A stretch of DNA of 47,808 bases from Dehalococcoidia bacterium. Lineage in GTDB: Bacteria; Chloroflexota; Dehalococcoidia; UBA3495. Below are positions 1 to 47,808 of the stretch, in pieces. The stretch lies in assembly GCA_030753265.1 (NCBI GenBank), contig JASMCQ010000030.1:1-47808 (forward strand), read 5' to 3'. A program made the translations under genes and the position numbers. Below the pieces are notes generated by a model. It saw only the letters and a list, made by a program, of their open reading frames with translations. It was not told the DNA's origin and ran no database searches. Each line of letters opens with the position of its first letter. The stretch's first letter is position 1.

Positions 1-64
1 CATTGGCCTTGATGTTTTCTGACTGGGACACATTTGCTCCTTTCTGGAAGTAATGTACCTTCAT
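1..64 (-). CDS. possible 5' end of an ORF leaving the window
   Basis: An ATG at 64-62 opens a frame that stays open to base 1, about 21 codons, beginning MKVHYFQKGANVSQ. It lies downstream of hemA on the same strand. I do not recognise it, see no clear ribosome binding site, and it is too short to judge. It also overlaps an inverted repeat, so it could be part of a mobile-element remnant. Confidence 0.2.
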   Translation of the reverse strand, partial: MKVHYFQKGANVSQSENIKAN

Positions 65-122
65 TCCAGGAGCTCACGCCACTTCCACTTTCTCGGGTTT
101 TCTTACACCCCAATGTGTCCCA
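24..122. repeat. 11-bp perfect inverted repeat bounding about 99 bp
   Basis: TGGGACACATT at 24-34 is mirrored by AATGTGTCCCA at 112-122. The 77-bp interior has no convincing gene. The size and perfect ends resemble a tiny non-autonomous element or a trimmed IS end, but no target duplication is evident. The rest of 123-340 shows nothing I can name. Confidence 0.35.
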
Positions 123-340
123 TTATCGCTGACGGTCTACAACGCCGCATTACGCCGTCCAGCATCTGATGCGGTCGGGCCAGTGCCTCTTGTGTCCAGG
201 CCAGCTTATCAGAGGACATCGGCGTTACCGTCATCACGTTTCGGTCCCTGTTTTCCAGCGATGACGGGGAGGCTCCGCCGCCCAAATCTGGCTGGTTCTG
301 CGCTACCCAACGGGTCCGCGAGCGGGAATAAAAGAGTCCC

Positions 341-1612
341 TCAGAGGCCGGCGGCGCCGTTCCTCTCCGCTAGATTGAACAAACGCCTGACCACCGCCAC
401 GTACTCCTCATCCCCCGGCGTATCCTTCATCGAGCGAAAGGGGTGGTGCAACAGCTTCTTGACAATGGCCCGGCTCATCATCTCCACTGTTTGCCGATCC
501 TCAGCGCCCAGATGGGACAGGTCGCGAAGGGCGCGGGCCAATTCCTTCTCCCGCACTTCTTCCGCGGATCGCTGAATCTCTTTGATGGTGGGGAGAATGG
601 GGAGAGACCTCCACCACGACACGAGTTGGCCCACCGCTTCTTCGACAATCTCCTCGACCCTCACGACCTCGAAGCGTCGCTGGTGAAGGTTGCTTTGGGC
701 CAAGTACTTGAGCCGGTCGATGTTATATAGATGCACTCCGGGAATTCCGGCCACGGCAGGCTCGATGTCTCTGGGCACCGCGATATCCACCAACAGCAGG
801 GGCGCATTCGCCCGGCGCTCCATGGCCCTTGCGATGTGCTCGAAGCTGATAACCGGCTCTGTCGCGCCCGTGCCGCTCACGACGACGTCGACCTGGGTAA
901 GTACATTCCCCAAAGAGGAGAACGGGATTACCGTACCCCCGATGTCGGCCGCCAGCTCTCGCGAGCGCTGGTCCGTCCGATTGCTCACGAAGGCCTCGGC
1001 CGCACCCGACCCGAGGAGGGCCCGGGCGCTCAACATTCCCGCTTTGCCCGCTCCGACTATCAGTACCCGGCGGCCTTTCAGAGACCCCAGGACCTGTTTC
1101 GCCAAGCCGACGGCGACGCCCGGTATCGAGGCGCCGTGTCGTGCGATCGCGGTCTTGGCCCGGACCCGGCGTCCGACCCTGATGGCGTCGGTAAACAGCT
1201 GGTCCAGCTCCTTTCCTTTGCTCCCGGCCGCCTCCGCCATCCTCGAAGCGTCGGCGACCTGGCCCAGAATCTGAGACTCGCCAACCACCATGGAGTCGAG
1301 TCCCGCCGCCACTCGGAAGAGATGCCGCACCGCCTCCGGTCCGGCGTAAGCGTAGACGTACGGTGAAAGATCAGCGGGAGAGATGCCGCCCCAGGAGCCG
1401 AAGAATCTCCGGAGGCCGTGGAGGGTAACCTTTCCGGAGGAAACCGCGTAGAGTTCCATCCGGTTGCAGGTGGACAGGAGGGCGGCCTGGCAGCTATCTC
1501 GCAGGGAGCCCAGGACGCCATTGACCCGGTCCTCGCAGAGGGCCAGGCGTTCCCGCAGCTCAATGGGCGCCGAGAAGTGGTTCACCCCCACCACCAAGGG
1601 GGCGCCTACCAT
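341..1612 (-). CDS. hemA: glutamyl-tRNA reductase
   Basis: Reduces glutamyl-tRNA to glutamate-1-semialdehyde with NADPH, the first committed step of C5-pathway tetrapyrrole synthesis in the cytoplasm. Visible marks are the N-terminal VVGVNHFSAPIELRE, the catalytic cysteine in LLSTCNRMELY (Cys49 from this start), ESQILGQV, the nucleotide-binding VLIVGAGKAG, and a helical C-terminal dimerisation region. About 423 residues fits the family. The ATG at 1612 is preferred because GGAAGAG lies 9 nt upstream and homologues begin here; the frame is open upstream to 1687 but that part overlaps the preceding gene. It is the last gene of the respiratory operon, 58 bp after the stress-protein fusion, which fits heme supply for the many cytochromes encoded upstream. 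No terminator is obvious after the stop. Confidence 0.95.
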   Translation of the reverse strand: MVGAPLVVGVNHFSAPIELRERLALCEDRVNGVLGSLRDSCQAALLSTCNRMELYAVSSGKVTLHGLRRFFGSWGGISPADLSPYVYAYAGPEAVRHLFRVAAGLDSMVVGESQILGQVADASRMAEAAGSKGKELDQLFTDAIRVGRRVRAKTAIARHGASIPGVAVGLAKQVLGSLKGRRVLIVGAGKAGMLSARALLGSGAAEAFVSNRTDQRSRELAADIGGTVIPFSSLGNVLTQVDVVVSGTGATEPVISFEHIARAMERRANAPLLLVDIAVPRDIEPAVAGIPGVHLYNIDRLKYLAQSNLHQRRFEVVRVEEIVEEAVGQLVSWWRSLPILPTIKEIQRSAEEVREKELARALRDLSHLGAEDRQTVEMMSRAIVKKLLHHPFRSMKDTPGDEEYVAVVRRLFNLAERNGAAGL

Positions 1613-1670
1613 GGCGCAACGCTCTTCCGTCCCGTCAGCGGGAGGGTTCAGGCCGGCCTGGGCGGTCGAA

Positions 1671-3293
1671 TCAATTCCAGTGATCAATTGCTTCCGGCAG
1701 ATGGCGCAGGGCGAACTCCAGCGTTATGACGGGCACAGCCTCCAGGCGCGCTGCCTTCTCGATCCGAAGCCGGGCGCGGCTTCGCCGCCGGTCGTCCGGA
1801 ATACGCCGGAGCTGCTCCAGGGCGGCTCGCGCCCACCGCAGAGACCCTCCGTCAAAGGTCGCTTGGGCCTGGCTGCCACCCTGTTGCCGGGCTGCGGCCT
1901 CCAGGGTGTCTGGCTCCACCACGAGGAAAGTCTCGCCCTCCCCCTGGCATACTGGGCAGATTACGGGCCGGTTCTTCCGGGCTGCGTGGCCGCACTGGCG
2001 GCACAGGTAGACCGTTCCGGCCTCTTTGCGAAGCGCTTCTACCGCCACGGAGAGGGCAGCCTCTTCCACGTTTGATTTCTCACGGCCTGATTTCTCACGC
2101 CGACCCGGCCGCATGGCCGCCACGGCCTCCCCGACAAGGGATGCGGACACAACGCTATGCCCCTGCTCCCGGGCCAGCCGCTGCACCAGCATTCGCAACG
2201 CGCCCCGGTACTTCTCGGGAACGTGGCCCATGGCAGTCTCTGCCTCGCCGGTCCACCGCAGCGTGGACGAACTCCACATCTCCAGAGGCGGGCTGTACCG
2301 CTGGCTCGCCACCAGGAGGTTGCAGGGGGCGAAGCGCAGGAGATGCTCGGTCACGCTCCCGATGTCCACTTCCGGGCTGCTGTGGGAGCCGATGCGTCCC
2401 ATCAGCAAGAGCCAGGGTTTGACCTTCTCGGCATAGGCCAGCACTTCATCGGCGGCCCGGCCCGTTAGCAGTGTGGTTTTCATACTCACACCTTGGGCCT
2501 CGGCCACGCTCTGGGCGACTTCCAGGTAGGTCTGGTAAAGCCGCGCCAGCCCGGTGTCGATGATCTCTTCATGGAGCTGCTCCTGCTCCTTGAAGCGAAA
2601 CAGACGCGCCGCCTCTTCGGAGAGCACCTCCACCATGCTGTGAAAGACCGCGTAGTGAAAATAGGGGTCGAAGGCCGCCACCGTCTCCACCGGACGCCCG
2701 TAGGCTTTCCCCAACGCCAAGGCCGCTTGCAGGGCGCCGAAGGCCTCCTGGCTTCCGTCCATGGCCACGACAATGGGCCTGCCGACTCCGTCGGCGAAAA
2801 CCTCCGGCTCTTTGATCACCAGGGTGTCGGTGCGGGTCCCCCGGAGCACCCGCTGGGCCACGCTTCCGACGGTGTCCGGCCGGCTGGTCCCATGCCCCCG
2901 GGCCCCCAATACCACCAGGTCGTAGTTCGAGCTGGTGATGTCTTCTACCAGGCACTCCCAGTTCTTCCCCTCGAAAGTCTTCCGGCTGAAGGGGACTTCC
3001 GCCTCCCGGCAGCGTTTCTCCAGGGCATCCAGGTAACTCTCGGAGATGAGCTGAAGGCCCAGGGCGATCAGTGAATCGTGGATGGCCCGTTGGCGCTCCA
3101 GCTCTTCGTCCACCAGGTACTCTTCAGGGAGGGTCGTCTCCATCTGACGGAACCGCCGCTCGTGCATCCGAGCGGCGTACACGTGGCTCCCCACCAACTC
3201 TCCCCCGAAGGCTTGGGCAAGCGACACGGCGGCCGTGGAGCAGCCCTCGCTGAAGGGCGAGTTGTCCAGAGGAACCAGAATCCGCTGATACAC
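1671..3293 (-). CDS. tandem universal stress protein fused to PCP_red-like and zinc-ribbon modules
   Basis: A 540-residue multidomain protein. Residues about 1-162 and 172-330 are two Usp domains; both keep the nucleotide-binding G-x2-G-x9-G-[ST] signature (GARGHG...VGSV and GRIGSH...IGSV). Residues about 344-392 form a small helical module (LRWTGEAE...VPEKYRG...) like the PCP_red domain, followed by a zinc ribbon with Cys431, 434, 446 and 449, then a second PCP_red-like module at about 484-532 (LRWARAALEQLRRIP). The GTG start at 3293 has AAGG about 10 nt upstream and lies 7 bp after the receiver gene's stop, so the two are co-transcribed. The Usp parts may bind ATP; the function of the fusion is unknown. 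Cysteine pairs suggest metal binding. The architecture is unlike ordinary Usp proteins. Confidence 0.85.
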   Translation of the reverse strand: MYQRILVPLDNSPFSEGCSTAAVSLAQAFGGELVGSHVYAARMHERRFRQMETTLPEEYLVDEELERQRAIHDSLIALGLQLISESYLDALEKRCREAEVPFSRKTFEGKNWECLVEDITSSNYDLVVLGARGHGTSRPDTVGSVAQRVLRGTRTDTLVIKEPEVFADGVGRPIVVAMDGSQEAFGALQAALALGKAYGRPVETVAAFDPYFHYAVFHSMVEVLSEEAARLFRFKEQEQLHEEIIDTGLARLYQTYLEVAQSVAEAQGVSMKTTLLTGRAADEVLAYAEKVKPWLLLMGRIGSHSSPEVDIGSVTEHLLRFAPCNLLVASQRYSPPLEMWSSSTLRWTGEAETAMGHVPEKYRGALRMLVQRLAREQGHSVVSASLVGEAVAAMRPGRREKSGREKSNVEEAALSVAVEALRKEAGTVYLCRQCGHAARKNRPVICPVCQGEGETFLVVEPDTLEAAARQQGGSQAQATFDGGSLRWARAALEQLRRIPDDRRRSRARLRIEKAARLEAVPVITLEFALRHLPEAIDHWN

Positions 3294-3300
3294 CTTGACG

Positions 3301-3726
3301 CTACCTTTCCGTCGCCGGCTGGCCGAGCAGCGACGATAACATCGGCACAAGTTCCGTGCCCACCCGGTCCTTGGTGATGAAGCCGGCGGCTCCCAGATCG
3401 GCGGCCACCTGCCGTTGCCCTGGCTCCTCCACCGCCGTCATCATCAGGATCGCGGCTGATGGGCATTCTTCCTTGATTATCCTGGCAGCTTCAAAGCCGT
3501 CGATGCCCGGCATCCTGATGTCCATCAAAACGACGTGGGGTTGGTAGTCACGCGCAAGTTGGGTAGCGTCTTCCCCGCTGGCCGCCTCATATATCGACTG
3601 TATATCAAGCTTGTCATCGTAAGAGAGGATCATCGTGGCAAGCATCTCACGGGCTTTCGGGTGGTCGTCCACTACCAGCACCCGGTAAGATGATCCTCGG
3701 CACCGCCTGTAGCAAGCCATAACCAT
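3301..3726 (-). CDS. single-domain response regulator (receiver only)
   Basis: A CheY-like receiver with no output domain. The acidic pair is in VLVVDDH (Asp20, Asp21), the phospho-acceptor Asp69 is in VVLMDIRMPGIDG, the conserved Thr97 is in LMMTA, and Lys119 is in FITKD. It ends soon after the receiver fold. It sits 13 bp after the gamma-subunit gene and 7 bp before the stress-protein fusion, so it belongs to the respiratory operon. No histidine kinase is in the window; its partner must be elsewhere. It may act by protein contact, perhaps with the adjacent fusion protein. The start is uncertain: ATG 3726, ATG 3720 and an internal GTG are possible, since the first 14 residues are not part of the fold. 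Confidence 0.85.
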   Translation of the reverse strand: MVMACYRRCRGSSYRVLVVDDHPKAREMLATMILSYDDKLDIQSIYEAASGEDATQLARDYQPHVVLMDIRMPGIDGFEAARIIKEECPSAAILMMTAVEEPGQRQVAADLGAAGFITKDRVGTELVPMLSSLLGQPATER

Positions 3727-3739
3727 TTTACCCCGTCGT

Positions 3740-4771
3740 CTAGCGGTTCGTTTCGCCGTCTTGCTTCTCCTTTCTCCGTAGCAGCCTCAGCCCCAGGACC
3801 TGGACGATAGCCACTCCAGCGACCACCAGAAGGGGGCTAATGTAGGCGAAAGGCCCCACAGCCTTCTCCAGGCTCAAGAAATACCAGGTGGAAATGGCTT
3901 TCTCTCCCCCCCGCTCCTTGCTGCTTCCATCCCAAGCCGCGAAGGCCAGCGGCATGGTATCGCCGCGCTCAAAGGAGAATCGCTCCTGGGCCCGGGGAAT
4001 GGAGATCACGGTCTTCCAGCCGCCTTCTTTCCTCACTCCCTTGCCGGAGCCGTCCTGCTTCCCCACGTTCACAGAGCTGATGGTGCCGAACCCTTCGGCC
4101 GTGAGCTTCTCCACGGGCGTTTTGGCCTGCAAATCGGGGTTGGCGAGGGAACTGCCCGCCCACCAGGAGGTATGAAATACCTTATTGGCCTCTTCTTTCC
4201 CGTAGTCGGACGCCTCGGCAATCTCACCCGGGCCCCGCCCCGTGAATGGGTACCAGTCCACGGCTATGTTGGGGAACTCGTCGTTTGTGTCGTAGTCACT
4301 GGCGAACTGCCAGTCCGCTTTCCAGTGGTAGATGGTGACCGGGTTGTTCAACTCCCCCATTCCGAAATACGGAATGCCCTTGGTCGACTCGGAGGGAAAC
4401 TGGACGGCAACGGCATCCCGGAAAGAGCCCACACCGCCAATGCTCACGTCTTCACCGGCGTCGTCCCATTCCAGCAAGAATGCAAGCCTGTTATCGTCGT
4501 AGAGCGCACGGGCCGTCACGATTCCCACCCCGGTTTCGTAGGTGCGCGGTTTTACTACCGCCTGGGGCGCCATTGGCACTTCCAGGGAATCCGCCTTTTG
4601 CCACAGGCTGGCCTCGGGATCGTCGGGGACACGGTCTACCTGCTTGGCGATGAGGCTTGCCTTCTGAGCCGACACGCTCCTGGTGAAAGGCCAGACTAGC
4701 CAGCCAACGGCGGCGGCGGAAGACGCGAGCAACATGGATCTTCGACTGATCAGAGATTTTCCGGCGTTCAT
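3740..4771 (-). CDS. type II DMSO-reductase family gamma subunit (heme b, ethylbenzene-dehydrogenase gamma-like)
   Basis: The heme-b subunit that carries electrons between the beta subunit and outside acceptors or donors. The N-terminus has a twin-arginine signal (SRRSMLLASSAAAVGWLVW). The body matches the EB_dh fold: LAFLLEWDD near residue 100, then PYFGMGELNNPVTIYHWKAD, where Met138 is the likely axial heme ligand by analogy with EbdC, and a later Lys in the KGVRKEGGWKTVISIPR stretch. A C-terminal hydrophobic helix (about 312-332) followed by basic residues should anchor it in the membrane, unlike soluble EbdC. ATG start with AGAGG just upstream, 6 bp after the chaperone gene. Confidence 0.88.
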   Translation of the reverse strand: MNAGKSLISRRSMLLASSAAAVGWLVWPFTRSVSAQKASLIAKQVDRVPDDPEASLWQKADSLEVPMAPQAVVKPRTYETGVGIVTARALYDDNRLAFLLEWDDAGEDVSIGGVGSFRDAVAVQFPSESTKGIPYFGMGELNNPVTIYHWKADWQFASDYDTNDEFPNIAVDWYPFTGRGPGEIAEASDYGKEEANKVFHTSWWAGSSLANPDLQAKTPVEKLTAEGFGTISSVNVGKQDGSGKGVRKEGGWKTVISIPRAQERFSFERGDTMPLAFAAWDGSSKERGGEKAISTWYFLSLEKAVGPFAYISPLLVVAGVAIVQVLGLRLLRRKEKQDGETNR

Positions 4772-4777
4772 GGACCT

Positions 4778-5524
4778 CTACCCCCTTTCCGCGGCGGGGA
4801 CAACGAGTGGGCAGGCCTCGCAATCCGGCATTCCTTCTTCGGATGGCTCCACGATGACCGGGTCGCCCACTTCGCCGGGCTCAAGCCCAAACGTTCGCAT
4901 CTCGAAGGTCAGAAACGCCATCAGCAGCTGGCCAATCAGCCCGTACAAGGTACTCCCAGTCCCCGTCTCTAGCTTCTGGACGAACCCAAACGCCCACTGG
5001 CCCAGGTGCTCCCCCAGGAACTTGGCCTGGGCTTCTCTACACACGGCCAACTGCTCTTCCGGGTGCCCTTTGGCGAGAGCGTAGGCTTCCTTGAGGCACA
5101 GAACGTGCATGAACTCCAACTCGACGCCGATATGGTCCAGGCGGTCATTGAAATCCGGGGCCAACTCCTGGCCAAAAGCCCGGTAGAACCCAGCAATGTC
5201 GGCCAGGTTCTGAGATTTCTGGAAAATGTGAGACTGCCCATACTCGGCCTCGTAAGGAGGAAACTCTTTGGAAATAGTATGCCCAAAGGTCCTGACGTAT
5301 TCGGACTCAAGTTCGCCGGGAGAGTAGGACATGATTGCGGGCCTCAAGGCCCGCAACGCCCCGAGGTTGGGCCGGTCCGCCAAGACCAAAAAGCGGTTCT
5401 CCAAATCCGGCAGGCGGCTCTGCAAGAACTCTACCAGGTCCGGGTCTGGGTAAGAGAATGCGGCAGAAATGAACTCGTAGGCCCTGCTCCGGGCCATCGG
5501 TTTACAGCCACAGGTTTCACACAT
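4778..5524 (-). CDS. TorD/DmsD/NarJ-like maturation chaperone
   Basis: An all-helical cytoplasmic chaperone expected to hold the alpha subunit until molybdenum cofactor insertion and TAT export. Family marks are LESEYVRTFGH, PPYEAEYG, the DHIGVELEFMHVLCLKEAYA helix, and a C-terminal Cys pair in CEACPL. About 248 residues is normal for the family. It lies 13 bp after the beta gene and 6 bp before the gamma gene, the usual position in type II DMSO-reductase operons. The start is taken at ATG 5524; two TTG codons lie just upstream (5533) and ATG 5497 is also possible. The short N-terminal CETCGC segment is unusual. Confidence 0.85.
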   Translation of the reverse strand: MCETCGCKPMARSRAYEFISAAFSYPDPDLVEFLQSRLPDLENRFLVLADRPNLGALRALRPAIMSYSPGELESEYVRTFGHTISKEFPPYEAEYGQSHIFQKSQNLADIAGFYRAFGQELAPDFNDRLDHIGVELEFMHVLCLKEAYALAKGHPEEQLAVCREAQAKFLGEHLGQWAFGFVQKLETGTGSTLYGLIGQLLMAFLTFEMRTFGLEPGEVGDPVIVEPSEEGMPDCEACPLVVPAAERG

Positions 5525-5537
5525 GGCCAACAACCCC

Positions 5538-6812
5538 CTAGATCGCGTTGTAGTGTTTGCCGGGGCGGATATATGTTGGCTCCTCTACCGACACCCGGGC
5601 TATCTCTTTGCCGCTCTTGCTGTACCCCACCACCGTGTCGTTGAACATCTCCCACTTCTTGCCGTTGATGGTGGTTTCAAAGACCTTCTCACCCTCGATG
5701 ATCTCATACCTGAAGGCAATCGTCTGAGAAGCCCGAAATAATTGCAGCACGGCCAGCAACTCCCTGGAGGGAGCGGAGTATTTCTCGAGGGCCTCGTCCA
5801 CGCCGGGGCCGAACATCTGCCGGAGGTAGGCTCTGGGCGCCCACCGGGGCGGTATGTAGTACCCGTTGGGCTCGGTGCCGAACTGAGGGTAGAGGGGCAG
5901 GGCGATCTTCTCCGTTTTGATGAGGTAGTACAGAGGGTTGTCCCGGTCTTCGACCCAGCTCCCGTCCTCTTTGACCTCGACCAGCCCTTGGAGGCGTATC
6001 TTCCCCACGCAAGCCGCCATGCAGCGGGTCTCCATGGGCTCCCCCTCGGAGATGGGGTCCTTCCCCTCGATGCGGGGGTAGCAGGCGATGCACTTCTCCG
6101 TAACTCTCGTGGTGTCCCGGAACATGGGTTTCTTGTAGGGGCACTGCATGACGCACTTTCGGTAACCCCGGCACCTCTCCTGGTCGATGAGCACGATTCC
6201 GTCTTCTTGGCGTTTGTAGATGGCCTGCCGGGGGCAAGCGGCCAGGCACGCCGGGTAGGTGCAGTGGTTGCACAGGCGCTGGAGGTAGAAGAACCACGTC
6301 TCGTGCTCGGGAAGGGCCGCGGGCATCAGGTTTAGCAGGTCCCGCTGGTCCCGGGAGCCGGTGGCTGTATCCTCGTAGATGTTGGGAGACCGCCACTGCT
6401 CATCGGTGGGTTCGTAACCCAGGGCGACCTCCTCCCGCTGTTCCGAGTGTCTCGCTGCCTCGAAGATGGTCATACCTTCGTAGGCGCCATAAGGCCGCTG
6501 ATCGCCATCCCGCTGCGAAGGGTCCCAGATGGCCTCGCGGCCCGCATCCTGGTGAGCCTGGTCCAGCATACCCAGAAGCCTGGCATCCCAAAACTGGGGG
6601 TAGCCTCCGTAGGGCTTGGTCTCCACGTTGTTCCACCACATGTACTCTTGACCCTTGGAAAAGGTCCAGGTGGCCTTACAGGCCATCGTGCAGGTCTGTC
6701 AAGCGATGCAGCGGTTGGTGTTGAAAACGAAGGCGAACTGCCAACTGGGATGCTTCTCCTGATAGGGGTAGTGCATCTGCCGGCCAAGCTGCCAGTTGTA
6801 CACGTCAGGCAT
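5538..6812 (-). CDS. type II DMSO-reductase beta subunit, four Fe-S clusters, with in-frame UGA
   Basis: The electron-transfer subunit, about 424 residues if the UGA is read through. Start ATG 6812 has GGAGAGGAG upstream and overlaps the preceding gene by 8 nt; it gives MPDVYNWQLGRQMHYPYQEK, typical of EbdB/SerB/DdhB. Codon 38 (6701-6699) is TGA inside the first cluster motif: C35-x2-TGA38-x2-C41-x3-C45, where a Cys is expected. Later motifs are intact: C181/184/189/193, C214-x2-Tyr-x2-C220-x3-C224 (Tyr rather than Cys suggests a 3Fe-4S cluster, as in EbdB), C241/C244 and C264/C268. A gene caller would start at ATG 6686 and lose the first 42 residues. Either selenocysteine, a nonsense mutation, or a sequencing error explains the stop. 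The rest shows no decay. Confidence 0.88.
6671..6701 (-). promoter_or_regulatory. candidate bacterial SECIS hairpin after the beta-subunit UGA
   Basis: Downstream of the TGA (6701-6699) the minus strand folds TGGCCT-GTA-AGGCCA (6685-6671), a perfect 6-bp stem with a 3-nt loop beginning with G. The loop G is 20 nt after the UGA, within the window usual for bacterial SECIS elements. The same bases encode the conserved MACKAT, so the hairpin may be fortuitous. No selenocysteine machinery lies in the window. Confidence 0.35.
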
Positions 6813-7077
6813 TGGGCTCTCCTCTCTTGATCCAGCCGCGGCTCCATTTATCCCGGACCCGCTGAATTACCGATTGAACGTACTCCTCGCCCCTTTCGTG
6901 GTAGATGCGATGAGTTGCCTGGAAGAATGGGTTTGTGAAAATGGACATCAATTGTCCGTCGTTCCACCCCAAGAGCAGATACTCCTCCACCACGCACTCC
7001 GCCATGTAGTCCGCGTCCCCTTGGGGCAGGGCTATCCCCACCAACTCCATCGGGTCTTGGGGTTCGAAGGCTTTCAC
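6805..7077 (-). CDS. small unknown protein between alpha and beta subunit genes
   Basis: Ninety residues, start GTG 7077 with GAGGAG 7 nt upstream, beginning 2 bp after the alpha-subunit stop; its end overlaps the beta start by 8 nt (ATG inside the stop region), so all three are translationally coupled. The sequence is acidic at the N-terminus and helical later (EYLLLGWNDGQLMSIFTNPFFQATHRIYHERGEEYV is paraphrased here as an aromatic-rich helix at about 32-68). There is one Cys, no signal peptide and no membrane segment. I do not recognise the family. Position suggests an assembly factor or accessory subunit of the molybdoenzyme. Confidence 0.8.
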   Translation of the reverse strand: MKAFEPQDPMELVGIALPQGDADYMAECVVEEYLLLGWNDGQLMSIFTNPFFQATHRIYHERGEEYVQSVIQRVRDKWSRGWIKRGEPNA

Positions 7078-7079
7078 GG

Positions 7080-10000
7080 TTAGCTCCTCACCCTGGTGAC
7101 GTCGCCCTTTATGTACCTGGCCATGAAGCTGCTCTCGTTGGCGGGTGAGTAGCCTGTGGTCGCCGGCGTCCAGACGCCTACGCCGTCCATCCCCCCTGCT
7201 TCGGCCTTCTCAATCTTTATCAGGGTCTCCTTGGGCACCGTGTTGATGCCGTGGTTGTCCGCTTCAAACCCGAAGATGAAGGACATGAGTGCCTTGGCCT
7301 TGTGAAAGAGGTTGTCCGTCTGGTGCATGGGCATGAGCCAGCTACGGGTGATGCTCTGCTGGGAGCCGTAGCGGAAACTGGACTGATACCCGGTGTCGGC
7401 CGACAAGGCGCGTCCATCCGCGCGGCTCTCGTGGGCCAGCACGCTCCTCTCGGTGGCGATGAACGAAGCGTGCTTCATCATTGTGAAGTTGTAGGGATAA
7501 GCAGGGTTATACTTGACCCGAATCTTCAGCCGGGAGACCTTGTAGAAGTAGTCGTCCTGCTGCCAACCAACATAGGGCCGGTCGGCGGGGTTGGCGTCCA
7601 CGTGCACGTAGTCGCCGTCCGCGATGTCCAGGTCCCGGGCTGCCTGGGGGTTCATGTGGATTTGCCACTCACCCACCCCCGGGCTCCGCTTGTCAACGCG
7701 GTAGGGGTCGCCGAAGTTGTTGCTCCAGATGAAGTTCCAGTCGGTGACCGTCCACTGGGAGTGAACGGTGTGGCGAGACTTGGGGGTGGTGCAGAGGAAA
7801 CGGTAGCCCAGGCCCCAGAGGGGGTTCTCTGTGTTCTTCACCTCAGCCCAGGTCAGCTTGTTGTTGGCCACCGTCCGGAGGTCCGCGTCCTGAACCTTCT
7901 CCAGCAGCATAGCCGGGGTGATGCCGTTGTTTTCCGGGCGAATGAAGGGGTTGGAGGACACGATGACGTTGGGCAGGTAAGGCGTGGCCTCCGGGGCCTC
8001 CCGGTGAACGACGAAGTTTTCGCCATACTCGATGGCCTCAGGGATGTCGCAGTAGGCGTTCAGCCTGCCGGTATCGGTCAGGAAGGGGACGCTTTCGTGC
8101 ACCTGCTCCCAGAAGGCGATCCTCGGGTAGCTCCTGAAGAGCATCAGCGCGCCGCCGCGCACCCCGTATTTCCCGTCCAGGACGTCCTTGGTGGTGTAGC
8201 CATGGCTGGTGGTTGAGGTGTCCAGCAGCCGGTCGATGTAAACGTCCTCGCGCCCCTGCCGGGCGAAGGTCCAGTAATCCTGGAACCGGGGGTCGCCGGT
8301 GAGTTCGGTCAGCTTCTCCGCCACGCCGGGATAGATTTGCAGGTCATCCTTGCTGTCGAATAGTGGCTTGATTCCGTCCTTCCCCCAAATCTGTAAGAAG
8401 GGGTTGGAGCACGAGTTGGTGATCTCCAGGCTCTGGAACTCCATCCAACAGTTGGCGGGCAAGATGAAGTCGGCGTACTCGCACGTGGCGGTCATCTCGA
8501 TGTCTTGAGTGACAATCATGTCAACCTTGGGGTTGACGTTCTTGATGAGTTCGTAGGCCCACTTGGCGTTGTTGATGAGGTTCACGTTAGTGGTCCAAAT
8601 GACCTTGGTTGGCGTGGGCAGGTGGGTCGTTCCGGTGAAAACCTTGCGGCCGAACTTCGGGGTGTCCACAATCAGCGCCTTGTCCCGGTGGGCCCAATAG
8701 CCGACTTCCTCGCCCCGGGCGTAGCCGTGGACATACTCCTTGGTCATCGGCTGGTTCGAGTCCAAGAGGGGATTGAAGGGGTCTTCCGCCACCCAGCCCT
8801 TGAAGCCGGGGCCCGACCACTCCGAACCCTGAAAGTTGGCGGCCTTGTAGTTCCCAGCCCAGGTGTGGGCGCCGCTGCCCGCTATCCCGATGCTACCTAC
8901 CAGCATCAAAGGCAGGTAGGTGGCCCGGTTGTGCAGGGTAGCGTGAAAGTAGTGGTTGATGCCTTCCCCGTAGTGGATGGAGATGGGATAGGCCTCCCTG
9001 GGCTTGCCCATGAAGTCGGGGTCCCAGAACCGCCGGGCGATGTCCTTGGTCAACCGCTCCAACATCTCTTTGGACACCCCGCAAATCTCGTGCACAGTGT
9101 CCATGTCATAGTCCCGGAGGTGAACCTTGTACATCTCCCAGAGGGTCATCACCTCCACCTCGGATCCGTCTACCAGCGTTGCCTTGCCAGTCCACTCCAG
9201 CGCCGGATCGATGCCCTTGTCCGTCAGCGTGTCGCCAACGTCGTCCCGGGTGATCGCCCTGAACCCGTTACTGTTAAAGTCCCATACCACCGGGTCGCCG
9301 ATGATCTCCCGCTGCTCCGATGTTATCCCCTGGATGGTGGAGCTGGGGCCCTTCGTGAGGTCTTGGTTGCTATACCCCGGGAAGATGTCCTTGCCCTTGA
9401 GCCGCTGGAGGGTATCGGTGCGCACCAGCAGCGGGAAATCGGTGTACTGCTTGACGAAGGGCTCGTCGTACCAACCTTTGTCCATGAGGGACTTGGTGAT
9501 GCCCAGAAAGATGCTGGTGTCGGACAGGCCGGGACGCACCGACATCCAGTAGTCGGCCTTGCTGGCGGCGGGGTTGTACTCGGGGGCGATGACCACGAGG
9601 CGCCCGCCCCGCTCCATGATCTCGGTGAGCCAGTGGGCCTCGGGCATTTTGTTCTCGATCAGGTTCTTGCCCACCTGGATGGTGAGCTTGGAGGAGCGAA
9701 CGTCGTTCATATCGATGTCCGAGGTCTGAAGGCCGTGGACGAAGGGATGGCCGGGCGCCTGGTCGCCGTGCCAGGTGTAGTTGGACCAGTTCCGGCTGCC
9801 CAGGGCCTCATCGGGGCCCACTCCACGGATGCGGCTATCCAGAAGGGCCATCATGTTGCTTATGCGGTAGAGCCCGTACTTTCCGATGACGCCCAGCAGG
9901 CCCATGCCGCCCCGGAACTTCATGGTCCGGGTGCCCGCTCCTCCCCAGTGCTCCAGCAACTCGGGTTCGTAGCCGTCTTGGTCGATCAGGCGCCGCCGCC

Positions 10001-10628
10001 CCTCATCGCCGCTGTAGGTCTCGGCGATGGCCATGAGTCCCTTGGCCAGGTACGTGCTGATTTCGTCCCAAGAAAGCCGAACGAACTCGTCGCTGCCTCT
10101 GGAGTCGAATTTGTACTTGGTGCGCCGGCTCGGGTCGTCGGAGAGAGAGAGGAATCCTTCGTCGGCCCACTGCTTCCATCCCTTGCGGACCATGGGATAC
10201 CGCAACCGGTATGGCCCGTATACCCGCCGATGGAAAGTGTAGCCTTTCAAGCACATACGTGGATTCCAGGCTTGCGTTGCCTGGTTGCCGTACAGGTCCT
10301 TGTAGTTCTGGTGCTCGTAAGGTTGCTCCACCCGGGTCACCACGCCGTTGCGGACGAAGGCCTGGATTCGGCACGCATGGGTATCGTTGGGAGAGCAGAC
10401 ATAGGTGAAAGAGCGGTCGTAAGAGTACTGGTTGCGGTATACGTCCTCCCAGGCCCGGTCGGGATAGTACTCCAGCGGGTTATCGATTTGGGCGACCGGC
10501 CTGAGGTTGCGCCCCGCGAAGACCGGCTCCGCATCTAGACCCCGAAGCACACCCGCCGCCGCCACGCCCCCAGCAAGGGCGCCGGCCCCTGTGAGAAACT
10601 TTCTTCGGCTTATCCTACTGTCCGCCAA
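7080..10628 (-). CDS. type II DMSO-reductase family molybdopterin alpha subunit
   Basis: A 1182-residue catalytic subunit binding Mo-bis-MGD and one Fe-S cluster. A twin-arginine signal (SRRKFLTGAG) sends it outside the membrane. The cluster motif is C78-x3-D82-x3-C86, then C126 in NPRMCLKG; spacing of Cys86 to the following NG matches NarG/EbdA, so D82 stands where Cys is usual and C78 where His is usual. The region SNYTWHGDQAPGHP probably carries the molybdenum-ligating Asp of type II enzymes. Later blocks (QVGKNLIENKMPEAHWLTE, VVIAPEYNPAASKADYW, DFILPANCWMEFQS, a C-terminal molydopterin-binding barrel) fit the family. Start is TTG 10628 with AGAGGTG close upstream. Substrate is not readable; nitrite/nitrate, chlorate, selenate or hydrocarbon hydroxylation are all possible. 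Confidence 0.9.
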   Translation of the reverse strand: MADSRISRRKFLTGAGALAGGVAAAGVLRGLDAEPVFAGRNLRPVAQIDNPLEYYPDRAWEDVYRNQYSYDRSFTYVCSPNDTHACRIQAFVRNGVVTRVEQPYEHQNYKDLYGNQATQAWNPRMCLKGYTFHRRVYGPYRLRYPMVRKGWKQWADEGFLSLSDDPSRRTKYKFDSRGSDEFVRLSWDEISTYLAKGLMAIAETYSGDEGRRRLIDQDGYEPELLEHWGGAGTRTMKFRGGMGLLGVIGKYGLYRISNMMALLDSRIRGVGPDEALGSRNWSNYTWHGDQAPGHPFVHGLQTSDIDMNDVRSSKLTIQVGKNLIENKMPEAHWLTEIMERGGRLVVIAPEYNPAASKADYWMSVRPGLSDTSIFLGITKSLMDKGWYDEPFVKQYTDFPLLVRTDTLQRLKGKDIFPGYSNQDLTKGPSSTIQGITSEQREIIGDPVVWDFNSNGFRAITRDDVGDTLTDKGIDPALEWTGKATLVDGSEVEVMTLWEMYKVHLRDYDMDTVHEICGVSKEMLERLTKDIARRFWDPDFMGKPREAYPISIHYGEGINHYFHATLHNRATYLPLMLVGSIGIAGSGAHTWAGNYKAANFQGSEWSGPGFKGWVAEDPFNPLLDSNQPMTKEYVHGYARGEEVGYWAHRDKALIVDTPKFGRKVFTGTTHLPTPTKVIWTTNVNLINNAKWAYELIKNVNPKVDMIVTQDIEMTATCEYADFILPANCWMEFQSLEITNSCSNPFLQIWGKDGIKPLFDSKDDLQIYPGVAEKLTELTGDPRFQDYWTFARQGREDVYIDRLLDTSTTSHGYTTKDVLDGKYGVRGGALMLFRSYPRIAFWEQVHESVPFLTDTGRLNAYCDIPEAIEYGENFVVHREAPEATPYLPNVIVSSNPFIRPENNGITPAMLLEKVQDADLRTVANNKLTWAEVKNTENPLWGLGYRFLCTTPKSRHTVHSQWTVTDWNFIWSNNFGDPYRVDKRSPGVGEWQIHMNPQAARDLDIADGDYVHVDANPADRPYVGWQQDDYFYKVSRLKIRVKYNPAYPYNFTMMKHASFIATERSVLAHESRADGRALSADTGYQSSFRYGSQQSITRSWLMPMHQTDNLFHKAKALMSFIFGFEADNHGINTVPKETLIKIEKAEAGGMDGVGVWTPATTGYSPANESSFMARYIKGDVTRVRS

Positions 10629-10670
10629 ACCTACACCTCTAGAACTGGATCGCTGTTACTGGCTGTGTTT

Positions 10671-11438
10671 TTACCTGGGCGTGTGGCCCGTTTCGTCATA
10701 CAGGTACACGATGACCTTCCACGCCTCGTCCGATGACAGGTCATTGGAGTGAAGTGTGGAGGCGTCGGGTTCTTGGTCTGAGGCCACCCAACGGGGCATG
10801 GCGCTATTGAACTGGTTCTGGATGCCGCCGGTGGTCAGCCTCCAATAAACGTAGGGAAGCGTAAGCTGGGCAATGGTGCCCGGGTCTTGGAAGCTGGCGG
10901 GGCGAATGGGATAGCGAAAGCCCTCGGCGGCCGGGCCTTTGCCATCCAGTCTTTCCCCGTGGCATATGGCGCAGTTGCCCCCGTAAAGGAGTTTTCCTTC
11001 CTCAACGGCCGCTGGGCTCCAGTTGGCCGGCTCCGCCGCCCATTCCGGCACCTCAATGCGGCTCAGGATTTCTTCACCCGCGGTGGGGTGCCGCTGGAAG
11101 ATCTCCACGGGCGGAGAGTAGCTGGGACGCATGGCGCCATAGACTCCCCAACCCAAGACCAGCGGAACCACCAGAAGCAGGATCCAGCGTTGTGCCCGGT
11201 GTGTTGCGGTGTCATTCGCGGTTCCAACGAAAAAGTCCCGGAACCGCTGCATCCGGCCATCATCCAGGGTAACATGGATGATGACGCCGGCAATCACAAA
11301 CCCCATGTACAACAAGATAATGCTGCCTGGGAACACGGGCCGGACGAGCTTCAGCAGGACGAACATCCCGGCCAGGACCAGGAAAGCGCCTACGGGCAGG
11401 GGCACGTTGCGGGCCCAGGATGGAAGGCCGGGCCTCAT
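10671..11438 (-). CDS. membrane-anchored monoheme cytochrome c
   Basis: 255 residues. The N-terminal third has about three hydrophobic helices (VGAFLVLAGMFVLLKLV, IILLYMGFVIAGVIIHVTL, WILLLVVPLVLGWGVYGAM). The C-terminal part is a class I cytochrome c domain with CAICH heme attachment (NCAICHGERLDGKGP) and a likely axial Met in SAMPRWV. It probably shuttles electrons between the gamma subunit and the bd-like protein on the outer face. ATG 11438 has GGAGGTGG upstream and overlaps the diheme cytochrome stop by 4 nt (ATGA). It ends 42 bp before the alpha gene. Similar three-helix cytochromes accompany cytochrome complexes in other phyla. Confidence 0.88.
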   Translation of the reverse strand: MRPGLPSWARNVPLPVGAFLVLAGMFVLLKLVRPVFPGSIILLYMGFVIAGVIIHVTLDDGRMQRFRDFFVGTANDTATHRAQRWILLLVVPLVLGWGVYGAMRPSYSPPVEIFQRHPTAGEEILSRIEVPEWAAEPANWSPAAVEEGKLLYGGNCAICHGERLDGKGPAAEGFRYPIRPASFQDPGTIAQLTLPYVYWRLTTGGIQNQFNSAMPRWVASDQEPDASTLHSNDLSSDEAWKVIVYLYDETGHTPR

Positions 11439-12280
11439 TGTCCACCTCCAGAGGAAAGAAGATAATCGAGCAGGGCTTCAAGTTGTCCGGCGGTCATCTG
11501 GTCACCGAAGGTCGGGGGCATGACGCCGGAGAGGGTTCCCTCTTTTTCGAAGGCGCCGGGGTTCACGATGGACTCTATTACGTAGGCCCTGGGGCTCACC
11601 CCTCGGCCCGACGCTGTGTCCTTGAGGCTAGCCGCGTCCAGGGCCGGTCCCACCAGCACCACGCCAGGATCCAGGCTGTGGCAATTCCCGCAGTTGAACG
11701 CGGTAAAGATAGCCACGGGGTCTTTGACCGACGCTTCAACTGGCGATGCGCCGCCGGTGGCGGCCACTCCACCCGCCGTATCCCCTGATGGCCTGGGGAT
11801 GTCGCCTAATTTCGCCGAGGGCGTTCCTCCCAGAGACTGCAGGTAGTTGACGACCGCCACGATCTCTTCGTAGGTAAGTTTTGCCGGGGCGCTCGTGGCC
11901 GCCGGCATTATGTCGGCATACCCTTCCACCAGGTAGGCGCCCGGCTCGTAGAGGGCCTGGGCCAGGTATTCGACCAGGTCGCCGGGTCCTCCATCTACGC
12001 CCTGGGCCCTTCGGGTGGCCAGGCCGGCCCAGTTTGGCCCCCGGCCTCCCCCTTGAACCCCAGACCCGGGCTCGATCGTGTGGCAGGCCAAGCAACCCCG
12101 CTGGAGCGCGATGGTCTGGCCGACATCCGCCAACTGGGCCGGGGTCATGCTCGCGCCGATGTCCTGTTTCTCAGGGGGGTCCCATTCCGTCTGAGGTATC
12201 CAGTTGGCGAACCAGACGAAGAACCCAAGGATAATCAGGGCCGGGGCGGTGGCCACCGCGTACTGCCGAACTCGCGTCAT
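11435..12280 (-). CDS. membrane-anchored diheme cytochrome c
   Basis: 281 residues with one N-terminal membrane helix (APALIILGFFVWFANWI) and two cytochrome c domains. Heme sites are GCLACH and NCGNCH; likely axial Met residues are in DIMPAA and GVMPPTF. A Gly/Ala/Thr-rich linker joins the domains. The start ATG overlaps the stop of the bd-like gene by 4 nt and its own stop overlaps the next cytochrome gene by 4 nt, indicating coupled translation and stoichiometric synthesis. Role inferred: electron relay between the molybdoenzyme and the bd-like protein. Confidence 0.88.
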   Translation of the reverse strand: MTRVRQYAVATAPALIILGFFVWFANWIPQTEWDPPEKQDIGASMTPAQLADVGQTIALQRGCLACHTIEPGSGVQGGGRGPNWAGLATRRAQGVDGGPGDLVEYLAQALYEPGAYLVEGYADIMPAATSAPAKLTYEEIVAVVNYLQSLGGTPSAKLGDIPRPSGDTAGGVAATGGASPVEASVKDPVAIFTAFNCGNCHSLDPGVVLVGPALDAASLKDTASGRGVSPRAYVIESIVNPGAFEKEGTLSGVMPPTFGDQMTAGQLEALLDYLLSSGGGQ

Positions 12281-14049
12281 GCCCGCTCCCCCGCAGCCTG
12301 CAACCGCTGCCCTCTGCTTGCCTCGGCCTCTGCTTCAACCACCGGGTCCCTTCCCATCATGCCGGAGATGGCGAAGGAGACGGCCAGCAGGGCGAAGAAG
12401 ATCAGGGTAATCAACGTTATGACGATGGCGGCCTCGCCGAGAGACGGAAGACCAGCCCCGGCGGAGGTGTCTTCCATGATGCCGAAGACGTGCCAGTTGA
12501 GGCGGACGCCACTCCTCGCGTAGCCCATGAGCCCCATGAGCCAGACGATGACGAAAGCCAGGGCTATGAGCACGTACTGGCCCCGCTGGGGCATGCTGCC
12601 CCATCGCACCGCGGCCACCGTCTGCGACCCCCGCAACAGGAACACGTCCAAGGTAAAGGTGAAGGCGATGCCGATCATGAGGACCACGATCTGCAACACA
12701 GACGTGTCGATCCGCGTTTCTGCCGAGGAAAAGTAGCCGACCACCCCCAGTACCGTGATAGCCACTGCGGTCAAGCCCAGAGCGCCCCACTGGATGATGT
12801 TCCCGGTGCGGCTCCACGGAACGGTCAGAACCCGCCCGGCCCGGCGGTAGAGGAGGTAGCTGGCGTAGAGGACCACCAGGATCAGGGTGACGGCGATCAT
12901 CTTGGGGGCCATAACCCCCAACGCCCCCAGGATGGGGTGGAAACCGCCGGTGGACTCCTCAATGGAGGCCGCCATGGTGTGGGGGGTCGCCCACACCATG
13001 AACCCGACGATAAGGACGACGTTGAAGACGGGGGTCCACTTCCGCTGGGCCTCAGAGCCGGGGATGCGGATGAGGCCCAGCCAGGCGTAGTAGGCCGCGC
13101 CGATGAAGAGGACGGCGATGACGATGGCCTGGATTATGAACAGCCAGGAGAGAACCCCTCCCATGAGGGTCACACCGTAGGTGGCAGAGTAGGAAAACAG
13201 CTCGAAACCGAAATAGTAGCCTACAAAAGGCAGGAAAAGCATGGTGAACAGGGCAATGAGGTTGCCGGTGTACCCCATCCAGTCGTAGAAAGCCCGGTCC
13301 TCTTCCCGTTCCGCGGCAATGAACCGGTAGGCGGCGTAGGCCCCTGCCAACAGGGCGCCGAGGGTGATGTTGGCCACCAGCCGGTGGATATTGAGGGGCA
13401 TCCAGCCCGGGTTCCACACGGCGTTATACAGGCTGGTCAGGTTGCCTACCTCGTCCACGCCGCCGGGGGTCATCATAAAGGTGGCCCAGGAGTCGGCGGT
13501 GAACAAGATGGCGGTGCCAAAGATGTTCAGGGCCAGCCCCAACAGCAGGTGGATCCATTTCTTGTTGCCTTGAAGCTGGTTCCAAGAGTAGTAGTAGAAA
13601 TAGAGGGAAAAGGTCTCGGCGAGGAAAAACAACGGGTAAACCCACATGGTGGGCCCCATAATGTCCGTAAGGTAACCCATGAAGCGCGGGTACAGGGTAA
13701 AGAGCAGGATAGCCATCATGGCACCCAGTATCGCCGTGATGGAAAAGGCCGGGGGCAGCAACCGGGCCATCTCGTGCGCCAAGCGGTCGAAACGCTTTTC
13801 CTTGCGGCGCCAGCCCATGAACTCGATGACCAGGGCGAACATGGGCACCGCCAGCACGAAAGCGGCGAAATTCAAGTGGAGCTGGGCCGCCATCCACACG
13901 GCCAGCCGGCTGCCGACGCCCGCAAGCTCCCGGTATTCTCCGGTAGGTGCCGGCCCCTGGGCCCAGACAGTCCCCGTCCCCAGCAGCAGCAGCAGGGCCG
14001 CCAGCGACAGTGCTAAAAAGAGCTTCCACGTCCGTTTGACGAACATCAT
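12277..14049 (-). CDS. cytochrome bd oxidase subunit I-like membrane protein
   Basis: 590 residues, many membrane helices, with a signal-peptide-like N-terminus (LFLALSLAALLLLLGTGTVWAQ). CydA-like marks: His58 in AQLHLNFAAF (cf. heme b595 ligand His19), the FMGYLTDIMG loop, Glu145 in FFLAETFSLYFYYYSW (cf. CydA Glu99), DSWATFMMTP, and His222 in LNIHRLVANITLGALLAG (cf. His186). It is longer than CydA, with several extra C-terminal helices, and I see no quinol-binding Q-loop and no CydB gene. With two cytochromes c following, it may take electrons from cytochrome c rather than quinol, as proposed for bd-like proteins of nitrite oxidisers. First gene of the operon; no confident promoter found in 14050-14151. 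Confidence 0.82.
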   Translation of the reverse strand: MMFVKRTWKLFLALSLAALLLLLGTGTVWAQGPAPTGEYRELAGVGSRLAVWMAAQLHLNFAAFVLAVPMFALVIEFMGWRRKEKRFDRLAHEMARLLPPAFSITAILGAMMAILLFTLYPRFMGYLTDIMGPTMWVYPLFFLAETFSLYFYYYSWNQLQGNKKWIHLLLGLALNIFGTAILFTADSWATFMMTPGGVDEVGNLTSLYNAVWNPGWMPLNIHRLVANITLGALLAGAYAAYRFIAAEREEDRAFYDWMGYTGNLIALFTMLFLPFVGYYFGFELFSYSATYGVTLMGGVLSWLFIIQAIVIAVLFIGAAYYAWLGLIRIPGSEAQRKWTPVFNVVLIVGFMVWATPHTMAASIEESTGGFHPILGALGVMAPKMIAVTLILVVLYASYLLYRRAGRVLTVPWSRTGNIIQWGALGLTAVAITVLGVVGYFSSAETRIDTSVLQIVVLMIGIAFTFTLDVFLLRGSQTVAAVRWGSMPQRGQYVLIALAFVIVWLMGLMGYARSGVRLNWHVFGIMEDTSAGAGLPSLGEAAIVITLITLIFFALLAVSFAISGMMGRDPVVEAEAEASRGQRLQAAGERA

Positions 14050-14151
14050 CCAACCCCGATTAGGTTATCTTTGGAGCCGTTTTTAGTGCCTTTTTTCACA
14101 AGCGCGCCTCGTTAGTTCCCCTGGATAGTTGCATTTGGGAGACGCCCCGGC

Positions 14152-14319
14152 TTATTTGGGCGCCGCAAGCCCTGACTGGCTGTTGATGAACGCAAGAACG
14201 TCATCGAGCCGCCTAGTGTAAGCCAACTTACCGGTCTGCACGTGGGTCACTCTCCAGCTCCACACCGGGTCTGCTTCGACCTCTTGTGATTCAAGCCAGA
14301 CCGTCAAAACAAAGGACAC
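14152..14319 (-). CDS. small conserved-looking protein of unknown function
   Basis: About 55 residues from GTG 14319 (frame open to ATG 14448, but that longer form crosses a repeat and has no ribosome site). The compact pattern SFVLTVWLES...VWSWRVTHVQTGKL..TRRLDDVLAFI is two beta strands, a turn and a helix; I recall similar short proteins in Chloroflexota but cannot assign a function. It lies 102 bp upstream of the bd-like gene on the same strand and could be the operon's true first gene. The stretch 14320-14666 otherwise holds only a repeated motif. Confidence 0.5.
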   Translation of the reverse strand: MSFVLTVWLESQEVEADPVWSWRVTHVQTGKLAYTRRLDDVLAFINSQSGLAAPK

Positions 14320-14360
14320 TCCGAAACCCCGGGACCCCGCTTCTTTGCTGCGCCTGGGCC

Positions 14361-14516
14361 CACTTTGTGATACTTTTTCCGCACCGGATCCTTCCATCTG
14401 GCTCACGCGCGGCGGCCACGAGTTTTGTTTTTCCCTGATCCAGCCCATGAGTTAATAAACGGCGCTTCATGGCCCGGGTCGCCGCAGCCTTTCAACGCCG
14501 GGCCGCACTTTGTGAT
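14361..14516. repeat. two copies of CACTTTGTGAT, possible regulator sites
   Basis: CACTTTGTGAT occurs at 14361-14371 and 14506-14516, each preceded by GGGCC plus one base and followed by a T-rich stretch and CAC. The second copy extends to a dyad TGTGA-N8-TCACA (14511-14528). Both lie upstream of the respiratory operon. A Crp/Fnr- or GntR-type binding site is possible, though the N8 spacing is not the canonical N6. Confidence 0.3.
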
Positions 14517-14666
14517 GCATTTCTCACACTCAGCCCTTAAACCCCGCTTAAATATAACTGCCAAGATTTCTGCCCGCAATTCTGCTGGACAAGAGCGACT
14601 TCTGGTGCGGATTCCTTGCTGGGAGGCGCTTTCCTTGGGCTTGCCAGTGGTGGCAGCAGACTCTCT

Positions 14667-15647
14667 CTATTCCCAGGGCACTCGAAGCCAAGCCATGCCT
14701 TGGGATGAGAGTAGTATCGGGGCGTACAGCCGCGGCTCACAACGAACTATCGCCTCAAGCTGCTCGATGTAGTCCTGGGCTCGGGCAAACGCTTCCTCAT
14801 CATCAGAGAGGGCCACGAACGCCTGAAAGTCGTCCAACGCGGCGCTACACTGGCCGCCCAGCCACCGGGTGACACCTCGAGCGAAGTAAGCATGTCCGCT
14901 GTGCGGCTGGAGGACGATGACGTGATGGAAGTCCTCCAATGCCCGTTGAAACTGCCGCAACTGGAAATAAGAGAGACCTCTGAAGTAATAGGCTGCCCAC
15001 CAGCCATCATCATTCGGCCCGATGGCGACGGTGTAGTTCCGTATGGCCTCATCAAACTCTCCTTGCAGCCGGTGGGCTTCACCCATTCCCTCGTAGGCGG
15101 TAGAGGAGGAGGACCCCAGGGAGATGGCCCGGTGGTAGTCCTGGTCCGCTTGGGCAAACCGGCTTAGCTGTAGGAGAACATGACCTCTTTTCATGTATAG
15201 GCGAGGCGTTTCTCGAATCTCTATGGCATTGGTGTAGTCCTTCACGGCTTTCTCGTGCTCACCGAGCATGTAGTGGGCCTTGGCTCGGCCCACGTAGGCT
15301 GCCGAGTCGGACGGCTCGACGGCGATGGCCTGGCTGTAAGCGCTGACGGCCTCCTCCCAGTTCCCTAGAAGGGCCATCCGGTCCGCTTGCTTGGAATAAC
15401 GCCAGAGGTCCATCCGGGGCTTATCATCGTATTGGAGGGAGGCATCTCTTGGGACGGTTGTCCCATCGGGCAACCCGACGTCAAGGGGTGTGGGTGACAG
15501 GTACTGGCTCTCACCAGCTCCTTCGTTTGGTAACGGAGATCCCTCCGATCCACAGCCGCTGGCGGCGGCCCAGACCACCGCAAGGCTCAGCAGGAGCGGT
15601 TGCCAGGCTTGTCGGAGCTTTCCAGCTTGCGCCTGATTCACTCCCAT
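14667..15647 (-). CDS. TPR-repeat lipoprotein
   Basis: 326 residues. A hydrophobic signal (LLLSLAVVWAAASGC) ends in a lipobox with Cys32 as the acylated residue, so the protein is probably anchored on the outer face of the membrane. A low-complexity linker (to about residue 75) leads to at least five tetratricopeptide repeats, e.g. WEEAVSAYSQAIAVEPSD, HEKAVKDYTNAIEI, FAQADQDYHRAISLG, FDEAIRNYTVAI and FQRALEDFHHVIVLQPHSG. Such repeats bind other proteins; no enzyme motif is present. It stands alone between the respiratory operon and the regulator, same strand. Partner unknown. Confidence 0.88.
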   Translation of the reverse strand: MGVNQAQAGKLRQAWQPLLLSLAVVWAAASGCGSEGSPLPNEGAGESQYLSPTPLDVGLPDGTTVPRDASLQYDDKPRMDLWRYSKQADRMALLGNWEEAVSAYSQAIAVEPSDSAAYVGRAKAHYMLGEHEKAVKDYTNAIEIRETPRLYMKRGHVLLQLSRFAQADQDYHRAISLGSSSSTAYEGMGEAHRLQGEFDEAIRNYTVAIGPNDDGWWAAYYFRGLSYFQLRQFQRALEDFHHVIVLQPHSGHAYFARGVTRWLGGQCSAALDDFQAFVALSDDEEAFARAQDYIEQLEAIVRCEPRLYAPILLSSQGMAWLRVPWE

Positions 15648-15765
15648 GATCCCTCACAGACGCGCGGTGCGCGGAAATACATCGTAGGAAATACTGAGCA
15701 CTCGTTTAACCCGCACTAAGGTGCCGAATACTTTGTCAGACTTACTTGAGGCTTATATCAGGGGC

Positions 15766-15798
15766 AAAAAAAATGCACCCGCGAGGCAGCGGGTGCAT
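15766..15798 (-). terminator. rho-independent terminator of the BTAD regulator gene
   Basis: On the minus strand, a perfect 10-bp stem (ATGCACCCGC/GCGGGTGCAT, 15798-15789 with 15782-15773) with a 6-nt loop is followed by a run of eight T (15773-15766). It begins 26 bp after the regulator's stop codon. Confidence 0.9.
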
Positions 15799-15823
15799 CA
15801 TTGGGCGCGGACCGGGAAGTGCC

Positions 15824-18076
15824 TCAGCGTTCGCCGAACTCCCGGATGAAGAAGCTGAGTTCTTCGGTTTCAGGCAGCGGACCAACGTCCAATTCCCGGA
15901 ATAGAACCTCACGGCATATCTGGTATTGCCGCAGCGCCTCGTCGCGCCGGCCGGTTGCCCAGAGGGCTCGCATAAGCCCTTGGTGGTTCTCTTCCCTCAG
16001 GGGATCAATATTTAAGGCTCGCCGGTATGCTTGAACACTTTTCTCCGGGGCGCTTTCCTCCATGTGGAGGCCAGCGAGTCTTCTTAACGTGGCTAGAAAC
16101 ATCTCCTTGAGGACCTCTCGCTCCTCGCAGCACCACTCTGCGTAGGACTCGTCCTCGAGAAGGTCGCCACGGTAGAGGTCCACAGCCGACTCGTAGGCAT
16201 CGATAGCCGCTGAAGGGTCTCCCTGTCGTTCCTGGCGCTCACCCAGGCTGATGTACTCCCGAAACTCCCGAATGTCGAGCCGGTATGGAGCCTCTGGGTT
16301 AAAGTAGTAGCGGTCACCGTCGTTGCAAATGAAGACCCAATTTTGGTCTAGATGCGAGGGCTCCACCAGCCTTCTCAGCGTGTGTGCCAGGACGTAAAAG
16401 CGGTTGGCGGCGGCCTCGGGGTCTGCCTCTGGCCACAGGAGTTCCTCCAGAGCATCCCGTGACACCCGGCGTCCACCGTTAATCAGAAGGATCTGGAGGA
16501 GGTTCATGGCCTTGCGCCGCTTGAGCATGTTGGGCACGGCCAGTTTGCCCTGCTGGTAGAGTTCGAAGGCCCCGAAGCAGCGGATTTCTAGGAAGGGGGA
16601 AACGGGCTTAGCCCGTGAGCTATGGGCTTTCGGAAGGGGCCCCTCAGGCGAAACTTCCGCGCGGGCAGAACCCTCTCTTGCCTCCTGGCTCAGCGTGTTG
16701 TGGAGACGCAGAATCCGTTCTTGATTTTGCAGATTCTTCCATGCCTGTCTAACAGTGAGAGCCGCTTGGTCGGCTGTGGTCAGCAAAGCTGCCATGTATC
16801 TGGTCGGAGGTGAAGGGCCGTGCCCGCCATACCCTATTTGGACAACGCCCACCTTTTCTCCCCCTACCAGAAGGGGTAGGCAGTGGACCACACCGCTGCC
16901 TACGGACATGTGCCGGCACCGCGAGGGCCATTGGTGTCTAGGCCCGTACAAAGTAACGCCCCGTCCTTCGGCCAGAGCCGGGCACATCGATGGGTCTTGG
17001 TCTTTGCTGTCAGGGCACGTCACCACCGCGAAATCGCCCTCTTTCACCCGCCGCACCAGTCCGCGGTTGTTCCAGTCGTACACGGCCAGCGCTCCTCCGG
17101 TGGCCTTCCCTATGAGCATCATCTGGCGCAACACGCCAAGCAGAAGGCCATCAAAGCCCTGTTCGGCGTCCGGAGGGACATCAAACGGACCAAGCCCAAT
17201 GGTCTCTTTGCTCTGAGGAAGGCTTGCTTGCAAGGCGGTGCTAATCGGGCGGCTGGCCCAGTTGAGAAGGCGAAGAGCGCGAGCTGGGTCAAAGTCGAGG
17301 CGCCGCGCCGCCACGTTGAGAGCACCTATGACCCCGCCGGGACCGAAAAGAGGCACGCACACGTAGGAGTGAAACCCTTTATTCTTCACCTTCGTCCGGA
17401 GGAAACGAGGGTCCTCGGTGAGGCTCTGGGTAATGATGGGAGCCGCACCTCTTTGTATTAATCCGGGGAAGCCCTCGCCGGGGTGAAAACGGGTGATCTG
17501 TTCGAAAGAGTTCCTGAACGGGCCACGATAGGCTGTGAGGAGCATGTCACCGCCCCGCGGCTCTACCATGAACAATTCTGCTGCTTCTGCGTTGACCGCC
17601 TCACGGAGCCAGTCCAGAGCTTTTTCGATGCTTTGCTCAGGGCGGTCCGGTGACATGGAGGTTATGAGGGTTGTCAAGGCCGCCAGATCATGCAGCAGGC
17701 GTGCTGCGGAGGTCCCGTCATGGCCAGGTACAGAGGCAGCTAGATCGCCGGCTGCCGGGGTCGGAGGCCCTTGCCAGCGCTCGGATAGCGAGACAACGGC
17801 ACCGCCCGTAGGTTCGGGAAGGGCGACAAGCTCGCCGATGAACCTCTTCTTCGAGGCTCCCTGGCTCGCCAGCAGCAGCGAACAGCGGGCCGTCAGGTGA
17901 CCACTTTGGATAGCTTTGAATGCCGAACAGTTGAAACGGCAGACCGACTTGCCGAAGGTATCACTGCCCCGCACCACCTCATTACACGTCCGCCCCAGCG
18001 CGTCCTTTTCCGAAACGCCCAGGGTAACGAAGGCCGCGTAGCTCCATGCGACGACCCGTTGCCGGTCGTCAATCAC
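15824..18076 (-). CDS. PAS-GAF-GAF sensory transcription regulator with winged helix and BTAD domain
   Basis: 750 residues from GTG 18076. Residues 1-100 resemble a PAS domain (WSYAAFVTLGVSEKDALGRTCNEV, Cys-containing VCRFNCSAFKAI). Two GAF domains follow (about 130-285 and 305-455); the second has several Cys/His (VTCPDS, DPSMCPALAEG, SRCRHMS) that could bind a metal or a cofactor. An OmpR-like winged helix (about 500-590, LEIRCFGAFELYQQGKL, RRKAMNLLQILLINGGRRVSRDALEELLWP) precedes the helical BTAD domain to the end. Similar proteins sense redox or small ligands. The start is doubtful: in-frame coding character continues upstream (PAEATFVIDD), while a well-placed GGAGGAGG-ATG at 18123 is one base out of frame. 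A perfect terminator follows the gene. Confidence 0.85.
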   Translation of the reverse strand: MIDDRQRVVAWSYAAFVTLGVSEKDALGRTCNEVVRGSDTFGKSVCRFNCSAFKAIQSGHLTARCSLLLASQGASKKRFIGELVALPEPTGGAVVSLSERWQGPPTPAAGDLAASVPGHDGTSAARLLHDLAALTTLITSMSPDRPEQSIEKALDWLREAVNAEAAELFMVEPRGGDMLLTAYRGPFRNSFEQITRFHPGEGFPGLIQRGAAPIITQSLTEDPRFLRTKVKNKGFHSYVCVPLFGPGGVIGALNVAARRLDFDPARALRLLNWASRPISTALQASLPQSKETIGLGPFDVPPDAEQGFDGLLLGVLRQMMLIGKATGGALAVYDWNNRGLVRRVKEGDFAVVTCPDSKDQDPSMCPALAEGRGVTLYGPRHQWPSRCRHMSVGSGVVHCLPLLVGGEKVGVVQIGYGGHGPSPPTRYMAALLTTADQAALTVRQAWKNLQNQERILRLHNTLSQEAREGSARAEVSPEGPLPKAHSSRAKPVSPFLEIRCFGAFELYQQGKLAVPNMLKRRKAMNLLQILLINGGRRVSRDALEELLWPEADPEAAANRFYVLAHTLRRLVEPSHLDQNWVFICNDGDRYYFNPEAPYRLDIREFREYISLGERQERQGDPSAAIDAYESAVDLYRGDLLEDESYAEWCCEEREVLKEMFLATLRRLAGLHMEESAPEKSVQAYRRALNIDPLREENHQGLMRALWATGRRDEALRQYQICREVLFRELDVGPLPETEELSFFIREFGER

Positions 18077-18204
18077 GAAGGTCGCCTCCGCTGGGTGGAC
18101 CGCTACCCCGGTTCTGTCCCCATTTCCTCCTCCCGGTGCTTCGGAAGGCTCAGGTCCAGCGTGGTTGTGTCACGCCTCATACCACGGGTTGAGCACCATT
18201 TCAT

Positions 18205-18236
18205 ACCCTGGTACGAGATGATAATAGTACCAGGGT
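18205..18236. promoter_or_regulatory. 10-bp dyad, candidate operator upstream of the BTAD regulator
   Basis: ACCCTGGTAC (18205-18214) and GTACCAGGGT (18227-18236) are perfect inverted repeats with a 12-bp spacer, centres 22 bp apart (two helical turns). They lie about 80-130 bp upstream of the regulator's coding region, where autoregulation would act. Confidence 0.45.
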
Positions 18237-18270
18237 GTGAGCAAACTCACAATAGGCGGAGCCAACAGGT

Positions 18271-18389
18271 AAGTGTTCAGACTTGAGGGGACGAACTTGA
18301 TTTGCTGGCCTCCGCCCCGGCCGTTCCGCGCCTGGCGGCATTATGTTGGCACAAGTGAGGAACCCAAATCCCCTCGAATGTGAACAGTT
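18271..18389. repeat. imperfect 21-bp inverted repeat pair
   Basis: The arm at 18271-18291 matches the reverse complement of 18369-18389 at 17 of 21 positions (GTTCA and GAGGGGA are shared). The GCCAACAGG motif also lies beside each arm (18261, 18392). The interval sits in the 18077-18710 noncoding gap between two minus-strand genes. It could be paired regulator sites or a remnant mobile element; the remainder of the gap shows no gene. Confidence 0.35.
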
Positions 18390-18710
18390 ACGCCAACAGG
18401 CACAAACGATCAACAATTGGAATGAAAAGGGTGGTCACCCGAAACGGTTTGGCTGGTATCGTGTCACCTTAGAACATTGCTGACCCGAGCCCCAAGAATC
18501 TGCCGGTGATGAATCCGCCGGGAATGACGAAAACGGCTCATGGCTATCGCTCGAAAAGGGAGCCCTTCATATTTGTGGATTTCGGAATTCCGGCTTGGCC
18601 GGAAAGACGCCGGAAAGACAATCGCAGTGAGGGGATGTCGCACAATTTCGCCGATGTAGAGCTATCTACAAAACAAGACACCAGGCACCAGGTGGATCCG
18701 GCGGATTCGC

Positions 18711-19973
18711 TCAGGAACCGGGGCCCTGCCCATCGTCTCCGGGTGCTCCGGCGGCGCCCTGGTCCGAGGGGCGCCGCCAGGGCATCCTGCCCATTTCGGA
18801 CATCAATCCTTGGATTAGTTCCACTGTGACCACATCGTCTCCCCGGCTGCGGGCCCGTTCCTCTATGGCCCGCTTCACCCTCGACCGGATGAACCCCGGC
18901 GCCCGCTGAATCCGCGACTGGGCTTCGGGTGTCCAATCCAGCTCTCGCGGTGCGGCCGCCAAACCGCCAACAGGCTGATAGTCGCACCAGGGGTCTTCAC
19001 CGAGGTAGTCGCCCGTCGTGGCGAAGGCACGAGCGCGGCAGCCGACGCACCCGTCCGCGAACTCGCACACCCCGCATCGTCCCGCAAGCTGGGGTCCGCG
19101 CAACGCCTTGAGGTGGCGCGAGCCCTCCCATATCTGCCGGAGGGTGTATTCCTTAACGTTGCCCGCCACTAGGGGCAGGTAGGGACAGGGTGTAAGGTCT
19201 CCTCTGGGGGTGATCCGGCAGTAGCTGGTCGCCGCCATGCAGCCCGCGCTTCCCAGCAGCGAGGAGCCCTGCTGAGCCGCTATTCTGGTGAAATGCGGGG
19301 CGCACCGGGCGCGGACCATCATTCCAGGGTAGTGGTTCTGGGCCTCCACCAGGTATTGGAGGGTCTGCTCGTACTGCCCCGGAGTGATGTCGGTGAGCTT
19401 TTCGCCCCGCCCGGTGCACACCAGAAAGTAGATCATGACGCCTTGCACCCCCCTTGCGGAGGCGAATTCGAGGAGCTGAGGTAGCTGCGCGCAGTTCCAT
19501 TGGGTGACCGTGGTGTGCACCAGGACGCCGATGCCCGCCGCCTGGCATTGGTCGATTCCCGCGACGGCCCTGGACCAGGCGCCCGGAAGACCCCGGAATG
19601 AGTCGTGTTCCTCGGGGGTTATCGCGTCCAGGCTTATGCCGACGCTCATCACGCCGCTATTGGCCAGCCGCTTGGCCACCGTCTCGGTGATCAGGATGCC
19701 GTTACTTCCCATCACCACGGCTATGCCTTTCTTCGAAGCGCACTCGGCGAGGTCGTAGGCGTCGGCGCGGAGGAGCGGTTCACCTCCGGTGAGGATCAGC
19801 ATTTCCGTCCCCATGTCGGCCATCTGGCCGATCAGGTCCAGCCCCTCGGCGGTAGTCAACTCATCCTTGCCCACCTTGGCGGCGGCAAGATAGCAATGGT
19901 CGCAGGCCAGGTTGCAACCCGAGGTTATGTTCCAGGAGATGAGCCGGGGCTTATACTCAAGAGTCTCGTGCAC
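18711..19973 (-). CDS. radical SAM/SPASM protein, AhbD/NirJ-like, with C-terminal PCP_red-like module
   Basis: 420 residues. The radical SAM motif is C20-x3-C24-x2-C27 (CNLACDHC), with GGEPLLR at about 64. A SPASM-type auxiliary cluster region follows: C246/C253/C264 (CMAATSYCRITPRGDLTPCPYLP, two shorter motifs) and C301/304/310/313 with C331. The phrases YFLVCTGRGEK and CRARAFATTGDYLGEDPWC are those of AhbC/AhbD/NirJ heme-synthesis enzymes, which decarboxylate or modify porphyrin side chains. Residues 346-393 (LDWTPEAQSRIQRAPGF...) form a PCP_red-like helical module absent from standard AhbD. The tail (394-420) is disordered. It follows the zinc-ribbon gene by 15 bp and is co-transcribed with it. 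Exact substrate not known. Confidence 0.87.
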   Translation of the reverse strand: MHETLEYKPRLISWNITSGCNLACDHCYLAAAKVGKDELTTAEGLDLIGQMADMGTEMLILTGGEPLLRADAYDLAECASKKGIAVVMGSNGILITETVAKRLANSGVMSVGISLDAITPEEHDSFRGLPGAWSRAVAGIDQCQAAGIGVLVHTTVTQWNCAQLPQLLEFASARGVQGVMIYFLVCTGRGEKLTDITPGQYEQTLQYLVEAQNHYPGMMVRARCAPHFTRIAAQQGSSLLGSAGCMAATSYCRITPRGDLTPCPYLPLVAGNVKEYTLRQIWEGSRHLKALRGPQLAGRCGVCEFADGCVGCRARAFATTGDYLGEDPWCDYQPVGGLAAAPRELDWTPEAQSRIQRAPGFIRSRVKRAIEERARSRGDDVVTVELIQGLMSEMGRMPWRRPSDQGAAGAPGDDGQGPGS

Positions 19974-19988
19974 GCTCTCGCTTCCTAG

Positions 19989-20636
19989 TTAAGGATGGTG
20001 AAACCCGGCCCCGCCGCCCCAAGAGCCCTTGGCTTCCTCCACAAGCTCCGGGGTGATCTCGCCGGCCCCCTTCCGCTGGGCGTGCGCCTCAATGGCCTCG
20101 ACCACCATCCCCCTGACAAAGGGCGGGATGCGCTCGATCCGCTCCAGGGCCTCGGCGCTCCAGCTCATCTCGCTGGTGGCCTTCTCCGAGCCGCTGGACC
20201 ACTGATCGTACTTCTCCTCCATCAGGGCCACGGTCACTATCGCCTCTCCTCTTCGTTTGGCCAGGTGCTCCACCCTTTGCCGGGTTAAATCGCGCATGAT
20301 GCCCTCGGGCACCCGCCCCAAACGGGCCGCTGCCTCCGGAGTCCAATCCAGGTCCTCAACGGTGGACCCGCCGGTTGGCTCAGGAGAGGGCCGGCCGCCC
20401 CGCTGGTGCCGGCCGGCATCCAGGGATTGCTCCATCGGGGGAGAGGGATCATTCCCACCACCCCCCATCTGAATCCCGATGGCGCCAGCCAGTTCCGTTT
20501 CGCCGGGATTCGTCAGGAGGCCCACCTGGGCCCCGCAGGTCTGGCAACTGAAGGTCATCGCTGGGGAGCCTTCATCGGGGTCCCTGTTCTCCAAGCGTTG
20601 CATCGGCGCGTCGCACTTTACGCAAAGGAGTTTCAA
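19989..20636 (-). CDS. zinc-ribbon protein with two PCP_red-like modules
   Basis: 215 residues. An N-terminal zinc ribbon (C5-x2-C8 and C31-x2-C34) is followed by a Gly/Pro-rich linker and two helical modules, residues 96-143 (LDWTPEAAARLGRVPEG) and 157-203 (MSWSAEALERIERIPPF), each with the W-[TS]-x-E-A...P...R...E pattern of PCP_red. TTG start at 20636 with AAAGGAGG 6 nt upstream. It heads a two-gene unit with the radical SAM enzyme. Function unknown; a carrier or scaffold for a tetrapyrrole intermediate is a guess based on the company it keeps and on the domain's origin in dark-operative protochlorophyllide reductase. Confidence 0.8.
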   Translation of the reverse strand: MKLLCVKCDAPMQRLENRDPDEGSPAMTFSCQTCGAQVGLLTNPGETELAGAIGIQMGGGGNDPSPPMEQSLDAGRHQRGGRPSPEPTGGSTVEDLDWTPEAAARLGRVPEGIMRDLTRQRVEHLAKRRGEAIVTVALMEEKYDQWSSGSEKATSEMSWSAEALERIERIPPFVRGMVVEAIEAHAQRKGAGEITPELVEEAKGSWGGGAGFHHP

Positions 20637-20727
20637 CCGGGGCCTCCTTTCACCAATGACGGGCCACCGACGACCGGAGGTTTTCCGCCACGGCGGTCAA
20701 CGCGCCGGCTATCGGCATCGAGCCGGT

Positions 20728-20931
20728 TTACGGCGCGTGGCCCTCTCCCCAATACCCGTGCATCGCCTCGGCCGCCCTAAGCAGCAATCGTTTGCCCGGA
20801 GCCGTGGTAGGTCCGGGGAAATGTCCGGGTCGAGAGTTCGGTGATTCTTGCAGGTCAACTATATCGTCTCTAACTTCAGAGAGCAAATGGTGGAAAATGG
20901 CATCGACGGACACCGCCTGGGCACCTGCCAT
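20728..20931 (-). CDS. possible small hypothetical protein upstream of the radical SAM unit
   Basis: 67 residues from ATG 20931, same strand and 91 bp before the zinc-ribbon gene. It has a protein-like composition with two helices (FHHLLSEVRDDIVDLQE and KRLLLRAAEAMHGYWGEG) and codon use like its neighbours. No recognised domain, no clear ribosome site. It may be a separate small gene or the decayed 5' part of the unit. Confidence 0.35.
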   Translation of the reverse strand: MAGAQAVSVDAIFHHLLSEVRDDIVDLQESPNSRPGHFPGPTTAPGKRLLLRAAEAMHGYWGEGHAP

Positions 20932-21361
20932 CCCCTCTCAGGACCTATGCAATGCCCTTGCCTCTAGTGGGCCGGCAGCAATGATGGGACTGCGATACTC
21001 GACTAGGGGTCATCCCGGGCTGGGCTTGACTCAAAGTGGGACAAGCATGCTGCCCTGAAGGTGGTCTGCCGTGCCGGTCCAGCCCCAGCCCAGCCGGGAG
21101 CCAACAACACCTCGGAACCGTGATCTTTGGCTGAGTTCCACTCAACTTGACCTCGGTCTTGCACAGCTGGATCGTGACCTCTTCAGAATAAGGTCCCCTT
21201 GTTTGGTGTGGTCCTCCTATGGGTGTCCAGGCTCGGACCTTTCCACTACCCTTTTTTGACCTGAACTAATGTTCTACGAAAATGGAAGTTGTTTGTGCTG
21301 TCTCTCCTCGAGACATCGCCCCAACGGATTTGGCCGCAATGCATGACGCCGGAAGTACTCA
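20932..21361. other. gap without recognisable gene
   Basis: About 430 bp with no convincing coding frame, hairpin or promoter. It is the transition between the radical SAM unit and the mobile element. No sequence resembling the missing 3' half of sucC is visible here, so it does not look like the element's other junction. Confidence 0.5.
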
Positions 21362-21670
21362 TTAGGCGAATCCGGGCAATCTGTACCTATCCGGGCGGTC
21401 ACTGAAATCCTCCAGTTCGGTCATCCCGAAGTCCAATTCAGCTAGCAGCACGCATTCTGGGTCCACACAATCTGCAACCGCGTCAAAAACTTGCCAATCG
21501 GTTGTCGGTCCCCCACACATGACACACCCGTGATTGAGGTAGTCTATGATTATTTGGCGGGCAGTTTCTGATGGCAGCCTGCCCGTGTGGTACGAGAGGA
21601 ACCCCAAACGGCGGAAATATTTGCCAGGAATCCGGATCGAGATGACTTTGGTAATTTGTGGTTCTGACAT
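21362..21670 (-). CDS. ribbon-helix-helix (CopG-like) protein with Cys-rich C-terminus
   Basis: 102 residues. The N-terminal half has the strand-helix-helix pattern of CopG/MetJ-type DNA-binding proteins (ITKVISIRIPGKYFRRLGFL, then LPSETARQIIIDYL). The C-terminal half has C-x2-C (CVMCGG) and CVDPEC, possibly a metal or redox site, then an acidic tail. ATG 21670 with GAGGAG 7 nt upstream. Three 13-bp repeats lie directly upstream, fitting an autoregulated repressor. Its AT-richer surroundings and position beside the recombinase suggest it belongs to the mobile element. Confidence 0.7.
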   Translation of the reverse strand: MSEPQITKVISIRIPGKYFRRLGFLSYHTGRLPSETARQIIIDYLNHGCVMCGGPTTDWQVFDAVADCVDPECVLLAELDFGMTELEDFSDRPDRYRLPGFA

Positions 21671-21684
21671 GGTAATTCTCCTCA

Positions 21685-21742
21685 GTTACAAAGTAATTTC
21701 TTAGAGTTACAAGGTAATCAGCGGTGGGAGTTACTTAGTAAT
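21685..21742. repeat. three operator-like repeats GTTAC-N3-GTAAT
   Basis: GTTACAAAGTAAT (21685-21697), GTTACAAGGTAAT (21706-21718) and GTTACTTAGTAAT (21730-21742) are near-palindromic and spaced 21 and 24 bp apart, about two helical turns. They sit 15-72 bp upstream of the ribbon-helix-helix start codon, the expected place for its own operators. The rest of 21743-21952 shows nothing else. Confidence 0.65.
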
Positions 21743-21952
21743 CGATATAATCGATTTGTTTCAGGCTGGCTCTTCGGCTGTTCTGGTCTAGGCATTTGCT
21801 GGGTGGTTCCGAAAAAGATTCTCCAGATGCTGTCGATGGAGGGAGAGTGGTCCCAGAAGTTTTGAGGCGGGGCAATGGGATCGGCAGCCGGGACGTTCGA
21901 GGAGAGTGGGCCTACGTTTCGCTAGAGTTGATACGAACGTAAGAATCAGACG

Positions 21953-22144
21953 CTAAGCATTACTGGCCTCCGCCTCAGGGTCGTCTGCAGGTTCTTGAAC
22001 TATTTGCTCCCTGGCCGGTGCCTCGGCCCCTTGGTCAGGAGCGGAAAGCAGCCAATCGAATAACGCCCGCCAGGGCCCATCTGTCGCAGCTGGGCGAAGC
22101 TTTATGATGGGCGGTGGATTATTCGGTATATTGGGTGCAACCAC
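21953..22144 (-). CDS. possible small hypothetical protein
   Basis: 63 residues from GTG 22144; Pro-rich start (NIPNNPPPIIKLRP), a central WRALFDWLL helix, and an acidic tail. It diverges from the recombinase operon across an AT-rich promoter region. No ribosome site is clear and no family is recognised. Confidence 0.3.
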   Translation of the reverse strand: MVAPNIPNNPPPIIKLRPAATDGPWRALFDWLLSAPDQGAEAPAREQIVQEPADDPEAEASNA

Positions 22145-22214
22145 GCATATAGGATAGCTAATGAGGATTAATTATTCAATTGACGCTAATAATGAGATAT
22201 ATATCTATTAATAG

Positions 22215-22243
22215 TTGACAATACGCTTGTATCTGGCGATAAT
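22215..22243 (+). promoter_or_regulatory. sigma70-type promoter for the recombinase operon
   Basis: TTGACA (22215-22220), 17-bp spacer, GATAAT (22238-22243), within a strongly AT-rich stretch (22130-22245). Transcription would start about 22250, just before the GTG start at 22282. Confidence 0.75.
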
Positions 22244-22281
22244 AAGGATGCATTTGGCAGACAACCGAGGGGGAGGCTCTC

Positions 22282-23208
22282 GTGCCACGACCGAAAAGCA
22301 TCGCCTGGGAGAAGCGGCTAGCGGTGTTCCTCGACTACCGGCGAAGCCGCCAGAAAGTAAATCCGGTGGCCAATCGCCACGTTATCGCCCGTTCAACGGC
22401 CAGGGCCATTGTCAAAGAGTTCGTTGACATGGGCTTTTCGGAGCGGCCTCGGGCCAAGGTGTCAGAGGCTTTGCTGAAAGAGATGCAAGAGCAGCATCTC
22501 GGCAGCCTCGGCAAATTCACATGCGGGGAAGTGGGTTCCTTGAACCTCGGACCCGGCACCGAAAACGAGGTAGGACGGCAAGAAGCCTACGACGAGCCAC
22601 TTCCGGCCTCCGAGGAAGCTCTGTGGCACCTCAGAGGCACCAGAGCCGAAAAGGTAATTCGGGAGGCGAGAGAAGCCGCCCGTGATTACCTGGGGCGTGA
22701 GTCCGAGGTGTGGCAGGACCTCCGGTCGGCCCTTGAAGAAGCATGCAAATTGCCGGAAAGTGAGGGTGCAATTGGCGATGACCCAGAGCCCCATCTGCTC
22801 CCGGCGCTAAAGCGCCGGCTACGCAACGCCTTTTTTGAAGGGGGTTTTCTGTCGGAACTCCCGCCTCCTAGTTGGCTGCAGTGGGAACTGGCACCAGACG
22901 ACCCCAGGGTTCTCAGACTACAGGGAGAGCCTGTTGGCGTCGGAAGAGCAGAGGACCACCAGCGATGCAGAGAGGGAGTGAAGGCCTTTCTTGCTAATAA
23001 CTTCCGAAAACATCAGAGGCGCTTCCTGGAGGTCTGGCAGTTGCGCAAGGACATGATGCTCGTGGGAGGGATTGTGGCGAAGGCAGTGGGGGGCGTAACG
23101 GAAGATGACATACGCAGGGGAATCTGTCCCGCGTGCCCATACCCGGAAGCAAGTCTGGAGCTGATTACAGGCCCTAGGGCAAGCAAGCGCCGTACAGAGG
23201 AGGATTGA
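22282..23208 (+). CDS. unknown 308-residue partner protein of the serine recombinase
   Basis: Starts at GTG 22282 with GGGGGAGG 6-7 nt upstream and ends 4 bp before the recombinase start, so both are one transcript. The basic N-terminus (to about residue 75) is helical and could be a helix-turn-helix (NRHVIARSTARAIVKEFVDMGFSERPRAKVSEALL in two helices). The middle is charged and helical; the C-terminus has a CPACPYPE Cys pair and a basic tail. No known family recognised. By position it may be a recombination directionality factor, a DNA-binding accessory protein, or cargo. Conserved pairing with the recombinase would distinguish these. Confidence 0.7.
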   Translation: MPRPKSIAWEKRLAVFLDYRRSRQKVNPVANRHVIARSTARAIVKEFVDMGFSERPRAKVSEALLKEMQEQHLGSLGKFTCGEVGSLNLGPGTENEVGRQEAYDEPLPASEEALWHLRGTRAEKVIREAREAARDYLGRESEVWQDLRSALEEACKLPESEGAIGDDPEPHLLPALKRRLRNAFFEGGFLSELPPPSWLQWELAPDDPRVLRLQGEPVGVGRAEDHQRCREGVKAFLANNFRKHQRRFLEVWQLRKDMMLVGGIVAKAVGGVTEDDIRRGICPACPYPEASLELITGPRASKRRTEED

Positions 23209-23212
23209 TGCT

Positions 23213-25111
23213 ATGAAGGTCGCCGCAGTCTGGTGCAGAGTCTCCACCCATGACCAGCGGGAGCTGTCCCTGGACAGCCAAGAAATCGCTGTCCGAAAGG
23301 CGCTTGAGGCCCAGGGCTATGATGCTCCACCGCAGTACGTATTGACGGTGGATTGGTCGAGCCTGGACCTGATGTCTTGTCCTGAGTTCCGGCAGCTCCG
23401 TCGATGGATCGTTGACGGCACAATCCAGGCAATGGGTACTCTTGACCGGGACCGGCTCCAGGCACAAGGTCTGCAGCGGCTCATCTTTCTCTCGGAGTGT
23501 AGAGACAAGGGTGTGGAGATCATCACCGCGCAAGGTCCGCCCATGCTGGAAGGCGGTGAAGGGCAACTGGTGGAACTGGCCCTGGCCTTGGGTAAGGAAC
23601 GGTCGGTTTTGAGGGCACAGCAGGGCGCACGCGATGGACTACGGGACCGGGCTCGCCTCAAGGGTCTACCGCCCAACATGAACAAGCCTTTTGGGATGCG
23701 GTGGGAGAGCAACCGGTTGGTGCCCGACGAGAATTATCCTGTCGCCTGCGAAGTGTGGCGCATGGGCCTGGCAGGAGGGAAGAAGATCATGTCCATCGCC
23801 AAGGAATTGACTCGGAGAGGTATTCTCACCCCGAGCGGCAAGCTCGGTTGGTCTGGCTTTTCAGTGCGGCACATCTTGAGGAACCGGACATACGCCGGAG
23901 TGATTGAGGCGCTCAAGACCGAGTCAGTCGAGCCCAAAGTTCGAAGGGCGGCTACGTATGGAAAGTCCGGCAGGAGGCTCCGTCCCGAAAGTGAGCGTAT
24001 CCGGCTGGAAGGTCTGGTGGACCGGCCGATCGTCACCGAAGCCGAGTTCGGATGGATGCAGCAGCGGCTGAAGGAGAACCAGCGACTGGCGTTAAAGAAC
24101 ACCAAGCTCCGCTATTACCTGCTGAAGGGCATGATTCGGTGTGCCGCCTGCGGGAAGGCTTACGTCGGCGTCACCTTCAAGCGCCCCGGCAAGGAGTATT
24201 CCTACTACGTCTGCGGCGCCCATTGGAAGCGGCCTCTGCGGGGCGAGCTATGCCAGTCTCATAGTCTTGGAGCGGAAGCCATGGAGACGGCCGTCTTTGG
24301 CATGGTTGTGGACTTCCTCGATGGCCCTGAAGGATTTGAGGAAGAGATGCAGCGGCGGCGTGGGATCTCTGCGGAAAGCGAAGCGAGCCTGATTCGGGAA
24401 TTGGAGTCGCTTAATCGGCAAGCTCGCGAAGAGCAGGAGGCCGAGGCCAGGGCATTCCGGCTGGCCTCCCGTGGAACGGTGAGCGAGGAAGTATTCAACC
24501 AGGAGATCGGGCTGATCCGTACAAAACAACGCTGGATTGCCGAGCAACAGGAGCGAGTGGAGCACCAGCTTGAGGACATTCAGCGGTACAGCTTCGACCC
24601 TCAGAGTATAGAGACGTTGCGCCAGCGACTGGAGGCAAGGTTGGCGGCGGCCACTCCCGAGGACCGGCGATTTGTCCTGGAGGCAGTCGGAGCCAATATA
24701 ATCGTCCAAGCAGATGGAGCCTGGGAACTCGAACTCCAGGTCCCGCGTGAAGTCCCGACACCCGAGAGCGATTTACAAATAGTGAACAGCCGACCAGCCC
24801 ACGTCACCATCCAGATTCACGTACGAGATATCCAGGTCCGCGGCCAGGGCCTCCAGGTCGTCTTCTTGGGCGCGGTCGCGCAGGCTTGCCAGCTTGGCGT
24901 GACGGAACAAGGCATCATCCTCCAGGTTGATCTTGGCATCCAGGGCCACCGCCCGGCCGTCGTCGGTGATGACGAGGGGGTTTATCTCCACCAGGGAGCA
25001 GTCGTTTTCGAGAAGCAGCAGGTACATTGCCTCCAGTATCTGGACCACCTCCCGGACCGGCCCCGGATCCAGCTGCAGCCAGCCGGCCAGCCGGCGGGAC
25101 TTATAGGCTGA
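23213..25111 (+). CDS. large serine recombinase (phage-integrase type) with junction-derived tail
   Basis: Catalyses site-specific integration and excision. The resolvase domain has catalytic Ser11 in WCRVSTHDQ and the Arg-containing GTLDRDRLQ region; a recombinase domain follows (GKKIMSIAKELTRRGILTPSG, WSGFSVRHILRNRTYAGV), then a zinc ribbon (C309-x2-C312 ... YYVCGAHW ... LC) and a coiled coil (about 380-460). The family-like sequence ends about residue 525 (near 24790). The remaining ~108 residues are translated from the antisense strand of sucC, so the native stop codon was lost at the junction. Start ATG 23213. It lacks the Tyr/Asp/Glu-perfect motif of small resolvases but the fold order is typical. 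Confidence 0.9.
   Translation: MKVAAVWCRVSTHDQRELSLDSQEIAVRKALEAQGYDAPPQYVLTVDWSSLDLMSCPEFRQLRRWIVDGTIQAMGTLDRDRLQAQGLQRLIFLSECRDKGVEIITAQGPPMLEGGEGQLVELALALGKERSVLRAQQGARDGLRDRARLKGLPPNMNKPFGMRWESNRLVPDENYPVACEVWRMGLAGGKKIMSIAKELTRRGILTPSGKLGWSGFSVRHILRNRTYAGVIEALKTESVEPKVRRAATYGKSGRRLRPESERIRLEGLVDRPIVTEAEFGWMQQRLKENQRLALKNTKLRYYLLKGMIRCAACGKAYVGVTFKRPGKEYSYYVCGAHWKRPLRGELCQSHSLGAEAMETAVFGMVVDFLDGPEGFEEEMQRRRGISAESEASLIRELESLNRQAREEQEAEARAFRLASRGTVSEEVFNQEIGLIRTKQRWIAEQQERVEHQLEDIQRYSFDPQSIETLRQRLEARLAAATPEDRRFVLEAVGANIIVQADGAWELELQVPREVPTPESDLQIVNSRPAHVTIQIHVRDIQVRGQGLQVVFLGAVAQACQLGVTEQGIILQVDLGIQGHRPAVVGDDEGVYLHQGAVVFEKQQVHCLQYLDHLPDRPRIQLQPAGQPAGLIG
24790..24800. other. integration junction (right attachment site) in sucC
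   Basis: On the minus strand sucC reads ...LDGDVG then TGG TCG instead of the expected Cys-Met-Val-Asn codons of the LDGNIGCMVNGAG motif. Homology is lost at about 24795, immediately after GGCTG, and the recombinase 3' end lies on the other side. This places an att site within the Gly-Cys codons. Confidence 0.7.
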
Positions 25112-25573
25112 AATGCCCGTTCCGGGGTCGATGGGCTCGGTGTGGATATCCTCAGGGTTCTTTGCGGCTACCTGCTCAATATCCACGCCGCCGTTGGGAC
25201 AGGCCAGCACCACCAGGCCGCGATACAACGGATCGATGGTAATGGCCAGGTAGACCTCCCGGCTGATGCTGGCCAGTTCCTCCACCAGCACCTGATTCAC
25301 CTACAACCCCTGGGCGCCCGTCTGGTGGGTAACCAGGTTCTTGCCGAGCAGCTCTCCAGCGAGTTGTTCGGCTTCGTCGGGAGAGCGCACGACTCGGATA
25401 CCCCCGGCCGTGCCCCTTCCGCCCGCGTGCACCTGGGCCTTCAGCAGCGCCTGGCCTCCAAGGTCAGCGGTGGCCCGCCGGGCCTCCGAAGGAGAACTGG
25501 CGACCGCACTGGCCGGAACCGGAATGCCGTAGCGCCGGAATATATCTTTGGCCTGATACTCGTGAATTTTCAT
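24795..25573 (-). pseudogene. sucC: succinyl-CoA synthetase beta subunit, truncated and interrupted by an amber codon
   Basis: ADP-forming succinyl-CoA synthetase beta (citric acid cycle). The N-terminal ATP-grasp part is clear: MKIHEYQAKDIFRRYGIPVP, KAQVHAGGRG, LVTHQTG, then LVEEL..ISREVYLAITIDP, LVEINPLVI, ALDAKINLEDDA, and YVNLDGDVG. Two lesions: an in-frame TAG at 25303-25301 right after HQTGAQGL, where homologues continue into V-x-x-VLVEE, and truncation after about 259 of about 390 residues by the serine-recombinase element. The missing C-terminal ligase domain (NGAGLAMATMD..., catalytic partner of SucD) is not in the window, nor is sucD. It is either a dead copy, with a functional one elsewhere, or the cell lacks this enzyme. 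Confidence 0.88.
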
Positions 25574-25645
25574 CGATCCCTCTAAGGCTTCTCCGCGGAG
25601 GCGTCAACAGACAAGCCAGTCACGGAAGTCGGAGCGGGAAACCGT

Positions 25646-25674
25646 AGTTTAAGAGATTTTGACCACGCCGTCAA
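25646..25674 (-). promoter_or_regulatory. sigma70-type promoter for sucC
   Basis: On the minus strand TTGACG (25674-25669), 17-bp spacer, TAAACT (25651-25646), about 73 bp upstream of the sucC start. The rest of the 25574-25899 gap, leader of the divergent aldolase gene, shows no other clear element. Confidence 0.55.
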
Positions 25675-25899
25675 CGCAGGCCACCAGGCTCTCTCTGTGG
25701 ACAAAACAGTCGGGGCGTTGCATAATCCGAATCCATCAAGAGGCTTGACGATACCCCGCGGAGTCTGCCGCAAGCCCCTTCCGCAACGGGTCCGGCAAAA
25801 CCGGTCCCACCACTCACCTGCCGGACGGTTTCCCGGAGGTTCGCGGCCGGACAAACCGAGGCCGATACCTCACCTGATCAACTCCCTTGGAGGTCAACG

Positions 25900-26763
25900 A
25901 TGCCTGCCAGTGTTCGGTATAACAAGGTGATCGACTTATTAGAGCAGGACAAAACCGTCTTCTGTTCCGGCATGGTCTGGAACGGGAACCTGGACGACCT
26001 GACCTTCATCGCCGACTCAGACTACGACATGCTGATAATCGAGATGGAGCACCAGGGGTTCAGCCTCAACGACCTTCGCCTTTCCCTCCAGTTTCTACTG
26101 AATCGCAAGAGGATCGCCGGGCAGGGCAACCTCCAGGCGGACCCGGTCCCAATGGTGCGCATACCGCCTAACCTGCGAGAGCACAACCAGTGGGTGGCCA
26201 AGCAGGCCCTGGATACCGGCGTCTACGGCCTGGTTTTGCCCCACCTCAACACGGTGGAGGACGCCCAGGCGGCAGTGGTAGCGGCCCGGTATCCGCAAGT
26301 GCCGGGCGTCGCCGACTTCGAGCCTCAAGGCGAGCGGGGCTGGTGGCAACGGATCGCCCCCCGGTACTGGGGCCTGACTCCCCAGGAGTATTACGACGCC
26401 GCCGACCTCTGGCCTCTCGATCAAGACGGGAATATCCTGCTGATGGGAATCATCGAAGAACCGGAGGGGGTCAAGAACATCCGGGACATCCTGCGCCAGG
26501 CCAGGGGGATCGGCGCCATCTGGGCCGGACCGGGGGACATGTCGGTGGCCATGGGACATCGCGGCAACACCGGCCACCCCGAGGTTCAGGAAACCTTGTT
26601 GAAGATACTGGCAGCCTGCAAGGACGCCGGGGTGCCCTGCGCGGTGGGCGCCGCGGCGGCCGAGGTGCCGATGCGCCTGGAGCAGGGTTTCAGAATCGTC
26701 ATTACACCACCCGAGAAGACCACCCGGGGCCTGGCCGAGGGCCGCCGCCTTTCCGGCCGCTGA
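25900..26763 (+). CDS. HpcH/HpaI-type aldolase/citrate lyase family protein
   Basis: 287 residues, TIM-barrel, metal-dependent aldolase cleaving or forming 2-keto-3-deoxy or related hydroxy-acid substrates with pyruvate. Marks: LIIEMEHQGFSLNDLR (cf. DxEHGxxD), VPMVRIPPN, TGVYGLVLPHLNTVEDA, the metal-ligand GIIEEPEGVKNI (Glu), and WAGPGDMSVAMG (Asp). An insertion of WW/RYWGLTPQEYYD character between strands is seen in the 4-hydroxy-2-oxovalerate-like HpcH group. ATG with GGAGG 7 nt upstream. It stands alone, divergent from broken sucC. Exact substrate not assigned. Confidence 0.85.
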   Translation: MPASVRYNKVIDLLEQDKTVFCSGMVWNGNLDDLTFIADSDYDMLIIEMEHQGFSLNDLRLSLQFLLNRKRIAGQGNLQADPVPMVRIPPNLREHNQWVAKQALDTGVYGLVLPHLNTVEDAQAAVVAARYPQVPGVADFEPQGERGWWQRIAPRYWGLTPQEYYDAADLWPLDQDGNILLMGIIEEPEGVKNIRDILRQARGIGAIWAGPGDMSVAMGHRGNTGHPEVQETLLKILAACKDAGVPCAVGAAAAEVPMRLEQGFRIVITPPEKTTRGLAEGRRLSGR

Positions 26764-26868
26764 GCGTCCGCCGGTCGAATTCAGCCGGCCGAATTCAAAT
26801 GGACTCAAACCCGGTCCACCGACGAACTCATAGCCTGCACCAAGAGCCCGCCCAGTAGCCAACCTCGG

Positions 26869-26930
26869 TGGTTCGACAGGCTCGCCACGAACGGCGGAAA
26901 TCGGTTCGATTTGAGCGTATCGAAGGACCG
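26869..26930. repeat. REP-like palindromic repeat
   Basis: TGGTTCGACAGGCTCGCCAC...GAGCGTATCGAAGGACC folds back on itself (TTCGACAGGCTC against GAGCGTATCGAA, 10 of 12) with an inner CGAAC/GTTCG pair. I recall very similar intergenic repeats in many bacterial genomes. Only one copy is in the window. Confidence 0.55.
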
Positions 26931-26986
26931 AAAGTGCCCTCTTTTGGGGTTGTTAGATAGGCTCCAAGGTCTGGCCTCGGGCCGGG

Positions 26987-27007
26987 AGCCCCGGCACTGC
27001 CGGGGCT
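26987..27007. terminator. GC-rich hairpin between convergent genes
   Basis: AGCCCCGGC-ACT-GCCGGGGCT, a perfect 9-bp stem with 3-nt loop, 38 bp after the hflC-like stop. No T-run follows on either strand, so it would be a weak or factor-aided terminator. Confidence 0.4.
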
Positions 27008-27044
27008 TGCCCGAAGGGCGGCCGTCCGCGACCCGAACCGGCGC

Positions 27045-28280
27045 TCAGTTCCCCGGTGTGGATCCCTCGCCAGGGCTGTCCAGATACTTGAAAATATCGG
27101 CGTCGGCCGAAAGGATCACCGTGGTCCCCGTGTTCAGCACCTGCTCGTAAGCCTCCAAGCTGCGGAGGAAGGAGAAGAACTCCGGGTCTTCTTCCAATGC
27201 TTGCGCCAAAATACCGATCGCGTCGGCTTGGCCTTCGCCTCGCACCTGGTTGCTTGTCCTCTCGGCCTCGGCCAGGATGATCTCCCGTTCCTTGTTGGCT
27301 CCGGCGCGTATCTGCAGGTCCTGCTCGTCACCCTCGGCGCGAAACTTGGTGGCGATCCGGTTGCGCTCGGCCCGCATCCGCGTGAATATGGTGGGCGTCA
27401 CCGAATCGGGGAAGTCGGCCCGCTTGATCCTCACGTCAACTATCTCTATACCGAAAGGCTCGTCTCTCTCGACGAAATACCGAAGCGTGAACACGCTCCC
27501 AGCCTGCACTTTTTCCCCCTCCTGGATGTTCAAGAGCACGGTCCTGCTGGGTCCGTCGAAGCCCGTGATGGTAATGTCGAAGCCTTCTAATTGGCCTCCG
27601 TCCGGCCCGCTGGTCACCTCAATGTCGGTAGCGTTGCCGGGTCGGTCGGCATTCTCGGTGTCAAGAATATCGGCAGCTATCTGGACATTGAACGCCGCCC
27701 CGCCCGAACTGGGGACCACCATGCTTTCGGTTACCTCTTGACCGTTAATGCGGAGCCTGACGCCTTCCAACACTTTCTCCAGCAAGAGGCTGCGGGAATC
27801 GGTGCCCTCGATCAGGGGAAGCCCTTCCTTTTCATCGACGACCTGGATACCGGCAGCATCTAGGACCGGCTCGGCGCCGATTATCTCGTTGCGGTCCCGG
27901 AGCGCGATCTGGGCGCGGAGGGCGGAAGTAACGATGTCGCCCAACCGGCTGCGGGCATTGGCCTCGGTTTGCAACGTCTTCCGGAACTGGAACACATCCA
28001 TGATCCGGTATCGGGCATAGGAGTCGATTACCAGGTTCTGCTTTTCTTTGTCAGGCATGGCGACCGGTGGAGCGTCGATGCGCAGGATGCGCCGCTCGAA
28101 CCGAATGACATTGTCCACAAAGGGCGCTTTGAGATAGATGCCCGGTTCAACCCGGGTTTGCTTGACGTCCCCAAACCGCAGGACGAGAGCCTGCTGGGTC
28201 ACGTCCACGATGAAAAGGGATTGGGAGAGCACAATAGCCGCAATTATGAGCAGGACGGCGCCAACAACCAGCGTTCTCAT
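27045..28280 (-). CDS. hflC: HflC-like SPFH/prohibitin-domain protein with an internal insertion
   Basis: 411 residues; partner of HflK in a membrane complex that encloses and restrains FtsH. One N-terminal membrane helix (VVGAVLLIIAAIVLSQSLFIV), then the SPFH domain (VTQQALVLRFGDVKQTRVEPGIYLKAPFVDNV, ILRIDAPPVAMPDKEKQNLVIDSYARYRI), and a coiled-coil C-terminus (MRAERNRIATKFRAEGDEQ, ANKEREIILAEAERTSNQVRGEGQADAI). Residues about 150-265 are a beta-rich insertion (GIQVVDEKEG to VFTLRYFVE) inside the SPFH domain that makes it longer than typical HflC (about 330). ATG start, 31 bp after the hflK stop. Confidence 0.87.
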   Translation of the reverse strand: MRTLVVGAVLLIIAAIVLSQSLFIVDVTQQALVLRFGDVKQTRVEPGIYLKAPFVDNVIRFERRILRIDAPPVAMPDKEKQNLVIDSYARYRIMDVFQFRKTLQTEANARSRLGDIVTSALRAQIALRDRNEIIGAEPVLDAAGIQVVDEKEGLPLIEGTDSRSLLLEKVLEGVRLRINGQEVTESMVVPSSGGAAFNVQIAADILDTENADRPGNATDIEVTSGPDGGQLEGFDITITGFDGPSRTVLLNIQEGEKVQAGSVFTLRYFVERDEPFGIEIVDVRIKRADFPDSVTPTIFTRMRAERNRIATKFRAEGDEQDLQIRAGANKEREIILAEAERTSNQVRGEGQADAIGILAQALEEDPEFFSFLRSLEAYEQVLNTGTTVILSADADIFKYLDSPGEGSTPGN

Positions 28281-28311
28281 AGACGCATCGCTCCGTTTGT
28301 AAAGCTAATCA

Positions 28312-29412
28312 TTATGGGCTCGGATTGGGGCCGAGTGGGATGGGGGTCAGGCCGTCCTGGCCGCCCAGTATCAACACAGCCTCGGACTCAGGGGACACGA
28401 TGATCTTGGTCACTCTCGGCAGCACGTTCTCCATCGCCTCCAGGAATAACCGCTGGCGGGTGACGGCTCTGGAGGTCTCGGATATCGAGTACTCCTCTAG
28501 GACGGCGGTAAACCGGGCCGCCTCACCTTCTGCCCTGGCGATTCGTGCCTGAGCGAAGGCCTCTGCTTCCCTTTTTATCCGCTCCGCGTCACCCTTCGCC
28601 CTGGGGATAATGTCGTTCTCAAAGGAGCGAGCCTGGTTGATCTTAGTGTCCTTCTCCTGCCGGCCACGCAGGACATCGTCGAAGGCGTCCCGGACCTCTT
28701 CCGGAGCTTTCACATCCTGGAGCTGGACGTTCAGGACCGCGATGCCGGTGCCGTAGCTGTCCAATATCTCCTGCAACCGTTCCTTGGTCGACGCCGCCAC
28801 TTCCTCCCGCCGGAGCACCAGCACGTCGTCGATGGACCGCTGGCCCACCACCAGCCGCAGGGCCGCCTCGGCGGCGTCCTTCAACGTGCGACCGTCAGGC
28901 TGGCCGGGAAGGACCGTACGTCCCGGCGTTTCTTCTCCGGGGTCGTCCACTCGAAACAGGAATCCGTTCAGGTCCTTGATGTTGTACTGGACCACCATCG
29001 CCACGTCGACGATGTTCAGGTCCCCGCTGATCATCAGGGCCTCGTCCGGGAAAGCGGAGATGGCCCCCGCGTCGGTCCCGCGGAACCCCAGCTCCATTCG
29101 CCGGGTCTCCGTGACCTGGAGCACGGCCTTCTTCCCGATCGGCGCCGGCCACCACCAGTGGAGGCCGGGTTGCTCCACGGGGTTGCCCTGTACCTCGCCG
29201 AAGAGCCGTAGGGCGGCGTTTTCGCCGGGGCTGATGGTGTATACCCCGGTCCCTACCCAAATAACCGCGATCAGGGCAATGATGCCGACCACCAGCAGCC
29301 CCACACCACCGCCACCCAGCCGCTTGCCGATAGGACCGAGTGCATCTCGCACGCGGCCCAATATCTGGTCGAAGTTCACTTCAGGTTGCCGAGAGCCTCC
29401 AGGTGGGTACAT
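28312..29412 (-). CDS. hflK: HflK-like SPFH/prohibitin-domain protein
   Basis: 366 residues. A Gly/Pro-rich cytoplasmic N-terminus (MYPPGGSRQPEVNFD), a membrane helix (GVGLLVVGIIALIAVIWVGTGVY), and an SPFH domain with YTISPGENAALRLFGE, PGLHWWWPAPIG, FPDEALMISGDLNIVDVAMVVQYNI. The C-terminal coiled coil (NQARSFENDIIPRAKGDAERIKREAEAFAQARI, in two parts) and the LPRVTKIIVSPESEAVLIL ending match HflK. It precedes hflC by 31 bp as in other bacteria, and ftsH lies just upstream on the same strand, so the three are neighbours with a common function. Confidence 0.88.
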   Translation of the reverse strand: MYPPGGSRQPEVNFDQILGRVRDALGPIGKRLGGGGVGLLVVGIIALIAVIWVGTGVYTISPGENAALRLFGEVQGNPVEQPGLHWWWPAPIGKKAVLQVTETRRMELGFRGTDAGAISAFPDEALMISGDLNIVDVAMVVQYNIKDLNGFLFRVDDPGEETPGRTVLPGQPDGRTLKDAAEAALRLVVGQRSIDDVLVLRREEVAASTKERLQEILDSYGTGIAVLNVQLQDVKAPEEVRDAFDDVLRGRQEKDTKINQARSFENDIIPRAKGDAERIKREAEAFAQARIARAEGEAARFTAVLEEYSISETSRAVTRQRLFLEAMENVLPRVTKIIVSPESEAVLILGGQDGLTPIPLGPNPSP

Positions 29413-29769
29413 GTTTCAGCATCCTCTTTGTTCGGAGATTCAGGCCCGGTCACCCCCGGTCTTGCTCAGCAAACCAAGCGTACCGCCATTGGCCCATTTG
29501 ATTCTACCACCAAGTAGGTGGTTAAACCACACCGCACCGGCGGCCAGGCACCCACCTATCGGCAGAAGGAGCGCCTAAATCCGGCGCAAGCAGGCGGAAG
29601 AAGGGCTCGGCCCTGAGCAACTCCGGGCATTACCAGGGGGCGTTGCCCCCGGCATTATCATTTCGGCGGGCGGGTAGGAAAAGTAAACCTTACTTGTTAA
29701 ACTGGGCGCTGGTACGCCGCGGCGCGGCAAACTAGACCGAAGACCGCTAGACGGGAGGGGACTAGGCCC

Positions 29770-30054
29770 ATGGGTGACACCGGCCTGACCATAACAACCG
29801 GGAGCGACATGACCCGCATCCAGGTATCATGTGAGCACCAGAATGGGATGATCTACGTGGTGCCCGCCGAGCGGAGTTGGGTCTGCGGCAGCGAGCACCT
29901 ACCGGCCCACGCCCTGGCCGGCTTCTTCCGGGAGCTGGCGGCATTGCAACTACCCGCGGTCCAGGACCTGATGACCCAGTGGGGTATCTATTACCGCGAT
30001 CTGCCCCGTGGCGGTGGCGAGGCCGCGCCCCGTGCCGATGGCCCGGCTCCCTGA
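29770..30054 (+). CDS. small hypothetical protein
   Basis: 94 residues from ATG 29770 with GGGAGGGG about 9 nt upstream; ATG 29809 is an alternative. Beta-like start (RIQVSCEHQNGMIYVVPAERSWVC) then a helix (AHALAGFFRELAALQLPAVQDLM) and a disordered Pro/Ala tail. Two Cys. It runs opposite to its neighbours hflK and ftsH. No family recognised. The leader 29413-29769 has small hairpins (ACCACC/GGTGGT near 29510; GGGGGC/GCCCCC near 29640) but no clear promoter. Confidence 0.5.
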   Translation: MGDTGLTITTGSDMTRIQVSCEHQNGMIYVVPAERSWVCGSEHLPAHALAGFFRELAALQLPAVQDLMTQWGIYYRDLPRGGGEAAPRADGPAP

Positions 30055-30191
30055 ATCAGCGAAAACTGCCGGAATCTAACGGTGACGGCCCGGCGAGGCC
30101 GGGAAGGGGCGCACGCAGAGGTGATTGGTCACGCTCGGCCGCGCGGCAACCCGCAAGGGTCCAGTGAACGGGAGCCGCCCGGCTACCGGAG

Positions 30192-30213
30192 GCCCTGCCC
30201 CAACGGGCAAGGC
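30192..30213 (-). terminator. possible hairpin terminator after ftsH
   Basis: On the minus strand GCCTTGCCC-GTTG-GGGCAGGGC forms a 9-bp stem (one G-T pair) 7 bp after the ftsH stop. No T-run follows, so it is a weak candidate. Confidence 0.4.
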
Positions 30214-30219
30214 GCCCGG

Positions 30220-32211
30220 TCATGCCTCTGGGTCACCGGGCGCCACGGCCGGCGATGGGTCGGTATGGCTGGACATAGTCGGCGCCGGCTGAGGGACCGT
30301 GGGCTGGTGCGGCGTCGGTGTGTAGGACGGCGGCGGCGGCGGAACGGCAGGCGTCCCCGTCCCCGGTTCGCCGCCAAGCTCGTCATCACCGATAATTGTG
30401 TTCAATTGAGCCCCGGTAACCGTCTCGTGTTCGATCAGGTACTCGGAGAGGCGAACCAGTTTGGGTTTATGGGTGACCAGTATCTCCTCCGCACGCCGGT
30501 AGGCCATACCGATCAACTCCTTGACTTCCTCGTCGATCTCCTCGGCCACCTTGTCGCCATAGTCACGCTCTTCGCTGATCTCCCGGCCCAAGAAAACCAA
30601 CTCTTGGCGTTTCCCAAAGGTGCGCGGCCCGAGAGATTCACTCATGCCATAGCGCTTGATCATACTTAGCGCGATCTTGGTCCCCCGCTCCAGGTCGTTA
30701 CTGGCGCCGGTGGTCACCTCGTCGAAGATCAACTGCTCCGCAACCCGTCCGCCCATGGTGACGACCAGCATGTCCAAGAACTGATTCTTGGTCCACAGGT
30801 ACCGGTCTTCATCGGGCAACAGAGAAGTGTGGCCTCCCATGGCCCCTCGCGCCACAATGGAAATCTTGTGGACCTGGTCGGCGTGGGGCAAAATCCAGGC
30901 CGCCAGGGCGTGGCCGGCCTCATGGTAGGCGGTCATCTCCTTTTCCCGGGCGCTGATGACCCGGCTCTTGCGCTCCGGGCCAGCGATGATTCGTTCCACC
31001 GCCTCCTCGAACTCCTCCATGAAAATGGCCTTCTTGTTGAACCGGGCCGCCAGCAGCGCTGCTTCGTTGATCAGGTTCGCCAGGTCGGCGCCGCTGAACC
31101 CGGGGGTCTCCTTGGCCAGTGTTTCCAGGCTTACTTCAGGGGCCAGGGGTTTGCCGGCGGAATGGACCTTTAGAATCGCCGTGCGTCCCACGACATCCGG
31201 CAGGTCCAGCGTAACCCGGCGGTCGAAACGGCCGGGGCGCAGCAATGCCGGGTCCAGAATGTCCGGCCGGTTCGTGGCGGCCAGCACGATAATGTTGGTG
31301 TTGGTCTCGAAGCCGTCCATCTCCACCAGGATCTGGTTCAGCGTCTGTTCCCGTTCATCATGCCCGCCACCCAGACCGGCTCCCCGGTGCCGGCCCACGG
31401 CGTCTATCTCGTCGACGAAGACGATGCAAGGCGCGTTACGCTTGGCCTGGTCGAACAGGTCTCGAACCCTGGCCGCCCCAACACCAACGAACATCTCGAC
31501 GAATTCGCTTCCGCTTATGTGAAAGAAGGGTACTCCCGCCTCGCCGGCCACCGCCCTGGCCAGCAGCGTCTTGCCGGTTCCCGGCTGGCCCACCAGCAAG
31601 ATCCCCTTGGGGATCCGGGCGCCCAGGGAAAGGAACCGCTCCGGGTACTTGAGGAACTCCACCACTTCTTCGAGTTCGTTCTTGGCCTCTTCCACCCCGG
31701 CCACGTCGGCAAAGGTCACCCCGGGACGATTGAAGGGCATCATCCGGGCGCGGCTGCGGCCGAAGCTCATGGTCTGATTGTTGCTGCCCTGGGCTTGGCG
31801 CATCATGAACAAGATGAGGCCACCGAAGAAGATCAGAGGCAAGAAGTTGAGCAGCAGCCCGAAGAAGCCGCTCAGGCCGCTTGAACCCTTGAAGGTAACC
31901 TCAACGCCGCCGGGCGGGCCCACCTCAACGCCGCTTTCCAGCATCAGGCCGATCACGTCGGTATCGCTGCCAATCCTGCTGGTGAACCGGTCTGAGCCGG
32001 CCCGGCCGGTGGCCCTGGGGTAAACGACCAGCTTCCTGCCGTCTACCAGGACCTCGCGGATCTCGCCGTTCTTGGCCATCGCGATGACGGTTGTCAGCGG
32101 TTCCTCGCTTCGTTCCGCGAAGCTGGGCAGCAAGGTGTAGAAGATAACGATAATTCCAATGATGACCAAGAGATAAACGAAGCTATTCCTCAGCCACCGG
32201 TTATTTCCCAT
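30220..32211 (-). CDS. ftsH: ATP-dependent zinc metalloprotease FtsH
   Basis: A membrane-bound hexameric AAA+ protease that extracts and degrades membrane and regulatory proteins. From ATG 32211: first membrane helix ([18 protein letters not shown]), an extracytoplasmic segment, a second helix ([21 protein letters not shown]), the AAA domain with Walker A GQPGTGKT, Walker [13 protein letters not shown] and the second region of homology ([20 protein letters not shown]), then the zinc motif HEAGH with its distal acidic ligand region. The Pro/Thr-rich C-terminal tail (about 40 residues) is disordered. About 663 residues is usual. GAGAGG lies upstream of ATG 32211; the GTG two codons earlier is less likely. 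A promoter is visible at 32263-32291. HflK and HflC are encoded downstream on the same strand. Confidence 0.96.
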
Positions 32212-32262
32212 GCGCACCTCTCACCATTCCCTTACCAAAAGCCCGCAAAACCATCTCCTGAC

Positions 32263-32291
32263 ATTTTAGCTGAGCAGGTTCCAAATTGCAA
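32263..32291 (-). promoter_or_regulatory. sigma70-type promoter for ftsH
   Basis: On the minus strand TTGCAA (32291-32286), 17-bp spacer, TAAAAT (32268-32263), about 52 bp before the start codon. The spacer is occupied by one copy of a 12-bp direct repeat. Confidence 0.6.
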
Positions 32292-32328
32292 AACACGACC
32301 GCCCTGGCGCCCGCCGGCTGAGCAGGTT
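32269..32328. repeat. direct repeat GCTGAGCAGGTT at the ftsH promoter
   Basis: Identical 12-mers at 32269-32280 and 32317-32328, 48 bp apart; similarity continues for about 14 more bases. One copy fills the promoter spacer, the place where a repressor would block polymerase. No regulator can be named. Confidence 0.45.
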
Positions 32329-32678
32329 CTAAGTTTCGTAACAACATATCTACATTGCGGCAATATTCGTGTAACGAGATTGAAACACCGCCGCAAAAAC
32401 CCTTGCCTAGACTAGATCTGGACCCTTCGGGTACAAGGAGCTTGGTATCCATCAGGAGGAGGGGCACCGCTACCAGGCACTCCCTCGAAACGGACGCCGT
32501 TCGTGCCACGCGAACGGCAACCTGCTTTGTGGGCCGCCGCTCTCCGGACCATGGGCGGCTGCCGGACCTTCTGTGGTTTCCCTGACGCCAGCCACCGAGT
32601 ACAATGGCAATATCTTGTGGGGATTTCCTGGGGCATATCCTGGTGAAACATCCCGGGATTCGCCGCGGAGGGGCTACA
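32329..32678 (+). promoter_or_regulatory. glnA leader region
   Basis: 350 bp upstream of glnA without a gene. It holds one strong hairpin, GCCGTTCG (32496-32503) with CGAACGGC (32511-32518). No confident -35/-10 pair on the plus strand. A structured leader is possible, but I see no known riboswitch core. Confidence 0.3.
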
Positions 32679-34016
32679 ATGCCAGATGACCGGGCCGCCG
32701 AACGTGAGTTCGTGTTGAGGAGCGCCCAAGAAAACGACGTCAAGTTCATCCGACTCTGGTTCACCGATATTCTCGGCAACCTGAAGGGCTTCGCCATCAC
32801 TGCGGACGACCTCGAAGACGCGGTCGAGCAGGGAGTCGGGTTCGACGGGTCGTCCATCGAGGGGTTCGCCCGCATCGACGAGAGCGATATGCGGGCCTTT
32901 CCCGACCCCACCACTTTCACGCTGCTCCCATGGCGGCCCCGCCAGAACGCCGTGGCCCGCATGTTCTGCGACATCCGCACGCCCGGGGGCGGACCGTACA
33001 TCGGCGACCCCCGGAACGCCCTCAAGCGGAACCTGCAACGGTTGGCCCAATCGGGATTCACCTACTACGTCGGACCGGAACTGGAGTTTTTCTACTTCCG
33101 GGACGCCAACTCCCCGTATCCGCTGGACCACACCGGCTACTTTGACCAGCTCTCCGGCCAGCCCGCCAGTGACCTGCGCCGGGACACGGTGCTCAACCTG
33201 GCGGAGATGGGGATACCGGTCAAGTACTCTCACCACGAAGTCGCCCACAGCCAGCACGAGATCGACCTCCAGTACACCGACGCCCTGACCATGGCCGACA
33301 ACGTGATAACGGCCAAACTGGTCATCAAGGAGCTGGCCCAGCTACGGGGAGCCTACGCCTCCTTCATGCCCAAGCCGATCTCCGGGGCCAACGGCTCGGG
33401 GATGCACACCCACCAGTCCCTCTTCCGGGGTAACCATAACGCCTTCTTCGATCCGGACGAAGAGCACCACCTGTCCCTCGTCGGCAAACGGTTTATTGCC
33501 GGGCTGATCCACCACGCCCCGGAGATCACCCTGGTCACGAACCAGTGGGTGAACTCCTACAAGCGCCTGGTCCCAGGCTTCGAGGCCCCGATGTACGTCT
33601 CCTGGGCCCACACCAACCGCTCGGACCTGGTGCGGGTGCCCGCCTACAAGCCCGGCCACGAAAGCTCGGTGCGCATCGAGTACCGGGCGCCGGACCCCGC
33701 CTGCAATCCCTACCTAGCCTTCAGCGTCATGCTGATGGCCGGGCTGAAGGGCATCGAAGAGGAGTACCTGGTGCCGCCCCCGGTAGACGGCAACGTCTTC
33801 GCCATGCTCCCCGAGCAGCGCCGGACCCTGGGCATCAAAAGCCTGCCCGCCAGCCTGGGCGAGGCCATCTCCATGGCGCAAGAGAGCCAGTTGCTGCGTG
33901 AAGCTTTGGGGGAGCATATCTTGAACAGCTTCATTCAGAACAAGAAGATGGAATGGGAAGAGTACCGGGCCACGGTGACCGACTACGAGGTCGCCCGCTA
34001 CCTACCCATCCTGTAG
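32679..34016 (+). CDS. glnA: glutamine synthetase type I
   Basis: 445 residues; condenses glutamate and ammonia with ATP in a dodecamer. Marks: FDGSSIEGF, ELEFF (metal-ligand Glu), VAHSQHEIDLQY, the ATP-binding KPISGANGSGMHTHQSL, NSYKRLVPGFEAP, and RIEYRAPDPACNPYLAFS. The length and absence of the adenylylation-loop Tyr region point to the GSI-alpha subtype, usually controlled by feedback inhibition and by GlnR-like repressors rather than by adenylylation. Start is ATG 32679 with GAGGGG 5 nt upstream; the frame is open to 32604 but that extension lacks family similarity. Monocistronic, convergent with the metalloprotease operon. Confidence 0.95.
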   Translation: MPDDRAAEREFVLRSAQENDVKFIRLWFTDILGNLKGFAITADDLEDAVEQGVGFDGSSIEGFARIDESDMRAFPDPTTFTLLPWRPRQNAVARMFCDIRTPGGGPYIGDPRNALKRNLQRLAQSGFTYYVGPELEFFYFRDANSPYPLDHTGYFDQLSGQPASDLRRDTVLNLAEMGIPVKYSHHEVAHSQHEIDLQYTDALTMADNVITAKLVIKELAQLRGAYASFMPKPISGANGSGMHTHQSLFRGNHNAFFDPDEEHHLSLVGKRFIAGLIHHAPEITLVTNQWVNSYKRLVPGFEAPMYVSWAHTNRSDLVRVPAYKPGHESSVRIEYRAPDPACNPYLAFSVMLMAGLKGIEEEYLVPPPVDGNVFAMLPEQRRTLGIKSLPASLGEAISMAQESQLLREALGEHILNSFIQNKKMEWEEYRATVTDYEVARYLPIL

Positions 34017-34205
34017 GCTCGAAGATTGGGACCGGCGGGGCCTCGCCGAGCTGCCGGCCAATCGCCGCAACGTTTGCCGTCCCCTTTAGCCGTCCCGTAG
34101 TACCAAAAGTTGGGCCGGCGGGCCTTGCCGCGCTGTCTCCTGAGTGGCTATGTATCGGCGAGATCGGGCGATACTCGCTCCCCGCGATCCTCCCCAAAAG
34201 GGCTA

Positions 34206-36269
34206 TCAAGCCGGCCCGATTGAGAGGGTGTAGGGTGCCCACTGCTGGGTCCCGGGCGCGAGTGCCGCCACCACGACCACCAGCCGGTCCAGGTCCTGGG
34301 GCGCCGGGATAACGATCTCCCCCGAGTTGGCCCCGTCCAGCGGCACCACCGTCACCTGGTTCTCCCCAGCCATTTGGATAACCTGAACAATGTAGTCTTG
34401 TTTCACCCGGTTGCTGGTCAGAACAAACCCCTCAGCCCGCCACCCATTGGTGATCTCCACCAGGCCGGCCTCGGGCACCGAGACCCCCCGGACGCAAAGG
34501 CCGGCGCCGTTCACGGCATCGTCGGTGACATATTGAAAGCGCAGCAGGACCTCTCGCCCCGAGTAAGCGCCAAGGTCGACGGACTCATCGAGCCAGCCAA
34601 GGCTGTTGCCGGTGTAGCCCTCTCCAAAGCTGTTGCCGATGGGGTTTTCCGCCGTGGTATTTGGCGTCTCCAGGATATCCCAGGTCCGCCCGTCATCGAC
34701 GGATACCTCCAGGTAGGCGTAGTCCCATTTCTCCTCTAGCTCATACCACACCTGGTAGACCAACGTGGCCCGGTCCAGGCCTGTCAAATCCACGGAGCGG
34801 GTCAGCGTCGAGTCGATGGAATCGCCCGAGTTGCTCCACCAGCATCCCCGCGAGTCCACGTCGACCGGCAGCAGGCGGTTCTCCGCCGGCCCGTCGAAGC
34901 GCAGGCGTAGTGGTCCTTCCAGCAATGAAAGCTCCACGTACTCCACGGCGTACTGGGGAATCTCAGAACTGTACTCAATGATCCCGTCGTAGGCCTTCGA
35001 GACCCCCACCTGCACTTCCAGGTCCGAGTATCCGTAGACCCCCTGCCTTTCATCCAGAAGATTGGCCACCGCCCAATCGCGGAACACATCCGGAAAGGTG
35101 GCGGAGTAGCCGGCCGATCTCAGATAGGCGTTTACTCCGGCGATGCCATCCTCCTGTTCATTCAGCAGCGGCCGCAGGTCGTTGTTCTTCCCGTAGTGGT
35201 CCGCCAGGTAGTGCATGAACAGGGACGCCGCCCCGTAGTTGCGTCCGGCGCCGAATGGTAGCAGCGGCCATTGCACCAGTGAGGTGGGGCCGGACTGCAA
35301 GAACCGGTAGATGGTGGCTTGATCGAATCCGGCAATCGTGGCGGCCAACTCAGACAGCCCCTCATTGATCCAGGTTTCCTCGGAGGCGTCGGCGTTCCAA
35401 TGGGCCGCGTGTTGCAGTTCGTGGGCCAGTGTTTCCAGGTAGTCGGGGGATCCCATCGGGATGATACTGGAGTTGATGTAGATTATCTCCCGCTCGTTGC
35501 TGAACGGGACCACGCCGAGAGGGTATTCGTCCGAAGAACTGTAGTAACCCGCAACGCCCCGCAGGCGGCCATTCAGGATGTTCAGATGGGGATCGTTGTC
35601 CACTCCTGGGGACCATTCCTCACCAAAGGCGGCGGTAACCCGGGGGTGCACCTGCTCCTCATAACCGGCGGCAGCCCTCTCGATATCCTTCTGGCGGATG
35701 GTCTGATTTTCCTCGACATACCAGTAAGCGTGGGGAGAAACCAACCGCAGCACAAAACGGCTCTGGTATACCGTCAGCCCCGACAAGTCGACCAGCCAAA
35801 AGGTGTCCTCCCGGCCTTGGGCGTAGCTCACCGGATCCGGGTTTACCACCCGCCGCAGGTCCTCCTCCCTGGCCCGCTTCAACCCAACTGCCAGCCCGTA
35901 GAGGTCCCGGTCGGGAGCCGGAACGAAGCTCGTCGCCACCGAGGAGGCGGGAGTAGCCGTCGGCGTCGCCGGCAATCGGCGGGTTCTTTCCGGCGCAAGG
36001 CCTTTTGGTGGAGTGAGCGCTGGTGAGACGGCCGAGTTGGGGGTGGGCGTCGAGGCAAGCTGCCCCGCCGGAGCGGTCCCCGACGGAACAGGCGTAGCTA
36101 CCGGCCTTGTTCCGTGCGGCTCGGGCGTGGTTGTCAGAACTAGGCCGGGCGCCGCGGGCGTAGCTGCCGAGGTTGGGCCGGGCTGGGCCGGCGTGGGGGT
36201 TGCGATGGAGGTGCACGCCGCCAGCGCGGCGGCCAGGAGGAACACCGGTATACACCAACGGGGGCTCAC
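34206..36269 (-). CDS. lipoprotein zinc metallopeptidase with immune-inhibitor-A-like C-terminal domain
   Basis: 687 residues from GTG 36269, which overlaps the pth stop by 4 nt (GTGA). A short signal ends at lipid Cys19 (FLLAAALAAC). A Thr/Pro-rich linker (about 20-120) follows, then a catalytic region with H283-E-x-x-H287 (LAHELQHAAHW) and Glu303 in WINEGLSEL as third zinc ligand. The C-terminal part (GCWWSNSGDSIDS, YELEEKWDYAYLEVS, GEGYTGNSLGW, LRFQYVTDDAVNGAG) resembles the beta-sandwich of M6/immune inhibitor A peptidases. It should act on the cell surface; substrate unknown. Its coupling to pth looks accidental rather than functional. A longer in-frame opening reaches 36755 but runs antisense-free through pth coding sequence and is rejected. 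Confidence 0.85.
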   Translation of the reverse strand: MSPRWCIPVFLLAAALAACTSIATPTPAQPGPTSAATPAAPGLVLTTTPEPHGTRPVATPVPSGTAPAGQLASTPTPNSAVSPALTPPKGLAPERTRRLPATPTATPASSVATSFVPAPDRDLYGLAVGLKRAREEDLRRVVNPDPVSYAQGREDTFWLVDLSGLTVYQSRFVLRLVSPHAYWYVEENQTIRQKDIERAAAGYEEQVHPRVTAAFGEEWSPGVDNDPHLNILNGRLRGVAGYYSSSDEYPLGVVPFSNEREIIYINSSIIPMGSPDYLETLAHELQHAAHWNADASEETWINEGLSELAATIAGFDQATIYRFLQSGPTSLVQWPLLPFGAGRNYGAASLFMHYLADHYGKNNDLRPLLNEQEDGIAGVNAYLRSAGYSATFPDVFRDWAVANLLDERQGVYGYSDLEVQVGVSKAYDGIIEYSSEIPQYAVEYVELSLLEGPLRLRFDGPAENRLLPVDVDSRGCWWSNSGDSIDSTLTRSVDLTGLDRATLVYQVWYELEEKWDYAYLEVSVDDGRTWDILETPNTTAENPIGNSFGEGYTGNSLGWLDESVDLGAYSGREVLLRFQYVTDDAVNGAGLCVRGVSVPEAGLVEITNGWRAEGFVLTSNRVKQDYIVQVIQMAGENQVTVVPLDGANSGEIVIPAPQDLDRLVVVVAALAPGTQQWAPYTLSIGPA

Positions 36270-36850
36270 GTGAGAGATGGATCGGCCGGTTTGGAGTTGA
36301 AACGGTTCATGGCCCCGTCGATGCCCTCTTCCAGGATGCAATCGACCGCGGCCACCACCGAATCCAACGCTCCGGCGAGGATGGTTTCCTCCTCGCCGGA
36401 GAAACGGCCCAGCACGTAACCAACCGCGTCTTGCTCCAGGGGCGGAGCGCCAATGCCCAGCCGGATTCTCGGGAAATCCTGGGTTTGCAGGCTCTCGATT
36501 ATGGACTGGACCCCCCGGTGGCCCCCATCGCTGCCGCCGGGGCGGAGCCGCAGCTGCCCCACCGGCAAGGCCATATCGTCGTAGATCACCACCAGGTCCT
36601 CGGGGCGGGAGGCGAATCGGGCCCGCAGGTAGGCGACGCCTTCGCCGCTGTTGTTCATGAAAGAACGGGGTTTGGCCAGCACGATCTCCTCGCCGGCGCG
36701 AAATCCCCGACCCAGGACTACCTTGGCGCGGCGTTCCGCAACCCGGATGCCCCACTTCAGGGCCAACAAATCCACGCAGCGGAAACCAATGTTGTGGCGG
36801 GTGCCGCGGTACCGGGTTCCGGGATTGCCAAGGCCGATTATCAAGCGCAT
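36266..36850 (-). CDS. pth: peptidyl-tRNA hydrolase
   Basis: 194 residues; frees tRNA from prematurely released peptidyl-tRNA. Marks: IIGLGNPGTRYRGTRHNIGF with catalytic His19, KPRSFMNNSG, IYDDMALPVGQLRLRPGGSDGGHRGV (catalytic-site Asp and conserved Asn/His block) and FPRIRLGIG. Complete at both ends. It begins 2 bp after the unknown 157-residue protein gene and overlaps the metallopeptidase lipoprotein gene by 4 nt, within the ligA operon. Confidence 0.95.
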   Translation of the reverse strand: MRLIIGLGNPGTRYRGTRHNIGFRCVDLLALKWGIRVAERRAKVVLGRGFRAGEEIVLAKPRSFMNNSGEGVAYLRARFASRPEDLVVIYDDMALPVGQLRLRPGGSDGGHRGVQSIIESLQTQDFPRIRLGIGAPPLEQDAVGYVLGRFSGEEETILAGALDSVVAAVDCILEEGIDGAMNRFNSKPADPSLT

Positions 36851-36852
36851 TT

Positions 36853-39767
<2,915 letters not shown>

Positions 39768-41048
39768 ATGGCAGAAACCCTGGCCGGCCAAGAGGCCGGC
39801 GACCAGCCCCGCAATTTGCGCCAAAAGGGAATTTTTATCCTGGGCGGCCTGAGCACTGGCCACGGCGTCTTCCACTGGATCAACCACAGCTTCATGGTAA
39901 TGCTGCCCGAGGTCGAAGAAACCTTCAACCTGAGTTCCGTCGAAGTCGGCGCGATAAGCTCCACCAGGGAAGTTGCCGGGGGCGTGATCGCCCTGCCCGG
40001 AGGGGCATTGACCGACATGACCCGGCGCTATTGGGGAGCGGTTTTGGCGGTTTGCATGGTGGTGTTCGGGCTGGGTGGAATGGTGATGGGGTTCTCTCCG
40101 GTGTATCCGATGCTCCTGGTGGGCATGGCTATGCTGGCCATATCTTCATCTATCTGGCACTTACCCGGTGTGGCGGCCCTTTCCCTCCACTTCGCCCACC
40201 GGCGCGGCTCTGCCCTCTCCATACATGGAATCGGGGGCAGTGCCGGCGATGTAATAGGCCCGATACTCACCGGTTTCCTGCTGGGCGTCTTGACCTGGCG
40301 GGAGATCATCGGAATATATGCGGCGATTCCTCTTTTTCTCGCTTTCCTGGTCTTTTGGGCCTTCCGGGACATTGGAAAATTCGGCGCCGTCGCACCCGAG
40401 GTACCGAGCTTCCGGGCCCAGATGTCGCAAAGCCGGGGCATCCTCAAGAATGCCAGGTTATGGGGTATCACTCTGGTGGCCGGCATCCGCGGCATGGCAT
40501 TCATCGCCCTGATTACCTTTCTTCCCCTCTACCTTGATGACGTGGCCCAACTGAGCAAAGGGTTGCGGGGGGTTTACTTCGCGGCGCCGATGGTGGTCGG
40601 AATGTTGTTCACGCCCATTATGGGATACCTATCGGACCGTTTTGGGCGGAAGCTGGTCCTGATCCCGGGCATGATCTTCCTGTCATCGCTGGCGTTGGCG
40701 CTGGCGATGTTCGGCGAGGGGGTCGCCCTGCCGATCATAATCGGACTGATGGGGATGTTCCTGTACAGCGACCAGCCCATCCTGATGGCGGCGGCCCTGG
40801 ACATCGTTCGGACCAGCGTTGCCGGAACAACCCTCGGGGTACTCTCCTTCTCCCGGTTCGGTCTCAGCGCCGCTTCACCATTGATTGGCGGCGTCCTGTA
40901 CGATATCGACAAAACCTACCCGTTCTTCTATGTCGCCGGTCTGTTCGCCCTGGCGACCGTGGTCTTGATGGCCGTGCCCCTGGGGACCGGCGATCAAACT
41001 GCCGGCTCAGCGCCCAACGAGCAGATCGGGGACCGCGCCGCCCGGTAA
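39768..41048 (+). CDS. major facilitator superfamily transporter
   Basis: 426 residues with about 12 membrane helices in two halves separated by a cytoplasmic loop (RDIGKFGAVAPEVPSFRAQM). The signature between helices 2 and 3 is degenerate (LPGGALTDMTRRYWG); the second-half copy GYLSDRFGRK is canonical. HGIGGSAGDVIGPILTGFLLG resembles helix 5 motif C of antiporters. Short charged ends. ATG 39768 with AAGGTGA 6 nt upstream. Stands alone; substrate not predictable, export of a small molecule is possible from the motif C likeness. Confidence 0.88.
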   Translation: MAETLAGQEAGDQPRNLRQKGIFILGGLSTGHGVFHWINHSFMVMLPEVEETFNLSSVEVGAISSTREVAGGVIALPGGALTDMTRRYWGAVLAVCMVVFGLGGMVMGFSPVYPMLLVGMAMLAISSSIWHLPGVAALSLHFAHRRGSALSIHGIGGSAGDVIGPILTGFLLGVLTWREIIGIYAAIPLFLAFLVFWAFRDIGKFGAVAPEVPSFRAQMSQSRGILKNARLWGITLVAGIRGMAFIALITFLPLYLDDVAQLSKGLRGVYFAAPMVVGMLFTPIMGYLSDRFGRKLVLIPGMIFLSSLALALAMFGEGVALPIIIGLMGMFLYSDQPILMAAALDIVRTSVAGTTLGVLSFSRFGLSAASPLIGGVLYDIDKTYPFFYVAGLFALATVVLMAVPLGTGDQTAGSAPNEQIGDRAAR

Positions 41049-41150
41049 TACCTCAAGCGCCGGGGAGCACTCGGCTTTCCAAAACAAGTGAGGGACCAGA
41101 GAGGAAACGTAGCGTCATCCTGTCCCTGGCCCCAGCACGCACCGTGGGTT

Positions 41151-41684
41151 TCAATCCTCGGATTGGTTAACCCCGCCCTGGGATGCCTCCCAACGTTTGA
41201 CCCTCTCGTCAAACCATGGCTCGATCCACCGCTGGAACCACGGTCGCAGCAGCTGGCCAAAGGGTAGAAGCCGGAGCCAGCCCCGGTAGGCCAGAATGGA
41301 GTTCTTATGCGGGGCGACGGACGCACTGTCGAATCTCTTCAGCAGGCGGTAGGTCATGAAATAGGCGAGAGGCGGTAGCCGGTTATGCAAGTGATCGGCG
41401 GTCACGTGGGCCAGGTGGGCCAACACAACGCCCAGCAGCAGGGGATGATAGAACAGCAGAGCCAGCGTCAGAAGACCCGCTGCCGAGTACTCCCAGGCAT
41501 GGAGAAAAACGAAAACTCGGTTCGGCCGTCCCTTGACGTACCACTGGTAATAATCGAACACATGGTCGATGTCCATCAGCACGCCGGTCACCAGGGCCAA
41601 GGCGCCCGCCTCCGGCGCGCCCGTGGCAACCCCCACACCAACACCCACCGCGCCCGAAATAAACGTATGGCCTACTGGGCCCAT
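41151..41684 (-). CDS. YdjM-like membrane-bound metal-dependent hydrolase family protein
   Basis: 177 residues. Starts MGPVGHTFISGAVGVGVGVATG, followed by LMDIDHVFDYYQWYV, LHAWEYSAAGLLTLALL and LAHLAHVTADHLHN: the Asp/His spacing between hydrophobic helices typical of this family (H-x..D-I-D-H..H-x-W-E..H..D). Three to four membrane helices; basic C-terminal tail. Biochemical function in the family is poorly defined. Convergent with the MFS gene; no operon. Confidence 0.75.
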   Translation of the reverse strand: MGPVGHTFISGAVGVGVGVATGAPEAGALALVTGVLMDIDHVFDYYQWYVKGRPNRVFVFLHAWEYSAAGLLTLALLFYHPLLLGVVLAHLAHVTADHLHNRLPPLAYFMTYRLLKRFDSASVAPHKNSILAYRGWLRLLPFGQLLRPWFQRWIEPWFDERVKRWEASQGGVNQSED

Positions 41685-42271
41685 TTCGCCTTCGTCATCG
41701 CACCGTCCCGGGTATCATAATAATCACAGAGGGCATGCAGTGGTGCTTATCCATATTGGACCGGCATATCGGACCGGCTGCGCACCAAACTTATCGGCAT
41801 GAGCACCTCAAGCGGTCATTATATCCTGTGGTTCAGGTGGCTCCAAATATCCTCAACTGAATCGCTTCACTTCAAGCAGGGGAACCGCCACTTTCAATTT
41901 TCGCCGGGATTCACCAGGCCTCTGAAAAGCGCACATTTCAAGTTGCCGGCCCTCGCCGAAATTGTGGTGACGACCCAACTATTCCGCCGAGGAGAGAACT
42001 CAAGCCGCTTCTCTCCGAGTGCAAAAAGGCTAGGGCTGGGGTGCGAAGTCTGCTTTCGTTCCCCGGATGGATGAGGCGTTCCGGGTAATAGCCGGTGGAG
42101 GTATTTGTAGACCGCCGGCGGAGCCTCCCTTAGCCGGCCTTCGTTCGACGCCAATCGGCCGCATCTTTACCGAAACATGCCTGGTCTGGAACGGGGGGGG
42201 CATGGTATAATTCGTGGCTGTCAACTGGCCGCAGAAACGTTAGCGAGCGAGCCTCATGAGGATATGCAAAC
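41685..42271. promoter_or_regulatory. 587-bp gap with an extended -10 promoter for the flavoprotein gene
   Basis: Most of the region shows no gene. At 42203-42211 TGGTATAAT is an extended -10 element, about 60 bp before the TTG start at 42272; no good -35 precedes it. No repeats or stable terminators were noted. Confidence 0.5.
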
Positions 42272-43510
42272 TTGGATGATGTGATCGTGGTCGGCGCCGG
42301 ACCCGCCGGCAACAACGCGGCGCTGGGACTGGCGTCCCGAGGATACTCAGTCACCGTAATCGACGCCAGACAGCGGATCGGCGAAAAGCTATGCACCGGC
42401 ATTGTCGGCCGGGAATGCACCGACCGGTTCCCGATAGACCCAGCACTGATCTACCGTGAGGCGTTTTCCGCTGACGTTGTCGCTCCCTCCATCGGCCATG
42501 TCCGCTTCGAAACCGCCACTCCCCAGGCGCACATTATCGACCGGGCGGCCTACGTCGCCTCCTTTGCCCACCGGGCCCAGGCGGCGGGAGCCAAGTACCT
42601 CCTCGGCCACCGCGTCCTCCGGGCCGTACCCGAACCGGATGGCGTGACGATCATCACCGATGGGGGCCGCCACTGGGCCCGTTCCCTGGTGCTGGCCGCC
42701 GGGTTCGCCACGGCGTTGACCCGCCAACTCGGGATGGGCATGGTTGCCGACTACGTCACCGGCGTTCAGGCGGAGGTATCGACCAGTGGGGTCCCAGAGG
42801 TGGAGGTCTACCTGGGCCACGACGTGGCTCCCGGTTTCTTCTCCTGGCTGGTGCCCACATCACCCGGCCGGGCCTTCGCCGGGCTTCTGGCCCGGCAGCA
42901 AGCCCAATCTCACCTGGCCAAGTTTATCCAGGTACAACAACAGGACGGAAAAGTTACCGGTGTCATCCGCGGCGCCGCCTCTTGGGGTATTCCGCTCCGG
43001 CCCCTGCGGCGGACCTATCAGGACCGGGTCCTGGTGGTGGGTGACGCCGCCGGCCAGGTCAAGCCCACCACCGGAGGCGGAATCTACTACTCGCTTCTGG
43101 CCGCCGAAATCGCTTCGCAGGTGCTGGGTGATGCGCTGGCGGCCGATGACCTGTCGGCGGCCCGGCTAAGCCGGTACCAACGCCGGTGGAAGCGGCTACT
43201 GGCCCGAGAGTTGGAGGTGGGGTACTCCGCCCGCCGGCTATTCGAATTCCTCAGCGACCAGCAGATCGGCTCGCTGGTCTACCAGGCTGCCAATAACGGC
43301 ATTCACGCCGACCTGCTCAGTACCGTTGACACATCCTTTGATTGGCACAGCCGGCTGATCGGGAAGGTGCTTGGCCATCCGGTGCTGGGAGGCGCACTCC
43401 GCTTGATCAACCCGCTGCTGGCCCGCCTGGCGCGGACCCCGGAGCCCGGCTTCGCATTGCCACCGGTGGCCAACAGCCAGCCGGACCCCCTGGTCAACCT
43501 CTCCAGCTAG
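42272..43510 (+). CDS. geranylgeranyl-reductase family FAD-dependent oxidoreductase
   Basis: 412 residues. The N-terminal FAD site is DDVIVVGAGPAGNNAALGLASRGYSVTVID; KLCTGIVGRECTDRF carries the Cys region of the family; VLVVGDAAGQVKPTTGGGIYYSLLAAEIA is the second FAD-binding block (GDAAG..P..GGGI), diagnostic of geranylgeranyl/digeranylgeranyl reductases. It probably reduces isoprenoid or other unsaturated chains; ChlP-like and archaeal lipid enzymes share this fold. Start is TTG 42272 (GAGGA 9 nt upstream); an in-frame TGA at 42257 excludes a longer form. 160 bp upstream of the carbamoyltransferase-like gene. Confidence 0.85.
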   Translation: MDDVIVVGAGPAGNNAALGLASRGYSVTVIDARQRIGEKLCTGIVGRECTDRFPIDPALIYREAFSADVVAPSIGHVRFETATPQAHIIDRAAYVASFAHRAQAAGAKYLLGHRVLRAVPEPDGVTIITDGGRHWARSLVLAAGFATALTRQLGMGMVADYVTGVQAEVSTSGVPEVEVYLGHDVAPGFFSWLVPTSPGRAFAGLLARQQAQSHLAKFIQVQQQDGKVTGVIRGAASWGIPLRPLRRTYQDRVLVVGDAAGQVKPTTGGGIYYSLLAAEIASQVLGDALAADDLSAARLSRYQRRWKRLLARELEVGYSARRLFEFLSDQQIGSLVYQAANNGIHADLLSTVDTSFDWHSRLIGKVLGHPVLGGALRLINPLLARLARTPEPGFALPPVANSQPDPLVNLSS

Positions 43511-43669
43511 CCGCCCCGGCTGCACCTGCTACAATAGCGACCAGAGGCTCCTCTTCGCGGCCATCGGCAACTCGGCGGGTGCTTGCCACCACAAATCGAA
43601 GGGGACCGCTCTCGCCACGGCCGGTTCGCCGAAAGCGATCTCCAACTGCGATTGACAGGACACCTTTTC

Positions 43670-44569
43670 ATGCCAAAACACATAGCAGACACGCGACAGC
43701 TAAACCGGGAGTGGATAGAGCAAGAGTTGTTTCCACTCTGCGACTCCCTGCGAGACGGGAAAGCCCCAGGTAGCCCCCTGGCGGGAAAGGCACTCTATTG
43801 CCTGTTCTACGAGCCGAGCTTCCTTACCCGCACCTCATTCGAACGGGCGATGACCCTGCTCGGGGGGCAGGTACAGTTCACCGAGGATGCATCACAGTTC
43901 TTTCCGGTCCGGACATCGTCCTACATCGAGAACACCGTCAGGTTCCTGAGCAGCCTCCATTTCGATGCGGTGGTGTTGCGCAGCAGCCAGCCAGGGGCGG
44001 TTGCCGCCGCCGCCGAGGTGGACGTTCTCCCCGTAATCAGCGGGGGCAGCGACGACGATCACCCGACTCAAGCCATCCTCGATCTCTACACACTCAAGCG
44101 TGAGTTTGGAACGCTGGACGGCATCAAGCTGGCCGTGGTGGGCCGGGTCGACCACCGGAACGTTAACGCGCTGCTCATGGCCCTAACGCTCTTTCGGGAT
44201 GTTCAGGTGATTTTGGTCCCGTTTACGGGACAGGCCAAGCCCGAGGTGTTGGAGTACTGCCGGAACGCCGGACTGACAATCAGCGTCGAAACGACGTTGG
44301 ACCCTTTTGCTCCGGACCTGAACGCCCTCTATTTGAACGGAGCCGAGACGGCAGCCCACGCGCAACTGCTGGAGGACCGCGGCCTTGTGAAGGTCAAAGT
44401 GGACGAGGAGCTACTGCGCAGCCTCCGGACTGATTGCGTCATCCTCGACCCGATGCAACGCAGCCAGCCTTTGATCGCAGACAGCGGGGATGCCAGGTGG
44501 GCCGGCTACCGGCAAGCAGAAAACGGCCTTTTCGTCAGGATGGCGCTCTTGCTCGGAATCCTGGAGTGA
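43670..44569 (+). CDS. aspartate/ornithine carbamoyltransferase-like protein with altered active site
   Basis: 299 residues with both domains of the ATCase/OTCase fold: YEPSFLTRTSFERAM, VVLRSSQPGAV (Arg104), DDHPTQAILDLYTLKREFG (His131), and GIKLAVVGRVDHRNVNALL (Arg163). But key motifs differ: the carbamoyl-phosphate loop S-T-R-T-R reads S50-F-L-T-R54, the aspartate-binding T-R-V-Q reads N-G-A-E (223-226), and the H-P-x-P-R loop reads D-P-M-Q-R (260-264). So it is unlikely to be a standard PyrB; another substrate or a non-catalytic role is possible. ATG 43670 with AGGA about 10 nt upstream. No pyrimidine genes nearby. Confidence 0.8.
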   Translation: MPKHIADTRQLNREWIEQELFPLCDSLRDGKAPGSPLAGKALYCLFYEPSFLTRTSFERAMTLLGGQVQFTEDASQFFPVRTSSYIENTVRFLSSLHFDAVVLRSSQPGAVAAAAEVDVLPVISGGSDDDHPTQAILDLYTLKREFGTLDGIKLAVVGRVDHRNVNALLMALTLFRDVQVILVPFTGQAKPEVLEYCRNAGLTISVETTLDPFAPDLNALYLNGAETAAHAQLLEDRGLVKVKVDEELLRSLRTDCVILDPMQRSQPLIADSGDARWAGYRQAENGLFVRMALLLGILE

Positions 44570-44729
44570 AATAGGGTCCGGGCACCGCAACCACGAGCCC
44601 GTCGTCCAGCACCACTTGGCAGCCAGGGGCAAACTCGTCCGGAAAGTCGACTGGGCGTTGGTAAACGGCGCTATCAACGACACCCGTCGCGCCCTTGTCG
44701 CCGCGCCGAAACTTGAAGTGATGGCCCAT
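44535..44729 (-). CDS. possible small hypothetical protein
   Basis: 64 residues from ATG 44729, overlapping the carbamoyltransferase-like 3' end by 35 bp. Composition is protein-like (FKFRRGDKGATGVVDSAVY, CQVVLDDGLVVAVPGPYF) and it may be a small beta-rich protein or a gene fragment. No ribosome site evident. Confidence 0.25.
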   Translation of the reverse strand: MGHHFKFRRGDKGATGVVDSAVYQRPVDFPDEFAPGCQVVLDDGLVVAVPGPYFTPGFRARAPS

Positions 44730-44795
44730 GCCAGTGACGATACCTAAAGGCCGCAACGCGCGGCAATCAGTGAATGTCGCTGATATGATGTTGGC

Positions 44796-45389
44796 ATGGT
44801 CAAGACAATCATCTTCGACCTGGGCGGAGTCCTGGTTCACTTGGACTGGGACGGTCTTTGCGCTCCTTTGGCAACGCTATCGGGCTGGGGGGCCGATTCG
44901 GTACGAGCGGAAGCCTACGGCGGGGCAATTGTATTCGAGTTCATGCGCGGCTCCATTGGTCCCCAGGAATTTCACGAAGCGTTTTGCAACAAGTTGGGGA
45001 TTGTTGTCTCATACGACGACTTCGCCGGGATCTGGTGTGCGCTGATAGGAACCAAGGCAAGCATAATCCCTTTGGTGGAGCGGCTGAGGCCGGGCCATCG
45101 TCTGGTGGTAGCATCGAACACCGATCAAATCCACTTCGCCTACACGCTCCGGCATGTTGACGTCCTGCGCCACTTCGACCGGTACTTCTTGTCCTACGAG
45201 ATGGGCCTGTTGAAGCCTGACCCGGCGTTCTTCCGCCAGGTGTTGCAGGACCTCGACACACCGCCCGCCGACTGCATCTTCATCGACGATCGGCCTGAGA
45301 ACGTGGAATCGGCACGGGGAGTTGGCATTACCGCGCTACTGTTTGAAGGGATCGAAAGACTACAAATTGACCTTGATGGCGCCCTTTGA
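44796..45389 (+). CDS. HAD-superfamily hydrolase, subfamily IA
   Basis: 197 residues. Motif I is IIFDLGGVLVHLDW (nucleophile Asp8; the second Asp is Gly as in the YihX-like group), motif II VVASNTDQ, motif III Lys in GLLKPDPAFF, and motif IV CIFIDDRPENVESARGVGI. The alpha-helical cap follows motif I. Probably a phosphatase or dehalogenase-like hydrolase on a small molecule; substrate unknown. ATG start. Nothing in the next 974 bp suggests an operon partner. Confidence 0.9.
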   Translation: MVKTIIFDLGGVLVHLDWDGLCAPLATLSGWGADSVRAEAYGGAIVFEFMRGSIGPQEFHEAFCNKLGIVVSYDDFAGIWCALIGTKASIIPLVERLRPGHRLVVASNTDQIHFAYTLRHVDVLRHFDRYFLSYEMGLLKPDPAFFRQVLQDLDTPPADCIFIDDRPENVESARGVGITALLFEGIERLQIDLDGAL

Positions 45390-46363
45390 CCGTGGACGGT
45401 GGGCCGTGCTGAGAATTGACCGAGCCAGGCAATCGAGAGCCGTCAGCACGAGCGACGCCTGCCAGGGCGCTGAGCGGAACTTGGGAGCCAGGCTTATACA
45501 TACATAGCCGGGCGCTCAAGTTGACGGCGCGCCTCTGGACCAAAACTATTGGTCGAATAGCCATTCTTGCTTCTCGCCTGATAGCCTTGATTCCCCCACT
45601 CTTATCTCCCCGATCTCCTTCAGGTGCCAGTGCACCGTTAATGCACACCAAGTACCCATTGGGGGTTCGCTGGGCGATGCCAGCCCCAGATTCGTTGCCA
45701 GTGCGCTCCGCTCGGGCCCTACATAGAAGTTGCAGCACTTATCTCGGAGGCTCAATCGTGGTAAGGCAGGGGCCTATTCCATGCGCCGAGGCGGCATGAA
45801 GGGCCGACCGGGACAAAGCGACAATCAGGCGATGGATCGAACAGGAAAAGTTGAAAGCTTACAGAATCAGCCTCAAATGGTTGACTGATGAGCAGGACCC
45901 ATGGCGGGCGGGAGAGGCGTTGAGCCCCACTAGAGGGCTCACACTTCGCCGACGCTTCGAGCCAGTCCCGGCCTGTCAGCTAGAGGCCCTGGCTGTCTTG
46001 CTGCATCGTGGCCAAGGAGAAGAGAGGCCCCTGTTGCAGCAGCGGACCGCCGAGAAGACACGAACGATAATGAACTACCAAAATGATACCCCGGCGCCAG
46101 ACGCCATCCCACGTGCTTAGCTTGTATGTGCTAGCACACTACACCGTCAGTGTCACCACGTGTTCCACTTGTATAGGCAGGACTGTTTGCTGCTGTACAA
46201 CTGCGCCTTGATGACATCAGTTTCGCGGGACGACAGCCGCCGGAGCCGGTGCCGGTAACAGAGTCAAGACGATGCGGGAAGGTGACTCTGGCCGAACTTG
46301 CTCCCCAGCTTCCCGTCGAGCCGGCTTCCCGCAACACTTGCGTTGCATAGAAGGGGTAGATCC
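45390..46363. other. 974-bp gap with gene remnants
   Basis: No intact gene is convincing. It contains a helix-turn-helix remnant (about 45776-45910, listed separately) and frames with protein-like stretches but no complete domain, including a minus-strand frame at 45546-45755 (YVGPERSALATNLGLA). It looks like decayed accessory DNA. Confidence 0.4.
45776..45910 (+). pseudogene. remnant of an excisionase-like helix-turn-helix gene
   Basis: One frame reads AEAA-stop-RADRDKATIRRWIEQEKLKAYRI then SLKWLTDEQ. This matches the usual pattern of MerR/excisionase-type DNA-binding domains (...AEAARxxGRDKATIRRWIEQGKLKAYRI), with TGA (45797-45799) where Arg is expected, probably CGA to TGA. The usual start and C-terminus are missing. 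Confidence 0.45.
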
Positions 46364-47680
46364 ATGAGTTCCTCTGCCAACATGGTGGCCGCGTTCAGCA
46401 CTGGGACCGGCCCGCGGATCGATTGGCGCAAGCACAAGAGTTTTGCCGCGCTGGCGGTCCTGTTTGCGTTGCTTGCCCTTTCACTGGGTTGCGGTCTCAT
46501 CGGCGGCGGCGACGACGCCGAAGAAGACCTCGCCGGAACGGAACAGACGGTTGAAGGCGAGGACGCGGAGGAAGCGGACGCGGCAGCCGTGGCAGCTACG
46601 GCGGCAGAGGCGGATGCAGCTGCTGCTGCAGAGGAGGCGGCAGCCGCAGAGGTGGCCGCGGCAGCTGCGGCTACGGCGGCGGAAGAGGCAGCCGCGGCAG
46701 CTGCGGCGGAAGAGGCGGCAGCCGCAGAGGCGGCCGCGGCGGCGGCAGATCTCGCGTCCGACGCCGCTGACCCCGATGCTGCGGCCGACGCTGAGGCCGG
46801 TGACGACGCTGAGGCTGGCGACGATGTCGAAGGGCTTGCCGACGGGGCTTTAGTCCGAAGCCTGGAGTTAGCCCGGGACCTGGCCTGGGTCCACGTTAGC
46901 CAATGCGCTACTCTTATCTCCCCCGAACTCGAAGCCACCCTCATAAATGGCGAGTGGTTCATCGCCAGCTCGGCCACGGCAACCCAGGCCTACGGCTTCT
47001 GGAAGGTGGATGCCGACACCGGCGCGGTCACGCCCCACGACGCCGTGTCCCGCCAATGGCAAACGGCATTTGATTCCCAATGCAGCGCGGCGGCACTCGA
47101 GGCCATCGCCAAGCCCGCCGGACCCCAAGCGCCGGTCATTACTGTAGCCGACGACGCTTTGGCGACGGTTTGGTCCCACCTGAGCCGATGTTTTCCAAAC
47201 CTGAAAAAAGAGGCTTTTGAAGCCACCCACGACCCAGCCCGAGGTGAATGGGTGGTCGTTACCAAAGCGGACTCGGGACGAGAGTTCGGCACTTGGAAAG
47301 TGACGGCGTTGACCGGGGAACTCCAGCCGTATTCCGGCCAGGCCCAGGCCTGGGATGCGTCAGTGAAGTTGGAGTGCAGCGCGGACTCCGTGGCCGCCCT
47401 CGTCACGCCCACGCCCGTTCCCCCACCCACTCCCGCCGTGAAGGAAATCACCGAAGCGGTCACGAATTTGTGGGCCCACCTGGTGAAGTGCGCCCCGGCT
47501 TTGATCGTGGCTGATCTGGTCGCGACCTGGAACCCGGTCAACGACGAATGGGTGGTCGTTACCAAAACAGGGGTTACGGTGGACTACGGCGTTTGGGTAG
47601 TCGAACCGAACGGAACCATCGTCCCGAAAAACCGCGAGGCTGTCCGTCGGAACGTGCAAGCCGGCCTAGCAGCTTGCTAA
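46364..47680 (+). CDS. lipoprotein with Ala/Glu-rich stalk and three Cys-bounded repeats
   Basis: 438 residues from ATG 46364 (AGGGG about 9 nt upstream). A signal (FAALAVLFALLALSLGC) ends in a lipobox, so it is anchored outside the membrane. Next come an acidic stretch and about 65 residues almost entirely Ala/Glu (46570-46750), probably a long single helix or coiled coil. The rest is three repeats of about 75-80 residues, each beginning near W-x-H-x-x-x-C and ending in Cys: LAWVHVSQC...DSQC, TVWSHLSRC...KLEC, NLWAHLVKC...GLAAC, each with EWxVxxxx...YGxWxV in the middle. One disulfide per repeat is likely. No known family; a surface adhesin or stalked binding protein is an inference. Confidence 0.8.
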   Translation: MSSSANMVAAFSTGTGPRIDWRKHKSFAALAVLFALLALSLGCGLIGGGDDAEEDLAGTEQTVEGEDAEEADAAAVAATAAEADAAAAAEEAAAAEVAAAAAATAAEEAAAAAAAEEAAAAEAAAAAADLASDAADPDAAADAEAGDDAEAGDDVEGLADGALVRSLELARDLAWVHVSQCATLISPELEATLINGEWFIASSATATQAYGFWKVDADTGAVTPHDAVSRQWQTAFDSQCSAAALEAIAKPAGPQAPVITVADDALATVWSHLSRCFPNLKKEAFEATHDPARGEWVVVTKADSGREFGTWKVTALTGELQPYSGQAQAWDASVKLECSADSVAALVTPTPVPPPTPAVKEITEAVTNLWAHLVKCAPALIVADLVATWNPVNDEWVVVTKTGVTVDYGVWVVEPNGTIVPKNREAVRRNVQAGLAAC

Positions 47681-47808
47681 AACCAAGCAACTGAGCACAC
47701 TGGCGCAAGATAGAGTCAACAGGGTGGGACCGGGCACTACAGACCACGGGCTTGAGACATCCTTGCGACTCGTCAGCCGACACCATTTGGGTGGGTGCCG
47801 GCGCCACC

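Follow-up and report, generated by a model that had tools for sequence, protein, structure and literature searches.

A candidate selenocysteine codon at an iron–sulfur ligand position of a nitrite oxidoreductase-type beta subunit from a Dehalococcoidia contig

Introduction

Does the TGA codon that interrupts the beta-subunit gene of a nitrite oxidoreductase (NXR)-type operon on a Dehalococcoidia contig encode selenocysteine (Sec), or does it mark a gene that is being lost or has been misread? The question was raised by a prediction made from the letters of the DNA (the original prediction) and was followed up in the window, i.e. the whole stretch of 47,808 nucleotides that was analysed (contig JASMCQ010000030.1), and in homologous loci, proteins and genomes. 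We give a probability of roughly three in four to the reading in which the TGA at codon 38 encodes selenocysteine, which would make the gene product a candidate selenoprotein. With an independent second case, described below, the sequences make it a strong candidate.

Results

The beta gene and its operon

The gene (Table 1) matches NCBIfam model TIGR03478 with an E value of 1.2e-75 and 254.4 bits, a score below the curated cut-off of the model (480.7). Its best match in the PDB is the nitrite oxidoreductase subunit B, NxrB (7b04_A; E = 4.6e-191, residues 4–424 aligned). The frame is open and conserved on both sides of 6701–6699, as had been claimed. The motif reads NRC-IA-[TGA]-QTC-TMA-CK and the stop was correctly placed by the original prediction at its second cysteine, since 7b04_A and the homologues have Cys in that alignment column. 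The match is full-length with four Cys motifs, and 14 of the 15 conserved cysteines are kept, the fifteenth being the TGA. Stop codons could be created in the gene by 187 single substitutions, 15 of which change Cys to TGA. Both strands of the window were scanned by codon usage for read-through sites (at least 20 codons to the left, 60 to the right and a score above 0.1), and codon 38 was the only TGA with coding-like flanks. A scan with a cut-off of 0.25 gave no site because the beta gene itself scores 0.247/0.246.

The operon contains the alpha subunit, the chaperone and the heme b subunit, as an NXR-type beta subunit requires. The alpha subunit is 81% identical over 1183 positions to that of L004, a locus from a groundwater Chloroflexi MAG in which the same gene set is found together, and the pair of cytochrome c-like proteins is conserved beside NXR in L004 and others. 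The small ORF between alpha and beta has no match to an NCBIfam or Pfam family; it is matched by tblastn (E up to 1e-20) in 36 of the best 80 of 317 NXR loci. The direction of catalysis (nitrite oxidation or nitrate reduction) cannot be read from its sequence.

Table 1. Features of the NXR-type locus in the window and of the second TGA-containing beta gene
Feature	Position	Strand	Remarks
NXR-type (DMSO reductase type II) beta subunit gene	5538-6812	minus	424 codons, one in-frame TGA
TGA, codon 38	6699-6701	minus	replaces second Cys of first CxxCxxCxxxC motif
SECIS-like hairpin TGGCC-TGTAA-GGCCA	6671-6685	minus	nt 14-28 after TGA; loop G20-U21
Cys45 codon TGT	6678-6680	minus	provides GU of hairpin loop
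Ala47 codon GCC	6672-6674	minus	within 3' arm of stem; Ser in 124/129 homologues
Small conserved ORF between alpha and beta	6805-7077	minus	90 aa
Alpha (catalytic molybdopterin) subunit	7080-10628	minus	intact, 1182 aa
Type II enzyme chaperone (delta)	4778-5533	minus	TIGR03482, E 4.5e-25
Heme b (gamma) subunit	3740-4771	minus	TIGR03477, E 9.8e-43; EB_dh
Two cytochrome c-like proteins	10671-11438, 11435-12280	minus	weak matches below curated cut-offs
Cytochrome bd oxidase subunit I-like protein	12277-14049	minus	PF01654, E 4.3e-18
Second NXR-type beta with TGA (L211)	G912:C38:7713-8984, contig L214		TGA codon 35

Homologues at codon 38

Column 38 is occupied by Cys in 126 of 129 aligned homologous proteins, and the other three (P0108, P0122 and P0123) start at an internal Met43. 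At the DNA level all 82 HSPs covering codon 38 in the best 80 of 317 loci read Cys (54 TGC and 28 TGT). Cys38 is also present in P0001, which is 89% identical to the window beta subunit. Three overlapping sets of genomes were searched, drawn from the phylum of G001 (400 genomes), the class of G379 (393) and the order of G003 (250); a match was present in 18 (E 1e-100), 36 (1e-120) and 4 (1e-180) of the genomes, respectively, and the searches listed a single beta subunit with an internal stop, L211. Among 113 distinct beta sequences whose DNA covers residues 35–370 (from L001–L126, L210 and L211) a stop was again found in L211 only, and seven further matches from these searches had no stop according to the stop column of the search itself. 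The view that the TGA is unique to the window within the family was dropped once L211 had been found. An alternation of Cys and TGA among relatives, which had been proposed as a check, is thus seen in part: L211 has TGA at the neighbouring codon 35, and the other relatives with readable DNA all have Cys at 38. The close relatives seen have Cys without exception, which was one half of what the original prediction had named as counting against itself; L211 is 69% identical. The motif pattern had no match in viral contigs.

P0122 is a near-identical protein from another assembly. Counted from Met43, 273 of its initial 274 residues match the window; several frame changes follow, through which it keeps the letters of the other frames of the window, so that the changes look more like read errors than decay. 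They lie near its end, and the missing N-terminus of P0122 could therefore also be an error. P0108 and P0123 likewise start at Met43 and P0154 starts further downstream; from a protein, a TGA, a frameshift and a wrong start are indistinguishable, and these three were not counted as TGA cases as they are known from protein sequence alone. The start of P0154 shows that N-terminal shortening has other causes too.

The hairpin after the TGA

A 6 bp hairpin with a loop starting with G 20 nt after the UGA had been predicted, and it was found at 6685–6671. It can be paired in two ways, with 6 bp and a loop GUA from nt 20 or with 5 bp and a loop UGUAA at nt 19–23. The loose criterion for bacterial SECIS elements was discarded as uninformative; it means little by itself because 8950 of 11082 codons in the window have a downstream hairpin that passes it. 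A hairpin at least as stable as this one follows 1238 of the 11082 codons and 23 of 122 Cys codons in the window.

Closer comparison is possible with the SECIS elements of the Sec-type formate dehydrogenase genes (fdhA) of four loci from related, Sec-using Chloroflexota (L128, L130, L132 and L145), which read TGGCC-GGTCT-GGCCA at nt 14–28. The window hairpin has the same stem letters (nt 14–18 and 24–28), the same register, the same 5 nt loop length and GU at loop positions 2–3; it differs in the loop (UGUAA versus GGUCU), and the fdhA stem is 1–2 bp longer. The fdhA genes of L137 and L138 carry a TCGCC stem in the same place. At least 5 bp in the fdhA-like register follow 118 of 11082 window codons, or four if GU is also required, the window hairpin included, for a narrow template that was chosen only after this hairpin had been seen. 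A broader criterion (at least 5 bp, loop of 3–5 nt, centre at nt 18–22 and at least four GC pairs) was satisfied by 14 of 23 true Sec contexts (6 FdhA and 17 SelD), 346 of 11081 window codons, 4 of 122 window Cys codons and none of 114 homologous Cys contexts. When the GC condition was omitted these counts became 15 of 23, 1114 of 11081, 14 of 122 and 1 of 114, the last being the Cys-coding L051 with a weaker similar hairpin (5 bp, loop GUA). The broader criterion is neither complete nor strict, because 8 of the 17 SelD contexts fail it.

The TGT at Cys45 is the only one among the 14 Cys codons of the beta gene, the genes of the window having 22 TGT versus 100 TGC, and it recurs at codon 45 in 6 of 114 homologous contexts. 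Ala47 is shared with P0001, P0092, P0111 and P0122 and with 8 of 128 HSPs of the loci. All of these other bearers have Cys38 where residue 38 is visible (P0122 lacks this residue); Ala47 alone is no mark of Sec, because P0001 combines it with Cys38.

On free folding, the hairpin is part of the minimum-energy fold of 51 and 53 nt and is absent from that of 42 nt, for which z is -1.49 and 17 of 200 shuffled sequences do equally well. The 42 nt fold is won by another pairing that uses the first nucleotides after the UGA, which would lie within a ribosome stalled at this codon. No RNA family was found by Rfam at gathering scores in the window or in L214/L215. Taken at the level of sequence, the hairpin appears SECIS-like, if modestly so.

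A second case

In L211, from genome G912, TGA replaces the first Cys of the same motif (NINR*IACQTCTYACK, with the asterisk for TGA) and is the only internal stop of a 424-codon frame. A hairpin of 7 bp with its loop at nt 20–23 (ACATGCA-CGTA-TGCATGT) begins 12 nt after the TGA, at a distance like that in the window. It is kept when 42 nt are folded to minimum energy (z = -2.04), and 9 of 200 shuffled sequences do equally well. Stems of 5 bp or more in this zone are seen in 16 of 115 homologous contexts at codon 35; two of the contexts reach 6 bp and none reaches 7 bp, a length that occurs at 1.6% of background positions. No stops interrupt the alpha subunit, the small ORF or as much of the chaperone as the L211 contig includes. 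G912 has SelA (451.1 bits to PF03841 and 562.9 bits to TIGR00474). The six ORFs around its selA comprise SelA, GroEL, RF2, an acyl-CoA dehydrogenase and two without a match, with no SelB among them. ARAGORN found no tRNA in the window or in L215.

In a tree of 44 beta rows the window groups with P0001 and P0122 (100/99) and L211 with P0094 and P0112 (99/79). The two TGAs, which lie at different codons, are best read as independent because these groups are separated by starred forks. We consider it rather likely, if less so than the reading of codon 38 itself, that in Sec-using Chloroflexota selenocysteine replaced cysteine at least twice, at neighbouring ligands of the same Fe–S cluster of NXR-type beta subunits (codon 38 in the lineage of the window and codon 35 in G912).

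Selenocysteine machinery in relatives

Three non-overlapping sets of genomes, picked non-randomly as neighbours in ligA and as bearers of an NXR beta subunit, had full-length SelA (more than 380 bits) in 18 of 30, 11 of 17 and 13 of 17 members, in total 42 of 64 genomes. SelB exceeded its cut-off in 18 of 30 genomes. A tRNA-Sec of at least 63 bits was present in 21 of 30; this cut was set by us, as the gathering score is passed by 28 of the 30 and by 5 of 14 control genomes, in the latter presumably through serine tRNAs. SelD was found in 18 of 20 genomes, most of which had been picked for having SelA. Places of known selenoproteins in the Sec-using relatives contained one in-frame TGA in 7 of 26 cases for FdhA and 17 of 19 for SelD.

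By ligA (best identity 59%) the window groups, without strong support, with G003, G290, G156, G240 and G005. The first four have SelA; G005, a 1.4-Mb assembly, gave a tRNA-Sec match of 68.9 bits and no SelA, SelD or SelB over the cut-off. SelA was found neither in G379 (ligA 59%) nor in G001, the genome of L004, which is the closest full-length genomic relative among the best 80 of 317 loci. On the selenocysteine reading the organism of the window would have the machinery too. The original prediction of selenocysteine is supported by the TGA and hairpin of L211, by SelA in G912, by the fdhA-like register of the hairpin and by the frequency of Sec machinery in the wider group.

Alternative explanations

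The alternative that survives best, and that we nonetheless consider unlikely, is a recent nonsense mutation, present as a pseudogene or a strain polymorphism. The beta subunit would then stop after 37 residues or restart at Met43 and so lack the leading three Cys of the motif; the enzyme would be in the course of being lost. Such a mutation would fit with Cys in all close relatives seen and with the frame changes at the end of P0122. Gene loss does occur in this contig, because a sucC-like (ATP-grasp_2) gene at 24773–25573 (minus strand) carries an in-frame TAG at 25303–25301. This gene is also presumably short at its end, is overlapped on the opposite strand by a serine recombinase ORF (23213–25111, plus strand) and is likely to be a pseudogene beside a mobile element. 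The lack of other decay, which had been put forward in favour of selenocysteine, thus holds for the genes of the operon that were compared and not for the contig: alpha, gamma, the chaperone, the cytochromes and the bd-like protein align nearly full length with L004 and show no other lesion. Nor are changes at conserved columns in excess. At columns where at most two other sequences differ, the window beta subunit and L211 have no departures, as have 114 of 186 other homologues, and at columns allowing one exception the window beta subunit departs once (V to I), a count inside the range seen for the other homologues. A random stop would moreover have had to fall on a Cys codon followed by a SECIS-like hairpin, and the same pairing of stop and hairpin is found at the neighbouring Cys in L211.

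A one-base error of sequencing or assembly is more improbable still. An in-frame TGA in a single sequence counts in the field only as a candidate, according to PMC1088965 and PMC1794560. P0122, however, comes from another assembly, differs from the window and also starts at Met43, as the same TGA would predict (from protein sequence alone); an error would have had to strike a Cys codon ahead of a SECIS-like hairpin, and L211 shows the same kind of TGA independently. A general reassignment or suppression of UGA (e.g. as Trp or Cys) without selenium would account for the clean read-through of the beta frame but is hardly credible, as TGA is the stop codon of 13 of the 23 window genes examined and the codon-usage scan of the window found no other coding read-through TGA.

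Discussion

If the TGA at codon 38 is read as selenocysteine, the hairpin at nt 14–28 would sit at the entrance of the ribosome during translation of the beta mRNA and would recruit SelB with Sec-tRNA, so that Sec would be inserted and termination avoided. In ferredoxin-type and NarH structures one cluster is bound by the leading three Cys of a motif of this kind plus a distal Cys. Sec38 would probably be a ligand in the same way, and together with Cys35, Cys41 and the distal Cys it would hold the first Fe–S cluster of the beta subunit. A selenium ligand might be expected to shift the potential of this cluster or its tolerance of oxidants or nitrosative species.

Cys-type NxrB proteins (7b04_A and Nitrospira, proteobacterial and Chloroflexota homologues) resemble the window beta subunit in full-length sequence, Cys motifs and operon and differ from it by Cys in place of the TGA. 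Loci of the Nitrospira type (L045, L046, L054 and similar) have Asp for the fourth Cys at residue 45 (MADK), as seen in 28 of 128 HSPs, which indicates that ligand swaps are tolerated in the family. In HdrA, selenocysteine ligates a cluster. HdrA and other predicted Fe–S selenoproteins, among them the HgcB ferredoxin and the Fe–S protein NF005503, are listed in Table 1 of PMC13188914; these enzymes are unrelated to NXR and are like the window case in that Sec replaces a Cys of a CxxC-type motif. The same table contains no nitrate reductase or NXR beta subunit, and in a literature search covering mostly titles and the openings of abstracts no selenocysteine-containing NXR or NarH beta subunit was recognized. 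The Sec of FdhA binds Mo or W according to PMC13188914, whereas that of the window would bind an Fe–S cluster. Sec forms are described in PMC1088965 and PMC1794560 as usually sporadic among Cys homologues and as originating where the host has Sec in use already, a pattern that the window case would fit.

Should the selenocysteine reading be correct, a respiratory enzyme of the nitrogen cycle would carry selenium as a natural ligand of its clusters, and in uncultured Chloroflexota the oxidation of nitrite or the reduction of nitrate would be tied to the supply of selenium. The family, in which a single motif would occur with Cys, Sec or Asp, would then constitute a natural test of selenium as an Fe–S ligand. 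Annotation would miss the selenoprotein forms, as genes are called from a start beyond the UGA and three cluster ligands are lost, and further cases may hide among N-terminally shortened annotations such as P0108 and P0123, also called from Met43.

Close to the NXR genes of the window, at 18711–20636 (minus strand), lie a radical SAM protein and a neighbour, both with PCP_red domains; the radical SAM protein has relatives beside NXR in 25 of the best 80 of 317 loci.
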